Shown here: one piece after another, positions 1 through 64,000 of the stretch
Numbering within the stretch: position 1 is the first letter of the stretch
How the letters are laid out: each line of letters begins with the position of its first letter
NCBI RefSeq assembly: GCF_024171565.1
Contig: NZ_JALJZZ010000005.1
Span: 62,001-126,000, forward strand
DNA from: Okibacterium sp. HSC-33S16
Lineage (GTDB): Bacteria; Actinomycetota; Actinomycetes; Actinomycetales; Microbacteriaceae
Reading direction: 5' to 3'
Length of the DNA: 64,000 bases
The notes under the pieces: generated by a model
The model's input: the letters and a program-made list of their open reading frames with translations, nothing else
Told to the model about the DNA's origin: nothing
Databases searched by the model: none
Translations under genes and position numbers: made by a program

Positions 1-1017
1 ATGTTCATCATCCTGCGGTTCCTCCTCGGTGTCACCGAGGCCGGACTGTTCCCCGGTGTCATCATGTTCCTGGCGGAGTGGTTCCCCAACAAGGTGCGCG
101 TGCAGATGTTCGCGATCTTCTACCTGGCCCAGCCCTTCTCACAGATGATCGGCGCCCCGCTCAGCGGTGGGCTGATCAGCTTCGGTGACACTGTGACGCC
201 GTGGCACGGCTGGCAGGTCATGTTCTTCACCGAGGGCATGCTGGCGATCCTCGCCGGCATCGCCGCACTCTTCTTCCTTGTGAACAGTCCGCAGAAGGCG
301 AAGTTCCTCAACCAGGAAGAAAAGGATGCCTTAACAGATGTCATGGCCAGGGAAGACACCGTCCGTACCGAAGACGGCCCGTCAGGCATCTGGCGCGCGA
401 TGTCGAGCTGGAAGGTGTGGTACTTCACCATCATCTACTTCTGCCTCCAGATCGCCGTTTACGGCACCACGTTCTACCTCCCGCAGCAGGTCTCCGGCCT
501 GATCGGTCAGGACGTCGGCTGGCAGGTTGGACTTGTCTCGGCCATCCCGTGGCTCGTCGGCCTCTTCGCCTGCTACATCGTCGGGAGGAACGCATCGACC
601 ATCAGGTTCCGTCGCAACTGGGGATCGCTGTTCTACATCTTCACCGGTCTCTCGATCTTCGGTTCGGCTTGGGCTGGCGCGAACAACCTGCCTTTCGTCG
701 GCATCCTGTTCATCACCCTCGCGGTCGCCAGCTTCCTCTCGGTTGGTCCGATCACCTGGTCGTACCCGACGGCGTTCCTCACCGGAACTGCCGCGGCCGC
801 CGGAATCGGTCTCATCAACTCGCTGGGAAACCTGGGTGGCTTCGTCGCACCGATCATGCGCACGAGCTTCAATGAGACAGCGCCCACCGAGAGTGGCATC
901 TGGGGCATCGTCTCGCTCGGTGTCTTCGCGTTCCTCGCCGCCGCGATGATGTACTGCACCCGGTTCTTCAAGGCACGCGCTGACGCGCTGCTCGAGGAGG
1001 CTCCGCCGGTTCATTAA
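1..1017 (+). CDS. MFS transporter, anion:cation symporter type (5' end outside window)
   Basis: The reading frame is open from base 1 and ends at TAA 1015-1017, so the N-terminus lies outside the window; roughly the first 90-100 residues of a ~430-aa carrier are missing. The visible start reads RFLLGVTEAGLFPG, the conserved Arg/Gly/Glu stretch around TM4 of MFS carriers for organic anions such as galactonate, glucarate and threonate. About eight hydrophobic helices follow, with a hydrophilic central loop near residues 95-130. The neighbours are sugar-acid and tetrose-phosphate enzymes, so import of a sugar acid is the natural guess, but the substrate cannot be read from sequence. It is convergent with the GntR regulator and has its own terminator. 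Confidence 0.8.
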   Translation: MFIILRFLLGVTEAGLFPGVIMFLAEWFPNKVRVQMFAIFYLAQPFSQMIGAPLSGGLISFGDTVTPWHGWQVMFFTEGMLAILAGIAALFFLVNSPQKAKFLNQEEKDALTDVMAREDTVRTEDGPSGIWRAMSSWKVWYFTIIYFCLQIAVYGTTFYLPQQVSGLIGQDVGWQVGLVSAIPWLVGLFACYIVGRNASTIRFRRNWGSLFYIFTGLSIFGSAWAGANNLPFVGILFITLAVASFLSVGPITWSYPTAFLTGTAAAAGIGLINSLGNLGGFVAPIMRTSFNETAPTESGIWGIVSLGVFAFLAAAMMYCTRFFKARADALLEEAPPVH

Positions 1018-1034
1018 TCGAAGAAGCTACAGAG

Positions 1035-1070
1035 AAAGCGGGCCGGTTCCATCGGGAACCGGCCCGCTTT
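1035..1070 (+). terminator. Rho-independent terminator of the MFS gene
   Basis: Perfect 16-bp inverted repeat, 1035-1050 against 1055-1070, with a 4-nt ATCG loop. The stem core is GGGCCGGTTCC. The left arm starts AAA and the right arm ends TTT, so it could work in both directions. It lies 17 bp after the MFS stop codon. Confidence 0.85.
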
Positions 1071-1192
1071 GTCATTTATGAAGAGCGGATGCCACGGGGC
1101 ACCTCGTCCTCCAACGCGACTTCCTGTGGTCGAGGCAGCCAATGCAGCGAAGTGCCGTCAGGAATCCGTTGTGCACGTGGCAAATACCGACG

Positions 1193-1462
1193 CTATCGAC
1201 CAGTGTCGCGTCCGTGAGCAAAATGTCCTATTCCCAGAACGACGAGCCCTACCACCACTCCGAACATCGCTGTGGTCATCACCACTGCGTCCGCCGGGAG
1301 CATTGCACAGGCCGCCGGCGAATCGTCATACGGACAAGTCCGCCACGGCTGGAAGAAGTAGATGACGCTCATGATCGGCGAAACAAGTGCGATACCGGTC
1401 CCCACCAGTGTGACAAGGGTCTTCCGAGTTTGCGTCAGAGGTGCATCGTATGCGGCCGACAA
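1193..1462 (-). CDS. Small two-TM membrane protein, unknown function
   Basis: An 89-aa frame with a TTG start and TAG stop. It has two clear hydrophobic helices, about residues 16-37 (LVGTGIALVSPIMSVIYFF) and 58-79 (AVVMTTAMFGVVVGLVVLGI). They are joined by a polar loop with two cysteines (TCPYDDSPAACA) that could form a disulfide outside the cytoplasm. No good Shine-Dalgarno precedes the TTG. The helix pattern makes it more credible than the overlapping opposite-strand frames. I do not recognise a family. It sits between the MFS gene and the end of the GntR gene. Confidence 0.45.
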   Translation of the reverse strand: MSAAYDAPLTQTRKTLVTLVGTGIALVSPIMSVIYFFQPWRTCPYDDSPAACAMLPADAVVMTTAMFGVVVGLVVLGIGHFAHGRDTGR

Positions 1463-1496
1463 AATCCGTCGGGTACGCCGTCCCGTGACCGTTTGG

Positions 1497-2216
1497 TTAG
1501 TGAGAGTGAGCGTCAGAGCGTGAGCGGAAGCGCACCTTCTCGATGTGGTCGCGCATCGCGGCAGCGGCCTCTTCGGGCTGTCCGCTCCGGAACGCGTCGA
1601 TGATGCGCGTGTGCTCGACCACGGCGTCCTCGGCGTCGGTCACACCGCTGAGGACCGTCTGCCGCATCCGGTGCACTCGGGTGGAGATGACCTCAGACAT
1701 GTCGATGAGGAACGGGTTGTTCGTCCCCTCGAAGATCAGGTGGTGGAAAGTCCAGTCCACCGTGAAGTATTCGCGAAGGAGGGCAACCGAGAGGGTTCCT
1801 GCTGCCGCGGCGGCACGCACCTTCTCAGTGACGGCCCGGTGCTGCTCAAGTGCCGCTTCGAGCCGGGGCACGAGACTGTCCGAGTGCCGCGCTGCGAGCT
1901 CCGCAGCACCACCCTCGAGCACGATACGCGTGTCGAAGAGCGACTCGAGCTGGCTGTCGGTGATTTGTGGGGCGACCCGGTACCCCTTGAGCGGTTCGCG
2001 GGTGACGAGCCCGGTGCGCTCGAGCTGAACCAGTGCTTCGCGCACCGGGGTCGGCGATACCTTGAGGTCACGGGCGATGGCGTCGATCGACAACCGGGTC
2101 CCGGGGGCGACGGCCTGGCCGACGAGCATATCGAGGACGAGGTCGTAGACGCGATCACGCAGCCCTTTGCGCTCGATCGTGACGGTTTCACCGAGTGGGT
2201 ACGTGGTTTCAGACAT
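1497..2216 (-). CDS. GntR-family regulator, FadR/FCD subfamily
   Basis: A 239-aa regulator. The N-terminal winged helix includes LSIDAIARDLKVSPTPVREALVQLERTGLV. The C-terminal all-helical FCD ligand domain has His residues of the usual metal/ligand site (DWTFHHLIFEGTNNP and the later AMRDHIEK). The ATG at 2214-2216 was chosen because GAGGAG lies 5 nt upstream; an in-frame ATG at 2288 would add 24 residues without a ribosome site. It is the last gene of the leftward operon, and its start overlaps the end of the isomerase gene by 8 bp, implying translational coupling. FCD regulators commonly sense small organic acids, so it probably controls this locus, with candidate operators at 5312-5321 and 6307-6319. 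Confidence 0.88.
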   Translation of the reverse strand: MSETTYPLGETVTIERKGLRDRVYDLVLDMLVGQAVAPGTRLSIDAIARDLKVSPTPVREALVQLERTGLVTREPLKGYRVAPQITDSQLESLFDTRIVLEGGAAELAARHSDSLVPRLEAALEQHRAVTEKVRAAAAAGTLSVALLREYFTVDWTFHHLIFEGTNNPFLIDMSEVISTRVHRMRQTVLSGVTDAEDAVVEHTRIIDAFRSGQPEEAAAAMRDHIEKVRFRSRSDAHSH

Positions 2217-3042
2217 TCGTTCTCCTCGGGACGTCGTTACCGAGGGTATCAGCGCGCCCAAGTGCGTTTGCCGCCGTGACCGCCTCATCGAGGATCACCG
2301 ACACCGCTTGGGGGTCGTGCGCGAATCGGCCCAGGAAGATCCCGTCGACGCTGTCGGCGATCTGGCTGAGGAGACCGGGTCCGGCGCTGCCACCGTAGAT
2401 GACCGCGGACGCCGGAAAGTCGGTGAGGGAGCGAACGTGCTCGCGCAGTGCTGAGCACACGGTTCGAATGTAGTCGGGAGAGGCGGGCTCGGGAGCGCCG
2501 ATGGCCCAGTGTGGCTCGTAGGCGACGATCACCCGGCCGCTGACGCCGGAGCGCCGACTCGGTTCAAGTGCTGACTCGATTTGCCCGATGCAGTCGGCGA
2601 TAGCGGCGTCGGTCGTGGTGCGTTCAGCCTCGCCGATGCAGAGCACCGGGTCGAGACCATTGCGCAGGGCTGCCGTGGTCTTGGCCGCGACGACCTCGGG
2701 CGTCTCGCCGAACAGGCGGCGACGCTCGGCGTGGCCCACTTCGACCACCCGACAGCCAAGCTCGGCGATCTCCGCTCCGCTGACCTCACCGGTCAATGCA
2801 CCGGAGTCTTCGGTGCTCAAATCCTGCGCGCCGACAAGCGCAAGGGAACCGAGGGTCTCCACCGCCGCTGGCACCGAGAGATAGGTGGGGATGACAAACA
2901 GCTCCACCGTGCCGCCGGAGATCGCCGGGTGGGTCCCGGCGATCTCGGCGACGCTCCGGCACCACTCGACGGTGCGAGCGTGGCTGAAGTACATCTTGTG
3001 GCTCGTCCCGATCAGGAACCGGGGCGAGCCGGGCGTTGACAT
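2209..3042 (-). CDS. Triosephosphate-isomerase-like tetrulose-phosphate isomerase
   Basis: A 277-aa TIM-barrel protein with the complete triosephosphate isomerase catalytic set: Lys16 (GTSHKMYF), His104 (VEVGHAERR), Glu176 (VAYEPHWAIG) and the phosphate loop YGGSAGPG. The N-terminal GTSHKMYF differs from the GNWKMN of glycolytic TpiA. It resembles the EryH/LerI branch that isomerises L-erythrulose 1-phosphate to D-erythrulose 4-phosphate. The stop codon TGA of the RpiB-like gene shares a base with this ATG (TGATG), and its own stop overlaps the gntR start. Pairing with an RpiB homologue and a dihydroxyacetone-kinase homologue is the known arrangement for erythritol/threitol-type catabolism. 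A role as a second glycolytic TPI is less likely. Confidence 0.82.
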   Translation of the reverse strand: MSTPGSPRFLIGTSHKMYFSHARTVEWCRSVAEIAGTHPAISGGTVELFVIPTYLSVPAAVETLGSLALVGAQDLSTEDSGALTGEVSGAEIAELGCRVVEVGHAERRRLFGETPEVVAAKTTAALRNGLDPVLCIGEAERTTTDAAIADCIGQIESALEPSRRSGVSGRVIVAYEPHWAIGAPEPASPDYIRTVCSALREHVRSLTDFPASAVIYGGSAGPGLLSQIADSVDGIFLGRFAHDPQAVSVILDEAVTAANALGRADTLGNDVPRRTNV

Positions 3043-3500
3043 CAGACGCCTTCGTAGCTGCAGATCTCCTGCACCTTGTCGTTCGAGGCGCTCGACTCGT
3101 CAAAGGTGTAGGTGAGCCACTCGCGCACGAGGCGACGAGCGAGTTCGATACCGACCACGCGCTGGCCCATGCAGAGCACCTGCGCGTTGTTCGACAGCAC
3201 GGCACGCTCGACCGAGAAGCCGTCGTGAGCCGTGACGGCACGAACGCCGGCGACCTTGTTGGCGGCAATGGCGACGCCGAGACCGGTACCGCAGATCAGC
3301 AGCGCACGGTCAGCTTCGCCGCGGGCAACCATTTCGGCGGCGGCGATCGCAATTGTCGGGTAGTTGGTGTGCCCGTCGGCGTTGACGCCGACGTCGGTCA
3401 CGGATGCAACGAGGTCGTTGGCCTCGAGGTCAGCCTTCAGGCGTTCCTTGTATTCGTATCCTGCGTCGTCACAGCCGACGACAATGCGTAGTGCACTCAT
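3042..3500 (-). CDS. RpiB/LacAB-family sugar-phosphate isomerase (D-erythrulose-4-phosphate isomerase type)
   Basis: A 152-aa RpiB-family protein. The motif [13 protein letters not shown] places the catalytic-base Cys at residue 70, as in E. coli RpiB, whereas mycobacterial RpiB has Ser there. DDAGYEYK near residues 11-18 corresponds to the substrate-binding DHAG segment, with the usual His replaced by Asp-Ala; this fits the variant members (EryI/DerI) that act on four-carbon phosphates. The ATG at 3498-3500 follows AAAGGAG with 7-nt spacing. It lies 28 bp after the DhaK-DhaL gene and is coupled to the TIM-like gene. Inferred step: D-erythrulose 4-phosphate to D-erythrose 4-phosphate, feeding the pentose phosphate pathway. 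Confidence 0.85.
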
Positions 3501-3528
3501 TGTGTTGCTCCTTTAGTGGGATAAAGAT

Positions 3529-5268
3529 TTATGACTCGGATGCTGCGCGCAGCACCTCGAGGACGGCCGCCGCAATCAGCGACAGCGAGATCGCACCCGG
3601 GTCAGCGACGCCGAGGGCCTTTTCGCCGTGCGAGCGAGCCCGGCCCATACCCGGCATCATGTCCGCGGTGCCGTCCGCTGCGGTTTTCGCGGCTGAACTG
3701 GCGGCCGACCATGCCTCAATCAGGCTATCTCCGGCGCCGACACGTTCGCTGAGAGTCTCGGCGAACGGTACGAGCGAGTCGACCATGGTCTTGTCGCCGA
3801 CCTTGGCCTTGCCGAAGTCCATCACGGCCTGCTTGGCCGCATCGAGCCCCTCGGCAACGGCTGTCGCGTCGACGGCTGCCGTGTTGTCGAGCCGCTCACC
3901 AATGGTGCGGAGGATGACGCCCCAGATCGCTCCGGAGGTGCCACCGCCCTTGTTCGACCAGGCGTCAGCCGCTGAAGCGAGCACACTCTGCGCACCGGCG
4001 TCCTTGGCCAGGGTGGCGCGTGCAGCCTCGGCTCCGGCGTGCGAGCCGCGCTTCATGCCGATGCCGTGGTCTCCGTCTCCAGCAATGGCGTCGATGCGGC
4101 CCAGTTCATCGGCGCTCTCGTCGATGACGGCCATGACGGCGTCGAGCGCCTTCACAATTGTGCTGGCCGCACGCCGGGACTCGTCGCTTGCTTCAGGGAT
4201 GACCTCTTCGGCAACCGAATCGTCGATCTCGCCGCGCTGGACGAGGGAAGCGGTGTCCACCGATCCAGTGCGGAAGGCGGGGGTGTCGGCCGGGGCGTTC
4301 CAGAGGGTTTCAAGTTCGTCGTCAAGCCAGAGCAGGGTGAGCGACACACCGGCCATGTCGAAGCTCGTGCAGAACTCGCCCACCTGCGGGTCGACGATCT
4401 CGACGCCGGCGTTCTCGAGCAGCTCGGCGACCCGGGCGAAGACGATGTAGAGCTCCTCGTTTTTGACCGAACCCAGTCCGTTGAGGATCGGGACGACGCG
4501 AGAGCCCTGGACGGTGACGCCCTCGGGGATCTCCTGCTCGACGAGCAGCCGCTCGATGAAGAGGTCGGCGAGGCCGTCAGCGCTCGGGATGTCGACCTCG
4601 TCGATACCCGGCTCGCCGTGGATACCCAGGCCGATGGCCATCCGTCCCTCCGGGACAGAGAAGAGGGGCTCCTCGGCGCCGGGGAGGGTGCAGCCGGTGA
4701 AGGCAACGCCCATCGACCGGGTGCGGTCGTTTGCGAGGATCGCCGCGCGCTCGACGCCGTCGATGTCGTAACCGGCGGCCGCAGCGGCTCCGGCCACCTT
4801 GAACACGGTGAGGTCACCGGCGATGCCGCGGCGGCGTTCCTTCTCGGTCGCCGGAGCGCTGAAGATGTCATCGGTCACCGTGACCGTGCGGCAGTCAATG
4901 CCCTCGGCACGGAGCTTGTCCTGCGCCTCGGTGAAGTGCAGCACATCTCCGGCGTAGTTCCCGTAGCTGAGCAGGATGCCCCGGCCCTGGTCACTGGCGC
5001 GGGCGACAGACTCAACCTGCTGGGCGGATGGCGATGCGAAGAGGTTTCCCATCGCGGCGCCGTGCGCGAGTCCGTGGCCGACCAGTCCGCCGAACGCGGG
5101 GTAGTGACCGGATCCGCCGCCGATGACGAGCGACACAGTGGGTTCTTCGGAGCGCGTCGAGCGGGTGACACCGCCGGCGACCTTCCGGACCCATCGTCCG
5201 TTCGCGCGGACGAAGCCGTCCGTCATCTCGTCTGCAAAGTTCTCGGGTTCGTTCCAGAGTCGGGTCAT
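3529..5268 (-). CDS. DhaK-DhaL fusion kinase (dihydroxyacetone/erythrulose kinase type)
   Basis: A 579-aa single-chain ATP-dependent kinase. Residues about 1-330 form the DhaK domain, with the covalent substrate-binding histidine at His217 in GLGIHGEPG. Residues about 365-579 form the DhaL nucleotide domain, with the Asp-rich Mg-ATP motif AGDGDHGIGM (396-405) and GDKTMVD. ATP-dependent enzymes of this layout phosphorylate dihydroxyacetone or, in tetritol pathways, D- or L-erythrulose. Two sugar-phosphate isomerases follow directly, so erythrulose is the better guess. GAGGAAG precedes the ATG at 5266-5268. A perfect 10-bp palindrome lies 44-53 bp upstream of the start codon. No DhaM phosphotransferase partner is present, consistent with ATP use. 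Confidence 0.88.
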   Translation of the reverse strand: MTRLWNEPENFADEMTDGFVRANGRWVRKVAGGVTRSTRSEEPTVSLVIGGGSGHYPAFGGLVGHGLAHGAAMGNLFASPSAQQVESVARASDQGRGILLSYGNYAGDVLHFTEAQDKLRAEGIDCRTVTVTDDIFSAPATEKERRRGIAGDLTVFKVAGAAAAAGYDIDGVERAAILANDRTRSMGVAFTGCTLPGAEEPLFSVPEGRMAIGLGIHGEPGIDEVDIPSADGLADLFIERLLVEQEIPEGVTVQGSRVVPILNGLGSVKNEELYIVFARVAELLENAGVEIVDPQVGEFCTSFDMAGVSLTLLWLDDELETLWNAPADTPAFRTGSVDTASLVQRGEIDDSVAEEVIPEASDESRRAASTIVKALDAVMAVIDESADELGRIDAIAGDGDHGIGMKRGSHAGAEAARATLAKDAGAQSVLASAADAWSNKGGGTSGAIWGVILRTIGERLDNTAAVDATAVAEGLDAAKQAVMDFGKAKVGDKTMVDSLVPFAETLSERVGAGDSLIEAWSAASSAAKTAADGTADMMPGMGRARSHGEKALGVADPGAISLSLIAAAVLEVLRAASES

Positions 5269-5311
5269 AGCATTCTTCCTCGCCGTTGAGTACGTCGGTG
5301 GTCGAACACAA

Positions 5312-5321
5312 TCCTATAGGA
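5312..5321. promoter_or_regulatory. Palindrome TCCTATAGGA, candidate GntR operator
   Basis: A perfect 10-bp palindrome in the 79-bp gap between the dehydrogenase stop and the DhaK-DhaL start. Its position suits an operator for the leftward kinase-isomerase-gntR transcript. It does not match the other candidate at 6307-6319, so assignment to this GntR protein is only inferred. Confidence 0.4.
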
Positions 5322-5347
5322 AATACGACCCGAGCGCGAGGAAAACT

Positions 5348-6262
5348 TTAGGAGGCGCGAGAGGGTGCGACCACCCGGATGACCGACGAGTCGTCGGCCG
5401 CGCCCAGTCCCTGCGCCTGGCCGAGCAGGAAGAGCTGTTCAGCGGCAGCCGCAACCGGTGACGGCAGCCCGGCGGCCCGCGCCGCCTTGGAGACGATGCC
5501 CATGTCCTTAACGAAAATATCGAGGCGACTCAGCACCTCTGCGCCCTCCTCGTCGTAGGCCTGGAGCATCCGCGGTCCTCGGTTGGAGAGCATGAACGAG
5601 CCCGCGGCGCCGGCCTCGAGGGCGGGCAGCGCGCTGGCCGGATCGAGACCGAGTGACTCGGCGAGCGCGAGCGCTTCGGCTGCCGCGGCAATGTGCACAC
5701 CGCAGAGCAACTGGTTGACAGTCTTCATGGCCTGGCCGTCACCGGGCTTACCGCCAACGACGGTGAGTGTAGAGGCAAGGAGATCAAGAACAGGACGTGC
5801 TCGCTCCAGCGGTCCGGATTCAGCCCCGACGACGATGAGCAAATCGCCCTCTCCCGCGCGGACGGGCCCGCCGGAGAGGGGCGCATCGACCAGGTCGACA
5901 CCGTATTCCGCAAGACGTTTGACCGTCGACGGAATGGCATCCGCTCCAATGGTGCTGGTGAGGATCACGACGCTTCCCGAAGCGAGAACGGAGGCCACGC
6001 CGTTCGGGCCGAAGAGTGCGTCGTCGAGCTGTGCGCTGTTGCGGACAGCCACCAGGAGGATGTCGGCCGACGAGGCGGCGTCGCGTGCGGAGTCGAAGCA
6101 CTCGACGCCCTGATCAACGGCGAGCGCCATGCGTTTCTCGTCGAAGTCATAGGCGCGAACGGACAATTTCGTGGCGAGGCGGGTGGCCATGGGAAGCCCC
6201 ATGGCGCCGAGGCCGAGGATGGCGACGACGGGAGATTCCGTCGCTGCAGGTGTCGTAGTCAT
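5348..6262 (-). CDS. NAD(P)-dependent beta-hydroxyacid dehydrogenase (L-threonate/D-erythronate dehydrogenase type)
   Basis: A 304-aa enzyme of the 3-hydroxyisobutyrate/6-phosphogluconate dehydrogenase family. It shows the Rossmann motif GLGAMG (17-22), the substrate segment DAPLSGGP (126-133) and catalytic Lys180 in GDGQAMKTVNQLL, followed by the all-helical C-terminal domain. The ATG at 6260-6262 follows GGAG with 7-nt spacing. Family members next to DUF1537 kinases (LtnD, DenD) oxidise four-carbon sugar acids at C2. Tartronate semialdehyde reductase is the main alternative. It is divergent from the acid-sugar kinase across a 122-bp shared control region and may be co-transcribed with the downstream kinase operon. 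Confidence 0.82.
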   Translation of the reverse strand: MTTTPAATESPVVAILGLGAMGLPMATRLATKLSVRAYDFDEKRMALAVDQGVECFDSARDAASSADILLVAVRNSAQLDDALFGPNGVASVLASGSVVILTSTIGADAIPSTVKRLAEYGVDLVDAPLSGGPVRAGEGDLLIVVGAESGPLERARPVLDLLASTLTVVGGKPGDGQAMKTVNQLLCGVHIAAAAEALALAESLGLDPASALPALEAGAAGSFMLSNRGPRMLQAYDEEGAEVLSRLDIFVKDMGIVSKAARAAGLPSPVAAAAEQLFLLGQAQGLGAADDSSVIRVVAPSRAS

Positions 6263-6306
6263 TCCTGATCTCCAGTTCCGCGTTGCCGCCCGGGTGGATC
6301 AGCGGC

Positions 6307-6330
6307 GATGGAGGCCATCTTATATATTTG
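6307..6330. promoter_or_regulatory. Inverted repeat plus AT-rich element in divergent promoter region
   Basis: GATGG-AGG-CCATC (6307-6319) is directly followed by TATATAT (6321-6327), the most AT-rich point of the 122-bp gap between the divergent dehydrogenase and kinase genes. The spaced TGG...CCA geometry is compatible with a FadR-type GntR site. On the minus strand a possible -10 TATATA lies 18 bp after TTCTGG. Weak but positionally sensible. Confidence 0.3.
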
Positions 6331-6384
6331 CCCTTACCCAACATCCAGAATCGGCGCCAGGTGACGCGGAGCGGGGAAGAAATC

Positions 6385-7854
6385 ATGAGCCCAGTACAGG
6401 ACGCGTCCTCCGGTCGCAGCCGATCGGAACTTGCAGCCGGGCTTCCCCCGGTACTCACGGTGCCCAACGCGCGGCAGAAAATCACCGACGCGAACGCCGC
6501 CGGGAACCGCTGGGTCATCGTTCTCGACGACGACCCGACCGGGAGCCAGACGGTTCACAACACTCCCGTGCTCACCAGTTGGAGCGCCGAGGACCTGGCG
6601 TGGGCGTTCGACCAGCCGGGCCGCGGATTCTTCATCCTCACGAACACCCGCGGTTTCAACGATGCTGAGGCGCGCGAGCGCGTGTCGGAGGTGGCCGAAG
6701 CGATTGAGCGGGCCGCTGAGCTGCGCGGCGCTGAGGTCGCGCTGATCGCCCGCGGTGACTCGACCCTGCGCGGGCACTACCCGCTCGAGACGGACGTGCT
6801 CGTGGACCGGGCGCGGGAGGCAGGCACGCCGTTCAACGCGCTGCTGTTGGCCCCCGCATACTTCGCGGCTGGACGTGTGACCGTGGACGACGTGCACTAC
6901 GTCGGCACAGGCGACACCTTCGTGCCAGTGGGCGAGTCGAACTATGCCAGGGACGCGACCTTCGGGTTCTCGGCCTCGACGCTTCCCGCCTACATCGAGG
7001 AGAAGACGAAGGGCAGGATCCGGGCAACCGACGTGCTGAGCATCACCCTTGACGACATCCGAACCGGTGGACCTGAGCGGGTCAGGGATCTCCTGCTCGG
7101 CTGCAGCGATGCGCAACCCGTTGCGGTCAACCTGCTCGACGAGGCTGACCTCGACGTCGTCGTGCTTGGTGTCCTGGCGGCCGAGGCGCAGGGCGGTCGG
7201 TTCCTCGTCCGCGGCGGCCCCTCGTTCCCTGGGGCAAGACTCGGCATCGCCGCTCGTGGACCGCTCAACCACGACGAGATCTTCTCGGCAGGTGCCCGAC
7301 CCGGTCATGGCCTGATCGTCGTGGGATCGCACGTGGAGCTCACCACCCGGCAGGTCTCGCACCTCCACGCCACGGTGGCTGATGTCGAAACCATCGTGCT
7401 CGACGTGCCGCGACTTCTCGACGCGACGACGGCCGACGACGAGTTCGACCGTTGTGCGGCAGCTCTGATCGATGCGCTCGGGCGCACGGACACCCTGCTC
7501 GCCTCGAGTCGTGAACAGATCATCGGGGATTCAGGCCACTCGAGCCTCGTCATCGCCCAAACGGTGTCATCGGCACTCGTTCGGTTGACCGCCCGCGCGG
7601 TGAGTGACGCACCGCCGGCGTGGGTTATTGCGAAGGGCGGCATCACCTCAAGCGACGTCGCGACAGATGGGCTGCGGATCCGTCGGGCGAAAGTCGCCGG
7701 CCAGCTCTTCCCGGGCATCGTGTCGGTATGGCTTCACGCTGGCGAGGACGACCCGGCACTCAGCGGACTGCCGTACATCGTGTTCGCCGGAAACGTCGGT
7801 TCAGACGAGTCCCTGGCCGATGCGGTGACCATCCTCCGCGGCCGTGTCCGTTAG
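6385..7854 (+). CDS. Four-carbon acid-sugar kinase (DUF1537 family)
   Basis: A 489-aa two-domain kinase. The signature LDDDPTGSQ lies at residues 47-55, followed by RGDSTLRGHYPLE, which together define the N-terminal substrate domain. The C-terminal nucleotide domain carries VIAKGGITSSDVA. Characterised members phosphorylate 3-oxo-tetronates, D-threonate or D-erythronate, or 3-oxo-isoapionate. The ATG at 6385 was chosen because GGGGAAG lies just upstream; a longer frame from 6283 would run through the promoter region. It is divergent from the dehydrogenase, which would supply a keto-acid substrate. The usual decarboxylase/aldolase partner (OtnC) and isomerase (OtnI) are not in the window and could lie beyond the left edge. 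Confidence 0.85.
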   Translation: MSPVQDASSGRSRSELAAGLPPVLTVPNARQKITDANAAGNRWVIVLDDDPTGSQTVHNTPVLTSWSAEDLAWAFDQPGRGFFILTNTRGFNDAEARERVSEVAEAIERAAELRGAEVALIARGDSTLRGHYPLETDVLVDRAREAGTPFNALLLAPAYFAAGRVTVDDVHYVGTGDTFVPVGESNYARDATFGFSASTLPAYIEEKTKGRIRATDVLSITLDDIRTGGPERVRDLLLGCSDAQPVAVNLLDEADLDVVVLGVLAAEAQGGRFLVRGGPSFPGARLGIAARGPLNHDEIFSAGARPGHGLIVVGSHVELTTRQVSHLHATVADVETIVLDVPRLLDATTADDEFDRCAAALIDALGRTDTLLASSREQIIGDSGHSSLVIAQTVSSALVRLTARAVSDAPPAWVIAKGGITSSDVATDGLRIRRAKVAGQLFPGIVSVWLHAGEDDPALSGLPYIVFAGNVGSDESLADAVTILRGRVR

Positions 7855-7887
7855 CCGCACGAATTAGTCCCCCAAAAATAAATCGAC

Positions 7888-7920
7888 GAACCTGGAATAG
7901 CCACGATGGCTGCTCGGTTC
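7888..7920 (+). terminator. Nested hairpin after the acid-sugar kinase
   Basis: An outer stem GAACC/GGTTC (7888-7892, 7916-7920) encloses AGCCA-CGA-TGGCT (7899-7911). It lies 34 bp after the kinase stop and just before the TetR operator. There is no U-tract, so termination is plausible but weakly supported. Confidence 0.35.
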
Positions 7921-7928
7921 CATCCTTC

Positions 7929-7943
7929 AAGACGACCGGTCTA
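7929..7943. promoter_or_regulatory. TetR operator O1 (autoregulation)
   Basis: AAGACGACCGGTCTA, an inverted repeat of AAGAC/GTCTA around a GACCG spacer, 31 bp before the tetR ATG. The same 14 bases recur at 8606-8619 upstream of the next gene, the pattern expected for a TetR regulator that controls itself and its neighbours. Confidence 0.72.
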
Positions 7944-7974
7944 ATCCAACCCGGTCTCAGAAAAGGACTGCACC

Positions 7975-8544
7975 ATGACTCGGGACACTCGCCAGGTGAT
8001 CAAGGACACAGCGCTCGACCTCTTCCACCGAAAAGGCTACACAGCGACGGGAGTCCTCGACATTACGAAGACCGCGGGCGTCCCCAAAGGGTCGTTTTAT
8101 CACTTCTTCGACAGCAAGGAGTCGCTCGCACGCGAAGTAGTGGAGCAATACTCGGCAACCACACGGCTGGACATCCTTTCGGCATCAGACCCGTCGCCGC
8201 TGCAACGAATCAAGAACCACCTTGAGCACATCATGACGACCTCGGCAGAGGCCAGTTACCGACGTGGATGCCTTCTCGGTAACTTCTCAACCGAAATGCC
8301 CCCTCAAAGTTCCTTGGTGGCTAGCGCGGTCGATCAAGCGCTGTCAGACTGGGCCCAGCGGCTTGCGGCGACCATCGCCGAAGCCCAGTCGGCAGGCGAA
8401 ATATCGACAACAAGCGATGCGAATCAGCTTGCCCAATTCCTCGTGGCGGGGCTCGAGGGGTCACTAGCTCGCGCCAAAGTGTCCGGGTCGCAAGAACCGC
8501 TGGATACGTTTCGCGACGTTGCCTTTTCACTCCTCCTCGCCTGA
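7975..8544 (+). CDS. TetR-family regulator, NemR/AcuR-like, single-cysteine
   Basis: A 189-aa repressor. The N-terminal HTH includes GVLDITKTAGVPKGSFYHFFDSKESL. The C-terminal half has RRGCLLGNFSTEM and RAKVSGSQEPL. These two segments line up with the parts of E. coli NemR holding Cys106 (GCLTVKLSAE) and Lys175 (AKISRSFEPL), the pair that forms the electrophile/hypochlorite switch; here they are Cys99 and Lys168, and Cys99 is the only cysteine. AAAAGG precedes the ATG. Operators at 7929 and 8605 suggest it represses itself and the downstream unit. The alignment is from memory, so the inducer class (reactive electrophiles or oxidised chlorine) is an inference. Confidence 0.85.
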   Translation: MTRDTRQVIKDTALDLFHRKGYTATGVLDITKTAGVPKGSFYHFFDSKESLAREVVEQYSATTRLDILSASDPSPLQRIKNHLEHIMTTSAEASYRRGCLLGNFSTEMPPQSSLVASAVDQALSDWAQRLAATIAEAQSAGEISTTSDANQLAQFLVAGLEGSLARAKVSGSQEPLDTFRDVAFSLLLA

Positions 8545-8604
8545 TTGACACTACGGCGCCGGCTATCCATCACCCTCCCTCCCGCTCTTGCTTGTCGTCG
8601 TCGA

Positions 8605-8619
8605 TAGACGACCGGTCTA
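8605..8619. promoter_or_regulatory. TetR operator O2 before the hydrolase gene
   Basis: TAGACGACCGGTCTA, a perfect inverted repeat TAGAC/GTCTA with a GACCG spacer, 18 bp before the ATG at 8638. It shares 14 contiguous bases with O1 at 7929-7943. Confidence 0.75.
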
Positions 8620-8637
8620 CTGACATTAGGAACCACC

Positions 8638-9477
8638 ATGTCTCAATACACAGCTCCCAACCTTCGGATTTCTGCGCCTAATGGCGTTGAGTATGCCTAC
8701 CGGCGGTTCGGTACACCGCACGGGATCCCCCTGCTTTTCCTTCAACATTTTCGAGGCAATCTCGACAACTGGGATCCCGAACTTACCGACACGATCGCTT
8801 CCGAGCGTGAGGTGATCCTCTTTGACGCCGCAGGAATCGGGGCATCCACCGGACCCACTCCACGAACGTTCCGCGACTTCGGCCGTGATGCATTGTCATT
8901 TGTCGATGCCCTCGGGCTCACGGAAATCGACGTTCTCGGATTCTCCATCGGGGGCTTCGCTGCACAGGAACTGGCCCTCATGCGTCCGGGCTTGGTGCGC
9001 CGCCTCATCCTCGCTGGCACGGGCCCTCAGGGAGGGCGAGGGATGCACGGATGGAGCCGAGAAACCAGCGATCACGCCATGAAAGACGCACAGGATGCCA
9101 GCGACATGCTGTACCTTTTCTTCACTCCGACCGAAAGCAGCCAGGCTCGCGGTCGGGACTTCGTGGAACGCATCTTTTCCCGGATCGAAGGTCGAGACGA
9201 CGACGTAACTTTGAGCGCCCGCGATGCGCAGGCTGAAGCCATCTCCGACTGGGGCATTCGTGACTTCTCGAAGCTCGCGCGACTCGCAAGCATCACCGCA
9301 CCGACGCTCGTCATCAACGGTGACAACGACATCATGGTGCCGACTGTCAACTCCTACCTCCTTGCCGGCCACCTGCCCGATGCGCGATTGAAAATCTACC
9401 CAAACGCCAACCACGGCTTCCTGTTTGAGTATCCGCTTGACGTCGCGCGCGACGTCAACGACTTCCTTGCCGCTTAG
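8638..9477 (+). CDS. Alpha/beta hydrolase
   Basis: A 279-aa soluble hydrolase. The nucleophile elbow GFSIGG places Ser103, the acid is in NGDNDIMV (Asp229 or Asp231) and His259 is in NANHGFLFE; the oxyanion region is LQHFRGNLDNW. The fold resembles non-haem haloperoxidase-like esterases and meta-cleavage hydrolases. It lies directly behind TetR operator O2, so it is probably the first gene induced. Its substrate is unknown; hydrolysis of an ester or lactone of the inducing compound is reasonable, given the VOC, flavoprotein and EthD-like genes downstream. Confidence 0.82.
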   Translation: MSQYTAPNLRISAPNGVEYAYRRFGTPHGIPLLFLQHFRGNLDNWDPELTDTIASEREVILFDAAGIGASTGPTPRTFRDFGRDALSFVDALGLTEIDVLGFSIGGFAAQELALMRPGLVRRLILAGTGPQGGRGMHGWSRETSDHAMKDAQDASDMLYLFFTPTESSQARGRDFVERIFSRIEGRDDDVTLSARDAQAEAISDWGIRDFSKLARLASITAPTLVINGDNDIMVPTVNSYLLAGHLPDARLKIYPNANHGFLFEYPLDVARDVNDFLAA

Positions 9478-9567
9478 GCACTGACTTCGGGGCCCGGTCA
9501 TTCGTCGCCAGGCATCGAGTTACAACCTCAGGCGAATCCATCGCAGATATATAAGGAAAGTCACACC

Positions 9568-10011
9568 ATGGACATGAAACTTGAAGTACTGGTCATCCCA
9601 GTGTCGGACGTCGACCGCTCGAAAGCGTTCTACGAAAAAGCCGGATTTCGACTGGACGCGGATTTCAACATCAGCGACGATCTCCGCATCGTGCAGGTGA
9701 CCCCTCCGGGCTCCGAGATGTCAGTAATCTTCGGGACCGGCCTCACCGACTCTCGCCCCGGATCAACCCAGAACCTGCACCTCACAGTGACCGATGTCGT
9801 CGCAGCTCAAGAGGAACTCACGCAAAGAGGGATCGACGTCAGCAATGTGTGGCACGATGCTGACGGTTTGTTCCACCGCCCCGGCGGCAGAAACCGCATC
9901 GATGGCCTTGACCCCGAGCGCCGCGACTATAACTCCTTCGCCTCCTTCGACGATCCTGATGGCAATGGATGGTTCCTCCAGGAGATTGTTACCCGGGCGC
10001 CCGGCCGTTAG
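9568..10011 (+). CDS. VOC (glyoxalase/bleomycin-resistance/dioxygenase) family protein
   Basis: A 147-aa protein with paired beta-alpha-beta-beta-beta modules. It opens LEVLVIPVSDVDRSKAFYEKAGF and ends with the family signature FASFDDPDGNGWFLQEI. Conserved metal-ligand positions include a His in the middle (NLHLTVTD) and a Glu near the C-terminus. AAGGAAAG precedes the ATG. In E. coli, NemR controls the glyoxalase gene gloA, so a VOC protein behind a NemR-like regulator is functionally consistent. Nine bases separate it from the next small gene, so the two are surely co-translated. Confidence 0.82.
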   Translation: MDMKLEVLVIPVSDVDRSKAFYEKAGFRLDADFNISDDLRIVQVTPPGSEMSVIFGTGLTDSRPGSTQNLHLTVTDVVAAQEELTQRGIDVSNVWHDADGLFHRPGGRNRIDGLDPERRDYNSFASFDDPDGNGWFLQEIVTRAPGR

Positions 10012-10020
10012 GCGATCACC

Positions 10021-10221
10021 ATGGACAGGACAACGAAGGACATTTTGCTCGAGCTACTGACGCAGGCAGCAGCCGCTCACGGAATACACGAAGCCGAGGA
10101 ACTCGGCGGTGTCTTCGACGAAGAGTGGCCCGACTGGTACGCCGACCACATGGTGAAGACGCTTGCTGATGCCGGCTACGAGATCTCCCCCAGCCCGACG
10201 GTGGGCAACTCGCTCCACTAA
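10021..10221 (+). CDS. Small conserved-looking protein, 66 aa, unknown function
   Basis: A compact, acidic, helical protein with the dense motif HEAEELGGVFDEEWPDWYADHM at residues 23-44. Its aromatic and charged pattern looks conserved rather than random. It starts 9 bp after the VOC gene. I have an impression of similar small proteins paired with or fused to VOC domains in actinobacteria, but I cannot name a family. No signal peptide or membrane segment. Probably a small partner of the VOC protein. Confidence 0.7.
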   Translation: MDRTTKDILLELLTQAAAAHGIHEAEELGGVFDEEWPDWYADHMVKTLADAGYEISPSPTVGNSLH

Positions 10222-10230
10222 CTCCTCTGA

Positions 10231-10264
10231 GCGCCGCATTCCGGCTCCCCGACGGATGCGGCGC
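10231..10264 (+). terminator. Hairpin dividing the TetR unit
   Basis: GCGCCGCATTCCG (10231-10243) pairs with CGGATGCGGCGC (10253-10264), with one bulged base and a 9-nt loop. It lies 10 bp after the small gene and 52 bp before the flavoprotein. It could lower expression of the last two genes or end the transcript. No U-tract. Confidence 0.45.
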
Positions 10265-10315
10265 ACAACTCCGCCAGTCGCTGGCACACACGGTTTCAAT
10301 CATCGGAAAAAGATT

Positions 10316-11767
10316 ATGACAACGAAAGAGTACGACCTCATTGTTCTCGGCGCAGGAGCAACAGGAGAGAACCTCGCGGATCGCGCCGTTCAGGGTGGGT
10401 TAAGCGCCGTCCTCATCGAAAACGAACTCGTCGGAGGCGAATGCTCTTACTGGGCATGCATGCCTTCGAAGGCACTGCTGCGTTCTGCTCAGGCACTTCG
10501 TGCGGCTCAGAACGTGTCCGGAGCTTCTCAGGCAGTTACCGGAAAGTTGGACGTCGGGGCCGTGCTTGCACGACGTGACTCGTTCACGAGCAACTGGTCG
10601 GACGCCGGACAGGTCCGCTGGGTTCAGGGGGCCGGCATTTCACTCCTCAGAGGCAGCGGTCGAATCACGGGCCGTAAGCAAGTCACGGTGACGGCATGGA
10701 ACGGTACGACGACGATTGTCACTGCGCGCCACGCGGTGGCCATCGCCACGGGCTCAGCCGCTCTGATCCCGAACATTCCTGGACTGAGGGAAAGCAAACC
10801 GTGGACAAGCCGTGAAGCGACAAGCGCGAAGAACGTCCCGCCAAGCCTGGCGATCATTGGTGGTGGTGTCGTCGCTGTCGAGATGGCGACCGCTTACGCC
10901 GGATTTGGCTCGGTGGTAACCCTCATCTCGCGAGGGAAACTCCTCGGCAACATGGAACCCTTCGCGGGCGAGATGGTGAGCACGTCACTCGCAAACGACG
11001 GTGTTCACGTAGTTACGAATACCGAGACAACGAACGTGTCCCGTTCCGCTGATGGCGTGGTCCTCACTCTCAACAACGGAACGACGGTTTCCGCCTCTGA
11101 GGTGCTCGTGGCGACCGGTCGAACCCCGAACACCAGCGACATTGGTCTCGAGACGATTGGACTCACCCCAGGTGCCTGGCTCGAGACTGACGACACCATG
11201 CTCGTTCAGGGATCAGACTGGCTCTACGCCGCCGGGGACGTGACTCACCGTGCGTTGCTCACCCACAGTGGCAAATATCAGGCAAGAGCGGCCGGCGACG
11301 TGATCGCCGCTCGTGCATCGGGAAGCCCGGTCTCGGACCTTCCATGGGGAGCACACGTAGCGACAGCCGACCATGAAGCGGTACCTCAAGTGACCTTCAC
11401 GACCCCGGAGATTGCGTCGGTCGGCCTGACGAGCACGGCCGCCCGGGCGGCTGGCTACCATGTGCGCGCTGTCGACTACGAAATCGGCTATGTCGCAGGG
11501 GCGAGTGTCAAAGAGGACGGCTACCGCGGAACAGCGCGGATGGTCGTCGACGAGTCGCGACAGGTCGTGCTCGGCGTCACATTCGTCGGTCCCGACGTTA
11601 GTGAACTCCTCCATGCGGCAACCGTCGCCATCGTCGGTGAAATACCGCTCGACCGGCTCTGGCATGCGGTCCCCGCCTACCCGACCGTCAACGAAATTTG
11701 GTTGCGACTACTTGAGACCTATGGACGCGAGAGCGCACTGCCTCTTCGCCCCGCAGCAGCCGCTTAA
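10316..11767 (+). CDS. Flavoprotein disulfide reductase, class I-like, with altered active-site acid/base
   Basis: A 483-aa FAD/NAD(P) protein. The N-terminal FAD motif is VLGAGATGEN. The redox-active pair Cys43-X4-Cys48 sits in GGECSYWACMPSK. A second Rossmann motif is AIIGGGVVAVEMA and the FAD-binding segment is LYAAGDV. The C-terminal interface region reads HAVPAYPTVNE, so the catalytic His of lipoamide and glutathione reductases is Tyr455, with Glu460 kept; mercuric reductase also has Tyr there, but the C-terminal Cys pair needed for mercury transfer is absent (the protein ends RPAAAA). The ATG at 10316 was chosen over a 51-aa N-terminal extension that runs through the preceding hairpin. 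Substrate unknown. Confidence 0.83.
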   Translation: MTTKEYDLIVLGAGATGENLADRAVQGGLSAVLIENELVGGECSYWACMPSKALLRSAQALRAAQNVSGASQAVTGKLDVGAVLARRDSFTSNWSDAGQVRWVQGAGISLLRGSGRITGRKQVTVTAWNGTTTIVTARHAVAIATGSAALIPNIPGLRESKPWTSREATSAKNVPPSLAIIGGGVVAVEMATAYAGFGSVVTLISRGKLLGNMEPFAGEMVSTSLANDGVHVVTNTETTNVSRSADGVVLTLNNGTTVSASEVLVATGRTPNTSDIGLETIGLTPGAWLETDDTMLVQGSDWLYAAGDVTHRALLTHSGKYQARAAGDVIAARASGSPVSDLPWGAHVATADHEAVPQVTFTTPEIASVGLTSTAARAAGYHVRAVDYEIGYVAGASVKEDGYRGTARMVVDESRQVVLGVTFVGPDVSELLHAATVAIVGEIPLDRLWHAVPAYPTVNEIWLRLLETYGRESALPLRPAAAA

Positions 11768-11808
11768 ACCTCCATCGACAACCCACAAAACCGAACGGCG
11801 AAAACATC

Positions 11809-12126
11809 ATGCAAACCAAAATCACACTGATCATCGACAACCCGGAGGATCCAGGGGCGTTCGAGTCGAGCTATCCCGAGCTTCTGTCCCTCGGCTTGGC
11901 TCTGCCAAGACTTGTCCGGACGGAATCTGCTCTTGTGTTCCCCAAGGAGGACGGCACGCCGACTCCGGCACACCGTACGCTCGATTTCTACTTCGAAACC
12001 TACGAAGATGCGTCGAACGCCGTCACGACACCTGAAGCCGGGGCATTCTTTCAAAAACTCGGCGAACTCGGCACCGGATTCACCGGCTTGTTCTCAGAGG
12101 TGGAAGAGCCGCTGCCCAGCACCTAG
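11809..12126 (+). CDS. EthD-like ferredoxin-fold protein
   Basis: A 105-aa protein with the alternating strand-helix layout of EthD/dimeric alpha-beta barrel proteins. It begins with a strand MQTKITLIIDNPEDPGAFE, includes TLDFYFETYEDASNAV and ends with the segment AGAFFQKLGELGTGFTGLF. EthD proteins accompany ether- and xenobiotic-degrading oxidation systems and other small-molecule catabolic clusters. It is the last gene of the TetR unit, 41 bp after the flavoprotein. The ribosome site is weak. The family assignment rests on size and pattern, not on a motif match. Confidence 0.68.
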   Translation: MQTKITLIIDNPEDPGAFESSYPELLSLGLALPRLVRTESALVFPKEDGTPTPAHRTLDFYFETYEDASNAVTTPEAGAFFQKLGELGTGFTGLFSEVEEPLPST

Positions 12127-12142
12127 GGCCGGAGTTGGAACT

Positions 12143-12170
12143 GAGCCGGCGCCCGTCGCGGTGCCGGCTC
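12143..12170. terminator. Bidirectional terminator between the EthD-like gene and ramB
   Basis: GAGCCGGCGCC (12143-12153) pairs with GGTGCCGGCTC (12160-12170), one G-T wobble, loop CGTCGC. It lies between convergent genes and overlaps the first two bases of the ramB stop codon. Confidence 0.65.
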
Positions 12171-13653
12171 ACACCGGCGCGTGCGCCTCGAGGAAGCGAT
12201 AGACCTCAACCTGGTCGACGCCCGGGAAAGTTCCGGTCGGCAGGGCCGCGAGCAGGCTCGTGGGCGTGCGAGCGGCTGGCCAGGACTGGTGCGCCCACTT
12301 GTCGGCAAGGTCGCTCGGCGCGCTCTTGCAGCAGCTTTCGTCGGGGCAGCTCGACTGCGATCGATTGCTGGTTTCCCGACCCCGGAACCACTTCACGTGC
12401 TCGAACGGCACCCCGACGGTGATGGAGTACTCGCCCTCCTTCGCCTTCTCGATCCGTGACGTGCACCAATACGTCCCGTTCGGGTTATCGGTGTATTGGT
12501 ACCAGGGGCTGAACCGGTCCTCGGCGGCGAACACCGTAAACGCCGTCCACTTGCGACAGACGGTTGTCCCCTCAACAGCGCCCAAGGCATCCGTCGGATG
12601 CTTCACACCGTCGTTCGAATAGGCCTTCACGATCGTGCCTGACTCATGGACCTTCGTGAAATGCACCGGAATGCCCAGACGTGCGGTCGCCAGGTTGGTG
12701 AATCGGTGCGCCGCCGTCTCGTAGGAGACCGCGAACGCGTCGCGCAGGTCCTCGAGAGAGATTCGGCGGAAGTTCTTCGCCTCGGTGAGGAACCGCACGG
12801 CGTCGGATTCCGGCAGCAGAATCGCCGCCGTGAGGTAGTTCGTCTCCACACGCTGGCGCAGGAAATCGGCGTAGCTCGTCGGCTCAGAGTGCCCGAGAAC
12901 GGAGCTGGCGAACGCCTGCACCACCGGCGAGCGCGAGTCGCGCGACGCGGACTGCTGGGTCGGCAGGTAGATGCGTCCGTTGCGGGAGTCGGTCACCGAG
13001 CGGGTCGAGTGCGGCAGGTCACCCACATAGTGCAGGGTGAAGCCGAGGTGATTGGCCATATCGCTGACGAGTTGCTGCGACACGGGGCCGCCGGTGTGTC
13101 CAACGGCGACGAGAAGTTCTTTCGCCTGAGCCTCCAGTTCAGGAAAGTAGTTGTCTCGAGCGCGCATGGTCGCCCGCAGTGAGGCGTTGGCCCGACGCGC
13201 CTCTTCCGGCGTCGCCGCGCGCTCCCGGTGCAGCCGCTCCACCTCGGCGTGCAGCGCCAGGATCGTGCGCAGCGTCTCGTCACTGTGCGCTTTCGACACC
13301 CGGATCGGCCCGATGCCCAGCGCCGAAAACACCGCCCCGCGCTGCGCGCGTTCCACCGCGATCTCCAACCCAGCCCGCTCGTTCGGTACCTCGTCGACCA
13401 GAAGATTGTCGGTTGTTGTGCCGAGTGCCGAGGCGATGCGCCGCAGCATCGAGAGCCGCGGCTCACGCTTGCCGTTCTCAATTGTCGAGACCTGCGACGG
13501 CGCCCGGTCGATTGCCGCCCCCAATTGCTCAAGCGTCATTCCGCGGGCGATTCGCAGGGAACGGATGCGACGCCCCAACAGCAAGGCGTCAACCGTTGGC
13601 ACATCGGCCGCGCCGGTCGGTGGCATCTGGGGTTCAGCAGCGGTGCTGGTCAT
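12169..13653 (-). CDS. ramB: RamB-type regulator of acetate/glyoxylate metabolism
   Basis: A 494-aa regulator with an N-terminal XRE helix-turn-helix ([26 protein letters not shown]), a central domain of the IrrE/ImmA-like type seen in short-chain fatty acid regulators (ScfR), and a C-terminal domain with several cysteines ([21 protein letters not shown]). Corynebacterial RamB has this architecture and controls aceA, aceB and acetate activation. The ATG at 13651-13653 begins MTSTAAEPQ; the frame is open further upstream, but that would run through the shared promoter. It is divergent from aceA, a very telling context. The cysteines may bind a metal or sense redox. Confidence 0.85.
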
Positions 13654-13689
13654 GGCACCATCGTGACATCCGCTCGCCTTTTCAACAAA

Positions 13690-13711
13690 CAGAAGAATCG
13701 ATCTTTTTCTG
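13690..13711. promoter_or_regulatory. Inverted repeat in the ramB-aceA intergenic region, candidate RamB site
   Basis: CAGAA (13690-13694) and TTCTG (13707-13711) flank a second, inner palindrome ATCGAT (13697-13702). This is the AT-rich heart of the 162-bp divergent gap. RamB and glyoxylate regulators act on aceA promoters in related organisms, so this is the best operator candidate here. Confidence 0.4.
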
Positions 13712-13815
13712 CTCACTTTTTCGGATCGGATGTTCGCTGGCACGCCCACACTCGGTTTACGACCTCAGAACCGCGGCGTCAGAACCCGGTTCGATCCGAC
13801 CGAAGGAGCACGACG

Positions 13816-15117
13816 ATGAGCACCGAAACCACCCGTACCGGAGACGCGACGCAGACCGCAGCCGAATTGCAGCTCGAGTGGGACGCGAACCCCCGCTGGG
13901 AAGGTGTCCGCCGGGACTACACCGCCGATGAGGTCGTCGCGCTGCGGGGCAGCGTTCGGGAAGATGCGACCCTCGCCCGTCGGGGTGCCGAGAACCTGTG
14001 GAATCTCATTCACTCCGAGGAGTGGGTGCCCGCGCTCGGTGCCCTCACCGGCAACCAGGCCGTGCAGCAGGTGCGCGCCGGGCTCAAGGCCATCTACCTC
14101 TCGGGCTGGCAGGTTGCCGCCGATGCCAACCTTTCCGGGCAGACCTACCCCGACCAGTCGCTGTACCCCGCCAACTCGGTGCCGTCCGTGGTGCGCCGCA
14201 TCAACAACGCGTTACTCCGCGCCGACCAAATCGAGTTCGCCGAGACCGGGTCAACGACCGTGGACTGGCTCGCACCGATCGTCGCCGACGCCGAGGCCGG
14301 GTTCGGCGGGCCGCTCAACGCGTACGAGCTCATGTCGTCGATGATCGCGGCTGGAGCGGCCGGAGTGCACTGGGAAGACCAGCTCGCCAGCGAAAAGAAG
14401 TGCGGCCACATGGGCGGCAAGGTCCTCATCCCGACCGGCCAGCACATCCGAACCCTCAACGCCGCCCGGCTGGCTGCCGACGTCGCCGGCGTGCCGAGTG
14501 TGATCATCGCCCGCACCGACGCCCTCGCCGCGACCCTGCTGACGAGCGACGTCGACGAGCGCGACCGCCCCTTCCTCACCGGAACCCGTACCGCCGAGGG
14601 TTTCTATGAGGTGCGCAGCGGCATCGACACCGTCATCTCCCGCGGCCTGGCTTATGCCGAATACGCCGACCTGCTCTGGGTCGAGTCGGCCGAACCCGAC
14701 CTCGAACTCGCCCGGAGATTCGCCGAACGCATCCACCAGGACTTCCCGGGCAAGAAACTCGCCTACAACTGCTCGCCGTCGTTCAACTGGAAATCCCACC
14801 TCGACGACGCGCAGATCGCGAGCTTCCAGAAGGAACTCGCCGCCATGGGCTACGCCTTCCAGTTCATCACGCTGGCCGGCTTCCACGCGCTAAACCACTC
14901 CATGTTCACACTCGCCGCCGATTACAAGAACCGCGCCATGAGCGCCTACGTCGAACTGCAAGAAGCCGAATTCGCCTCGGAAGCGAACGGATACACCGCA
15001 ACCAAGCACCAGCGCGAGGTCGGCACCGGCTACTTCGACCGGATCGCCACCGCGTTGAACCCGACGAGCGCCACCCTCGCGCTCGTTGGTTCGACCGAAG
15101 AAGACCAGTTCTCCTGA
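13816..15117 (+). CDS. aceA: Isocitrate lyase
   Basis: A 433-aa enzyme splitting isocitrate to glyoxylate and succinate, the first step of the glyoxylate shunt. The family signature KKCGHM carries catalytic Cys196. The Mg-binding and substrate segments are also intact ([40 protein letters not shown]). Length is normal for the short bacterial form. The ATG at 13816 follows GAAGGAG at good spacing; the upstream open frame overlaps ramB and is not coding. The next gene is malate synthase, 27 bp downstream, so the pair forms the acetate-growth operon under ramB control. Confidence 0.96.
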
Positions 15118-15144
15118 CCCTCTCGACACACAAGGACTTTCCTC

Positions 15145-16815
<1,671 letters not shown>

Positions 16816-16834
16816 GCATCCGCTCGCCTGAGAG

Positions 16835-16876
16835 GTAGACACGGTCCCCGCATCTGGATGCGGGGACCGTGTCTAC
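16835..16876 (+). terminator. Terminator of the aceAB operon
   Basis: Perfect 20-bp inverted repeat, 16835-16854 against 16857-16876, with only a 2-nt TG between the arms; the core is GGTCCCCGCATC. No U-tract follows, as is common in actinobacteria. Confidence 0.75.
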
Positions 16877-16909
16877 GCGCTCACGTATGGTCGAGCGCCA
16901 TGGCTGCCC

Positions 16910-16938
16910 TTGACGCGCTTCACAAAAGTTGCGAGTCT
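16910..16938 (+). promoter_or_regulatory. Possible promoter of the VOC gene at 16984
   Basis: TTGACG (16910-16915), a 17-bp spacer and GAGTCT (16933-16938), 45 bp before the GTG start. The -35 box is good and the -10 box poor. Confidence 0.3.
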
Positions 16939-16983
16939 CACATCGAGACGGTGACTGACACCGCCGGAGTCAAAGGAGACACT

Positions 16984-17424
16984 GTGACCGACATCTTCGT
17001 CAACCTCCCGATCACCGATCTGGAACGCACCAAATCCTTCTACACGGCCCTCGGCTGGGAGATCAACGAACTTTTCACGAACGAGGACGCCGCCTGCGTC
17101 ATCGTGGATGACAACATCTATCTCATGCTCCTCACCCGGGACTTCCTGGCGACGTTCACCGATAAGCAGATCATCGACACCACAACATCGGTGCAGGCCA
17201 TGACCGCGTTCAGCAGTGCGAGCAGCGAAGACGTCGACGCGCTCACCGAAAAGGGTCTGGCCGCCGGCGGATCCGAGCCGAGACCGGCCCAGGATCTCGG
17301 CTTCATGTACTCCCGCGACCTCGAAGATCCGGACGGAAACATTCTCGAGTTTGTCTACATGGATCCCGCTGCAGCTGAGCAGGGACCCGACGCGTATCTG
17401 GCGGAGCAAAGCACGGGAAGTTAA
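16984..17424 (+). CDS. VOC (glyoxalase-like) family protein
   Basis: A 146-aa protein with VOC modules: [23 protein letters not shown] at the start and [22 protein letters not shown] at the end. This is the form often annotated as lactoylglutathione lyase-like or PhnB-like. The GTG start at 16984 was chosen because AAAGGAG lies 6 nt upstream; a longer ATG frame from 16858 begins inside the aceB terminator. No neighbouring gene explains its substrate. It stands alone between the glyoxylate operon and the aminotransferase gene. Confidence 0.82.
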
Positions 17425-17466
17425 GACGCGTTACGCCGCGTCAGATGAGCGGCTTTCGACAGGCGG

Positions 17467-17472
17467 TACCCT
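17467..17472 (+). promoter_or_regulatory. -10 element TACCCT of a leaderless aminotransferase mRNA
   Basis: TACCCT is followed by exactly 7 nt and then the GTG start at 17480. There is no Shine-Dalgarno. Spacing matches leaderless actinobacterial promoters, where transcription starts at the first base of the start codon. Confidence 0.6.
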
Positions 17473-17479
17473 GTTCAGG

Positions 17480-18679
17480 GTGAGCACAACACCGAGACTC
17501 TCCACCAAGATTTCCGCCATCGCCGAGTCAGCAACGCTGAAGGTCGATTCGAAGGCCAAGGCCCTGCAGGCTCAGGGACGGCCGGTGATCAGCTACGCCG
17601 CCGGCGAGCCCGACTTCGGTACGCCGCAGCATATTGTCGACGCCGCTATCGCCGCGGCGAGCGACACGAAGAACCACCGGTACACACCTGCTGCCGGTCT
17701 TCCTGACCTGCGCGAGGCCATCGCCGCGAAAACGTTGCGTGACTCGGGTCTCGAGGTTCCCGCCAGCTCGGTGCTCGTCACCAACGGCGGCAAACAGAGC
17801 GTCTACGAGGCGTTCCAAGTGCTGCTCAACCCGGGCGATGAGGTCATCGTGCCGACGCCATTCTGGACCACATATCCCGAGGTCATCGCTCTCGCCGACG
17901 GTGTCGCCGTTGAGGTCTTCGCCGACGCTGCGCAGGGCTATCAGGTCACCGTCGAGCAGCTCGAAGCTGCACGCACCGAGCGCACCAAGGTGCTGCTGTT
18001 TGTGTCACCGTCGAACCCGACGGGCGCCGTGTACTCCCCCGAGCAAACGAAGGCGATCGGCGAGTGGGCACTCGAGCACGGCCTCTGGGTGATCACCGAC
18101 GAGATTTACCAGAACCTCACCTACGACGGCGTGAAGGCCGTGTCGATCGTCGAAGCGGTTCCCGCCCTCGCCGATCAGACCCTGCTCGTCAACGGCGTCG
18201 CGAAGACGTACGCGATGACCGGGTGGCGCGTCGGCTGGACCGTCGGGCCCGCCGACGCGATCAAGGCGCTGTCGAACCTGCAGTCGCACCTCTCTGGCAA
18301 CGTCAACAACATCGCCCAGCGCGCGGCGATCGCTGCGCTGACCGGCCCACAGGACGACGTCGAGAGCATGCGACTGGCCTTCGACCGCCGTCGAAAGGTC
18401 ATTGTCGAGGAACTCAATAAGATTGACGGCTTCTCCGTTCCAACTCCGCAGGGTGCGTTCTACGTCTACGCCGATGTGACCGCGCTGCTCGGCAAAGAGT
18501 TCGACGGTGTCACTCCGACGACGTCTCTCGAACTGGCTGACCTCATGCTCGATAAGGCGGAGGTGGCTGCCGTCCCCGGCGAGGCTTTCGGCCCGTCCGG
18601 CTACCTGCGGTTCAGCTACGCACTCGGCGACGAGGCCTTGCGTGAGGGCGCGCAGCGCCTGCAGAAGCTCTTCGGTTAA
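17480..18679 (+). CDS. aspC: Pyridoxal-phosphate aminotransferase, aspartate aminotransferase class I
   Basis: A 399-aa fold-type I aminotransferase. PLP-binding Lys242 sits in [16 protein letters not shown]. The substrate/cofactor motifs YAAGEPDF (39-46), SPSNPTG (176-182) and DEIY (207-210) are present, and the C-terminal carboxylate-binding Arg is in YLRFSYA. This is the subgroup-Ib pattern of bacterial aspartate/prephenate aminotransferases. The GTG at 17480 was chosen because the family starts there ([13 protein letters not shown]) and because a -10 box lies 7 nt upstream; no ribosome site exists, so the mRNA is probably leaderless. A terminator follows directly. Confidence 0.9.
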
Positions 18680-18694
18680 CCCACGCGGTAGACG

Positions 18695-18723
18695 GAAATG
18701 GGCGCCCGTCGGGCGCCCATTTC
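18695..18723 (+). terminator. Terminator of the aminotransferase gene
   Basis: GAAATGGGCGCCC (18695-18707) pairs perfectly with GGGCGCCCATTTC (18711-18723); the loop is GTC. It lies 15 bp after the stop codon. Confidence 0.85.
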
Positions 18724-18758
18724 GCTGTAGTTCGTGTGCTCGGAATCGGCCGACTCGC

Positions 18759-18764
18759 TACCAT
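18759..18764 (+). promoter_or_regulatory. -10 element TACCAT of a leaderless VOC mRNA
   Basis: TACCAT, then 7 nt, then the ATG at 18772. No ribosome-binding site precedes the ATG. Same geometry as the aminotransferase gene just upstream. Confidence 0.58.
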
Positions 18765-18771
18765 GCAGCCC

Positions 18772-19230
18772 ATGGTTATCAAACTCGAGAATGTCGGAAT
18801 CGCTGTTCGAGACATCGACGCAACGATTGCCTTTTTTACCGATCTCGGCCTCACCGTCCTCGGCCGCGATACCGTCAGCGGCGAATGGGCCGACACGGCC
18901 GTCGGTCTTGACGGCAATCACGCGCGCATTGCGGTGCTCCAGACGCCCGACGGCCAGGGGCAGCTCGAGCTCTTCGAATACATTCATCCCGACGCGATCG
19001 AGACCGAACCCACTCGTCCTCACCAGATCGGCATGCATCGCGTCGCTTTTTCGGTAGACAACCTCGACGACGCCCTGGCGATCGCTGCGAAACACGGCTG
19101 CTTTCCGCTTCGTGGCGTCGGCACCTACGAGGACGTCTACAAGCTGACGTATGTCCGCGGTCCAAGCGGCATCATCGTGATGCTCGCCGAACAACTGAGG
19201 GCGAGCGACGCGACGGCCACTCGGACTTAA
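18772..19230 (+). CDS. VOC family protein (methylmalonyl-CoA epimerase/glyoxalase-like)
   Basis: A 152-aa protein: IKLENVGIAVRDIDATIAFFTDLGL at the start, MHRVAFSVDNLDDALAIA at the start of the second module, and VRGPSGIIVMLAEQL at the end. His and Glu metal ligands sit at the usual places (NVGIAV is hydrophobic at the first His position, HQIGMHRVAF supplies His, and IVMLAEQL ends with Glu). Start choice follows the leaderless promoter; an ATG at 18736 would put the -10 box inside the gene. It is convergent with and directly abuts murB. Confidence 0.8.
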   Translation: MVIKLENVGIAVRDIDATIAFFTDLGLTVLGRDTVSGEWADTAVGLDGNHARIAVLQTPDGQGQLELFEYIHPDAIETEPTRPHQIGMHRVAFSVDNLDDALAIAAKHGCFPLRGVGTYEDVYKLTYVRGPSGIIVMLAEQLRASDATATRT

Positions 19231-20352
19231 CTAGAACTCGAGGTTGACGTACACCGGCTCCGGCTGAAGGACCACACCAAACTCGGCCGCAACCCGCATC
19301 TGCACGTACCGGGCGAGCGACGCGATCTCATCCGCCGTCGAACCACCCGTGTTGGTGAGCGCGAGAGTGTGCTTGGTGGAGATCCCCGCGCGGGATCCTG
19401 GAAGCCGAAAACCCCGGGAGATGCCGGAGCGCTCGATCAGCCAGGCCGCGCTGAGCTTCACCTGCGCGCCGTGTTCGAACGACGGTCGGGGCACGTCGCC
19501 GGTCCACTGGCCGAGCGGGATGACGACGGCGTCTTCGTGGTCCTCCTCCATCGGCCAGCGCGGGGCATCGGCTGGCAGGGAGCGGGCGAACGACTCGGAC
19601 ACGATCGGGTTGGTGAAGAACGAGCCGGCACTCGACGTGTCGGGGTCTGCCGCGTCAAGGACCATGCCCTTCGAGCGGCGAAGCTCGAGCACGGTGCGCC
19701 GCACGTCCGCGATGGGCAACCGGGTCCCGAGGTCAACGCCCAGCGCCGAGGCGAGCTGCCCATAGGCAATCGGGGCACTGAGCCCCGCATCGTCGGTCAG
19801 TTCAAGGTCAATGGAGACGACGACGCCATCGCGCTCGGCCGCCTGCCCGCCGTGTCGTTTGAGCACCGACGTGCGGTAGCCGAGACCGAGCTCGGCGGCG
19901 GGCACGCGCACGAGGTCGCCGTGCTCCCGGTCGAGCAACTCAACGGCGACGAGGCTCGCCGACAACTCTTGTCCGTACGCGCCGATGTTCTGGATCGGGC
20001 TGGCTCCGCACGAACCCGGAATGCCGCTGAGCGCTTCGATACCGGCGAGTCCGCGCTCGACCGCGACCGCAACGAGGTCGTCCCAGGATTCACCAGCCTG
20101 CACCCGGACGATGACACGCCCGTTCTCTGAAGAAAGCACGTCGATTCCGCGTGTGGCCACTCGGATCAGTGTGCCGTCGTACCCCTCGTCCGCGACGAGC
20201 ACGTTCGAGCCACCACCGAGGATGAAGGGGTCTTCGCCGCGGTTCCACACCTCGGCGACCGCGGCGACGAGCTCATCGCGCGTTGTTGCCGTGACCGCCT
20301 CAACGGCGGGCCCGCCCACCTGCAGGGTGGTGAGTTCAGAGAGCGTCGTCAT
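19231..20352 (-). CDS. murB: UDP-N-acetylenolpyruvoylglucosamine reductase
   Basis: A 373-aa FAD enzyme reducing UDP-GlcNAc-enolpyruvate to UDP-MurNAc in peptidoglycan precursor synthesis. The FAD-binding segment is ILGGGSNVLVAD (44-55). The three catalytic residues are visible: Arg160 in GYRTS, the proton-donor Ser244 in SSAGSFFTNP and Glu365 in LQPEP. Length fits the long type I form common in actinobacteria and E. coli. It starts 6 bp after the MaoC gene, so the three leftward genes form one operon. No strong ribosome site is seen, and translation is probably coupled. Confidence 0.95.
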   Translation of the reverse strand: MTTLSELTTLQVGGPAVEAVTATTRDELVAAVAEVWNRGEDPFILGGGSNVLVADEGYDGTLIRVATRGIDVLSSENGRVIVRVQAGESWDDLVAVAVERGLAGIEALSGIPGSCGASPIQNIGAYGQELSASLVAVELLDREHGDLVRVPAAELGLGYRTSVLKRHGGQAAERDGVVVSIDLELTDDAGLSAPIAYGQLASALGVDLGTRLPIADVRRTVLELRRSKGMVLDAADPDTSSAGSFFTNPIVSESFARSLPADAPRWPMEEDHEDAVVIPLGQWTGDVPRPSFEHGAQVKLSAAWLIERSGISRGFRLPGSRAGISTKHTLALTNTGGSTADEIASLARYVQMRVAAEFGVVLQPEPVYVNLEF

Positions 20353-20358
20353 CGTCGG

Positions 20359-20778
20359 CTATCCGAGCGCAACGCGCACCTGCGCCTTGCCCAGAACTGT
20401 CTTACCGTCGAAGCTCACGGTGAGGTCGATGCGAGCGACGGCGTCCTCGAGCGCGCCCACCGTGGCGACAACCGTGACGATGGCGCCGTCCTGCGGGTCA
20501 ACGACGACGGGTCGGGTGAACTTCACCGAGTAGTCGACCACGCGGGCCGGGTCGCCGACCCAGTCGACAACCGGCTGTACCGCGAAGCCCATGGTGAGCA
20601 TGCCGTGGGCCAGGACGCCGGGCAGCCCGACGGATGCCGCAACATCGTCACGGTAGTGAATGGGGTTGAAATCGCCGGATGCTCCGGCGTATCGGACGAG
20701 GGAATCGCGCGTCAGCGAAAACTCACGTTCGGCGATCACGTCACCGACGGTCAGCTCGTCAAGAATGGGCGTACTCAT
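20359..20778 (-). CDS. MaoC-type (R)-hydratase subunit (HadB-like)
   Basis: A 139-aa hot-dog-fold protein with the hydratase 2 motif YAGASGDFNPIHYRDD near residues 30-45, whose Asp and His are the catalytic pair. In mycobacteria HadB is the catalytic subunit of the FAS-II (3R)-hydroxyacyl-ACP dehydratase and pairs with a degenerate partner. The gene before it here is exactly such a partner, overlapping by 4 bp (ATGA). Microbacteriaceae make no mycolic acids, so the substrate is uncertain; branched-chain fatty acid elongation is possible. It belongs to the hadA-like/hadB-like/murB operon. Confidence 0.85.
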   Translation of the reverse strand: MSTPILDELTVGDVIAEREFSLTRDSLVRYAGASGDFNPIHYRDDVAASVGLPGVLAHGMLTMGFAVQPVVDWVGDPARVVDYSVKFTRPVVVDPQDGAIVTVVATVGALEDAVARIDLTVSFDGKTVLGKAQVRVALG

Positions 20779-21221
20779 TCGTCACCTCGCACAACAAGGG
20801 TGGATGTCGCCGTGACGACGTGGGCTCCCGATGCGTCCACCATGGTGGACTCTGCGGTGACCATGGCGTGTGGTCCGAGGGTCTTCACACTCGTGACGGT
20901 GAGCGTTGCCGTCAGTTCGTCGCCGGCGACAATGGGCCGGGAGAACCGGAAACGCTGGTCTCCGTGCACGACTCGCGAAAAGTCGATGCCTGCATCGGGT
21001 TCGCTGAGGAGCTGAGCGAGGGTCTGCTCTTGCACAACGACGGCGAAGGTCGGAGGCGCAACAACGCCCGCATGACCGGCCGCAGCGGCGGCATCCGTCT
21101 CGAAATGAATCGGGTTCGTGGCGAAAACGGCACGCGAGAACTCGCGCACCTTCTCGAGCCCCACGAGGTAGGGCGGGGCCGACGGGAACACGCGACCCTG
21201 AAGTTCGGGGTTTACTGGCAC
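20775..21221 (-). CDS. MaoC-like N-terminal dehydratase domain protein (HadA/HadC-like)
   Basis: A 148-aa hot-dog-fold protein of the FAS1-type dehydratase N-terminal domain. It contains FSRAVFATNPIHFETDAAAAAGHAG, where the second catalytic residue pattern of HadB is lost, and the typical segment DFSRVVHGDQRFRFSRPIVAGDEL. It is the expected non-catalytic, chain-length-setting partner of the HadB-like protein with which it overlaps by 4 bp. First gene of the leftward operon with murB. Confidence 0.83.
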   Translation of the reverse strand: MPVNPELQGRVFPSAPPYLVGLEKVREFSRAVFATNPIHFETDAAAAAGHAGVVAPPTFAVVVQEQTLAQLLSEPDAGIDFSRVVHGDQRFRFSRPIVAGDELTATLTVTSVKTLGPHAMVTAESTMVDASGAHVVTATSTLVVRGDE

Positions 21222-21265
21222 CCGATTAGCCTACCCGGACGTGCCGCGAGCGCTGGCGGTGGGTG

Positions 21266-21925
21266 TCACCTGCGGCCGCCGCCGAGGAGGCTGCCGAGGA
21301 CATGCCCGATGCTGTCGCTCGCTCGGCTGTCGCCACCGAGCAGACCGCCGAGGATCTCACCGATTCCGCCGCTACCGGCGGTGCTCTCGGCTTTTCCGCC
21401 ACCGAGGAGGCCGCCGAGGATGCCACCAAGGCCGCCCTCCGGCTCCTTCTCCGGTTTCGGCACCCGTGACTGCATCGGCTCGGTCGGCTGCGCCGTTTCG
21501 GCGGACTGCTTGCGCTCGGAGAACTGTTTCGCCAGGTAGCTCAGCACGATGGGCGCGAGGATGGGAAGCAGTTTGCCGACGACGGAGCTCCCCGCGAACG
21601 ACGCGGGCTGAGTGCTGCCGTCGGACAGTGTGGCGACGACCTGATCCTTGTGCTCGCCGAAGATGTGGCTGACGATTTTTTCCCCGTCGGCGGGGTCGAC
21701 ATCGTCGAGGTTCACCGTGCCGTCGACGAGGGTCGCAGAATGTTGGGACACCGCGCGCTCGAGCGACGCCGCGCCCGACGGGTCGAACGTATTGGCCTCG
21801 AGCCCGCTGACGAGGGCGGGGAGCGCCTGCTCAACAGCGGCAGCGGCCGTGGCTTCATCGACTCCGAGCCGAGTGGCGATGTCAGAAACCGGGATTCGAC
21901 CGAGCAGGTCGTCGAGTGATGGCAT
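21266..21925 (-). CDS. DUF937-family protein with glycine-rich C-terminal repeats
   Basis: A 219-aa protein. The N-terminal helical part (PSLDDLLGRIPVSDIATRLGVDEATAAAAVEQALPAL) and VSHIFGEHKDQV are typical of DUF937. A hydrophobic stretch LLPILAPIVLSYLAKQF lies mid-protein. The C-terminus holds three imperfect copies of a GGILGGLLGGG-type unit (GLGGILGGLLGGG, GIGEILGGLLGG, SIGHVLGSLLGGG). The ATG at 21923-21925 follows GGAGGGA. Function is unknown; the repeats may mediate self-association or membrane contact. It stands between the TauE/SafE gene and the dehydratase-murB operon on the same strand. Confidence 0.82.
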   Translation of the reverse strand: MPSLDDLLGRIPVSDIATRLGVDEATAAAAVEQALPALVSGLEANTFDPSGAASLERAVSQHSATLVDGTVNLDDVDPADGEKIVSHIFGEHKDQVVATLSDGSTQPASFAGSSVVGKLLPILAPIVLSYLAKQFSERKQSAETAQPTEPMQSRVPKPEKEPEGGLGGILGGLLGGGKAESTAGSGGIGEILGGLLGGDSRASDSIGHVLGSLLGGGRR

Positions 21926-22036
21926 GGTGTAAGTCCCTCCGAACCGCCCTCCGTTGGACGATCGCTGCCTCAAGCGTATCCAGCCCGGTGCTTTCAGGGG
22001 AGGGAGTAGCGGGAAGGACTCACCGCACGATAATGG

Positions 22037-22813
22037 CTATCTCGAGCGCAGCACCTTCACGGTCATCTGCACGGCGACCGCAGCCAGGAAGATGGCGAAG
22101 AGCACTGTCGACAAGGTGGGCGAGATGATGCCGGCGATCGCGGCGCCCGCGGCCGTCGTCGTGCAGGCGGAGACGCCGATCACCGCGGCAGCCGACAGGT
22201 CAACGTTGTGCCGACGAAGGTTTCCGAGGGTGCCGAACAGGGCGGTCGGAATGATCACGAGCAGCGATGTTCCCTTCGCAACGAGGTCGCTGGCACCGAA
22301 GAGCAGAATGAGCAGCGGCACGATCACGACGCCGCCGCCGATTCCGAGAAGGCCCGAGAGCACGCCAGTGCCGAGGCCAAGAACAACGAGCCCGGCGCCG
22401 CTCAGTACCGTGATATCGACGGACGCGTCTCGCGAGGGGATCGCCAGGAACAGGGTGCCGATGACGACGACCAGGAAGCCGATGAAGAACCACGAGAGCA
22501 CTCGCCGCGGGATGCGGGCGAGCAGGGCGCTGCCGATCTGTGCACCAACGACACTGCCGATGACGAGAAGGAGTGCCACGATCCAGTCCACGGACCCGCC
22601 GAGCGCATAGCTCAGCACGCCCACCGTGGCCATCGGCACGATCGCGGCGAGGGAGGTGCCCGCGGCGATGCGCTGGTCAAGCGCCAGCAGGATCACGAGC
22701 GCCGGAACGATCAGGATGCCCCCACCGACGCCGAAGAGTCCGGACAGAAATCCTGCCGCGAGCCCGATCACGACCAACCAGGCCCAGTGTCCTCGCGTGG
22801 GTGGCTGTGGCAT
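22037..22813 (-). CDS. TauE/SafE (sulfite exporter) family membrane protein
   Basis: A 258-aa protein with about eight membrane helices and the twice-repeated family signature: GFLSGLFGVGGGILIVPAL in the first half and GVLSGLLGIGGGVVIVPLL in the second. These internal repeats define TauE/SafE/YfcA transporters of organosulfonates, sulfite or other small anions. The ATG at 22811-22813 follows AAAGGAG; a longer frame to 22897 is unlikely. It is divergent from the ferredoxin gene. The substrate cannot be read from the sequence. Confidence 0.9.
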   Translation of the reverse strand: MPQPPTRGHWAWLVVIGLAAGFLSGLFGVGGGILIVPALVILLALDQRIAAGTSLAAIVPMATVGVLSYALGGSVDWIVALLLVIGSVVGAQIGSALLARIPRRVLSWFFIGFLVVVIGTLFLAIPSRDASVDITVLSGAGLVVLGLGTGVLSGLLGIGGGVVIVPLLILLFGASDLVAKGTSLLVIIPTALFGTLGNLRRHNVDLSAAAVIGVSACTTTAAGAAIAGIISPTLSTVLFAIFLAAVAVQMTVKVLRSR

Positions 22814-22960
22814 CCGCTCTCCTTTATCGATGTGGCAGACATCGAACTTATCAGCGGTGAATGCCCTGCGAGGTGTGCCCGATCGCGGTGCACGCACGCT
22901 ATCGGCTGCCAGAATAAAGTCTGGCCCGCTCGATGGCGGGCATGAGGGAAGAGGTTTCTG

Positions 22961-23155
22961 ATGAAGGTCATCGCCGATATCGAGGTGTGTGTCGCCGCTG
23001 GCGTCTGCGCAGCAATCGCTCCAGCCGTGTTCGACCAGGACGACGAGGTGGGCAAGGTCATCCTGCTGGATGCGAACCCGGGCGACGACCAGCTCGATGC
23101 TGTGCGGGACGCCGTGCTGAGCTGCCCGTCCGCTGCCCTGCGGCTCGTCGAATAG
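22961..23155 (+). CDS. 3Fe-4S ferredoxin of the P450-partner type
   Basis: A 64-aa acidic ferredoxin with only three cluster cysteines: Cys10, Cys16 and Cys55 (CVAAGVC ... CPSAAL). The missing second Cys is typical of the 3Fe-4S ferredoxins that feed cytochromes P450. The downstream motif APAVFDQDDEVGKVILL is also standard for this group. GAGG precedes the ATG. Its stop is 2 bp before the GTG of a ferredoxin reductase, so the two form a complete electron-transfer pair. No P450 or other oxygenase is adjacent. Confidence 0.92.
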   Translation: MKVIADIEVCVAAGVCAAIAPAVFDQDDEVGKVILLDANPGDDQLDAVRDAVLSCPSAALRLVE

Positions 23156-23157
23156 TC

Positions 23158-24360
23158 GTGGCGACTGCTGCCTCGAACATCGTCATTGTCGGAGCTTCGG
23201 CCGCCGGACTGACCACGGCCGCTGCACTCCGCCGCAACGGATACGACCGTGACCTGACGCTCGTGAATGCCGAGCGGCACGCACCATACGATCGCCCGCC
23301 GCTCTCCAAACACCTGCTCACCGGCGAGTGGGGCGTCGACCGCATCGCGTTGAAAACGCCGACCGACCTTGACGGCTTAGCCATCGACATCCGCTCAGGG
23401 GTGTCTGCTGAACGACTCAATCTCGCGCAGTCACGTCTGTTTTTGACGGATGCCACGGAGCTCACCTTTGATCGCCTCGTCGTTGCGACTGGCGTGACGC
23501 CGCGTGTCCTGCCGGACTCGGCGCACCTCGACGGTGTGCATACCCTGCGAACCGTCGATGACGCGCTCGCCCTCTCCGGTGAACTCGTCGCTGGGCGGCA
23601 CCTCGTGGTGGTGGGCGGTGGGTTCCTCGGCACCGAGGTTGCCGCGGCAGCGTCCGGGCTGGGGCTCGACGTCACACTCGTCAATGCGTTGCCCACCCCG
23701 CTCGAGCGGAGCCTTGGGCCCGCAATCGGAGCCCAGGTTGCGGCGCTGCACCGACTGAACGGGGTCGACCTTCGCACGGGCCCGGCGAACGCTGTGCAGT
23801 CGCTGGTCTCCGCGAACGGCCGGGTCACCGGTGTGGCATTTGCGGATGGCTCGACTCTCGACGCGGACGTGGTGTTTGTGGCGATTGGCGCTGTGCCCGC
23901 TGTCGACTGGCTGGCGGGAAGTGGCCTGCCGGTCGGCGATGGCATCGAGTGTGCACCCGACCTCTCTGCGTCACCCGGCATCTACGCGGCTGGTGACGTT
24001 GCGCGCTGGGAGAATCCGGCGTTCGACGAGTCGATGCGTGTCGAGCACCGCACGAACGCAACCGAGCAGGCGATGCACGTGGCCGAGCGTCTCGTCGACG
24101 GCGCTCCGGATGCCTTCGCCTCGGTGCCCTACTTCTGGACCGATCAGTACGATCTCAAGCTGCAGGTACACGGCTGGATCAAGGGGTACGACGAGGTGCG
24201 CATCCTCGAGGGGTCCCTCGTCGACCGACGGATGATTGCCGTGTTCAGGCGCGGCGACCGGCTCGTTGGTGCGCTCGGCGTCGGCGCCGCCAAGGCGTTG
24301 CGCTCGTGGCGGCAGCTCGTCGTTGATGGCACCGCGTGGGCGGATGTCGTCAGCAGCTGA
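23158..24360 (+). CDS. FAD-dependent ferredoxin reductase (putidaredoxin reductase-like)
   Basis: A 400-aa oxidoreductase. FAD motif IVGASAAG (10-17), the family segment YDRPPLSKHLL, a second NAD(P)H motif VVVGGGFLGTEVA in mid-protein, and GIYAAGDVARW for FAD. The C-terminal part (PYFWTDQYDLKLQVHG) is the reductase C-terminal domain of ferredoxin/rubredoxin reductases. The GTG at 23158 was chosen because the protein family begins there; upstream in-frame codons overlap the ferredoxin gene. It would pass electrons from NADH to the upstream 3Fe-4S ferredoxin. Confidence 0.92.
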   Translation: MATAASNIVIVGASAAGLTTAAALRRNGYDRDLTLVNAERHAPYDRPPLSKHLLTGEWGVDRIALKTPTDLDGLAIDIRSGVSAERLNLAQSRLFLTDATELTFDRLVVATGVTPRVLPDSAHLDGVHTLRTVDDALALSGELVAGRHLVVVGGGFLGTEVAAAASGLGLDVTLVNALPTPLERSLGPAIGAQVAALHRLNGVDLRTGPANAVQSLVSANGRVTGVAFADGSTLDADVVFVAIGAVPAVDWLAGSGLPVGDGIECAPDLSASPGIYAAGDVARWENPAFDESMRVEHRTNATEQAMHVAERLVDGAPDAFASVPYFWTDQYDLKLQVHGWIKGYDEVRILEGSLVDRRMIAVFRRGDRLVGALGVGAAKALRSWRQLVVDGTAWADVVSS

Positions 24361-24390
24361 GCCCGCTTGGTTGTGGCTGACTCGTTGAGT

Positions 24391-24496
24391 CGTCGATAAG
24401 GGTCGCTGCGCAATCGAACCGTCGATAAGGGTCGCTGCGACGATCACACAGGACCCTTACCGACCGCTCATCCTCGCGAAGAGCCATTATCGACGG
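24391..24496. repeat. Direct and inverted copies of a GTCGATAAGGGTC word
   Basis: CGTCGATAAGGGTCGCTGCG occurs twice, at 24391-24410 and 24420-24439. Partial inverted copies follow: GACCCTTACCGAC (24452-24464) and GCCATTATCGACGG (24483-24496). The block can fold into a hairpin and opens a 710-bp stretch without a credible gene. Confidence 0.7.
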
Positions 24497-24532
24497 ATCG
24501 CGTCCTCGGTGACCCGCGGCTCAGGCACAAAC

Positions 24533-24875
24533 GGGCAGTCCGTCGGCGAGACAGTCACTGCTCGTGCACAAACGGTCACTCGGTCCGTCCGGTCACCCGC
24601 TGCTCAGGCACAAACTGTCACTCGCGCCTCGGCCAAGCAGTTACTCCGACGTTAACGGTCATTCGACCCTCGGCCAAGCAGTTGCTCCGACAGAAACGGT
24701 CGCTCAACCCGTCCGGTCACCCGCTGCTCCGACACAAACGGTCACTCGACCCTCGGCCAAGCAGTTGCTCCGGCAGAAACGGTCACCAGAGAGCGCTCTC
24801 AGCAGTTGCTCGGTCGGTTAGGGCGAAGAAATCGCGTAAACAGCAACCGTTAGAGCCGGAGCAGCGGGTGAATAA
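24533..24875. repeat. Degenerate 41-42-bp tandem repeat array
   Basis: About six contiguous units from 24533 to about 24780, each opening with CACAAACGGTCACTCG or a close variant. Two unit types alternate in the second half: type A ends TCGGCCAAGCAGTTGCTCCG (41 bp) and type B ends GTCCGGTCACCCGCTGCTC (42 bp). An inverted type-B fragment, GGAGCAGCGGGTGA, lies at 24858-24871. Units of 41 bp break any reading frame, so the array is non-coding. From 24876 to 25070 I see no gene, promoter or further repeat. Confidence 0.75.
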
Positions 24876-25070
24876 CCATTGGTGACCGAGCAAAAATCAG
24901 AGATGAGTGCCTGGCATCACCGTTGGGCACTGTGGCCCATCATCGTCGCTGCGGTTCTTCGAGGCGGGCAACCCGGTGAATGGCGGACCCCACCTCACGA
25001 CAGCACACGAGCAGCGGCACTCGAGCAGCCCGCACACCCCCGCGGCACGTCTCAGCGCCCGTCGCCGCGG

Positions 25071-26042
25071 CTACCCGTGACCGTACGACTCAGCCAGCCG
25101 CCGGAACCCTTCGTCGAGCGACACGGCCGGTGTCCACTCCAGGTCAGCCCGAGTGCGACGCTGGTCGAACCAGTGCGCCGTCGACAGCTGCTCGGCGAGG
25201 AACCGGGTCATCGGCGGCTCGTCGGCGCCCGGCTTGATGCGCCATGCCCGCTCGATCAGCGACCCGGCGCCGCGCGCGAGACCGGCCGGCACACTCCACG
25301 CCGGCGCCCGAACCCCCGCAGCCGCACAGATTCCGGCGAGCAACTCAGCCACCGGCCGCGGCTCCCCATTGGTCAGCACGTAGGAGTTGCCGTGCACGGC
25401 ATCCACGCGCTCGAGCGCCGCCGCGATGCCCGACGCCGCATTGTCGATGTAAATGGTGTCGATGAGCGCGGCACCGGAGTCGAGGAGCGGCAACCGACCC
25501 GCACCAGCCCGCTCGACCACGCGAGCCACGAGCTGCGTGTCACCGGGACCCCAGACGAGGTGCGGCCGAACCGCGACAACCCGGAAGCTGGGTGAGTCGG
25601 CCGCAAGCGCCAGCAACTCGGCCTCCGCCTTCGTGCGCGCGTAGTCGCCACGGGCGTGCACGGGATCAGCCGGCAACGCGTCGTCACCGACGATCGAGCT
25701 GCCCGAGTGCGCCACCGACGGCGACGACACGAACACGAACTTGCCCACCCCGGCCGCAGTTGCCGCAGCCAACAGCGCGCGAGTGCCGCCCACGTTGACG
25801 CGGTCAAAATCTGCGGGGTCCCCGGCAAGCGACACCTTCGCGGCCAGGTGAACGACCGCATCAACGTTCTGCACGGCGCGCGTGACAGCATCCGCTTCGG
25901 TGATCGATCCGAGCACGTCGGTGACGCCATCGACACCGGATGCGCGCCGCTGAAACGTCGTCACCTCGTGCCCGGTCGCCGCGATTTCTCGAGCGACCGC
26001 TCGCCCGAGCAGCCCGCTCGCACCGGTGACGAGCACTCTCAC
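25071..26042 (-). CDS. oleD: OleD: NADPH-dependent 2-alkyl-3-ketoacid reductase of olefin biosynthesis
   Basis: A 323-aa extended short-chain dehydrogenase. GASGLLG (7-13) binds the cofactor, and Ser106/107 with Tyr134-X3-Lys138 (DYARTKAEAE) form the catalytic set. The family is 3-beta-hydroxysteroid dehydrogenase-like, to which OleD belongs. Its start overlaps the end of oleBC by 4 bp (ATGA). OleD reduces the beta-keto acid made by OleA to the beta-hydroxy acid used by OleC. Position as third gene of oleA-oleBC-oleD makes the assignment firm. Confidence 0.9.
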   Translation of the reverse strand: MRVLVTGASGLLGRAVAREIAATGHEVTTFQRRASGVDGVTDVLGSITEADAVTRAVQNVDAVVHLAAKVSLAGDPADFDRVNVGGTRALLAAATAAGVGKFVFVSSPSVAHSGSSIVGDDALPADPVHARGDYARTKAEAELLALAADSPSFRVVAVRPHLVWGPGDTQLVARVVERAGAGRLPLLDSGAALIDTIYIDNAASGIAAALERVDAVHGNSYVLTNGEPRPVAELLAGICAAAGVRAPAWSVPAGLARGAGSLIERAWRIKPGADEPPMTRFLAEQLSTAHWFDQRRTRADLEWTPAVSLDEGFRRLAESYGHG

Positions 26043-28705
26043 GGCGTACGCATCCGTCCCCCGGACAGAATGTCACTGGCCCAGTCAGAGAGCATCGACC
26101 GATTGATTTTTGAATTGTGACGGATGTCTGTGGGCAACTTCGGCACCACCAGAACGGCCGCGATCGGAACGGTTACCACGCCACGAATGGCGTCGGCCAG
26201 CCCCGGCGTCGCGAGCGACACGCGGCGGGCAGGCGGCACGGTCTCGACGACGGCGACGACCTGGCGGGTGCCGTCGGGACCGACGCCGACAACGCCGGCG
26301 CGAGCGACTTCGTGCAACTGTTCGATGGCCTGCTCGGGACCGACCGGGGTGAGCACTCCGGTTGCCGTTGCGATGACGTGGGGCATGCGCCCCTCAACCC
26401 AGAGCCGACCGGCGGCGTCGAGGTGCCCGACGTCGCCGGTGCGGTGCCAGCGTTCGCCCGGCACTCCCCCGCGGCGGCTGGCCCGATGGGTGAGCCAGAG
26501 CCTGTCGTAGTGGTCTTCGACGTGTGGCGCCGAGACGACGATCTCGCCGGTGACATCGGGGGCCTCGGTGAGGTCTTCGGTGGCGCGGCCGGTGTCGTCA
26601 AGCGGCGCGATGCGCACGCGCGTGGTTCCGGTGGGCGAGCCGACGCAGACGCCGCCGGCCCCTGCCTCGCTCGCGGCCTCGCGAATGCCGTCCAGGGTGA
26701 TGTCGGTCATCAACAGCCCCTCGGTCATGCCGTAGGGCGTGTGCGCTGTCGCGTTCGGCATGAGCGCCGAGATCGCGCTGAGCAAACGCTCCGAGACGGG
26801 AGCGCCGGCGGAGAGGAAGCGCTCGACGCCAGCGAGGGCCAAGCGGTCGTCGTCGGTGAGTTCGCCCGCTGTCGCCACAACGTTCGCGACCGCTGCCGGG
26901 GAAAGGAACACGACGGTGGCGTCGACAGCGGCAACCGCGGCCGCAACCGCCGTCGCGGTGAGCGTCTTTGGCGAGGTCACGTCCATGTCGGGAGTGACCG
27001 AGCGGGCGCCGAGCGCCGGGCCAAGCAGCGCAAACGGGGCGAATCCAGCGACGAGGCCCGTGCCAACCCCGACGCCGTATTGGGCGGCCAGGGCATCGCG
27101 AACCGCACACAACTGCGCGTGGGTGTAGACGACACCCTTCGCGGGCCCGGTCGAGCCCGATGTGAAAAGGATCGCCGCGGTGTCGGATGCAGAGGGAGCC
27201 GCGGGCATCCGTTCGTCCGAACCGAGTGCGATGATCTCGGCGAGCGAGTGCGAGACGCCGAGAGCGCGACGCACCGCAGCGGGGTAGCCCGCTGTGGAGA
27301 TCTTCTGGCCGGGCCAGCCGAGGGCGCGCGCGGCGGAGAGCCCGGGCGCCGCACCAATGACGTGGTCGGGGCAGGCCCCGCGGACAGCTCGGGTCATGCC
27401 TTTCAGGCCGAGACCCGCGTCAACGACAACGACGATCGCGCCAATGCGAATGCACGCGTAGAGCACGGCGATGAGGTCCGCGCTCGGCGGAACGAGCAGC
27501 GACACCCGGTCGCCCTTCTTCACACCGACCGCGGCGAGCCCGGCGGTGATTTGCCGCACCCGGCGCGACATCAGTTTCCACGACACCACGCGTGGGGCGG
27601 TGCCGTTCGGCGTTACCATGTCGACCGCAACCGTCTCGTCGCTGTCGCGCATTTCGTCGAGGTAGTGCCAGAGCGGCGCCCGCTCGGTCTCGTCGGTCGG
27701 GGTACCCGAGACACTCTCTTCTGATGAGCGGATGCCATCGGCCAGCCAGGTCAGCACGGCACCGGCGTAGTCCACATCCTCGGCCACCAGATGACCCGCT
27801 CCCTCAAACCGGTGCACGTCGGCGTGCGGCAACCGGTCGATGAGGTCGTCGAGGTATCTGTCGCTGAAGATCGGGTCGCGGGGTCCCCAGAGCATGAGCG
27901 CCGGAACCGTGAGGTTCGCGACCCCGGTGGAAATTCGGGTCAGCTCGGCGAAGCTCTCGTGGCGCTCGTCGACGGGAATATCGGCCACGAACCCGCCGAT
28001 GCCTCCCCGTCGTGCCGCGTCGAGGTACGGCGCACGGTATCCGGCCTTGATCGCCTTCGGCAGAGGGGGGTGCGCGAGTGCCAGCGTGGTCTCGAGGAAC
28101 GCGGGTGTGGCGACCGTGGCGTTGCCGAGCAGCGCGGGCTTCAGCGCGAGCCGCAACGGAGCCGGAATTCGGTCGGACTCGGGCTGGTGCACGGCCGTAT
28201 TGAGCAGCATCACACCGGCGAGCAGCTCGGGGTGGTCGACGGCCCAACCGAGCGACACGACGCCGCCCCAGTCGTGCCCAAGGGTGAAGACCTGTCCGTC
28301 CAGTTCGAGGGTGTCGGTGAGTGCGCCGAGGTCGCGCACCCGCTGCTCGAGCGGGCGGCGCACGCCGGTGCGTTCGGAAAATCCCATCTCCAACTGGTCA
28401 ACAGCAATCACGCGCCAGGCCTCGCCGCCGTTCGCGGCAGCATCCGTCGCCTGGGACACGAGTTTGCGCCAGAGGTAGGACCAGGTCGGGTTGCCGTGGA
28501 CACAGAGAATGGTGCCGACGGGCGTCACACCGAGGTCGGCGAGCCGACCGGCGTTGTCGAGCAGGTGCCACTCGACCGCGTCTGCAGCGGACTCCCCCGG
28601 CACCGACACGATGCGGGAGAAGACCGGATCCAGTCCGTCGAGGTCATGCGGAGGAAGGATCGCGGGCGAGCGAAGCTCGGCGGCGCGGGGCAGCCGGAGA
28701 CTCAC
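26039..28705 (-). CDS. oleBC: OleBC fusion: beta-lactone decarboxylase plus beta-lactone synthetase
   Basis: An 888-aa fusion. Residues about 1-325 are the OleB alpha/beta hydrolase of haloalkane-dehalogenase type: HGNPTWSYLWR (70-80), nucleophile Asp145 in GHDWGG, acid Asp277 in GPRDPIF and His305 in GAGHLV. Residues about 340-888 are the OleC adenylate-forming enzyme with the P-loop LFTSGSTGPAKG (513-524). OleC closes a beta-hydroxy acid to a beta-lactone, and OleB removes CO2 to give the cis-olefin. Such fusions are known from other actinobacteria. It overlaps both neighbours by 4 bp. Confidence 0.93.
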   Translation of the reverse strand: MSLRLPRAAELRSPAILPPHDLDGLDPVFSRIVSVPGESAADAVEWHLLDNAGRLADLGVTPVGTILCVHGNPTWSYLWRKLVSQATDAAANGGEAWRVIAVDQLEMGFSERTGVRRPLEQRVRDLGALTDTLELDGQVFTLGHDWGGVVSLGWAVDHPELLAGVMLLNTAVHQPESDRIPAPLRLALKPALLGNATVATPAFLETTLALAHPPLPKAIKAGYRAPYLDAARRGGIGGFVADIPVDERHESFAELTRISTGVANLTVPALMLWGPRDPIFSDRYLDDLIDRLPHADVHRFEGAGHLVAEDVDYAGAVLTWLADGIRSSEESVSGTPTDETERAPLWHYLDEMRDSDETVAVDMVTPNGTAPRVVSWKLMSRRVRQITAGLAAVGVKKGDRVSLLVPPSADLIAVLYACIRIGAIVVVVDAGLGLKGMTRAVRGACPDHVIGAAPGLSAARALGWPGQKISTAGYPAAVRRALGVSHSLAEIIALGSDERMPAAPSASDTAAILFTSGSTGPAKGVVYTHAQLCAVRDALAAQYGVGVGTGLVAGFAPFALLGPALGARSVTPDMDVTSPKTLTATAVAAAVAAVDATVVFLSPAAVANVVATAGELTDDDRLALAGVERFLSAGAPVSERLLSAISALMPNATAHTPYGMTEGLLMTDITLDGIREAASEAGAGGVCVGSPTGTTRVRIAPLDDTGRATEDLTEAPDVTGEIVVSAPHVEDHYDRLWLTHRASRRGGVPGERWHRTGDVGHLDAAGRLWVEGRMPHVIATATGVLTPVGPEQAIEQLHEVARAGVVGVGPDGTRQVVAVVETVPPARRVSLATPGLADAIRGVVTVPIAAVLVVPKLPTDIRHNSKINRSMLSDWASDILSGGRMRTP

Positions 28706-29724
28706 CAGGCGATCTCCATCATCGCGGTGTTGAGGCCCGAGCCAACGCCCATGAGCAGCACCCGGTCACCGCCCTTGAGGCTTTCCGCCTGCGAGGCGAG
28801 CGTGATGGGGATCGACGCCGGTCCGACGTTGCCGAGCTTCGGGTAGGTCAGTGGAACGCGAGTGCGGTCGATGCCGATTGCCTTGATGATGGCATTGGTG
28901 TGCACGTCAGATACCTGGTGCATGACGTAGCGGTCCATCGACGACCAGTTCCAGTCGTGTTTCGCGTCTTTCCAGGCACTGGTGACAAGCTGCATTCCCC
29001 CCTTGAGCAGGGCTTTGGCGTCGGTGAACATGCCGTCGACACTGCCGACGCAGAGTTCATTGAACTGGGTGGCCGCGCGCGTGACGCCTCCGAGGATGCG
29101 GTGCCCGTCCGGGTTTGCATCAGCGCGCCCGAGCACCGCGGCAGCGGCACCGGAGCCGAGGGTGAGACTGGCGAATTCGCTCATGAACTCCTTACGCCCA
29201 ATGTCGGGGCGACCGAGTCGTTCAATCGTGTTGTCCTGGATCTCGTCGGCGTCTTCACCGTCGATGATCACCGCGTACTCGATCTGGCCGGCGTCGATGA
29301 GCTGTGACGCCAGGGTCATTCCGTTGACGAAGCCGAGGCACGCATTGGCGATGTCAAAGTTGATGGCCGATGACGGTAGGCCGAGGCCGTCGTGCATCTT
29401 TACGGCAACCGACGGCTCCAGGTGTTTGCGGGTGACCGAGGTGTTGATGAGCATCCCCACCTTGTCAGGGGTGATCCCCGCGGATGCCATGGCGCGCTTG
29501 CCCGCATCGATGGCCGCACTGTAGAAGGTTTGGCCCGGTTCCCAGTTGCGACGTTCGTGAACACCAGCGACACGCTGGAGCAGACGCTGAGGGAGCTTGA
29601 GTCGTTTGAGCACGGGCTTCAGACGGGCATCGATCTCGTCTGAGGTGGTGACTCGGGATGCCAGGGTCGACGTGACGGACAGCAACGAAACGTTGCGATG
29701 CGTGGTCGTTGCATTGCCGGTCAA
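28702..29724 (-). CDS. oleA: OleA: thiolase-family acyl-CoA condensing enzyme
   Basis: A 340-aa thiolase/KAS III-like enzyme joining two fatty acyl-CoAs head to head to a beta-keto acid. Active-site Cys129 is in NACLGF, Glu103 in KHLEPSVAV matches the OleA-specific glutamate that reaches the partner subunit, and the later His (VMHQVSDVH) and Asn (GNVGPAS) complete the triad. I chose the TTG at 29722-29724 because AAGGAG lies 6 nt upstream and known OleA proteins start near GNA; an ATG 14 codons upstream lacks a ribosome site. First gene of oleA-oleBC-oleD, which should give long-chain internal alkenes. Confidence 0.92.
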   Translation of the reverse strand: MTGNATTTHRNVSLLSVTSTLASRVTTSDEIDARLKPVLKRLKLPQRLLQRVAGVHERRNWEPGQTFYSAAIDAGKRAMASAGITPDKVGMLINTSVTRKHLEPSVAVKMHDGLGLPSSAINFDIANACLGFVNGMTLASQLIDAGQIEYAVIIDGEDADEIQDNTIERLGRPDIGRKEFMSEFASLTLGSGAAAAVLGRADANPDGHRILGGVTRAATQFNELCVGSVDGMFTDAKALLKGGMQLVTSAWKDAKHDWNWSSMDRYVMHQVSDVHTNAIIKAIGIDRTRVPLTYPKLGNVGPASIPITLASQAESLKGGDRVLLMGVGSGLNTAMMEIAW

Positions 29725-29847
29725 AAAGAACTCCTTCTCGCCCTCGGGGCTGCGCCGAGTACCCATCGATTTTACGGTGCCGCTGGCTGAACGTTTACCG
29801 GGGTTGCGCTCCGCACGATGAGGTGCATCGACCGAAGATCACGCCCG

Positions 29848-29886
29848 AGAAAAGGAAAAGCCCCAAGGTGGCGAGACCTTGGGGCT
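29848..29886 (-). terminator. Terminator of the tRNA-Thr/tRNA-Met transcript
   Basis: AGCCCCAAGGT (29859-29869) pairs perfectly with ACCTTGGGGCT (29876-29886) around a 6-nt loop. On the minus strand the stem is followed by CTTTTCCTTTT. It lies 31 bp after the tRNA-Met gene. Confidence 0.85.
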
Positions 29887-29917
29887 GCGTGGGAACAGGC
29901 TTGAGGGCCTCTCCCCG

Positions 29918-29991
29918 TAGCAGGAGCGGGATTCGAACCCGCGACCTCACGATTATGAGTCGTGCGCTCTCACCAACTGAGCTACCCTGCC
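29918..29991 (-). tRNA. tRNA-Met (CAT)
   Basis: A 74-nt cloverleaf read on the minus strand. Acceptor GGCAGGG pairs with TCCTGCT (two G-T pairs), D-arm GCTCAGTTGGTGAGAGC, anticodon stem CACGA/TCGTG with loop CTCATAA (anticodon CAT at 29955-29957), T-arm GCGGGTTCGAATCCCGC. The acceptor and D-loop are those of elongator Met rather than initiator. The CCA tail is not encoded. An Ile2-type CAT tRNA cannot be excluded by eye. Confidence 0.93.
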
Positions 29992-30024
29992 GCGATACTT
30001 CGCCGGCTCGCCGAGAAAGTAACG

Positions 30025-30096
<72 letters not shown>

Positions 30097-30122
30097 GTGG
30101 CCATACGAATTGGCACCAGTAG

Positions 30123-30152
30123 AGACTACCATCCCGCAAGGGGTGCTTTGAA
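30123..30152 (-). promoter_or_regulatory. Candidate promoter of the tRNA pair
   Basis: On the minus strand TTCAAA (30147-30152), an 18-bp spacer and TAGTCT (30123-30128), 26 bp before the tRNA-Thr 5' end. Both boxes are near the actinobacterial consensus. Confidence 0.4.
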
Positions 30153-30204
30153 CCATACCCGCGCTCTGCGACCCCAACGTAGCATGGAGGGCGGGGAAGG
30201 ACCC

Positions 30205-31476
30205 ATGACCGAGACCACGCGTAGAGAATCGACCGACCTGATCCTGTCAGGCCGGTACCGGTTGTTGTCGATCGTCGGAACAGGCGGAATGGCTTCGGTC
30301 TATCGCGCTCGCGACGAATCTCTGAATCGTGACGTGGCCGTCAAGCTGTTCTCCGTGGCATCCGCTTCGCCGTCTGATTTTCGTCGGGCGCAGAGTGAAA
30401 TTTCACTTCTCGCGAGCCTCACCCACCCGGGCCTGGTCATGCTCCTTGACGCCGGCACCGACGAGACCGACCCACTGAACCCGCGGTCCTACCTCGTGAT
30501 GGAGCTGGTTCGCGGATCGGATCTTCGGGTGGCGCTCACCGCCGGTCAACTGAGCTCGGACGACACCCGGCACATCGGCGCCGACCTCGCCGACGCCCTG
30601 CACTACATTCACGAACGCGGAGTCGTGCACCGCGACGTCAAGCCCGCGAACATTCTGCTGGCGCACGAGGCCGGCACAGACACCCGGCCGCACCCCAAGC
30701 TCAGCGACTTCGGCATCGCGCGGCTGACCGACGGCACGCGGCTCACCGCCACGCACTTCACCGTTGGATCAGCCGGCTATCTGAGCCCTGAGCAGGCCCG
30801 CGGCGACGATGTCGGGCCGGCGAGCGACGTCTACTCGCTGGGTCTGGTGCTGCTCGAGTGCCTCACGGGGCGTCGCGTTTTCGGTGGCCCTGGGCAGGAA
30901 GCGGCTCTCGCTCCGCTCACGCGTGATCCCGAGATTCCTGCCGACATCGACCCGATTCTCAGCGAGACACTGGCCGCCATGACCGCGCGCGTTCCAGCCA
31001 ATCGCCCGAGTGCCCACGAGGTGGCGCTGGCGCTGCGCGGCCTGCGCCGGCTGAACGACTTTCGGGCCAGCAGCGACCCCGAGAACGACTCGACCGCAGC
31101 CCTGGCCGTCGATACTGACGGCGGTGGGTCAACCGTAGCCATCGAGGTAACACGTGCTGATGACACCGCGGCCACCCGGCTCCTGCCCGCGGCTGAGTCG
31201 CTGAGCACCGCGTCGACCGCGCTGCTCGAGCCGGTGGATGTCGATCATTCAGCAACGGATGCCACTCCGTCACCGTCCCGCACGCCGCGCCGTCGCCGCC
31301 GGAGCCGGGTCACGGCGAGCATTGTGACTGCGGCGCTGGCCGTCGTGGTTGCGATTGTTGTGGCCGTTGTCGTCGCGGTGAGCACACCGGACGAGGTGAG
31401 CCCGGTCGAGTATCCCGCCGTACCGGGAACCATCGGCGAACACTTGACCGAGCTTCAGGACAGCGTGACACCATGA
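30205..31476 (+). CDS. Membrane-anchored Ser/Thr protein kinase
   Basis: A 423-aa Hanks-type kinase. Gly-rich loop VGTGGMAS (24-31), ATP Lys47 (VAVKLF), catalytic loop HRDVKPAN (142-149, Asp144), DFG at 168-170 and the activation-segment region TVGSAGYLSPEQARG. A Ser/Thr/Asp-rich linker (about 300-360), an Arg-rich stop (RRRRRSR) and one membrane helix (about 366-392) follow, leaving a 31-aa tail outside the cell. There are no PASTA repeats, so it is not PknB. The ATG at 30205 follows GGGGAAGG. Its stop overlaps the start of a lipoprotein gene (ATGA), so the short tail may work with that protein. Confidence 0.9.
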   Translation: MTETTRRESTDLILSGRYRLLSIVGTGGMASVYRARDESLNRDVAVKLFSVASASPSDFRRAQSEISLLASLTHPGLVMLLDAGTDETDPLNPRSYLVMELVRGSDLRVALTAGQLSSDDTRHIGADLADALHYIHERGVVHRDVKPANILLAHEAGTDTRPHPKLSDFGIARLTDGTRLTATHFTVGSAGYLSPEQARGDDVGPASDVYSLGLVLLECLTGRRVFGGPGQEAALAPLTRDPEIPADIDPILSETLAAMTARVPANRPSAHEVALALRGLRRLNDFRASSDPENDSTAALAVDTDGGGSTVAIEVTRADDTAATRLLPAAESLSTASTALLEPVDVDHSATDATPSPSRTPRRRRRSRVTASIVTAALAVVVAIVVAVVVAVSTPDEVSPVEYPAVPGTIGEHLTELQDSVTP

Positions 31477-32021
31477 CGCCCCAACGATCAGGCGCATTCA
31501 GCCGCCGATTCCTCCCGCTCGCCCTCGCCGGGCTCGTGGCGTCGAGCGCGCTGACCGGGTGCCAGGCGGCCCCATCGGACTATGACGCGGAGACGGCCAC
31601 GGCGTTCCAGACGACGGTGTTGTCCGTCACGCAGGCGGTTGCCGACGGCGACCTCCAGGTTGCGCGCGACACCCTCGTTGCCTTCGACGCTGACCTCGAT
31701 AAGGCCGCGGCCGACGGGACCGTGTCGTTCGCTCGGCACCAGCGCATCGACGTGGCGCTGGCAGCCGTACTGGCCGATGTCGATGCGGCCATTGCGGCCC
31801 AGGCACCCGCGCCCGAGCCCGAACCTGAAGCGACGCCCGAGGCCACCCCCGAGCCCGTGGCACCCACGGCGCCGGTCACCAACGACCCCGTCACCCCCGA
31901 CAACACAGGGCCAGGGAACAACAACGGCAACAACGGCAATAACGGCAATAACGGCAATAACGGCAACGGAAGCAAGGACAAGGCGCCAAAGAAGGATAAG
32001 GAACCAAAGAAGGACAAGTAG
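31473..32021 (+). CDS. Lipoprotein with Asn/Gly and Lys/Asp repeats, kinase partner
   Basis: A 182-aa secreted lipoprotein: signal peptide RRFLPLALAGLVASSALTGC with lipobox LTGC and Cys30 as the lipidated residue. A helical domain spans about 35-110. A Pro/Glu/Thr-rich linker (PEPEPEATPEATPEP) follows, then an Asn-Asn-Gly repeat (about 149-163) and a Lys/Asp-rich end with KDKAPKKDKEPKKDK. The NNG tract is made of 9-bp DNA repeats (AACGGCAAT). Coupled by a 4-bp overlap to the kinase gene. Similar proteins are loosely called mucin-associated surface proteins; the real function is unknown. Confidence 0.82.
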   Translation: MTPQRSGAFSRRFLPLALAGLVASSALTGCQAAPSDYDAETATAFQTTVLSVTQAVADGDLQVARDTLVAFDADLDKAAADGTVSFARHQRIDVALAAVLADVDAAIAAQAPAPEPEPEATPEATPEPVAPTAPVTNDPVTPDNTGPGNNNGNNGNNGNNGNNGNGSKDKAPKKDKEPKKDK

Positions 32022-32027
32022 GCCCTC

Positions 32028-33287
32028 TTACTCGGCGGGGGCGACACTCTTCTCTCGAGCCGACAGCACAGCACCCGTCCGTGCCGACGGGGCAACGCCA
32101 TTGACGACATAGTCACCGACCGCCTGCTGCCGATAGATCGCCGGGTTGTGCGACGCCACAGTTCGGGCATTGCGCCACAGCCGATCAAGACGTCGTGACT
32201 CAGCAGTCGCCGACGCTCCGCCAACTTCGAAGATCCGACTGGCTAGCCGAAGTACGAGGTCGATCACGGTGGCCTGCACACCGTAGACGTGGGCTTCCGC
32301 ACGAGCAAAGTCCGCATCGGTCACCTGCCCTGCCAGCTGACGCGTGCTCGCCCCGTCGACGGTAGCCGCTGCCGCCAGCACGCTGGCCTTCACCGTTTCG
32401 GCGGCACCATATGTCTCACCAATGATTTGCAGGGCGACGGGGTCTTCGGTCGGCGCGATGGTGAGGTTGAACAGGTTGCGCGTGCGTCCCTGGACAAACG
32501 TGGTGATTTCGGCGAGCGCCGCCTGGGCGATGCCCGCGAGCGTGGCCAAGTGTACGAGTTGGTACACGGCATGCAGGATGGTTCGCCCAGCGTCCTCCGC
32601 GCGCTGCGGGTGAACGAACCGCGCGTCGACCTCGACATCGACGAATTCAGTGGTCCCGGATCCGGTGAGCCTCTGCCCGAATCCGTCCCAGTCGTCGAGC
32701 ACCGTCACGCCGGGCGCCCGAGTACTCACCTGCACGACTGCCCGCACAGGCTCCGGTTCGTCGGCATTGTCGAGCGCCGCGCTCACCAGGATCCAGTCCG
32801 CGTACAGCGACCCGGTCGTGTAGTACTTCGTCCCACTCAGCCGCCAGCCATCGTCGGTTTTACGCACCGTCGTGGAGAGATTGCCGAAGGTACCGGTCCT
32901 CTCACTTTCGGCATTGCCCACGAGGGCGCCATCGACGAGGCGTTCAAACCAGATGCGGCGATACTCCGGATCCGGATGAGCGAGCACATATTCGGTGAAG
33001 CCGATGTGGCCACGCAGAGCCTGCGGCAGGTTGGAGTCCGCAGCGCCGAGCTCAATGAGCAGGGCGGCGAGCTCAGCGATGGAGACTCCGAAGCCGCCGA
33101 ACTCGGTTGGCACGCGCAGGCGGCCAAAGCCGGATTCCCGAAGCTCTTCGATCTCCTGAATGGGTAGAGAACGCTCACTCTCCCGCTCGATTGCCCCGGA
33201 TCGAATTCGGTCAAAAACGGGCTGAAATCGGTCGATTAGCGCGTCGAACCGCTCTGATCCCGTGGTGAAGTATCTTTCATCAGTCAT
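32028..33287 (-). CDS. Acyl-CoA-dehydrogenase-fold flavin monooxygenase (DszC/SfnC type)
   Basis: A 419-aa flavoprotein of the acyl-CoA dehydrogenase fold. It contains FGRLRVPTEFGGFGVS, NAESERTGTFGNLSTTV and GTKYYTTGSLYADWILVSA, the pattern of DszC/SfnC enzymes that use reduced flavin and oxygen to attack organosulfur compounds rather than acyl-CoA. The acyl-CoA dehydrogenase catalytic Glu region is not apparent. The ATG at 33285-33287 follows AAAGGAG at 7 nt. It is divergent from an ABC transporter operon that ends with a DszA/NtaA-type monooxygenase; together they look like a sulfur-scavenging locus. No flavin reductase gene is adjacent. Confidence 0.8.
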   Translation of the reverse strand: MTDERYFTTGSERFDALIDRFQPVFDRIRSGAIERESERSLPIQEIEELRESGFGRLRVPTEFGGFGVSIAELAALLIELGAADSNLPQALRGHIGFTEYVLAHPDPEYRRIWFERLVDGALVGNAESERTGTFGNLSTTVRKTDDGWRLSGTKYYTTGSLYADWILVSAALDNADEPEPVRAVVQVSTRAPGVTVLDDWDGFGQRLTGSGTTEFVDVEVDARFVHPQRAEDAGRTILHAVYQLVHLATLAGIAQAALAEITTFVQGRTRNLFNLTIAPTEDPVALQIIGETYGAAETVKASVLAAAATVDGASTRQLAGQVTDADFARAEAHVYGVQATVIDLVLRLASRIFEVGGASATAESRRLDRLWRNARTVASHNPAIYRQQAVGDYVVNGVAPSARTGAVLSAREKSVAPAE

Positions 33288-33443
33288 CCGTGTTCTCCTT
33301 TGCACCCGCACTTCCGGCGGCTGTCTCCCTATTCAAATGAAGATGCTGCACAACCGGACGTTTATTTCCTTCTGTGTCAGGAGCCATGGTGCGTCAGGCG
33401 ACACCGCCCATAAGCTCCCATCAATCCCCCGGCAGAGAAAGGC

Positions 33444-35096
33444 ATGACGCTCATGCACACACACACCACGAAGACCGCCCCGCTCATCGCGGCAGGCATC
33501 GTCGCGATGCTCGCCCTCTCCGGCTGCTCCGCCGGAGGATCAATTGCGCCAGCCGCAGACGCCAAGCAACTCACGGGCGGCACGGTCTCATACGGTCACC
33601 AACAAGAGCCCGCGTGCGTCTACGGCGGCTGGATCGAACAGGCGTATCTCTCCTACCAGGTCCTCGATAACCTGCTCTCGCTCGATGAGAACCACAAGAT
33701 CGTTCCCTGGCTTGCCGAGACCTGGCAAGCGTCCGACGATCAGCTCAGCTGGACGTTCACGCTGAAGGATGGCGTCTCATTCACCGACGGAACCCCGGTC
33801 AATGCTGAAGCGATCGCCTACAACTTCGACTACTGGGCAAACGGCGGCAACAGCACCGCAGCCGTCTGGCTTGGCGGCTACTACGAGTCAGCCGAGGCGA
33901 TCGACGACCTCACCGTGAAGGTGAACCTCGCCAAGCCGTACCCGCTGTTCGCCGAGAACCTCACACAGTCCTACTTCGGCATCCAATCCAAGCAGGCGCT
34001 CGAGACCCGCACCGAAGAAGAGAACTGCGCAGCACCCATCGGCTCCGGCGCATTCACCGTCGGTGAGTGGAACCGGGGCGAGAACATCGAACTCATCCGC
34101 AACGACGACTACAACTCCGCACCGGCGAATGCCAAGCACGAGGGCCCGTCTTATGTCGAAAAGGTTGACTGGAAGTTCATCTCAGATGCGACCACACGCG
34201 TGTCCGCGCTCCGTGCCGGTGAGGCTGACGCCATCTACGACGTCCCGGCCATCGAGTGGGAGAGTGTCGGCGAGCAGGGCTACGAGCAGCTCAAGTACAT
34301 CACCCCTGGTCGCCCCCAGCAGATCAGCTTCAACACGGCCAAGGGCATTTTCACCGATGAGAACCTGCGCAAGGCATTCGTCTACAGCCTCGACCGCGAG
34401 AGCATCGTCGACACCATCGGTAAGGGAGTGATCCCCTACGAGGGCAACGGCGCGGTCAGCCAGTCAACACCCGGCTACAGCGAGAAAGCAGCGGATGCCT
34501 ACAGCTTCGATCTCGACAAGGCCAACAAACTCCTTGACGAGGCCGGCTGGACCGAGCGCGACGACGACGGCTATCGGGTCAAGGACGGCGAGACCCTCGA
34601 CGTCCAGTTCCCCTACGCGGCAGGGCGCATCATCAACGCCGACGGCGCCGCGATTCTTCAGGGCGTTCAAGAGCAGGCGAAGGCCGCTGGATTCAAGGTC
34701 GACCTCATCCCGATTCCGGCGAGCGCGGCAGCGTCCGGAAAGTACTCGGGTGAAGACGGCTACGACATCTCCGTCGGTTACTGGACCAGCGTGAACGCGG
34801 GAATCCAGTACATTATCTGGCGCCAGAACCTCCAGGAAAGCCCCAACCCGTCGAACGCCGCGTTCTACAACGACCCCGCGCTCGAGGACCTCATCATCCG
34901 CGCCAACTCGGCGCTCGAGACGGACGAACAGAACGCGCTCTACGCCGAGGCACAGGAATACATCGCCGACCGGGCGCTGTCGGTCGGGCTCTATGACCGG
35001 CTCTCCACTCTGGCCGTGAACCCGAGCCTCAAGGACGTCTGGCAGGAAAGCTCGCAGGGAGGACCGGTGTTCCATGACGCATACTTTGTTGGCTAG
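33444..35096 (+). CDS. ABC transporter solute-binding lipoprotein, family 5 (peptide/nickel type)
   Basis: A 550-aa lipoprotein. Signal peptide with lipobox LSGC and lipidated Cys28. The mature part has the family-5 order: LSYQVLDNLLSLDENHKIVPWLAETW, FTLKDGVSFTDGTPVNAEAI and NLRKAFVYSLDRESIV. Family-5 proteins bind peptides, nickel, opines or, in sulfur loci, organosulfur compounds. The first ATG (33444) sits directly after AAAGG, so the ATG at 33453 with better spacing may be the true start; both keep the signal peptide. First gene of a five-gene operon with every junction overlapping. Confidence 0.88.
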   Translation: MTLMHTHTTKTAPLIAAGIVAMLALSGCSAGGSIAPAADAKQLTGGTVSYGHQQEPACVYGGWIEQAYLSYQVLDNLLSLDENHKIVPWLAETWQASDDQLSWTFTLKDGVSFTDGTPVNAEAIAYNFDYWANGGNSTAAVWLGGYYESAEAIDDLTVKVNLAKPYPLFAENLTQSYFGIQSKQALETRTEEENCAAPIGSGAFTVGEWNRGENIELIRNDDYNSAPANAKHEGPSYVEKVDWKFISDATTRVSALRAGEADAIYDVPAIEWESVGEQGYEQLKYITPGRPQQISFNTAKGIFTDENLRKAFVYSLDRESIVDTIGKGVIPYEGNGAVSQSTPGYSEKAADAYSFDLDKANKLLDEAGWTERDDDGYRVKDGETLDVQFPYAAGRIINADGAAILQGVQEQAKAAGFKVDLIPIPASAAASGKYSGEDGYDISVGYWTSVNAGIQYIIWRQNLQESPNPSNAAFYNDPALEDLIIRANSALETDEQNALYAEAQEYIADRALSVGLYDRLSTLAVNPSLKDVWQESSQGGPVFHDAYFVG

Positions 35097-36081
35097 AAAA
35101 GCGGATGCTCCGGCTCCAGCACGCGGACGCCTCACTGTCAGCCCCCGCACTCGTTCCGTTATCGACAAGCTCATCGGTGCCGTTGTTGTTCTGTGGGGCG
35201 CGGCAACCGCCGCGTTCCTGGCCCAGATCGCTCTGCCCGGCGATCGGGCAACCACCATCCTCAATGTCCGGTCGGGCCAGACTCAGTTGCGCACTCCGGA
35301 GGAACTCGCTCCGATCAACGCCGAGTACGGCCTGCAGAACCCGATCGTCGTGCAGTACCTCGACTACATCGGCGGCCTCCTGCGTGGCGACCTCGGGATC
35401 TCGTACCAGCAGCACCGCCCAGTGTGGGGCATCATCGCCGAGCAGGTGGGCGCAACGCTCACCCTGACCGCTGTGACGCTCGTCCTCGCCTGGCTGATCA
35501 TGGTCTTCTGGGTCACGCTGACGGCCGGACGCAGCTCGAGGATCCGTGCGCTCGGGTCCGGAGTTGACACAGTAACCGCCGGCCTCCCGCCGTACTGGCT
35601 CGGCATCATCCTCCTGCTCGTGTTTGCGCTCGGGCTGGGATGGTTCCCGGTGATCGGCGGAGCTGGCGCCAACGGAATCGTGCTGCCGGCCCTCACCCTG
35701 GCCATCCCGCTCGCCGGGTTCATGGGCCAGGCGACTCGCACCGAGTTCGAACGGTCGCTCGACGCCCCGTTCATCGTCACCGCCAGGATGCGAGGAATGG
35801 GTGACCTCAGCATCCGTCTCCGTCACGTGCTTCGGCATGCCGTGCTTCCCGCGGTGACCTTGTCTGGGTGGGCTATTGGCTCGACGATTTCTGGTGCCGT
35901 AATCGCCGAGTCGCTCTTCACTCGGCCTGGAATTGGCCGCGTGCTCATTGCCGCTGTCGACTCCCAGGATCTTCCCGTCGTCACCGGGATCGTGGTGCTC
36001 GTGGCCGCCGCCTACGTCATCACGAACCTCCTGGTCGACCTCGCGTACATCGTCATCGACCCAAGGATGAAGAACTCATGA
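35074..36081 (+). CDS. ABC transporter permease (DppB-like)
   Basis: A 335-aa permease with six membrane helices. The long first periplasmic loop, TPEELAPINAEYGLQNPIVVQYLDYIGGLLRGDLG in character, is diagnostic of DppB/OppB proteins. The ATP-binding-protein contact loop is around EFERSLDAPFIVTARMRGM. It overlaps the end of the solute-binding gene by 23 bp. With the next gene it forms the heterodimeric channel. Confidence 0.9.
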   Translation: MTHTLLARKADAPAPARGRLTVSPRTRSVIDKLIGAVVVLWGAATAAFLAQIALPGDRATTILNVRSGQTQLRTPEELAPINAEYGLQNPIVVQYLDYIGGLLRGDLGISYQQHRPVWGIIAEQVGATLTLTAVTLVLAWLIMVFWVTLTAGRSSRIRALGSGVDTVTAGLPPYWLGIILLLVFALGLGWFPVIGGAGANGIVLPALTLAIPLAGFMGQATRTEFERSLDAPFIVTARMRGMGDLSIRLRHVLRHAVLPAVTLSGWAIGSTISGAVIAESLFTRPGIGRVLIAAVDSQDLPVVTGIVVLVAAAYVITNLLVDLAYIVIDPRMKNS

Positions 36082-36932
36082 CCGCAGTCAGCGAACGGAC
36101 CGTCACAGCGGTCGCCCGCAAGCGACGGATTTCCGTCGGCTTCACCGCTTCGGCGATCACATTGGCCATCTTTGTGGTCGCCGCCCTGGCGCCAAACATC
36201 CTCAGCACCCAGGACCCGCTGGCCATGGACTTCACCCAGGCCTTGCAGTCCCCATCACTGGCGCACTGGTTCGGCACAGATGAATCCGGCAGAGACCTGT
36301 TCAGCCGCGTCGTTTACGGCACCAGGGAGTCACTGGCGATCGGTGTTGGTGCTGCAGGCCTCGCCATCCTCGTCGCCCTTGTGCTCGGGTCAATCGCTGC
36401 TCTCGCCGGTCGCATCCCCGCGGGAATCGTCAATCGGCTGATCGAGGTGCTCTTCGCATTCCCGACACTGCTCCTGGCATTGCTTCTCGTATCTGTTCTC
36501 GGGGCCTCACCGATCACGCTGGTCATCTCCGTTGGTCTTGGCTCGGCACCCGGCTACGCGCGAATGGTGCGCGGCCAGATTCTGTCGTCGAAGAATTCCG
36601 GTTATGTCGAGGCCGCCCGCGCCCTCGGGCACTCCCGGTTCACCATCTTCCGCCAGCACATTCTTCCCAATGCGCTTCGACCGCTCATCGCCATCTTCAC
36701 CATGGGTGTTGGACAGTCGATTGTCTGGGCCTCGGGCATGGCATTCATCGGCCTCGGCGTCGCTCCACCGTCCTCAGAATGGGGCGCGCTGCTCGACGCC
36801 GGCCGGGCGTACATCACCCAGGCGAGCTGGCTGGTTGTTTTGCCCGGCTTCGTCATCGTGGTTCTCGCCCTCGCGGCAACCACTCTCGGAAAACACATCC
36901 AGTCCTCCCTCGAGAAAGGTGAGACAGCATGA
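36078..36932 (+). CDS. ABC transporter permease (DppC-like)
   Basis: A 284-aa permease. It shows the DppC hallmark GTDESGRDLFSRVVYGTRESL after the first helix and the EAA loop YVEAARALGHSRFTIFRQHILPNALRPL. The ATG at 36078 overlaps the previous stop (ATGA); a longer frame from 35868 lies inside the DppB-like gene and is a shadow. Partner of the upstream permease. Confidence 0.9.
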   Translation: MTAVSERTVTAVARKRRISVGFTASAITLAIFVVAALAPNILSTQDPLAMDFTQALQSPSLAHWFGTDESGRDLFSRVVYGTRESLAIGVGAAGLAILVALVLGSIAALAGRIPAGIVNRLIEVLFAFPTLLLALLLVSVLGASPITLVISVGLGSAPGYARMVRGQILSSKNSGYVEAARALGHSRFTIFRQHILPNALRPLIAIFTMGVGQSIVWASGMAFIGLGVAPPSSEWGALLDAGRAYITQASWLVVLPGFVIVVLALAATTLGKHIQSSLEKGETA

Positions 36933-38680
36933 CGATCCTTGATATCGACACCGAACAGCGCACGAACCAGCTCGACTCCACACCGCCAGTGCGCCTGAGC
37001 GTTGACAATCTGAACGTTGGGTTCGAACGCCATGGTTCAGTGCGCCCCGTCGTGAAGAACGTTTCCTTCGACCTGCGCGAAGGCCAATGCGTCGCGATCG
37101 TCGGTGAGTCCGGATCAGGAAAGAGTGTCACAGCGCGCACCCTCGTTGGCCTGACCGGTGGCAACGCCGTAGTCGACGCCGACGCCCTCCGCCTCGGTGA
37201 CGAGAACCTCACAGCGCTGTCACCCAAGCGGTGGCGGTCGATTCGAGGTCGGCGCATCGGCTTCATCCTGCAGGACGCCCTGGTGTCGCTCGATCCACTG
37301 CGCCCGGTCGGCAAAGAAATCGAGGAGGCGCTCAAGCTGCACGGTTGGGGCGATCGCACCAGCCGGAAACGCAAGGTCATCGACCTGCTCACCAGTGTCG
37401 GAGTGCCGTCGCCGGAAAATCGGTCTCGACAGCGACCCGATGAACTCTCCGGCGGGCTCCGACAACGAGCACTCATCGCGTCGGCACTCGCTTTGGATCC
37501 CGAGATCGTGATCGCCGATGAACCCACCACAGCACTCGACGTGACTGTGCAGGCCCAGGTCCTCCAGCTTCTTGAAGAGATGAAGCAGCGCGGAACCTCG
37601 ATCATCCTGATCAGTCACGACCTGTCAGTGGTGGCGCACCTCGCTGACCACATCCTCGTGATGAGCGGTGGAGAAGTGGTGGAGCAGGGAAGCGCACATG
37701 AGATCCTGACCGCGCCGAAGCATCCGTACACACAAAGCCTCATCAACGCTGTGCCGTCCCGCGAGACCCGCGGCACCCGGTTGGCGCCCGCAACCGGGGT
37801 GGCGCCTGTACACACCGCTGCGCATGCCAATGACGAGCACGCCGGGTTTGACGGGCCCGTTCTCGAGGCCGAGGGGCTTGTGAAAAACTTCACGGCACCG
37901 GACGGGACGCTGACCACCGCGGTGAATAACGTGTCGTTTACCCTCGGGAGGGGCGAGACGCTCGGTATTGTCGGCGAATCCGGCTCAGGCAAGTCGACAA
38001 CGGCCCGAATCGCGCTCGCGCTGGACACGGCGGATGCCGGAACGGTGCGGCTGCTCGGTCAGGACTGGTCGGCCGTTCCGGAGACGAAACGCCGTCGGCT
38101 ACGGAAACAAATCTCGGTGGTCTACCAGGACCCGCTGAGCTCGTTCGACCCGCGCTGGAATGTCGAGCGCATCCTCCTCGACAGCCTGCCGGCCGGGGCG
38201 TTCGCGACAGCGACCGCTCGACGGGAGCGCGTACTCGCGCTGCTGGCCCAGGTGGGACTACCCGACTCGGTGGTGCACCGGTTCCCGCTGCAACTCTCCG
38301 GGGGGCAGCGCCAGCGCGTCGCGATCGCCCGCGCATTGGCCCCGTCACCCTCGATCGTCGTGCTCGACGAGGCGGTGTCAGCACTCGACGTTTCGATTCA
38401 GGCGCAGATCCTCGACCTGCTCGTCGACCTGCAGAAGGAGTTCGGCCTCAGTTACCTCTTTATCTCGCACGACCTCGGAGTCATCAGCCATCTCAGCGAC
38501 CGGGTGCTCGTCATGAAGGACGGGGTGGTCGTTGAATCCGGTGATGCCGACCAGATCTTCACCCGCCCGGCGCACCCGTACACCCAGGAACTCCTTGGCG
38601 CGTTGCCAACGCTCGACGAAAGTCACACCGTCGCCGGAGCATCCGTCTCTCCCTCATCCAGCACAGAAGGACAAGAATGA
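36929..38680 (+). CDS. Double ABC ATPase (DppD-DppF fusion)
   Basis: A 583-aa protein with two complete ATPase units. First: Walker A GESGSGKS near 51-58, signature LSGGLRQRA, Walker B EIVIADEPTTALD. Second: GESGSGKST near 350, signature LSGGQRQRVAIARAL, Walker B SIVVLDEAVSALD. Fusion of the two energising subunits is common in this transporter class. The first signature has Leu where Gln is usual, and the second Walker B has Ala-Val in place of Pro-Thr/Val, small variants that do not remove key residues. It is coupled to both neighbours by 4-bp overlaps. Confidence 0.93.
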   Translation: MTILDIDTEQRTNQLDSTPPVRLSVDNLNVGFERHGSVRPVVKNVSFDLREGQCVAIVGESGSGKSVTARTLVGLTGGNAVVDADALRLGDENLTALSPKRWRSIRGRRIGFILQDALVSLDPLRPVGKEIEEALKLHGWGDRTSRKRKVIDLLTSVGVPSPENRSRQRPDELSGGLRQRALIASALALDPEIVIADEPTTALDVTVQAQVLQLLEEMKQRGTSIILISHDLSVVAHLADHILVMSGGEVVEQGSAHEILTAPKHPYTQSLINAVPSRETRGTRLAPATGVAPVHTAAHANDEHAGFDGPVLEAEGLVKNFTAPDGTLTTAVNNVSFTLGRGETLGIVGESGSGKSTTARIALALDTADAGTVRLLGQDWSAVPETKRRRLRKQISVVYQDPLSSFDPRWNVERILLDSLPAGAFATATARRERVLALLAQVGLPDSVVHRFPLQLSGGQRQRVAIARALAPSPSIVVLDEAVSALDVSIQAQILDLLVDLQKEFGLSYLFISHDLGVISHLSDRVLVMKDGVVVESGDADQIFTRPAHPYTQELLGALPTLDESHTVAGASVSPSSSTEGQE

Positions 38681-40119
38681 CCTCCCCGCGTAAACCCCTG
38701 CACTTCAACGCGTTCGTGATGAACACGAACTCGCACATCAATCACGGCCAGTGGCGTCGGCCAGACGCGCAGCAGACCGAATTCAACGACGTGAACACCT
38801 GGATCGAGCTGGCGCGCCTGCTCGAGGACGCGAAGTTCGACGCAATGTTCTTCGCCGACGTCTCCGGCCACTATGGCGATGCCGACGCCGACTACGAGGT
38901 GTACGTGCGTCATGGGCTGCAGATTCCGAGCAATGACCCGACCGTCCTGCTCGGAGCGTTGGCCGTGGTTACCGAGAACATCGGACTCGCGCTGACCTCG
39001 AACGTGATGCAGAACCACCCGTTCAACTTCGCCCGCCAGGTGTCGACGCTCGACCACATCTCGAACGGCCGGATCGCGTGGAACATCGTCACCGGAACGC
39101 AGGACAACGGCGCGCGCAACTACGGACTGCCGAAGCTCACCGACCACACCGAGCGGTATCGCTGGGCGGAAGAATACGTCGATGTGACCTACAAGCTGTG
39201 GGAGGGCTCGTGGGATGAGGGCGCCCTGCTCAAGGACAAGGAACAGGGGCTCTACTCCGACCCCAGCAAGGTGCACAAGATTTACCACGAGGGCGAGCGT
39301 TACCGGGTCGAGGGTCCGCACCTGCCGTCGCCGTCGCCCCAGCGCACGCCGCTGTTGTTCCAGGCCGGGTCGTCAGGCTCTGGGCTCGGCTTCGCGGCAC
39401 GGAACGCCGAAGCCGTGTTCATCATCTCGCCGACCCCGGAGGCTGCGGGCGCCCAGATCGCGGAGACCCGCCGCCTGGCTGTCGAGGCCGGACGCAACCC
39501 CGACGACATCAAGTTCTTCCCCGGGCTGAGCTTCATCATCGGCGACACGGAGGAAGAGGCGCAGCAGAAGGCGCGCGAATACGACGGGTACGTGAGCGTC
39601 GAGGGTTTCCTGGCGCACGCCGCCATGGTCGACAGCGAAGGCCGCGTCTACGACCCGGAGACGCCGATCAAGGATGTCGACACAAACACCACGAAGGGGT
39701 TCCTCGAGTGGGCGGCGATCGCCATCCCCGACCGTGAACCCACCCTTCGCGATCTGGTGCTACAGCGTGCGAACATCAACCGCGTCGTGGGAACGCCCGA
39801 GCAGATCGCTGACGAGCTTGAGCGCTGGCAGGACGCCGGAGTCGACGGCATCAACGTGATCAACTGGGTGATCCCCGGCTCGTTCGCCGAGTTCGCCGAC
39901 AAGGTGCTACCCGTTCTGCGCGAGCGCGGACTGGCCCAGAAGGAGTACGCACCCGGCACCCTGCGCGAGAAACTCTTCGGGCAGCCGCGCCTCAACGACC
40001 GGCACCCGGCGGCCGCTTACCGCGGCGCGTTCGCGAACGGACCGACCACGTGGGACGAGGCCGACGAGAAGCGCCGGGCCGAGGCGTCGGCCGAGGCAGA
40101 AGCAGTCGTCGCCTCGTAG
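38677..40119 (+). CDS. FMN-dependent luciferase-like monooxygenase (NtaA/SnaA/DszA family)
   Basis: A 480-aa TIM-barrel flavin monooxygenase. LHFNAFVMNTNSHINHGQWRRPDA starts the family fold. Also present are SNVMQNHPFNFARQVSTLDHISNGRIAWNIVTG and the FMN-phosphate segment LFQAGSSGSG. Members split C-S or C-N bonds of sulfones, nitrilotriacetate and related compounds with reduced FMN and oxygen. It is the last gene of the ABC operon (4-bp overlap), so it should act on the imported compound, with the DszC-like enzyme across the divergent promoter. A terminator shared with the convergent amylase gene follows. Confidence 0.9.
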   Translation: MTSPRKPLHFNAFVMNTNSHINHGQWRRPDAQQTEFNDVNTWIELARLLEDAKFDAMFFADVSGHYGDADADYEVYVRHGLQIPSNDPTVLLGALAVVTENIGLALTSNVMQNHPFNFARQVSTLDHISNGRIAWNIVTGTQDNGARNYGLPKLTDHTERYRWAEEYVDVTYKLWEGSWDEGALLKDKEQGLYSDPSKVHKIYHEGERYRVEGPHLPSPSPQRTPLLFQAGSSGSGLGFAARNAEAVFIISPTPEAAGAQIAETRRLAVEAGRNPDDIKFFPGLSFIIGDTEEEAQQKAREYDGYVSVEGFLAHAAMVDSEGRVYDPETPIKDVDTNTTKGFLEWAAIAIPDREPTLRDLVLQRANINRVVGTPEQIADELERWQDAGVDGINVINWVIPGSFAEFADKVLPVLRERGLAQKEYAPGTLREKLFGQPRLNDRHPAAAYRGAFANGPTTWDEADEKRRAEASAEAEAVVAS

Positions 40120-40135
40120 ACAGGTGAAATAGACG

Positions 40136-40175
40136 AGCGGATGCCGTCCCTGCTGCGTGCGGGATGGCATCCGCT
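40136..40175. terminator. Bidirectional terminator between the monooxygenase and amylase genes
   Basis: AGCGGATGCCGTCCC (40136-40150) pairs with GGGATGGCATCCGCT (40161-40175), one wobble pair, 10-nt loop. It lies between convergent genes. Confidence 0.8.
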
Positions 40176-40177
40176 GG

Positions 40178-42019
40178 TCACAAAATGGGCGAGAGCGTCG
40201 TTCCCTCAAGCTGCCATGCAGCGAAAACGGGCCCCGAACCCGACAGGTGGATGCCGTCGCTCTCGGACGTGAGCGACGCCGAACCGAAGAGCCGGGCGGC
40301 GGAGGGGACGTCGGCGACGGCATCGGGGTGCAGGGTGACGTCGAAATCGGAGCGCGCGGCCACGATGAGGATACTCTCGAACGCGTCCTCGCGAACGTAA
40401 ACGAGCACATCGTCGCCGACGTGCAACCAGCGCATGCCGCCGCCGTTGAGGGCCGAGTGCGCGCGGCGCAGTCCGATGAGCGTCGCGTAGAGGTCGATCC
40501 GCTCGCCTGCCTCATCAGCATGCGACCACGGCATCGGCGTTCGAGAGTGCTCACCGTCGATGCCCGTGAGCCCGAACTCGTCACCGGCAAAAACGACGGG
40601 GATACCGGGAAGGGTCATCGACATACCGAGCGCAACGGGGATGACGCCGTGCAGTGCGTGCGTGGCGAACCGCGGAGTGTCGTGGGTGTCGAGCGCGTTC
40701 ATGGTGGCGAGGCGGGTTTGCCACGGGAATCCCGCTGAGAACTGCCGGTGCGCGCGGTAGAACTGGCTGCCCGTGTAGGTCGGCATCGTCGACATGTTCA
40801 TGCCGAGGCCACCGCCTGCCGGAGTGTCCGGTTCGCTCAGCCAACCCCAGAGCGGCCGGGTGAAATTCGCGTAGGTCATGGCGCCGTGCCACGCGTCGCC
40901 CTGGAAGTCGGTCGATGCGTCGTTTGTCGATTCAGCAACAAGCAGGGTGTCGGCGTTCACGCCGATCATCGTGCGACGAATGGTGCGCCGCACGTCGGCG
41001 TTCAGGTCTTCGTCGGAGAACCGGCCCGTCATGTTGGCGACGTCGATGCGCCAGCCATCGAGCGCGAACGGCGGCTTCAGCCACTTCGCGACCACCGAGT
41101 CGTCGCCCTCGATGAAACGGCGGCGCAGCTCGGGCGAGCTCCAGTTGAACTTCGGCAGGCTCGGCACTCCGAGCCAGGACGCATAGGTCTCCTGCTCGTC
41201 ATCGAGCCAGTAGTAGAAGTCGCTTTCGATCGCTTCCGGATGCCGGTGGGCGGCCGCGAACCAGTCATGGGCATCGCCGGAATGATTGCTGGTCAGGTCG
41301 CCAATGACGCGAAGTCCGCGAGCATGCGCCGCGTCAACCAGACGGACGAGCGCCTCATCTCCGCCGAGCAACGGGTCGACGGCGTCGAAGTTTGACGCGT
41401 CATACCGGTGATTGGAGCGCCCAGCGAACACCGGGGTGAGGTAGATCGCGCTGACACCCAGTTTCTCAAGGTGGTCGAGGTGCAGGGTGATGCCGTCGAG
41501 GTCGCCACCGAAGAACTGCTGGGACCGCGCCGGTTGCTCGAGGGCAACCTCGTCGTCCCACTGCGCCGGAATCGCCCAATCGGGTAGCTCCCGCCGATCG
41601 GCTGCCGCGCTCCGCGCGAACCGGTCGGGGAAAACCTGGTAGAGCACGGTGCCCGCCGCCCAGGTCGGCGGTGCGGGGTGGCTCGTGAGCTTGAAGTCTT
41701 CACTGTCGAGCGTCTCGGTGTCGAAGACGCCCCTGGCGGTGATCCACAGGTCGATGCCGTCGCCGGTTCGCACGACCCACCGGTAGCCGTGCACCGGGTT
41801 CTCGATGAGCATGTCAGCCTGCCACCAGTCCCAGCCGGCGATGCTCGAGACGAGTGAGGCTTCGGCGAATCGGGGCTCGCGGTCAGGATTTGAGCGCACG
41901 CGAACAGCGCGAGGTGTGCCGAGCGTGTGTGGCACCCGAAGACGGACCTGAACCCACTCACCGAGTTCGGGAGACGGGTTCGAGACGTAGAGGGGTGACC
42001 CGTCGTGGTGAGGTTCCAT
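40178..42019 (-). CDS. GH13 neopullulanase/cyclomaltodextrinase-like glycosidase
   Basis: A 613-aa enzyme. Residues about 1-115 form an N-terminal beta domain of the kind in neopullulanases (CBM34-like), and the GH13 barrel runs from VLYQVFPDRFARS at about 126. Catalytic residues: nucleophile Asp326 (DGWRIDVANM), acid/base Glu363 (LLVAESTND) and Asp447 (LDTHDTPR). No signal peptide, so it acts in the cytoplasm on imported maltodextrins. It lies 9 bp after malG as the last gene of the malEFG transcript. Confidence 0.9.
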   Translation of the reverse strand: MEPHHDGSPLYVSNPSPELGEWVQVRLRVPHTLGTPRAVRVRSNPDREPRFAEASLVSSIAGWDWWQADMLIENPVHGYRWVVRTGDGIDLWITARGVFDTETLDSEDFKLTSHPAPPTWAAGTVLYQVFPDRFARSAAADRRELPDWAIPAQWDDEVALEQPARSQQFFGGDLDGITLHLDHLEKLGVSAIYLTPVFAGRSNHRYDASNFDAVDPLLGGDEALVRLVDAAHARGLRVIGDLTSNHSGDAHDWFAAAHRHPEAIESDFYYWLDDEQETYASWLGVPSLPKFNWSSPELRRRFIEGDDSVVAKWLKPPFALDGWRIDVANMTGRFSDEDLNADVRRTIRRTMIGVNADTLLVAESTNDASTDFQGDAWHGAMTYANFTRPLWGWLSEPDTPAGGGLGMNMSTMPTYTGSQFYRAHRQFSAGFPWQTRLATMNALDTHDTPRFATHALHGVIPVALGMSMTLPGIPVVFAGDEFGLTGIDGEHSRTPMPWSHADEAGERIDLYATLIGLRRAHSALNGGGMRWLHVGDDVLVYVREDAFESILIVAARSDFDVTLHPDAVADVPSAARLFGSASLTSESDGIHLSGSGPVFAAWQLEGTTLSPIL

Positions 42020-42028
42020 GTTCGACGA

Positions 42029-42949
42029 TTATTTCACGGCACCGGCGGTGAGGCCGGACACGATGTACTTCTGCAGATAGAGGAACAACGCCATCACGGG
42101 GATGGCCGCCAACACAGCACCCGCGGCGAAGACGCCCCAGTTGGTGGTGAACTCGTCCGACACGAATTGGTACAGACCAACGGCGAGCGTCTGCCGCTCT
42201 GGCGTCACGAGCACGACGCTCGAGATGACAAAGTCGTTGGTGGTGGCGATGAAGCTCAGCAGGCCGACGACAGCAAGAATCGGCGCAACCAGACGCAGGA
42301 TGATCGTGAAGAAAATCCGGGCGTGCCCCGCACCGTCAAGTTTCGCTGCCTCATCGAGCGAGGAGGGAACGGTATTGAAGAACCCGTACATCAGGTAGGT
42401 GTTCACCCCGAGCGCGCCACCGAGGTACACCATGATGAGCGCAATTTGATTGTCCAAACCGAGGATGGGAAAAATGTCACCCAGAGTCGTCAGCAACAGG
42501 AAGATCGCAACGACGGCGAGCAGTTGCGGAAAAATCTGCACGATCAACAGGGACAGCAGCCCGAAACGCCGACCGGCAAACCGCATCCGACTGAAACAGT
42601 ATGCCGCGAGCGCACCAAGGAAAACGGTGCCAACGGCTGTGGTCAGGCCAATGACCAGGGTGTTGATGAACCACGCACCGTACGGCCGCTGCGAGTTGGT
42701 GAAGAGTGTGACGTAGTTGTCGAACCCGAGCGAAGAGAACAAACCGTTCGATTGCAAAAGCGTGCCGTTGGGGTTGAGTGATGCGCTCAGCACATAGAGC
42801 AGCGGGAATACCGAAAACACGATCATGGCGATTCCGACAAGGTGCCGCCAGCCCGTTGCACGGAACCAGCGGGAAAGCCTGAAGGGCCGCTTCGCCGCGG
42901 CCGACGCTGCGGTTCTCGTGTGCTGAAGGACGGGAGTCGAGGTACTCAT
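42029..42949 (-). CDS. malG: Maltose/maltodextrin ABC permease MalG
   Basis: A 306-aa inner-membrane permease with six helices after a cytoplasmic N-terminus. The EAA loop for the ATPase contact reads SSLDEAAKLDGAGHARIFFTIILRLVAP. It ends KYIVSGLTAGAVK, the classic MalG C-terminus. The start overlaps the malF stop (TAATG). No ATPase gene is present; sugar ABC systems of this type often share an MsiK-type ATPase encoded elsewhere. Confidence 0.92.
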   Translation of the reverse strand: MSTSTPVLQHTRTAASAAAKRPFRLSRWFRATGWRHLVGIAMIVFSVFPLLYVLSASLNPNGTLLQSNGLFSSLGFDNYVTLFTNSQRPYGAWFINTLVIGLTTAVGTVFLGALAAYCFSRMRFAGRRFGLLSLLIVQIFPQLLAVVAIFLLLTTLGDIFPILGLDNQIALIMVYLGGALGVNTYLMYGFFNTVPSSLDEAAKLDGAGHARIFFTIILRLVAPILAVVGLLSFIATTNDFVISSVVLVTPERQTLAVGLYQFVSDEFTTNWGVFAAGAVLAAIPVMALFLYLQKYIVSGLTAGAVK

Positions 42950-44571
42950 TAGTTCAGATCCTCCAGGGCCTTGGTCTGTCGGAAGCTCACGATGGAGATA
43001 ATCGCGACGATGAGGAAGATGATGATCGAGAAGGCGCTGGCTAGCCCGTAATCACGGTCGGCGCCTGAGAATGCCACCTTGTAGACCATCGAGATCAGGA
43101 TGTCAGATGCTCCAACGTTGATGCCGGCAGATGCATCCCTCGGCCCACCGTTGGTCAGCATGTAGATGAGGTTGAAATTGTTGAAGTTGAACGCGAACGA
43201 TGCGATAAGCAACGGGGCGATCGATACCAGGAGCAGCGGGAACTTGATCCGTCGGAACACCTGCCAGGGATTCGCGCCGTCCATCTTCGCCGCCTCCTGC
43301 AACTCGTCGGGTATCGATTGAAGAGCGCCGGTGCACACAAGGAACATATACGGGAAGCCGAGCCACAGGTTGACGAAGAGAATGCTGAACTTCGCCAGCC
43401 ACTCGTTGGTCAGCCACGGTATCTCCGCCCCGCCGAGCAGGGCGACGTTTACAAAACCGAAGTCCTTATTGAGCATGCCGGCCCAGACCAGCGCCCCGAG
43501 GAATCCGGGGAACGCGTACGGCAAAATCATCAGCACCCGGTAGAACTTGCGTCCCCGCATTCGCATGTCATTGAACACGATGGCGAGAAACAGCCCCAGG
43601 ATGAAGGTTGTCGCCACGCTGAGCAGCGCGAAAGCGAATGTCCACGCGGTGACGCTGAGCAACGGCCCGCGAATGCTCTCGTCGGTGAACGCTGTGACGT
43701 AGTTCTCCGCGCCGACAACGACACTCCAACCCGGCAGAATCTCTTCGCCATCTGGGGACGTGAAGGCACCGTTACCCGTGTCGGCGTAGACAACCCCGGT
43801 TTCGGTGTTCGTCATCGTGTCTGCCGCCTCATCGAAACTCAGAGTAGAGAGATAGAGGTAAGCACTTGATCCGTCCGGTGTACGCAGTGCGCCGTCATTC
43901 GGGTCGTCCGAGATTTGTACGGTCATGGCCGCGATGGCGTCCTGGTTAGCGACGATGTCGGTGAAGTCGACGCTGTTGTATCCGGAGAGACTGACAGCCT
44001 TGTCGCCGGACATCTCGGCGTTCGAAACCTCGGTCAGCGGTGTCTCGGTGTTTCCGATCGAAACGTCGCCATCCGGGTCCGTGACGAGGAAGTTGAATGC
44101 GCCACCCTGCTCGACAATTGTGAGGCCATACGTCGGAGAGTCCGGAACGCGGTACTGGGCTGACTGAATCAGCGCGGTGACGGCATCCTCTTTGGTGCTG
44201 TTATGTCCGGTGCCGTAGTTCGTGAAGGAGATGTAAGCGGTGTACCCGATCACGAAGACCTGGAAGATCAGAAGAAAAACGAGCCCGGGGGCGAGGTACT
44301 TCAGCGGGAGCAGGCCGCGCTTGAAATAGACGAGGTTGACCAATGCGGTGATGACCAGCACGACCGCAAAGATCACCCAGTCCTGTCTGAGGAACAGAAT
44401 GAAGAGAGCGTAGACAGCGATCGCGTCAACGACGGCGAGCATGCCGATCTTGACCAACAGGGCGGTCACGCCGCCGGATGCGTGATCGGCGATACGGCCG
44501 GCACGCTTCTGTCTCTTGGACTCGACCACCTTCGGGGTGCTCTCGTTGGGGTTTTGCGTGCTCGTCTGCAT
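42949..44571 (-). CDS. malF: Maltose/maltodextrin ABC permease MalF
   Basis: A 540-aa permease. Three N-terminal helices are followed by a large extracytoplasmic domain (about 130-300), the MalF P2 domain that contacts the binding protein. Five more helices follow, with the EAA loop DELQEAAKMDGANPWQVFRRIKFPLL. Length and topology match MalF rather than shorter sugar permeases. It is separated from malE by an 81-bp gap holding a strong inverted repeat, and overlaps malG by 1 bp. Confidence 0.93.
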   Translation of the reverse strand: MQTSTQNPNESTPKVVESKRQKRAGRIADHASGGVTALLVKIGMLAVVDAIAVYALFILFLRQDWVIFAVVLVITALVNLVYFKRGLLPLKYLAPGLVFLLIFQVFVIGYTAYISFTNYGTGHNSTKEDAVTALIQSAQYRVPDSPTYGLTIVEQGGAFNFLVTDPDGDVSIGNTETPLTEVSNAEMSGDKAVSLSGYNSVDFTDIVANQDAIAAMTVQISDDPNDGALRTPDGSSAYLYLSTLSFDEAADTMTNTETGVVYADTGNGAFTSPDGEEILPGWSVVVGAENYVTAFTDESIRGPLLSVTAWTFAFALLSVATTFILGLFLAIVFNDMRMRGRKFYRVLMILPYAFPGFLGALVWAGMLNKDFGFVNVALLGGAEIPWLTNEWLAKFSILFVNLWLGFPYMFLVCTGALQSIPDELQEAAKMDGANPWQVFRRIKFPLLLVSIAPLLIASFAFNFNNFNLIYMLTNGGPRDASAGINVGASDILISMVYKVAFSGADRDYGLASAFSIIIFLIVAIISIVSFRQTKALEDLN

Positions 44572-44602
44572 TGTCGCCTCGGTTGTTTGTTGCGTGTTTC
44601 AG

Positions 44603-44646
44603 ACGGATGCCGGACGGCCAGCGATCGCTGGCCATCCGGCATCCGT
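44603..44646. repeat. 22-bp inverted repeat between malE and malF
   Basis: 44603-44624 and 44625-44646 are complementary over 22 bp with a single mismatch and no spacer; the centre is GCGATCGC. It could stop most transcripts after malE or protect the malE mRNA, giving more binding protein than permease. Confidence 0.75.
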
Positions 44647-44652
44647 TCCGTG

Positions 44653-45873
44653 TTATTCGGCGATCGCAGCCTGGATGTCTGCCGTCATCTTGGTCCACAG
44701 CGCTGCCGGGTCTCCACCATCGATGATGGCGGCTTCGGTGACACCCCAGAACTGCCAGACCTTACCCATCTGAGGGATGGACGGCTGCGGGGCGCCGGTG
44801 GCTCCAACTTCACCAAATGCGGCAACGATTGGGTCCGACGCGGCCTTCTCGAAGGAGGCGGTCAGTGCTGGCGGGCGCTGACCCTTCTCGAACAGGGCGG
44901 TCTGAACGTCTTCAGTGCCGATGAAGTTCGTGAGGAACTCGTTGGCCGCGAGCGTGTTCTTGCTCTTCGCCGACACGAAGAAGCCCTGCACGCCGACGAA
45001 CGGCTGGGCGACCTCGCCGCCAGCGGACGGGATCGGGTCGACGGCCACATCAATGCCGGCTTCCTGCGCCGGTCCGACGTTCCACGGACCGGTGATGAAG
45101 AACGGGCTTGCACCGGCGTTGAACTTTTCCTTGGCAATGTCCCCGGTGATCGAGGTGCTCAGCAGGCCCGCTGCGCCCTGCTCGGCGAGCCACGCGGCGA
45201 AACCGGTGCCCTCGCCGATCTGCAGGTCTTCCGGGTTGTAGCTGCCGTCTTCGTTGGTCCCGAAGACAGGAGCGCCAAACGAGGACTGGAACGGGTACAT
45301 GTGGTACGGGTCGCCCTCGGCGGTCACCTGAATGAGGAACGGGAACTCGGTGCCTGCAGCCGTGCCGTCGGCGACCATGTCGTTGTAGTCGGTCGGTGCC
45401 TCAGCGGCGAGCGCCGTGTTGCGCAGCAGCGCGATGTTCTCGATGGCGTACGGCAGGCCGTAGGTCTTGCCTTCGTAGCTCATCGCCTGGATAGCCACAT
45501 CTTCAAATTCGGATGCCTTGTCTCCAAGTTCGATCGGCTGCACGACCCCGTTGGTGACGAAGCCGCCGAGCCAGTCGTGGGCTCCGATGGTGATGTCAGG
45601 ACCCTTGCCGGACGGAACCTGCGCGGTGAAATCCTCCTGAATCTTGCCGAAGTCCTTCTGGACGAGCTTGACCTTGACGCCCGATTCCTCGGTGAAGTCA
45701 GCGGCGGCCTCCTTGAGGACCGGAGCGCGGTCGGCGTCAACCCAGACGGTCAGTGTGGTGCCGGATTCGCTGTCCGCACTGTCATTCCCGCCCGCGGAGC
45801 AGCCCGCGAGCGCAAGCGCCGCAACGGTCGCCAGAGCGCCCGCCTTCAGAATCGAAGAGTTTGTCACCCTCAT
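44653..45873 (-). CDS. malE: Maltose/maltodextrin-binding lipoprotein MalE
   Basis: A 406-aa solute-binding protein of family 1. Signal peptide LKAGALATVAALALAGC with lipobox LAGC and lipidated Cys25. The mature chain has TLTVWVDADRAPVLKEAAADFTEESGVKV and the family motifs around GKGPDITIGAHDWLGGFV and FMTGPW-like FFITGPWNVG. The ATG at 45871-45873 was chosen because AAAGG precedes it and the signal peptide then has a normal length; an upstream ATG would add 59 residues through the operator. First gene of malE-malF-malG-amylase. Confidence 0.93.
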   Translation of the reverse strand: MRVTNSSILKAGALATVAALALAGCSAGGNDSADSESGTTLTVWVDADRAPVLKEAAADFTEESGVKVKLVQKDFGKIQEDFTAQVPSGKGPDITIGAHDWLGGFVTNGVVQPIELGDKASEFEDVAIQAMSYEGKTYGLPYAIENIALLRNTALAAEAPTDYNDMVADGTAAGTEFPFLIQVTAEGDPYHMYPFQSSFGAPVFGTNEDGSYNPEDLQIGEGTGFAAWLAEQGAAGLLSTSITGDIAKEKFNAGASPFFITGPWNVGPAQEAGIDVAVDPIPSAGGEVAQPFVGVQGFFVSAKSKNTLAANEFLTNFIGTEDVQTALFEKGQRPPALTASFEKAASDPIVAAFGEVGATGAPQPSIPQMGKVWQFWGVTEAAIIDGGDPAALWTKMTADIQAAIAE

Positions 45874-46007
45874 TGGTGTGTGCCTTTCGTGATTACGTGT
45901 GTGAGCGAGGCCTCGTTGCCCGTCATGGCTGCCGGCGGAGCCGCATACGCGGCGCCCGTGGGGGTTGCATGAGTGCGAAAGGCCATTCTCTCGGTGCCGA
46001 CAAATGC

Positions 46008-46021
46008 TGCAAGCGTTTCCA
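46008..46021. promoter_or_regulatory. LacI-family operator at the malE promoter
   Basis: TGCAAGCGTTTCCA matches all fixed positions of the LacI/GalR consensus TGNAANCGNTNNCA. It lies directly downstream of the malE -10 box, where a repressor would block initiation. Confidence 0.78.
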
Positions 46022-46050
46022 GATATACCCGCTCGATTTCGAAAGCACAA
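46022..46050 (-). promoter_or_regulatory. malE promoter
   Basis: On the minus strand TTGTGC (46045-46050), a 17-bp spacer and TATATC (46022-46027), about 150 bp before the malE ATG. The LacI-type operator abuts the -10 box. Confidence 0.6.
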
Positions 46051-46103
46051 GCTAGAAACCGACTCTTTCGCGACAGTTATGATCTCGTCACCTAAACCGG
46101 AAG

Positions 46104-46117
46104 AGCAAGCGCTTACA
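46104..46117. promoter_or_regulatory. LacI-family operator at the alpha-glucosidase promoter
   Basis: AGCAAGCGCTTACA matches the LacI consensus TGNAANCGNTNNCA at all but the first fixed position. It overlaps the -35 region of the rightward promoter. Confidence 0.72.
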
Positions 46118-46142
46118 GCTTCACAAACCGATGCCCTAGAGT
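46113..46142 (+). promoter_or_regulatory. Leaderless promoter of the alpha-glucosidase
   Basis: TTACAG (46113-46118), an 18-bp spacer, TAGAGT (46137-46142), then 6 nt and the ATG at 46149. No ribosome-binding site is present, so the mRNA should start at or next to the AUG. Confidence 0.55.
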
Positions 46143-46148
46143 ATCCGC

Positions 46149-47849
46149 ATGACTACCCCCACGAGCCCCGAGTGGTGGCGCTCAGCCGTCATCTACCAGA
46201 TCTACCCTCGTTCCTTCGCTGACGCCAACGGTGACGGCATGGGCGACCTGCCCGGCATCACCTCGCGGTTGCGGTCACTCGCCGACCTGGGGGTGGACGC
46301 CATTTGGCTCTCACCCTTTATGACGAGCCCCCAGAAGGACGCTGGCTACGACGTCGCGGACTACTGCGACGTCGACCCGCTGTTCGGAACCCTCGACGAC
46401 TTCGACACCATGACCACCGAGGCGCACGCCCGCGGCATCCGCGTCATCGTCGACCTTGTTCCGAACCACTCCTCTGACGCCCACCCGTGGTTCCAGGCAG
46501 CTCTCGCTGCAGGGCCCGGCTCCCCCGAGCGCGCGCACTACATGTTCCGCGACGGCAAGGGCGAGAATGGCGATCTGCCTCCGAACAACTGGCAGAGCGT
46601 CTTCGGCGGCCCCGCGTGGTCCCGCATCACCAACCCAGACGGCACCCCTGGCCAGTGGTACCTGCACCTCTTTGACTCAAGCCAGCCCGACTTCGACTGG
46701 ACCAACGAGGATGTCCGCGAAATGTTCCGCGGCGTGCTGCGGTTCTGGCTCGATCGCGGCGTTGACGGCTTCCGGGTCGACGTTGCCCACGGCATGATCA
46801 AGGCCGATGGCTTGCCCGACTACACCCCACCCGCCGAAGGCGGCAGCATGGGTGGCGGCGGCCCTCTCGGCCTTGAGCCGGAGATCGACGACATGACGGA
46901 GGTCGACGGAGCTCCGTACTGGGGCCAGGAGGGTGTCCACGACATCTACCGCGACTGGCACCGGGTGCTCGAGGAGTACGAGGGCGACCGCGTGCTCTGC
47001 GCCGAAGCCTGGGTCGACCCGCTGTCCAAGATGGCGAAGTGGGTACGCCCCGACGAAATGCAGCAGGCATTCAACTTCCCGTACCTCGAAACGCCGTGGG
47101 AAGCATCCGCTCTCCGTGCCGTGATCGACGAGTCACTCGAGGCCTTCAGCGCGGTCGGCGCGCCCAGCACCTGGGTGCTCTCCAACCACGACGTCGTTCG
47201 CCACGCATCACGACTCGCGCTGACCGCCGAGAATCCGCAGGGTCACGGCATCGGTCCGAAGAGCCCTGGGCAGCCGGTTCGTGAAGTTGGGCTGCAGCGT
47301 GCCCGCGCGGCGTCGGCGCTCATGCTGGCGCTCCCCGGCGGCGCGTACATCTACCAGGGCGAGGAACTCGGCCTGCCCGAGGTCATCGACCTCCCCGATG
47401 ACGCCCGGCAGGACCCGACCTGGTTCCGCACGAACGGCGAACGATACGGTCGAGACGGATGCCGCGTGCCGATTCCCTGGGAATCGAACGCCCCTGCATA
47501 CGGCTTCAACTCCACCGGTGCCGCCTGGTTGCCCCAGCCCGACGACTGGGCTCCGTACGCGCGTGCCGCTCAGGTCGGCGTCGCCGGCTCAACGCTTGAG
47601 CTCTATCGCGAAGCCCTGCGCGTGCGCCGTTCGGAATCGCTCGGCCTCGGTTCCATCGAATGGATTGATGGCATCGGTGACGACGTAATTGCGTTCACGA
47701 ACGGAACCGTGACCGTGGTCGCGAACGCTGGCTCCACGGATGTCGCGTTGCCTGAGAAACTCGCCGGAGCACAGCTCATTCTCTCCAGCGGTGCATTCGA
47801 CGGCGCGACACTTGGCGCAGACACGACGGTCTGGCTGCGCTCCGCGTAA
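46149..47849 (+). CDS. GH13 alpha-glucosidase (oligo-1,6-/alpha-1,4-glucosidase type)
   Basis: A 566-aa cytoplasmic GH13 enzyme. YQIYPRSFADANGDGMGDLPGI is the standard start of the alpha-glucosidase/oligo-1,6-glucosidase group. Nucleophile Asp211 (GFRVDVAHG), acid/base Glu286 (VLCAEAWVD) and Asp348 (LSNHDVVRH) are intact. The residue after DLVPNH is Ser, as in many actinobacterial AglA enzymes. It is divergent from malE and shares its control region, so imported maltodextrins would be cut by this enzyme and the neopullulanase-like enzyme. Confidence 0.93.
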   Translation: MTTPTSPEWWRSAVIYQIYPRSFADANGDGMGDLPGITSRLRSLADLGVDAIWLSPFMTSPQKDAGYDVADYCDVDPLFGTLDDFDTMTTEAHARGIRVIVDLVPNHSSDAHPWFQAALAAGPGSPERAHYMFRDGKGENGDLPPNNWQSVFGGPAWSRITNPDGTPGQWYLHLFDSSQPDFDWTNEDVREMFRGVLRFWLDRGVDGFRVDVAHGMIKADGLPDYTPPAEGGSMGGGGPLGLEPEIDDMTEVDGAPYWGQEGVHDIYRDWHRVLEEYEGDRVLCAEAWVDPLSKMAKWVRPDEMQQAFNFPYLETPWEASALRAVIDESLEAFSAVGAPSTWVLSNHDVVRHASRLALTAENPQGHGIGPKSPGQPVREVGLQRARAASALMLALPGGAYIYQGEELGLPEVIDLPDDARQDPTWFRTNGERYGRDGCRVPIPWESNAPAYGFNSTGAAWLPQPDDWAPYARAAQVGVAGSTLELYREALRVRRSESLGLGSIEWIDGIGDDVIAFTNGTVTVVANAGSTDVALPEKLAGAQLILSSGAFDGATLGADTTVWLRSA

Positions 47850-47858
47850 GCACTGCGC

Positions 47859-47898
47859 ACAAGACAGGCGGGTTGCTTCGGCAACCCGCCTGTCTTGT
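47859..47898 (+). terminator. Terminator of the alpha-glucosidase gene
   Basis: Perfect 18-bp stem, 47859-47876 against 47881-47898, with a stable TTCG tetraloop and trailing TTT. It lies 9 bp after the stop codon. Confidence 0.92.
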
Positions 47899-47946
47899 TT
47901 CTCGGTGGTTCTCGTGCGGAGGGGCACAGGGTGCTTAGCTGGGCTC

Positions 47947-48684
47947 ATGAGCGTTCCGTTTAGCACCTCCGCCTCCGGGCAGCACCCCAACGAACCGCAC
48001 TCGTCGATCGGCTTAGCTGGCCGCTTGAACTGGCTTCGAGCCGGCGTGTTGGGCGCTAACGACGGCATTGTGTCTGTCGCGGCCATCGTCGTGGGAGTTG
48101 CGGGCGCGACATCCGCTTTTCTTCCGATCCTCACCGCCGGCATGGCTGGCCTCGTCGGTGGTGCGATCTCGATGGCGCTTGGCGAATACGTGTCGGTGTC
48201 GAGCCAGCGTGACAGCGAACGTGCTCTCATCGCCAAGGAACGATCCGAACTGCGCGACATGCCCGAGCAGGAGCTCGATGAACTGACCGGGCTCCTGACG
48301 AACCGCGGGCTGTCCGAAACCACCGCCCGCCAGGTCGCCGCCGAACTCACCGAGCATGACGCCCTCGCCGCGCACCTCGCTCTCGAGCTCAACATCACCG
48401 AAAACGACATCGCTAACCCCTGGCACGCCGCCATCGCCTCGGCCATTGCGTTCACGATCGGCGCCATCCTTCCGATGCTCGCCATCCTGCTTCCACCGCC
48501 CGAAATTCGAATTCCCGTGACGTTTGTGGCCGTGCTCATTGCTTTGGCGCTCACCGGTGCGATGGGAGCGAAACTCGGCGGCAGCCCGGCGCTTCGCCCC
48601 ACTGTCCGGGTTGTCGTCGGTGGCGCGCTCGCGCTGGCCGCTACCTTTGCGATCGGCAGCCTCTTGGGGACGACCGTCGCCTGA
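47947..48684 (+). CDS. VIT-family Fe/Mn transporter
   Basis: A 245-aa membrane protein of the CCC1/VIT1 family. LNWLRAGVLGANDGIVSVAAIVVGVAGA carries the conserved NDG motif of helix 1. GAISMALGEYVSVSSQRDSE follows at helix 2. The cytoplasmic helical domain with Glu residues (ERALIAKERSELRDMPEQELDEL) corresponds to the metal-binding hub, and three more helices end the protein. Members move Fe2+ or Mn2+ out of the cytoplasm. The ATG at 47947 was chosen; an upstream extension runs back through the preceding terminator and the alpha-glucosidase gene. Confidence 0.9.
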   Translation: MSVPFSTSASGQHPNEPHSSIGLAGRLNWLRAGVLGANDGIVSVAAIVVGVAGATSAFLPILTAGMAGLVGGAISMALGEYVSVSSQRDSERALIAKERSELRDMPEQELDELTGLLTNRGLSETTARQVAAELTEHDALAAHLALELNITENDIANPWHAAIASAIAFTIGAILPMLAILLPPPEIRIPVTFVAVLIALALTGAMGAKLGGSPALRPTVRVVVGGALALAATFAIGSLLGTTVA

Positions 48685-48795
48685 CACTGGGCGCAAAACA
48701 AATGTGAGAGACGGATGCCGTCAATCGGGAAGCGAATTGGCTCACGGACGGTTCTCTCCACGTGAGCGCGCAAACGCGCGTCAGGAAAGGAAGAC

Positions 48796-49653
48796 ATGTC
48801 AGTAGTCGTCACCGGAGCAACAGGGCACCTCGGTCGCCTCATCATCCAGCACCTCCTCGAACGCGGAATGCAGGCAAGCGAGATCGTCGCGACCGGCCGC
48901 TCAGCGGAAAAGCTCGCTGAACTTGCCGCCGCGTCCGGCGTTGCTACCGCTGTGATCGACTACGCCGAGCCGGAGACTTTGGACGCCGCTTTCGCCGGGG
49001 CCCGCACGCTCATGTTCGTCTCCGGCAGCGAAGCTGGCCAGCGCATCGAGCAGCACAGGAATGTCATCGATGCGGCCGTGCGGGCAGGGATCTCGCGCAT
49101 TGTCTACACGAGCGCTCCGCACGCCGACACGACGACACTCATCCTGGCGCCCGAGCACAAGGCGACCGAGGAGATGATTCGGGCAACCGGGATCTCGTTC
49201 ACCTTCTTGCGCAACAACTGGTACACCGAGAACTACGTCGGTGCGTTCAAGCAGTCGAGGGCGTCCGGAACCTACCTGGCGAGCGTCGGTGACGGCCGGG
49301 TCGCAAGCGCATCACGCACCGATTACGCAGAGGCCGCCGCGGTTGTGCTCACCGAAGAAGGCCACGAGAACGCCGTATATGAGCTGTCCGGTGACGTGGC
49401 GTGGAATGGCAACGAACTCGCCGCCGCGTTCAGCCGGCTCGCCGGCAGCGACATTCCTTATGCCCCAGTGACCCCGGAGGGGCACGCGGATGTACTCCGA
49501 AGCCTGGGGCTCGACGAGGACACCATCGGATTTGTCGTCCGGCTCGACGGCGACACACGCGAGGGCGCACTGGCGGGAACCTCGGGCGACCTGGCCCGGC
49601 TCATCGGTCGGCCGACGACACCGCTCCTCGAGGGACTGCGACAGGCCCTCTAG
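48796..49653 (+). CDS. NmrA-like NAD(P)H oxidoreductase (quinone oxidoreductase 2 type)
   Basis: A 285-aa atypical short-chain dehydrogenase. VVVTGATGHLGRLIIQHLLERG binds NAD(P)H, and SGSEAGQRIEQHRNVIDAAVRAGISRIVYTSAPHAD and FLRNNWYTENYV are hallmarks of the NmrA/QOR2 group. AAAGGAAG precedes the ATG. It stands alone between the VIT gene and the repeat at 49673. Probably reduces quinones or acts as a redox sensor. Confidence 0.85.
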   Translation: MSVVVTGATGHLGRLIIQHLLERGMQASEIVATGRSAEKLAELAAASGVATAVIDYAEPETLDAAFAGARTLMFVSGSEAGQRIEQHRNVIDAAVRAGISRIVYTSAPHADTTTLILAPEHKATEEMIRATGISFTFLRNNWYTENYVGAFKQSRASGTYLASVGDGRVASASRTDYAEAAAVVLTEEGHENAVYELSGDVAWNGNELAAAFSRLAGSDIPYAPVTPEGHADVLRSLGLDEDTIGFVVRLDGDTREGALAGTSGDLARLIGRPTTPLLEGLRQAL

Positions 49654-49672
49654 GTCACAGCCTCACAGCCGC

Positions 49673-49760
49673 TCGGGTGGCACTTTCTGCCGAGCTGCCA
49701 TCTCGGGTGACACTTTCTGCGGGGTGCGCGAGCACCATACCCGCCGAGAGTGTCACCTGA
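49673..49760. repeat. TCGGGTGRCACTTTCTGC repeats
   Basis: Two direct 18-bp copies at 49673-49690 and 49703-49720 (one base different), plus an inverted, degenerate copy GAGAGTGTCACCTGA at 49746-49760. They fill the gap between two convergent genes and could fold into a hairpin terminator. Confidence 0.7.
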
Positions 49761-49793
49761 CAGATGCGCAAGCCTGCGCTGGGCACACGCGGG

Positions 49794-51128
49794 TCAGCTG
49801 TCGCGACGGCTCCTCACGGCCTTGGCGATGAAGTGCAGCACCACTCCGGCGGCGAGCATCAGCATCCCGAAGAGCCAGACCTGGCCATCCTGCTGGGTGA
49901 GCAGGAGGATGCAGGACAGCACACCGAGCACGGGCACGAAGGTCCACACCTTGAAGTGCTTGTGCTCGACCTTGTCCTTACGCAGCACGAGCACGGCTAC
50001 GTTCGTCGAGATGAAGACGAACAGCAGCAGCAGCACAACGGTTTCGGCGAGCGTCGACACGTCGCCGATCAGGGTGAGGGCCATGGCAACGAGGGTGGTC
50101 GCCACGATGGCCGCCCACGGCGTCTTGCGCTTGGGCAGCACCTTGCCGAGGACGCTCGGGAGCAGGCCGTGTTCGGCCATTCCGTAGGTGAGGCGGCTCG
50201 ACATGATCATGGTGAGCAGTGCGCCGTTCGCGACAGCGACGAGCGCGATGAGGCTGAAGATCCACTCGGGGATGCCAACGCCGGTTGCGGCGACGACCGC
50301 CAGCAGCGGCCCGGAGGACTTCGAGAGCTCGTCGGCGGGCAACGCGATCGAACTGGCGATTCCAACGAGGATGTAGACGACACCGGCCGTGGCGAGTGAG
50401 CCGAACAGGGCCATCGGGTACACCTTGCTCGGGTTCTTGATCTCCTCGGCAACGTTGGCGCTCGTCTCAAAGCCGACGAACGAGTAGTAGGCGATGATAG
50501 CGGCGCTCAGCGTGGCGATCGCCGGAACGGCGTCGGTCGGGAACTGGCCGATGCGCGAGACGTCACCACCGCCGTTCGCCACCATGACCGCGACCACAAC
50601 GATCACGATGATGAGACCGGAGAGCTCAATAACCGTCATGACGAAGTTGCTCTTCATCGACTCGCTGATGCCGCGCGCGTTGAGGCATCCGACGAGCGCC
50701 AGGAAGACGATGGCGGCCGGGATCGGCGGCACATCAATGAATGTGCCGAGGTACTCTCCCGCGAAAGCGAGCGACAGGCCCGCTGCGCTCACCACGCCGG
50801 CGGCGAGCATGCTGAACCCGACGAGGAACGAGATGATCGGCTTTCCGAATGCCCGCTCCGCGAAGACAGCCGCACCGCCAGCCTTCGGATACTTGGTTAC
50901 GAGTTCGGCGTATGACCCCGCAGTCAGCAGGGCGAGGAGCAGCGCGAGGATCAGCGGGGCCCACAGTGCACCACCGACCTCGGCGGAAAGCGCGCCCATA
51001 AGCGCATAGATTCCGGCACCCAGCACATCGCCGAGGATAAAGAGGAAGAGGAGAGGACCGGTGATCCCCTTTTTTAGCTTGGACGCGGATTCAGATTCCG
51101 ACGAGTTCGCCGGTGTCGTTGTAGTCAT
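49794..51128 (-). CDS. APC-family amino acid permease
   Basis: A 444-aa membrane protein with 12 predicted helices. The first helix has the APC motif GPLLFLFILGDVLGAGIYALMG, and helix 6 contains AYYSFVGFETSANVAEEIKNPSK, the conserved segment near the substrate site. The ATG at 51126-51128 begins MTTTTPANS; the frame is open further upstream but overlaps the divergent rmlB. A perfect palindrome lies in its upstream region. Substrate unknown; amino acids or polyamines. Confidence 0.87.
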   Translation of the reverse strand: MTTTTPANSSESESASKLKKGITGPLLFLFILGDVLGAGIYALMGALSAEVGGALWAPLILALLLALLTAGSYAELVTKYPKAGGAAVFAERAFGKPIISFLVGFSMLAAGVVSAAGLSLAFAGEYLGTFIDVPPIPAAIVFLALVGCLNARGISESMKSNFVMTVIELSGLIIVIVVVAVMVANGGGDVSRIGQFPTDAVPAIATLSAAIIAYYSFVGFETSANVAEEIKNPSKVYPMALFGSLATAGVVYILVGIASSIALPADELSKSSGPLLAVVAATGVGIPEWIFSLIALVAVANGALLTMIMSSRLTYGMAEHGLLPSVLGKVLPKRKTPWAAIVATTLVAMALTLIGDVSTLAETVVLLLLFVFISTNVAVLVLRKDKVEHKHFKVWTFVPVLGVLSCILLLTQQDGQVWLFGMLMLAAGVVLHFIAKAVRSRRDS

Positions 51129-51223
51129 GAGCGTCTTTCTCTCTGGCGGCGACTGTGCTCCGCGCCGAATACCGCAGGGGTGCCTGCGCCACAAGGGTAG
51201 GAGCGGACGCCCGGCAGCCCCAA

Positions 51224-51235
51224 CTTGTCGACAAG
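51224..51235. promoter_or_regulatory. Palindrome CTTGTCGACAAG between the APC permease and rmlB
   Basis: A perfect 12-bp palindrome in the 196-bp gap between two divergent genes, about 96 bp from the permease start. A dimeric repressor site is plausible. It does not match the SOS box. Confidence 0.3.
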
Positions 51236-51312
51236 GGCTTGCGGATGCGCGAAAATCGTGCCAGCGCGGGCCGGCAGTTGCGTGGAAAAACGGCTGAGAG
51301 CATCCGTCTGGG

Positions 51313-52323
<1,011 letters not shown>

Positions 52324-52336
52324 CCCTCACCTCACC

Positions 52337-52374
52337 ATGACCGAAGCCGGGCTCTCGAGCCCGGCTTCGGTCAT
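52337..52374. terminator. Bidirectional terminator after rmlB
   Basis: Perfect 17-bp stem, 52337-52353 against 52358-52374, loop CTCG. It lies between rmlB and the convergent inositol-phosphatase-family gene. Confidence 0.88.
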
Positions 52375-52382
52375 TCAGGCAA

Positions 52383-53198
52383 TTATCCGAGAACGGATGC
52401 CTCCGCACCCGCCTCGATCAGCAGCTGATGCAGCGGATCGAAGAGCCCACCCGCCGTCGCGAGGGTGAAGTCGCGGCTCGCCCGCGCTCCGTTCAGCCCG
52501 CCGACCTGAGCGCCCGCTTCTTCGGCGATCAATGCACCGGCGGCGTGGTCCCACGGGTTGAGGCCACGCTCGTAATAGGCGTCAAGCCGACCACAGGCCA
52601 CCGAGCATAGGTCAAGTTCTGCCGAGCCCATCCGGCGGATATCGCGAACCTGACCAATCAGCTGCTGGACGATTCCGGCCTGCCACACGCGACGCTCGGC
52701 GGAATAGGCAAAGCCAGTGCCCACCATGGCCAGCGACGGAACCACATCCGTGTTCGCAAAAATGGCGGTTCCGTTAAGAGTCGCGCCTGTCCCGCGTGCC
52801 GCGCTGAAGGTCTCGCCGGCGGCAGGGTTGGTCACGGTGGCGGCAAGGGCGGTCCAGGTGAGCGGGTCAGGATCGCCCTCGATCACCGCGATGCTGACCG
52901 CGTAGTTGGGGATGTCGTAGAGGTAGTTGACCGTGCCATCGATGGGGTCAACCACCCAGGTGATGCCGCTGTCGCTGCGGGTGGCCTCGGACTCTTCGCC
53001 GTAGAAACCGTCGCCGGGGCGCGCGTCGGCTATAAGCGAGCGGATGAGGTCTTCGGACTCACGGTCGGCGAGGGTGACAACGTCTTCTGCCGAGGACTTG
53101 GTTGCCGCGACAGTCACACCCTCACGGCGACGGCGGTAGATCAGTTCACCCGCCTGAAGTGCAATGTCGGTTGCCAGCTTCTGCAGCTCGATGCTCAT
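52383..53198 (-). CDS. Inositol monophosphatase family enzyme
   Basis: A 271-aa Mg-dependent phosphatase. The metal ligands are in GEES (67-70) and VDPIDGTVNY (83-92), and the third motif NPWDHAAG lies near residue 215. Such enzymes hydrolyse inositol 1-phosphate, histidinol phosphate, fructose bisphosphate or PAP; the sequence does not decide. GAGAGGAC precedes the ATG at 53196-53198. No operon partner is evident. Confidence 0.9.
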   Translation of the reverse strand: MSIELQKLATDIALQAGELIYRRRREGVTVAATKSSAEDVVTLADRESEDLIRSLIADARPGDGFYGEESEATRSDSGITWVVDPIDGTVNYLYDIPNYAVSIAVIEGDPDPLTWTALAATVTNPAAGETFSAARGTGATLNGTAIFANTDVVPSLAMVGTGFAYSAERRVWQAGIVQQLIGQVRDIRRMGSAELDLCSVACGRLDAYYERGLNPWDHAAGALIAEEAGAQVGGLNGARASRDFTLATAGGLFDPLHQLLIEAGAEASVLG

Positions 53199-53278
53199 GA
53201 AAAAGTCCTCTCACGTTGCTGTCAACGCTAGACCAGAATGCCGAGAGGGTCTGTGTGCGGTTGTCCAGAGCGTGGAAT

Positions 53279-53306
53279 TGATTCTCGGCTTTATCGAAAC
53301 TATATT
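53279..53306 (+). promoter_or_regulatory. Leaderless promoter of the 103-aa gene
   Basis: TTGATT (53279-53284), a 16-bp spacer, TATATT (53301-53306), then 6 nt and the ATG at 53313. No ribosome site. Confidence 0.62.
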
Positions 53307-53312
53307 CGAGTT

Positions 53313-53624
53313 ATGCCCGATCTTTCCAACTTCACGAAACCCATTGAGTGGGAGGTGACCCACAGCGCGTCACAGGTGCCGATCGCGGTAATCCGCAAGC
53401 TGAAGCTGGGGCCAGGGCAGGTGCTCTACTTTCGCGCCGTGACCTGGCATGCCGATATTCGCAAGCGGGAGTTGATCGGATATTGGGGCTCCCTGGCCGA
53501 AGCGACGCAAAACGTCTACGGCCTATACGAACGAAAGCTGCCACCCCAAAAGCTCGCATCGAGCGGGAGCACCTGGCGTGAGCCGCTTCCGCTCACGAAG
53601 CCGAAGGCACCGCCGGCGGGGTAA
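53313..53624 (+). CDS. Hypothetical protein, 103 aa
   Basis: A small basic protein (Lys/Arg-rich) with alternating strands and helices: ASQVPIAVIRKLKLGPGQVLYFRAVTWHADIRKRELIGYWGSLAEATQNVYGLYERKL. The well-formed leaderless promoter and the aromatic/basic pattern support a real gene. I do not recognise the family; nucleic-acid contact is possible from charge but not shown. Its last 32 bp overlap the 3' end of the convergent marR gene. A longer frame from 53238 would run through the promoter. Confidence 0.72.
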   Translation: MPDLSNFTKPIEWEVTHSASQVPIAVIRKLKLGPGQVLYFRAVTWHADIRKRELIGYWGSLAEATQNVYGLYERKLPPQKLASSGSTWREPLPLTKPKAPPAG

Positions 53625-54192
53625 CGGCAGAATCACAGGCCAAGCTCTCCGTCGAACATACCTCCGATTTCGCGGTGAGGTCGGTGGGGCAGGTAGTGCT
53701 CGCCCGTTGCCGACCCCAGAGCCCCTCGCCGGAAATCTGGGCTCGGATGCGGGTAAGCATCGACTCGAGCTGGTCCTGCTCATCCGGGGTGAGGGGGTCG
53801 AAGACCGACTCGCGCACGAAGGTCACGTGTCCCGGTGCAGCGGCGCGAATCTCTTCCCACCCGACCTCGGTGAGTACAATCTCCTGCCCGCGACCGTCGG
53901 AATCGGTGTGGGCACGTTCCACCATGCCCTTCACCTCCATGCGCTTCACCAGGTGCGACAGGCGGCTTCGGTCCCAGCTCAGGTCGGCAGCAAGGTCGCT
54001 CGATCGCTTTCGGAAGCCCGGGCACTCCGAGAGCGCTGCCAGGACGGAATACTCGACGGTAGACAGGGCGGAATCTCGTTGGAGTTGACGATCCATCGCC
54101 GTCGGGAATTCCCAAATGAATTCGCGAAGGGTCAGCCACACTGCTTTTTCCCGGTCATCCAGCCATCGGGGCTGAGAGGTTTCTGCGCTCAT
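53593..54192 (-). CDS. MarR-family regulator with a cysteine-bearing C-terminal tail
   Basis: A 199-aa regulator. The winged helix spans about 45-110 (YSVLAALSECPGFRKRSSDLAADLSWDRSRLSHLVKRMEVKGMVER), with the wing HTDSDGRGQEIVLT. The ATG at 54190-54192 follows GGAGGTG. MarR proteins are usually about 150 aa; here a further ~40 residues carry Cys168, Cys179 and Cys186, with Cys57 in the core. The tail overlaps the end of the convergent 103-aa gene. It is divergent from an FMN reductase, and two palindromic sites lie between them, so it probably represses both, possibly sensing redox or quinones. Confidence 0.87.
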   Translation of the reverse strand: MSAETSQPRWLDDREKAVWLTLREFIWEFPTAMDRQLQRDSALSTVEYSVLAALSECPGFRKRSSDLAADLSWDRSRLSHLVKRMEVKGMVERAHTDSDGRGQEIVLTEVGWEEIRAAAPGHVTFVRESVFDPLTPDEQDQLESMLTRIRAQISGEGLWGRQRASTTCPTDLTAKSEVCSTESLACDSAVTPPAVPSAS

Positions 54193-54213
54193 GAGAATTT
54201 CACCTCCATTTAG

Positions 54214-54225
54214 TTGACATGACAA
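54214..54225. promoter_or_regulatory. MarR operator 1
   Basis: TTGACATGACAA, a palindrome apart from two bases, 22 bp upstream of marR. It shares the TTGACA half-site with the second copy, 45 bp away centre to centre. Confidence 0.6.
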
Positions 54226-54258
54226 TCAAATGGTTGCAGACTAATCCAGTCATACTAA

Positions 54259-54270
54259 TTGACACATCAA
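54259..54270. promoter_or_regulatory. MarR operator 2
   Basis: TTGACACATCAA, with inverted TTGA/TCAA ends, 18 bp before the FMN reductase ATG. Paired with operator 1 in the divergent region. Confidence 0.58.
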
Positions 54271-54288
54271 CTATTCGAAAGGTCGCCA

Positions 54289-54864
54289 ATGACTAAGATC
54301 GCTATTGTCACCGGAAGCACCCGCCCGGGACGCATCAACCTCGGCGTTGCCGAATGGGTTCTCGCACAGGCGCAGCTGCGTTCAGACGCCGAGTTCGAGC
54401 TGGTCGACATCGCGGCTTACAACCTGCCGATCCTGGACGAGGGCTACCCCGCTGCGTACCAGAACTACTCGAACGACCACACCAAGGTTTGGTCCGAGAA
54501 GATCTCTGAGTTCGACGGATTCGTCTTCGTCACCGGTGAGTACAACCACTCCGTCACCCCGGCTCTCGCCAACGCGCTCTCGTACCTCAACGCAGAGTTC
54601 GCCAACAAGGCTGCCGGCATCGTCGGATACGGTTCCGCCTCGGGCGTCCGTGCCGTTGAGCACCTCCGTGGAATCCTCTCCGAGCTCCAGATCGCTCACG
54701 TTCAGAAGACCGGCATGTTCAGCCTCTTCACCGACTTCGAGAACTTCAGCACCTTCGCTCCGACCGAACTCTCTGCCGCGACCGTTGCGCCGATGCTCGA
54801 GCAGCTCGTTGTCTGGGCCAAGGCCATGGAGACCGTTCGCGACGCAGCTCTCGTCGCCGCGTAA
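54289..54864 (+). CDS. NADPH-dependent FMN reductase family protein
   Basis: A 191-aa flavodoxin-like reductase. IAIVTGSTRPGRINLGVAEWV is the FMN-phosphate loop. FVFVTGEYNHSVTPALANALSYL matches the conserved P-E-Y-N region, here with Gly in place of Pro. GIVGYGSASGVRAVEHLR completes the flavin site. Members act as azoreductases, quinone reductases or flavin reductases. Under probable control of the divergent MarR regulator. A terminator follows. It could also supply reduced FMN to the monooxygenases elsewhere in the window, but nothing in the sequence shows that. Confidence 0.9.
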   Translation: MTKIAIVTGSTRPGRINLGVAEWVLAQAQLRSDAEFELVDIAAYNLPILDEGYPAAYQNYSNDHTKVWSEKISEFDGFVFVTGEYNHSVTPALANALSYLNAEFANKAAGIVGYGSASGVRAVEHLRGILSELQIAHVQKTGMFSLFTDFENFSTFAPTELSAATVAPMLEQLVVWAKAMETVRDAALVAA

Positions 54865-54881
54865 GTTCGCCTCACCTAAGG

Positions 54882-54913
54882 AAGGGTGTCCCGCCTTGTG
54901 GCGGGGCACCCTT
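54882..54913 (+). terminator. Terminator of the FMN reductase gene
   Basis: AAGGGTGTCCCGCC (54882-54895) pairs with GGCGGGGCACCCTT (54900-54913), one wobble pair, loop TTGT, then TTCG. Confidence 0.85.
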
Positions 54914-54957
54914 TTCGCTTTGTGTGGTGGGCTTTCACTCCGGGGCAGAAACGACGA

Positions 54958-55449
54958 CTAGCGCAGCACCTCGACCAATGCGACCCAGGAGACGATGATC
55001 GCCGCAACGATGGCCAACAGGCATCCGGCGGCGGTGAGGTACATGCCCGATGGATGCTCGAGTATCACGGTCACCGCACCCGCCGCATATGCCCCGAGAG
55101 GGAGGAACCCGAGGACGGCCTTCGGCACCCGTGCGCGAGCCGCCGGGTCAGGATCCGACAGGATGAGCCGCGTCGCTGCGATCTGGAAGACCGCCGCCCC
55201 GAGCACCGCAGACAGCAGTGCGACACCGAACCATACGGGAGAGATCGTCGGGATCAGGCCGAGGGCGGAAGCGATAAGCGCCAGAACGAGAGACGCGATT
55301 CCGGCACCCAGTCGAGCCGTCAGTCTATTGGACTTGATGATCTCCGCGATGTTGACGCTCGACGCGACGATAACGAGACCAGCCAGAGCGGCCGTCGCAC
55401 CCGCCATGGCAACGTTGAACTCCGACCACTCGCTGAGTATGTCGTCCAT
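54958..55449 (-). CDS. Five-helix membrane protein, unknown function
   Basis: A 163-aa protein with five hydrophobic helices at about 13-33, 45-66, 70-92, 110-130 and 137-159, small loops and no signal peptide. The sequence begins MDDILSEWSEFNVAMAGATAALAGLVIVA. I do not recognise the family with certainty. The ATG at 55447-55449 is preceded by a leaderless-type -10 box. Not obviously linked to either neighbour. Confidence 0.8.
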   Translation of the reverse strand: MDDILSEWSEFNVAMAGATAALAGLVIVASSVNIAEIIKSNRLTARLGAGIASLVLALIASALGLIPTISPVWFGVALLSAVLGAAVFQIAATRLILSDPDPAARARVPKAVLGFLPLGAYAAGAVTVILEHPSGMYLTAAGCLLAIVAAIIVSWVALVEVLR

Positions 55450-55456
55450 GTCGGGG

Positions 55457-55462
55457 ATGCTA
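55457..55462 (-). promoter_or_regulatory. -10 element TAGCAT of a leaderless membrane-protein mRNA
   Basis: On the minus strand TAGCAT, 7 nt, then the ATG at 55449. No ribosome-binding site. Confidence 0.58.
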
Positions 55463-55531
55463 TCGGAGCCACGAGGTCCAGCAACACCCCGTATCGCGGC
55501 TCTCCCTCTCGCCGCGTACCGTCAGTTCGCC

Positions 55532-56515
55532 TCAGTTGTGCGGGTCAAGGTGTGCCAGGTCGGGGCGGCCACCGAGGTGTCCAATCGTCGACGCCGCGGC
55601 CCGTGACGCAAATCGAACGGCTCGTTCCGGTCCGAGGCCGGCGTTGAGACCGGTGACGAGCCCCGCGACAAACGCATCCCCGCCTCCGGTCGGATCGACC
55701 ACAGGGTCATCGCCGAAGGGCACAAACACCGCACCCCCTCGCCATGCGGCGAACTCACCGCGGTCTTCAATCGCGAGCACGACGAGTTCGGGCCCGTCGG
55801 CCAGAAGCGAGTGTGCGGCTCGGCTGGCGTCATCCACCGACTGAACACGGGAGCCGGTGAGGAGTTCTGCTTCATGTGCATCGGCGCGGACAACCTGCGA
55901 AAGGCTCACGAGCTCATCTCGCTCGCGCCCCTCGACCGCACCATCGAGCAAGACCCTGACATCCCTCCACCGCGCGTGAGTCGCTGCTCGGACAAGAACG
56001 TCGCCGGGCTGCTGGAGTTGCAGGCACACGACATCAGCACCGTCGAACACCCCTCGGGATTCCGCTGCATCCACGTCGTTCATCGTCAGCAACGACTCAG
56101 GAGGGACATCCTCGATAAGCCGATTCGCGCCCTCGTTATCTACGACATCGACAAGGAGCGCCGTTGTCCCACGCCGCACCACCGAGTCAGCGTTCACCTC
56201 GGCATCCACGATCTGTTGAAGCATGGACGTGCCCTGGGCATCCTCCCCCACGACTGCAACCAGTCGCGCTTTCGCGCCGAGCTGCTGCAATCCGATCGCC
56301 TGATTGGCTCCCTTGCCGCCAAGGATCTCAATCCGTTCGTCTACCGTGACGCTGCCTCCGGGGTCAGGAACGGTCCCGACAGAGAGCACCACGTCACGAC
56401 CTGCCTGCCCGACCACAACGACATGAGGACGAGTGGGCCGATTCGCGTCTCGAGCGGCGTTGAGTGGCTCGAACGTACCGTCTGCGTGCCATTCGATGCG
56501 TGTCCGTCTTTCCAC
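55532..56515 (-). CDS. Ribokinase-like PfkB-family sugar kinase
   Basis: A 327-aa kinase. PfkB signature 1 region is ILGGKGANQAIGLQQLG, and signature 2 with catalytic Asp is DPTGGGDAFVAGLV (the usual GAGD is GGGD here). The mid part and length fit ribokinase. No ATG exists before the first strand (HVVVVGQAGRDVV); the GTG at 56513-56515 is the best start, though its ribosome site (GGAAGC) is poorly spaced. It lies downstream of tRNA-Tyr on the same strand but behind that tRNA's terminator. The substrate is unknown: ribose, a deoxyribonucleoside or another ketose. Confidence 0.82.
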   Translation of the reverse strand: MERRTRIEWHADGTFEPLNAARDANRPTRPHVVVVGQAGRDVVLSVGTVPDPGGSVTVDERIEILGGKGANQAIGLQQLGAKARLVAVVGEDAQGTSMLQQIVDAEVNADSVVRRGTTALLVDVVDNEGANRLIEDVPPESLLTMNDVDAAESRGVFDGADVVCLQLQQPGDVLVRAATHARWRDVRVLLDGAVEGRERDELVSLSQVVRADAHEAELLTGSRVQSVDDASRAAHSLLADGPELVVLAIEDRGEFAAWRGGAVFVPFGDDPVVDPTGGGDAFVAGLVTGLNAGLGPERAVRFASRAAASTIGHLGGRPDLAHLDPHN

Positions 56516-56591
56516 GCTTCCAGCATCGCCCGAGAGGGGACACAGCGAAAGGGTCGGCTGCCAGGTTGACGGGTGCCCAGGGAGAAAAACA

Positions 56592-56614
56592 GAAAAACCC
56601 CGACCGAAGCCGGG
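56592..56614 (-). terminator. Terminator of tRNA-Tyr
   Basis: On the minus strand CCCCGGC-TTCG-GTCGGGG (56597-56614) followed by TTTTT (56592-56596). A classic Rho-independent terminator 19 bp after the tRNA. Confidence 0.9.
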
Positions 56615-56632
56615 GCAGTGTCTGGAAAAACG

Positions 56633-56714
56633 TGGCGAGTGAGGGATTCGAACCCCCGAATGCTGAGCAGTCTGATTTACAGTCAGATCCCTTTGGCCGC
56701 TTGGGTAACTCGCC
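56633..56714 (-). tRNA. tRNA-Tyr (GTA)
   Basis: An 82-nt class II tRNA on the minus strand. Acceptor GGCGAGT/ACTCGCC, anticodon stem TCTGA/TCAGA with loop CTGTAAA (anticodon GTA), a long variable arm CTGCTCAGCATTC and T-arm GGGGGTTCGAATCCCTC. The CCA tail is not encoded. Confidence 0.95.
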
Positions 56715-56813
56715 AGAACGCATCCGACCAACTTGTACAGACAACCGGAGGCGCTGTAAAAGAATACTCTGTGCCTGCCCGCTTCGAGAAATCGGCGACA
56801 CGCCGACGTGCGA

Positions 56814-57734
56814 TTAGGGGCGAACGCGCCCCGTGGCATCCGGAATTGGAGGCAGTTGCAGCAACGCTCCAGCGGTGCGACACGTCCAGCCGGCAATAAG
56901 CATCGCCTCGTCGAGAACCCGCTTCCACGCCTCGAGTCCACCCGGAATTCCGGTCGTCGCGAGCGCGTGGACCGTGGCTGCGAGCGTGGCGTCACCGGCG
57001 CCCATCGTGTCGATGACAGGGCCAGGCAGCTCCGCGATGGGAGCGACCACCCGCCCCAGCGCTGAGACGACCTCAGCACCGTTGCGCCCCGCTGTTGCGA
57101 GTACGTGCGCGGCCCCCGCGAACCGCAGCCGCTCAACGAGGTCGCCCAGCGCGATGCCGTACAACAACTCGGCGTCTTCGTCACCGACCTTGGCCAGGAG
57201 ACTCGTCGCCGCGATCCGCTCGAAATTGGCCACAAACGCCGCGGCATCGTGCAGCATCCCTGCGCGCGGGTTGGGGTCAATGACGAGACGCCGGCCCGGG
57301 TTCAGCACAGACTCTTCGAACTCGGCGCTCTGCGCATCATCATCGAATGGAAAGCAGCTGACCACGACGAATGGAGCATCCGCTATCGCCAACCGCTCCT
57401 CATCACCAAAAATGATCCGACGCCGTTGCGCCGCCTCGTTGAAGCTGTAGCGCGGCTCCCCCTCGGTCCGGTCGCTGATCGCTCGCGACGAACCGAGCGG
57501 ACCGGGAGTTGCGATGAGGTCAACACCATGAAGATCAAGGAACGAACGGATGCTGGCGCCATCGGCATCGCTCCCCACCATCGCGATGAGCGTGGTGGGG
57601 ACTCCGAGCCGAGCCAGACCAACAGCAACGTTGAGCGCCGCTCCACCCACGAAATCGCGACTCGACTCTCCGTCGCGCATCTCGTCGATGAGCGCGTCTC
57701 CAATGACGACTGTGCGGGCGTCGTTTCGTTCCAT
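56814..57734 (-). CDS. PfkB-family carbohydrate kinase (fructokinase-like)
   Basis: A 306-aa kinase. The N-terminal substrate region is DFVGGAALNVAVGLARLGV and the catalytic motif DTMGAGDATLAATVHAL carries Asp in GAGD. Short chain and motif spacing suit fructokinase or 2-keto-3-deoxygluconate kinase. The ATG at 57732-57734 follows GGAGGAC. It is divergent from a LacI regulator that probably controls it. The next gene on its strand beyond tRNA-Tyr is another PfkB kinase, of different type. Confidence 0.87.
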   Translation of the reverse strand: MERNDARTVVIGDALIDEMRDGESSRDFVGGAALNVAVGLARLGVPTTLIAMVGSDADGASIRSFLDLHGVDLIATPGPLGSSRAISDRTEGEPRYSFNEAAQRRRIIFGDEERLAIADAPFVVVSCFPFDDDAQSAEFEESVLNPGRRLVIDPNPRAGMLHDAAAFVANFERIAATSLLAKVGDEDAELLYGIALGDLVERLRFAGAAHVLATAGRNGAEVVSALGRVVAPIAELPGPVIDTMGAGDATLAATVHALATTGIPGGLEAWKRVLDEAMLIAGWTCRTAGALLQLPPIPDATGRVRP

Positions 57735-57869
57735 GGCCTGTGTCCTCCGTTCCTTCGAGGGTCGCACACCACGCAGCGTCGCGCCAGAGACCGCCCGTCC
57801 TGGGGGCCGTGTGCCGCTGGCGCCCGTCGCTAAGCTGACCAGTGGCATATTTCCGCATGAAGGAGTTCC

Positions 57870-58886
57870 ATGGTCGGCATCGACGACGTCGCGCGGCTCG
57901 CTGGCGTGTCGACGGCGACGGTCTCGCGGGCACTCAGCGGGCGCGGATATGTGTCGGATGCCACCCGCGTCAAGGTGGCGCAGGCCGCCCATGACCTCGA
58001 TTACGTGGTCTCGTCGAATGCGTCGAGCCTCGCCTCCGGCCGAACCCGCAACGTCGGGGTGGTCGTGCCGTCGCTCAACCACTGGTTCTTCGCGTCGGTC
58101 ATCGAGGGGGCTGAGCGAGCACTTCTCCGGCACGGCTATGACCTGACCCTGTACAACCTCACCGGCGGCGGCGAGGAGCGCAAGAGTGTCTTCGACCACT
58201 TCCTCCTGCGCCAGCGTGTCGACGCCGTGATCGCCATCGGCCTCGAGCTGACTGAAGCCGAGGTATCGAGCCTGCACGCCATGGGCAAACCCCTGATCGG
58301 AGTCGGCGGTGCCATCGCCGGCGTGTTCAGCCTCACCATGGACGATGTAGCCGTGACCCGGCTCGCCACCGAGCACCTGCTGAGTCTCGGTCACACCCGC
58401 ATCGCGCACATCGGTGGCGGCGCAGAGTTCGACCTTGACTTCCACCTGCCCTCCAACCGACGCATCGGCTATGAGGCCGCCCTCCGCGACGCGGGCGTCG
58501 AGCCCGACCCAGCGCTGTACCGCCCGGCCGACTTCACCCTGCCCGGTGGCTATGAGGCCGCCAAGCAACTGTTGGGTAACCCGCACAACCGGCCGACCGC
58601 GATCGTCGCCTCATCCGACGAGATGGCGATCGGTAGCATCCTGGCGGCGCGCGACCTTGGACTGCACGTGCCCCACGACGTCTCAATCGTCGGCATCGAC
58701 GACCACGACCTGGCCGCGTTCTTCGGGCTGACCACGGTGGCGCAGTTCCCGTTGCGGCAGGGCGAGCAGGCCGTCGAGGCGCTGATGGAGTACCTCGAGC
58801 CCGGCAAGGATGAACCGGCAAGCGCCGGAGTGCCTCTCCCCTACGAGCTCATCGTGCGCTCGTCGACGGCGCGGCCGTCGCCGTAG
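57870..58886 (+). CDS. LacI-family transcriptional regulator
   Basis: A 338-aa regulator. The DNA-binding head is VGIDDVARLAGVSTATVSRALSGRGYVS (2-29), with hinge helix residues SNASSLASGRT at about 50-60, then a periplasmic-binding-protein-like sensor domain (VGVVVPSLNHWFFASVIEGAE ... IVGIDDHDLAAFFGLTTV). GAAGGAG precedes the ATG. Divergent from the PfkB kinase, so control of that sugar kinase is the simplest reading. It could also be the regulator of the maltodextrin sites at 46.0-46.1 kb, but distance argues against it. No classic LacI palindrome is visible in its own 135-bp upstream gap. Confidence 0.92.
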   Translation: MVGIDDVARLAGVSTATVSRALSGRGYVSDATRVKVAQAAHDLDYVVSSNASSLASGRTRNVGVVVPSLNHWFFASVIEGAERALLRHGYDLTLYNLTGGGEERKSVFDHFLLRQRVDAVIAIGLELTEAEVSSLHAMGKPLIGVGGAIAGVFSLTMDDVAVTRLATEHLLSLGHTRIAHIGGGAEFDLDFHLPSNRRIGYEAALRDAGVEPDPALYRPADFTLPGGYEAAKQLLGNPHNRPTAIVASSDEMAIGSILAARDLGLHVPHDVSIVGIDDHDLAAFFGLTTVAQFPLRQGEQAVEALMEYLEPGKDEPASAGVPLPYELIVRSSTARPSP

Positions 58887-58961
58887 CTGCCCCCCGAGCC
58901 GTGAACTGAGCACCGACGTATGGAAGTCGCGCTGGCACACGGAACAAACTGAGGCACTCTT

Positions 58962-58995
58962 CCTTACCTCGCGTCGACGTCCTTACCTCGCGTCG
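58962..58995. repeat. 15-bp direct duplication at the 3' end of the transglycosylase gene
   Basis: CCTTACCTCGCGTCG occurs at 58962-58976 and 58981-58995, period 19 bp. The second copy holds the stop codon and last codons of the transglycosylase gene; the first is the duplicate just outside it. Confidence 0.85.
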
Positions 58996-59732
58996 GCGGC
59001 CCGCTCGGCATAGAGGGTGCCGGCCCGCGCCACTGTGGCGATGTAGTCGTCGTTCGGGTTATAACCGCGGATCGCGGTCCGCCACCCGGTCTCGGTGACC
59101 AGGTCGCCCGACACCCGGCAGAGGTAGTTGGCGGTCGCGAAGGCGGCGTCGTCAAGGTTCTGCGGGTCAGCAACGCCGTCGGCATTGCCGTCGATGTGCC
59201 AGTTGTTCCACGCCTCCGGAATGAGCTGCATCGGCCCGACGGCCCGGTCATGCTCAGCATCGCCGTCGATCACCCCGCCGTCGGAGTCGGGAATCGCGAT
59301 GTTGCCGTCGCCGTCGAGCGCCACGCCGAAGATGCCCGGCGACACCGTGCCGTCGTTCCCGACCGACGAGCCGCCGTGTCGACCGTGGTCGCTCTCGGCG
59401 AACCCGACAGCGGCCAGGGTGTTCCAGCTGAGCCCGCAGGTCGGCATCTGCTCGGCCTTGAACAGCGCAGCACCGCCGTAGGCGCGAAGCGCCCGCTCGG
59501 GAATCCGCGTCGTCTCGGCCGTCACCCGCACCCACTCATCATCGACGAGCCCGGGGTTGCCCGGCAGCGTTGGTGCGCTCGCAGCGACCGGCGGTGGCGC
59601 CGCCGCCGCGTATGTCGGAGCCGGCCCGTCGGCAGAAGCGGTCGGCGAGGCGGCGGGAGATGATGCACACGAGCTGAGAAGCAGAGCGGATGCCACGACA
59701 CCGGTGATGATCGAAAGGCGGGCGGACAGCAT
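58983..59732 (-). CDS. Lytic murein transglycosylase-like lipoprotein
   Basis: A 249-aa secreted protein. Lipoprotein signal with lipobox LSSC, lipidated Cys22, followed by an Ala/Pro/Ser linker. The catalytic domain resembles MltB-type lytic transglycosylases: Glu113 in [15 protein letters not shown], then [38 protein letters not shown] and a C-terminal [15 protein letters not shown]. It cleaves peptidoglycan between MurNAc and GlcNAc in the wall. The ATG at 59730-59732 is preferred; a TTG four codons upstream (59744) is also open. Neither has a good ribosome site. Three non-lipidated cysteines may form a disulfide. Confidence 0.87.
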
Positions 59733-59807
59733 CCGTTCATTCAATCAGTCCGCGGTGACGAACCTCCTGTGAACGCGGAGTACCGCCCGGCGCAGCGCGG
59801 AAACCCG

Positions 59808-59813
59808 TACCAT
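59808..59813 (+). promoter_or_regulatory. -10 element TACCAT of leaderless yajQ
   Basis: TACCAT, 6 nt, then the ATG at 59820. No ribosome-binding site. Same geometry as at 18759. Confidence 0.6.
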
Positions 59814-59819
59814 GGGGCC

Positions 59820-60308
59820 ATGGCAGATTCATCGTTTGACGTGGTTAGCAAGGTCGACAAGATGGAGGCGGACAACGCCATCCACCAGGCGCACAAGGAG
59901 CTCGAGCAGCGCTACGACTTCAAGGGCACCGGGGCGTCGATTGCGCAGTCCGGCGACAAAATCCTCATGAAGGCGAACAGCGAAGAGCGCGTGAAGGCGA
60001 TTCTCGACGTTTTCCAGACGAAGCTCATTAAGCGCGGCATCTCGCTGAAGAGCCTCGACTCGGGCGAGCCGTTCGCGAGCGGTAAGGAATACCGCATCGA
60101 AGCCGAGCTCAAAGACGGCATCACGCAGGAGAACGCGAAGAAGATCAACAAGATCATTCGCGACGAGGGCCCCAAGGGCGTCAAGAGCCAGATTCAGGGC
60201 GACGAGCTGCGCGTGCAATCGAAGAGCCGTGATGACCTGCAGGAGACGATCGCCCTGCTCAAGGGCAAGGATCTCGACATCGACCTGCAGTTCATCAACT
60301 TCCGGTAG
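59820..60308 (+). CDS. yajQ: YajQ-family nucleotide-binding protein
   Basis: A 162-aa protein covering the whole UPF0234 family: [34 protein letters not shown] at the start, the middle [15 protein letters not shown] and the end [12 protein letters not shown]. YajQ proteins have two ferredoxin-like domains and bind nucleotides, with cyclic di-GMP shown in Xanthomonas. The start follows the leaderless -10 box; an ATG at 59769 would put the promoter inside the gene. The end overlaps the convergent hydrolase gene by 14 bp. Confidence 0.95.
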
Positions 60309-61014
60309 ATTCGCCCGCCTTGCGTGGTCCGGTCGGCTCGGCGAGCCAGCTGAGCACGGCCGTCGCGAACTCGCTCGGCCGACTCTCGTGAATGTTGTGC
60401 CCCGCGTCGATCTCGACGAAACGACAGCTCGGGATTAATCCGGCTGCCTCGGCGAGGAGTTCCTGCGGGACGGTGCTCGATGCTCCTCCGCCAACGATCA
60501 GTGTTGGCGCGGTGATGCCGGGCAACAGCTCCCACATGCGCCGCGTCGGATCGTTGACAGCCGCGGCGATGACAGGCACGACATCCCAGTCGAAATTGAC
60601 GGGCTCAGCGGGGCGTTCCGGCATCGCTCTGGTGCGTGGGAACGGCGGAGGTGCATCTTCGATGACGAGCCGGGCGACGAGATCCGGACGAGCGGATGCC
60701 ACAAGGTAGGCGACGGTCCCTCCCATCGAATGCCCGATCAGAACGATGTCGCGGAGCTGTAGCGCCTCCATCACGCCCACAACGTCGTCGCGCATGAGCT
60801 CGAATGAATACGCGCCGGGCCAGTCGCTTGCGCCGTGCCCTCGCAGGTCGAGAGCGATGACGCGGAAACGGTCGGCGAAAAAATGCCCGACGGTTGTCCA
60901 ACTCGCGGCGCCCTCGCCGAGACCGTGGAGCACAACCATTGCCGGCGCAACTGGCGGCCCGGAGGTCGTGAACGCGATCCGCACTCCGCTGGGCAGTACC
61001 ACCTTTCGGTTCAT
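60295..61014 (-). CDS. Alpha/beta hydrolase
   Basis: A 239-aa hydrolase. The oxyanion HGLGEG (30-35), nucleophile Ser96 in IGHSMGG and His in DAGHNIHE near the C-terminus form the catalytic set. Domain and length fit a compact esterase or lactonase. The ATG at 61012-61014 has a leaderless-type -10 box 6 nt upstream. Substrate unknown. It overlaps the convergent yajQ by 14 bp and is divergent from the epimerase. Confidence 0.83.
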
Positions 61015-61020
61015 GCACTC

Positions 61021-61026
61021 ACAGTA
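61021..61026 (-). promoter_or_regulatory. -10 element TACTGT of a leaderless hydrolase mRNA
   Basis: On the minus strand TACTGT, 6 nt, then the ATG at 61014. No ribosome-binding site. Confidence 0.55.
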
Positions 61027-61080
61027 GCGACCGGGGTGAACACTAGACTCGGGCGAGGAATCCCAGCAGATGGAGTTACC

Positions 61081-62007
61081 GTGAGTGTTCTCGTGATCGG
61101 TGCCGGCGCGGTCGGATCGACGGTGACCAAGGCCTTCCTCGGTCGGGGCGACGATGTTGCCGTCGCTACCCGCTCGGGAACCTCTCTGCCAGGCGCTCGC
61201 ACGGTCCAGCTTGATGCTGCGAACGCCACAGCACTTGCGCATGCTGCAGACGGCCGGTCGACGATTGTCGTGTGCACCAACCCGCCGTACAACACGTGGC
61301 GGCGCGACTGGCCGCCGATCGTCGACGCGGTTATTCGAGCGGCGCGGACCACCGGCGCCGATGTCGTGATGATCGGTAACCTCTACTCCTATGGCCGGGC
61401 AACCATGCCGATGCGAGAGAGCTCGCCCGAACAGCCCGCGGAGTCCAAAGGTGAGGTGCGGCGCGACCTGTGGGCGTCACTCCGCGAGGCTACGCGCCGC
61501 GGCGACCTGCGAGCCGTCGAGGTTCGCGCGAGCGATTACTTCGGCCCGGGCGCCTCAGATGACGCGCACCTCGGTACCCGGTTCTTCGCTCCTCTCCTCG
61601 CGGGCAAGAGGTCGTGGGCCGTTGGCAACCCGGCGCTGCCGCACAGTTGGGCGTACCTCCCCGACATCGCAAGCACCGTCGTGGCCGCCAGCTCGTATCC
61701 CGGCGAATGGGGTCGCGCCTGGCACGTTCCGGCCGCAACGGATTTGAGCCGCACCGACATCTGCCACATCGTCAACGAGCGGTACGGGGTTCGCGGCTCC
61801 ATCTCCGGCATCCCTCCGTTGGTGATGTCGGGTGTCGGCGTGTTCAACCCCGTGCTGCGCGAAGTATCGAAATCGAGTTACCAGTTCCTGGCGCCCTTTC
61901 TGTCGGATGCCACGGAGACCAAGCGGGAGCTGCACGTTCGGGCCACTCCCTGGGACCAAGCGCTCGACGCGACCGTTGCGTATTACCGGTCAGGGCGATC
62001 GGCTTAG
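61081..62007 (+). CDS. NAD-dependent epimerase/dehydratase-like protein
   Basis: A 308-aa Rossmann protein. VLVIGAGAVGSTVTKAFLGRGDDVAV binds the cofactor with a GXGXXG-type loop. The usual Tyr-X3-Lys is not clear (SYGRATMP occupies the region), so it may be an atypical SDR. SDYFGPGASDDAHLG and HVPAATDLSRTDIC are shared with extended SDRs that act on sugar nucleotides or flavonoid-like substrates. The GTG at 61081 follows GGAG. Its stop overlaps the convergent permease stop by 4 bp. Confidence 0.8.
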   Translation: MSVLVIGAGAVGSTVTKAFLGRGDDVAVATRSGTSLPGARTVQLDAANATALAHAADGRSTIVVCTNPPYNTWRRDWPPIVDAVIRAARTTGADVVMIGNLYSYGRATMPMRESSPEQPAESKGEVRRDLWASLREATRRGDLRAVEVRASDYFGPGASDDAHLGTRFFAPLLAGKRSWAVGNPALPHSWAYLPDIASTVVAASSYPGEWGRAWHVPAATDLSRTDICHIVNERYGVRGSISGIPPLVMSGVGVFNPVLREVSKSSYQFLAPFLSDATETKRELHVRATPWDQALDATVAYYRSGRSA

Positions 62008-63293
62008 GGACGCCGCCAGCGTCTCGCCACGAGACGACCCGCAAGGCCGATAAACAGCACGACCGCGCCGGCCGCCACCCCGGTGAGCGGGAGCGTCGCG
62101 ACCAGCACCAGACACCCCACCATGCCCAGCACCTGCAGCCAACGGGGAAATCGTCGGTCAGGTCGCTGCTGCGTGAAGGCAGCAAGGTTGGCCACGAAGT
62201 AGTACAGCAGCACCCCGAACGACGAGAAAGCGATGGCGCCACGCACGTCGGCCAGCAGCACGACCACAATCACAATCAGCCCGAGGACGACTTCGGCCCG
62301 GTGCGGGACCTTATAACGCGGATGCACCGTCGCAAGAGCACGCGGCAGGTCGCCCTCGCGCGCCATGGCCAGGCTCGTACGCCCGATGCCCGCGATGAGG
62401 GCCAGCAGCGCTCCCAGGGACGCGGCGGCAGCGCCAAAGCGGACCACCGGGGACGTCCAGCTGAACCCGCTCGCTGCCGCCACGTCGACAAGAGGCACGG
62501 GAGAACCAGCCAGCGCGTCAGCGCCGAGGGTGCGAAGCGCGACAACGCCGACGACCAGATAGACCGCAACGACGAGCCCGAGTGCAAGAAGGATGGCCCG
62601 CGGGATGGTGCGCGCAGGGTCCCGCACCTCCTCCCCCATCGTCGCAATACGGGCATAGCCGGCGAACGCGAAGAACAGCAGACCGGCCGACTGGAGGATC
62701 CCGTAGAGTCCGATCGAGGACACTCCGCCGACCGAGAATCCCGTTGTGAACGACGGACCGGCCACGACCGCGAAGCTGGTCGGCGCAACTGGGGCAGAGA
62801 GACCCACTGCCACCACAATGGCGAGCACGAGGAGCGAGGCGACGACGAGCATCCGGGTCGCAAATGCTGTTCGGGTGACGCCGAAGTAATTGACCAGGAC
62901 GAGCGCGGCTACAGCAAGACCAGCGAGTGGTTTTTCGAACCCGGCCGGTGCAGCGTATGCCGCGAAGGTGAGTGCCATGGCGGCGCAGCTCGCGGTCTTG
63001 CCGACGACGAAGCTCCAGCCGGCCGCGAAGCCCCACCACTCGCCGAGTCGCTCACGGCCATAGACATAAGTGCCGCCGGAGGACGGGTATTGGGCAGCGA
63101 GTTGTGCGGAGGCCGAGGCGTTGCAGTAGGCGATGATCGCGGCGAGGGCGAGGCCGGCGAGCAGCCCCCAACCGGCTGCGGCTGCGGCGGGCCCAAAGAC
63201 CGCGAAGACGCCCGCGCCGATCATCGAGCCCATGCCGATGAACACGGCGTCGCCGAGTCCCAGACGTCGGGCCAGGTGATGCTGATCAGTCAC
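62004..63293 (-). CDS. APC-family amino acid permease
   Basis: A 429-aa membrane protein with 12 helices. Helix 1 has GLGDAVFIGMGSMIGAGVFAVFG, the APC substrate-site motif, and helix 6 includes FFAFAGYARIATMGEEVRDPARTIPRAI. The start is GTG (63291-63293). The first of two consecutive leftward permease genes from the right edge is only partly in the window; they are separated by a 100-bp gap with a 17-bp inverted repeat. Substrate unknown. Confidence 0.88.
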   Translation of the reverse strand: MTDQHHLARRLGLGDAVFIGMGSMIGAGVFAVFGPAAAAAGWGLLAGLALAAIIAYCNASASAQLAAQYPSSGGTYVYGRERLGEWWGFAAGWSFVVGKTASCAAMALTFAAYAAPAGFEKPLAGLAVAALVLVNYFGVTRTAFATRMLVVASLLVLAIVVAVGLSAPVAPTSFAVVAGPSFTTGFSVGGVSSIGLYGILQSAGLLFFAFAGYARIATMGEEVRDPARTIPRAILLALGLVVAVYLVVGVVALRTLGADALAGSPVPLVDVAAASGFSWTSPVVRFGAAAASLGALLALIAGIGRTSLAMAREGDLPRALATVHPRYKVPHRAEVVLGLIVIVVVLLADVRGAIAFSSFGVLLYYFVANLAAFTQQRPDRRFPRWLQVLGMVGCLVLVATLPLTGVAAGAVVLFIGLAGRLVARRWRRP

Positions 63294-63317
63294 GCGTCAA
63301 CTCAAGCACACCCGCGT

Positions 63318-63385
63318 GAACGCGAGGTGCTGACAACGCAGGTTCACGACACGGTGAATCGCCGCAAAGTCAGCACCTCGCGTTC
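63318..63385. repeat. 17-bp inverted repeat with inner hairpin between two permease genes
   Basis: GAACGCGAGGTGCTGAC (63318-63334) and its exact inverse GTCAGCACCTCGCGTTC (63369-63385). The 34-nt interval holds GGTTCAC/GTGAATC (63341-63347, 63354-63360), so a cruciform or branched RNA can form. It may end the upstream permease transcript. Confidence 0.8.
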
Positions 63386-63393
63386 GCCGCGGG

Positions 63394-64000
63394 CTACACG
63401 GGAAGCTCGTCGAGCTCCTCGTCTTCCTTGCCGTCGGATACTCCGCGTTCGAGGGTTTCACCTCGGAAGAACGCCGGGCGACGGATGGCCTGGACGATCA
63501 TGATGACGATGCCGGACACGATGACCGCCATGCCGAGGATGAAGACGAGACCGACACCGCCGATGTTGGAACCCGAGCCATAGTCCGGGTCCATGCTGTC
63601 GATGATCGTCGTGAAGAACAGTACGGCGAGGATGACGCCACCGACGAGCGGGAACAACAGCATGAAAAAGAAGTTCCGCGCCGAGGCGAAGAGCTGCTTG
63701 CGGAAGTACCAGACCGCCGCGAACGCGGTGAGCCCGTAGTAGAAGCAGATCATCATGCCGAGAGCCGTGATCGTGTCCCAGAGAACGTCTTCCGAGATGA
63801 ACCGCATGATCGCGTAGAACGCGGAGGCAGCGATACTCGAAACGATGGTGGCGTAGCCCGGTGTGAGGAACCGCGGGCTGACACGAGAGAACTTCTCCGG
63901 CAGTGCCCCGTAGTGTCCCATCGCGAGCAGGGTTCGCGCGGGCGACACGAACGTCGACTGCAGCGACGCCGCCGAGCTCGAGAGCACGGCGATCGAGACG
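63394..64000 (-). CDS. APC-family permease, C-terminal part (5' end outside window)
   Basis: The reading frame is open from the right window edge to the stop at 63394; about 200 residues are visible, roughly the last 40 percent of the protein. SIAVLSSSAASLQSTFVSPARTLLAMGHYGALP corresponds to the helix 8 and loop region of APC amino acid transporters. Four hydrophobic helices follow, and the protein ends with an acidic cytoplasmic tail (GKEDEELDELP). Different from the permease at 62004, which is shorter at the C-terminus. The start lies beyond the window. Confidence 0.82.
   Translation of the reverse strand, partial: VSIAVLSSSAASLQSTFVSPARTLLAMGHYGALPEKFSRVSPRFLTPGYATIVSSIAASAFYAIMRFISEDVLWDTITALGMMICFYYGLTAFAAVWYFRKQLFASARNFFFMLLFPLVGGVILAVLFFTTIIDSMDPDYGSGSNIGGVGLVFILGMAVIVSGIVIMIVQAIRRPAFFRGETLERGVSDGKEDEELDELPV

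Follow-up and report, generated by a model that had tools for sequence, protein, structure and literature searches.

A putative electrophile-response detoxification cassette under a NemR/AcuR-clade TetR regulator in Okibacterium sp. HSC-33S16

Introduction

Which chemical signal does a TetR-type regulator followed by five closely spaced genes answer in the soil-type actinobacterium Okibacterium sp. HSC-33S16, and is this gene set native to the genome? The locus lies in a stretch of 64,000 nucleotides, which is called the window here, and all positions refer to it. A preliminary description had proposed a regulon that senses electrophiles or hypochlorite. The first half of that proposal held better than the second, as an electrophile response fits the operator and the cargo, while nothing singles out hypochlorite over quinones, enones, other electrophiles or a non-covalent ligand. 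Our leading reading, to which we assign a probability of roughly 0.55, is that the cassette is a mobile, self-repressing electrophile-response detoxification operon that would be released through modification of Cys99 of its regulator. Electrophile sensing is thus regarded as plausible, and hypochlorite specificity as unsupported.

Results

Composition of the cassette

The cassette contains six genes between 7975 and 12126, all on the forward strand and with intergenic gaps under 100 bp, as shown in Table 1. The five genes described earlier as following the regulator were all present at their places, the EthD-like label being right as a fold only.

Table 1. Features of the cassette, with positions in the window
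Feature	Position	Strand	Remarks
Acquired cassette (insertion relative to the sister species)	7855-12170	.	ends approximate
Operator 1 (predicted), AAGACGACCGGTCTA	7929-7943	+	31 nt 5′ of TetR start
Predicted TetR repressor, NemR/AcuR clade (TetR_C_13)	7975-8544	+	189 aa, Cys99, Lys168
Operator 2 (predicted), TAGACGACCGGTCTA	8605-8619	+	18 nt 5′ of hydrolase start
Alpha/beta hydrolase	8638-9477	+	279 aa; PF00561, 2.1e-23
VOC (glyoxalase/dioxygenase superfamily) protein	9568-10011	+	147 aa; PF00903, 1.1e-8
66-aa protein, VOC-linked domain	10021-10221	+	family-less in libraries searched
Strong RNA hairpin between 66-aa and flavoprotein genes	10228-10267	+	fold z -3.0; inverted repeat I3; no T run
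FAD/NAD(P) disulfide-reductase-like flavoprotein	10316-11767	+	483 aa; PF07992, PF02852
EthD-like dimeric alpha+beta-barrel protein	11809-12126	+	105 aa; fold-based label
Terminator-like hairpin, cassette end	12142-12171	.	12-nt arms, 92% complementary; fold z -2.6

The regulator and its conserved residues

The Pfam search revealed a TetR_N domain (PF00440) and a TetR_C_13 domain (PF16925, 1.1e-22) in the regulator, the latter scoring 80.9 bits against a gathering score of 27, which places the protein in TetR_C_13. Its best NCBIfam family was AcuR (4.8e-43), with 146.8 bits falling below the equivalog threshold of 247 bits. The protein has a single cysteine, Cys99, and the earlier alignment of this residue with Cys106 of E. 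coli NemR, and of Lys168 with Lys175, was confirmed by MAFFT and by a phmmer comparison with the NemR chain 4yze. The PDB structures closest to the regulator model were 3bru, a TetR protein from Rhodobacter, PA2196, whose structure is bound to its own operator, and NemR 4yze (chain A TM 0.85-0.89). Given these top matches, the objection that a structural alignment might put Cys99 away from the NemR switch does not apply, and the placement survived by both sequence and fold.

Among 35 aligned members of the superfamily, 33 have Cys at the position of Cys99 and 15 have Lys at that of Lys168, so that the pair is a mark of the clade and its Cys is not diagnostic for bleach sensing. Because the Cys is present clade-wide, Cys99 neither identifies the sensing mode nor proves thiol sensing in this regulator, and its presence was dismissed as proof of redox sensing. 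Within the clade, Cys106 is the demonstrated sensor residue of NemR (PMC8748444) and Cys100 that of AltR (PMC13178969), while the co-inducer of AcuR is acrylate (PMC3017554). The value of Lys168 is doubtful, because the Lys is dispensable even in the NemR-based Hypocrates sensor, where the Lys-to-Ala form kept its response to NaOCl and a sulfenamide was not observed (PMC8748444).

Operators in the window and in relatives

Two near-identical operators had been described as bracketing the regulator gene, and both are borne out as 15-bp inverted repeats of the form TAGAC-N5-GTCTA, with operator 1 having A for the first T. They were the sole matches to the 14-mer in the window at up to one mismatch, and the shuffled control gave 0.5 matches at two mismatches. 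The E. coli nemR gene carries TAGACCGACTGGTCTA immediately 5′ of its start, which has the same half-site, and the cassette operator equals this site minus one spacer base (spacer 5 vs 6). The operator of R. sphaeroides acuR, TAATAGAC-n6-GTCTATTA, has been confirmed by mutation (PMC3017554).

Across 300 genomes of the family, exact TAGACGACYGGTCTA was found eight times, in all eight cases beside a NemR/AcuR-type regulator, against four matches for its reversed control in the same genomes. Sites flanking the regulator on both sides were also observed in G175 and G197. A bracketing operator pair surrounds TetR-hydrolase genes in three other genera; the pair is slightly altered around the TetR-hydrolase genes of G129 and G026, and in the third case, a conjugative plasmid of Paenarthrobacter, both flanking sites read TAGTCGACCGGTCTA; by chance, ~0.03 one-mismatch sites would be expected per kb there. 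We consider the operator to be the strongest of the evidence.

The regulon in the host genome appears to be local. One further site within one mismatch was located in the whole genome, at the 3′ end of an unrelated ORF, and the motif at up to two mismatches was not enriched genome-wide (59 matches vs 185 for the reversed control); a regulon extending beyond the cassette was dismissed on these grounds.

Two genomes, at L148 (5572-7671) and L153 (6935-7640), carry an amidase-type gene after a NemR-type regulator that has the same operators on both sides, possibly another regulon of this kind with different cargo.

Cargo genes

The best PDB match of the hydrolase was 4pw0 (E 1e-61). No Pfam, NCBIfam or PHROG match was obtained for the 66-aa protein, which carries the motif AAxAHGxHEx..LGG(V)xDexWPxWYA. 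A VOC gene lies directly upstream of it in 19 of the 20 loci carrying this protein; in these 19 loci (L028-L046) the domain is fused to the VOC protein in seven and encoded as a separate gene just downstream in 12. An independent enzyme is disfavoured by these fusions. Two more VOC-superfamily-looking genes are located nearby, at 16858-17424 and 18736-19230, and the cassette VOC protein matched neither of them when searched against its own genome.

The flavoprotein shares with MerA, RclA and dihydrolipoyl dehydrogenase (Lpd) the FAD- and NAD(P)-binding disulfide-reductase fold and a CxxxxC pair (Cys43/Cys48). However, Tyr455 replaces the catalytic His of the HPT motif, Tyr or Phe stands in place of the Lpd/RclA His in all 30 aligned homologues, and Cys43 and Cys48 are the only Cys present, so the C-terminal vicinal Cys pair of MerA is missing. 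Because of these replacements, a standard disulfide or mercuric reductase role is unlikely. The protein also scored under the cut-offs of the MerA mercuric reductase model (278 of 454 bits) and the dihydrolipoyl dehydrogenase model (287 of 409 bits), and far under that of the RclA model; identity as a mercuric, hypothiocyanous acid or lipoamide reductase was dismissed on the cut-offs and active-site residues. We infer that the flavoprotein reduces a quinone-like acceptor.

The EthD-like gene, which often adjoins the flavoprotein gene, encodes a protein modelled confidently by AlphaFold as a ferredoxin-like barrel (pLDDT 91.9). Foldseek gave 2ftr of the EthD family as its best match (TM 0.77-0.81, E 3e-7), with 4-methylmuconolactone methylisomerase and small monooxygenases ranking next, and the protein had no Pfam match (EthD profile up to E 5) and no NCBIfam match. 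The name is therefore correct for the fold and not for a sequence family.

Gene order and modules

A search for the five-gene order elsewhere had been suggested earlier, and it revealed that the order is not unique: hydrolase, VOC, 66-aa, flavoprotein and EthD-like genes follow each other in two genomes of another genus (G029 and G237; loci L035 and L036), with protein identities of 53-72% and no TetR of this kind there, L036 having ~440 bp extra between the 66-aa and flavoprotein genes. The set consists of three recurring modules, namely TetR-hydrolase, VOC-66aa and flavoprotein-EthD-like. The first is conserved in G129, G026 and the Paenarthrobacter plasmid, while VOC-66aa-flavoprotein adjoins an HxlR-type regulator in L031, and in L033 an HxlR-type regulator plus a nearby PF16925 TetR. 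YodB, CatR and QsrR belong to DUF24/HxlR. These three are quinone sensors in B. subtilis and S. aureus (PMC6798810). Genes that follow related TetR genes include, from case to case, a WrbA quinone oxidoreductase with a muconolactone-isomerase-family gene, a hydrolase with an aldo/keto reductase, or a Rid hydrolase. The claim that the cassette matches no known system is correct only in half: the combination is new, but its parts are of known kinds, its modules recur, and its five-gene order occurs in another genus.

Insertion and transfer

In G003, a genome of the same genus, the two genes on either side of the cassette converge with ~33 bp between them, and in G001 the flanks are contiguous too, though the left neighbour is missing as well. 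Neither the TetR regulator nor the 66-aa gene was found in the congeners searched, and two losses are a less likely explanation than insertion in the Okibacterium lineage. Compared with the 41 other genes of the window, the cassette has a low GC3 (0.667-0.761 vs 0.796 ± 0.043), with five of its six genes lying below all, or all but one, of the 41. A-ending codons amount to 13-20% in the cassette vs 9.0 ± 3.2% in the same 41 genes, so the earlier impression that they are commoner here than in the flanking genes proved correct. Since the flanks lie ~33 bp apart in the sister species and the cassette GC3 is low, recent acquisition by transfer, previously only hinted at, is supported.

Neither a mobile element nor a target-site duplication was seen at the cassette ends. 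Among 72,556 plasmids, the cassette had no near DNA match and the 66-aa protein no match at all, the closest counterpart being the diverged TetR-hydrolase pair alone on the Paenarthrobacter plasmid; a very recent plasmid origin was dismissed for lack of a near DNA match.

Upstream of the cassette, 2209-7854 holds a likely sugar-acid catabolic cluster, judged mostly by eye, whose proteins are triose-phosphate-isomerase-, RpiB-, dihydroxyacetone-kinase-, 3-hydroxyisobutyrate-dehydrogenase- and D-threonate-kinase-like. At 12169-16815, a RamB-like regulator is divergent from isocitrate lyase- and malate synthase-looking genes of a glyoxylate shunt.

Transcript units

The flavoprotein and EthD-like genes are not certain to share a transcript with the rest, because a strong hairpin precedes the flavoprotein gene. 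Operator control may conceivably cover the TetR, hydrolase and VOC genes and end with the 66-aa gene, leaving the flavoprotein and EthD-like genes as a separately transcribed passenger; in L048, L053 and L062 this pair does stand by itself, with a divergent TetR of its own. We regard such a division as possible but less likely, given the single strand and short gaps throughout and the full order maintained in G029 and G237; the gap before the flavoprotein gene also showed no operator-like or consensus promoter site, in a search that covers actinobacterial promoters poorly. In the leading reading, all five genes following the regulator would be co-transcribed.

Discussion

Comparison with known systems

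The nemR-nemA-gloA system of E. coli is alike in having a TetR repressor of the same clade and fold with Cys and Lys in register, a TAGAC/GTCTA inverted-repeat operator before the regulator and, downstream of it, genes for a flavin reductase and for an enzyme of the VOC superfamily. It differs in that NemR has six Cys against one in the cassette TetR and its operator a spacer of 6 instead of 5, while the cassette has a second operator after the regulator and adds hydrolase, 66-aa and EthD-like genes; no Pfam match to an Old Yellow Enzyme of the nemA type was found among its five genes. AcuR, the best NCBIfam family of the regulator, is alike in its TAGAC half-site (PMC3017554), while acuI or dddL is not near the cassette and no zinc-dehydrogenase-type gene lies within it. 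AltR of the Pantoea allicin-tolerance cluster, a homologue of NemR in which a single conserved Cys is essential, controls a detoxification cluster (PMC13178969); set beside the cassette TetR by description, it differs in its half-site, CAATCTAC-n6, and in its cargo.

In the quinone-resistance operon mhqRED, the genes for the alpha/beta hydrolase MhqD and the ring-cleavage dioxygenase MhqE are neighbours and stand under a repressor that responds to quinones and regulates itself (PMC6798810). At superfamily level, the adjacent hydrolase and VOC genes of the cassette recall this pair in the mhqRED operon of S. aureus and the MhqR regulon of B. subtilis. Unlike the TetR of the cassette, MhqR is of the MarR type, and mhqRED of S. 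aureus has no reductase or EthD-like gene.

Alternative explanations

The cassette could instead be a catabolic operon, in which a small aromatic, lactone or acid is the non-covalent ligand of the regulator and degradation proceeds by a short pathway encoded in the five genes, with the hydrolase, a VOC dioxygenase or isomerase and a barrel resembling EthD or muconolactone isomerase as its enzymes. Such a reading would agree with the acrylate induction of AcuR, among the closest named families (PMC3017554), with the 3-oxoadipate enol-lactonases that are the nearest NCBIfam models of the hydrolase, with the 4-methylmuconolactone methylisomerase among the EthD-like folds, and with a clade-wide Cys that may be structural. 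Yet both a transporter and a ring hydroxylase are absent from the cassette, and in relatives the regulator goes together with reductases and a quinone oxidoreductase, which suggests defence and not growth; we hold the catabolic explanation to be possible but clearly the less probable.

A switch of the NemR type specific for hypochlorite, acting through a Cys99-Lys168 sulfenamide, is improbable. The register with NemR C106/K175 and the NemR-like operator would suit it, and the disulfide reductase-like enzyme is reminiscent of RclA and of MerA, a hypothiocyanous acid reductase; the cassette enzyme, however, lacks the catalytic His of RclA and falls far under the RclA and MerA cut-offs, the Lys is retained in fewer than half of the aligned members, and the Hypocrates results with the Lys-to-Ala form point the same way (PMC8748444).

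Proposed mechanism and meaning

Under the electrophile-response reading, the repressor would occupy both operators and so keep its own gene and those of the enzymes silent, in a manner parallel to nemR-nemA-gloA. An electrophile such as a quinone, enone or alpha-oxo-aldehyde would modify Cys99 in the sensor domain, upon which the repressor would leave the DNA and the operon would turn on. The flavoprotein might then reduce the electrophile using NAD(P)H, while hydrolysis, isomerisation or cleavage of the products might fall to the hydrolase, to the VOC protein together with the 66-aa protein, and to the EthD-like barrel.

Beyond this, we tentatively suggest, with less confidence than the operon reading itself, a previously undescribed, modular and horizontally moving electrophile-defence system. 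Its three parts would be exchangeable: a TetR-hydrolase switch bracketed by operators, a VOC protein that forms a two-part enzyme with its new 66-aa partner, and a flavoprotein of altered disulfide-reductase active site paired with the EthD-like protein, with the cargo standing under TetR or HxlR in different genera. Actinobacteria use mycothiol in place of glutathione. If the reading is right, reactive-chemical sensing of the NemR/AcuR kind, with a readable operator code, reaches this phylum, and TAGACGACYGGTCTA bracketing any actinobacterial TetR gene would predict an electrophile response. It would also be a starting point for studying a detoxification set in which two families are unassigned, namely the 66-aa domain tied to VOC and the flavoprotein variant with Tyr.

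The flavoprotein family was also observed repeatedly beside an enoyl-CoA hydratase-like gene in L071, L073 and L075, in genomes without the cassette, and given this neighbourhood it may have a broader housekeeping role.
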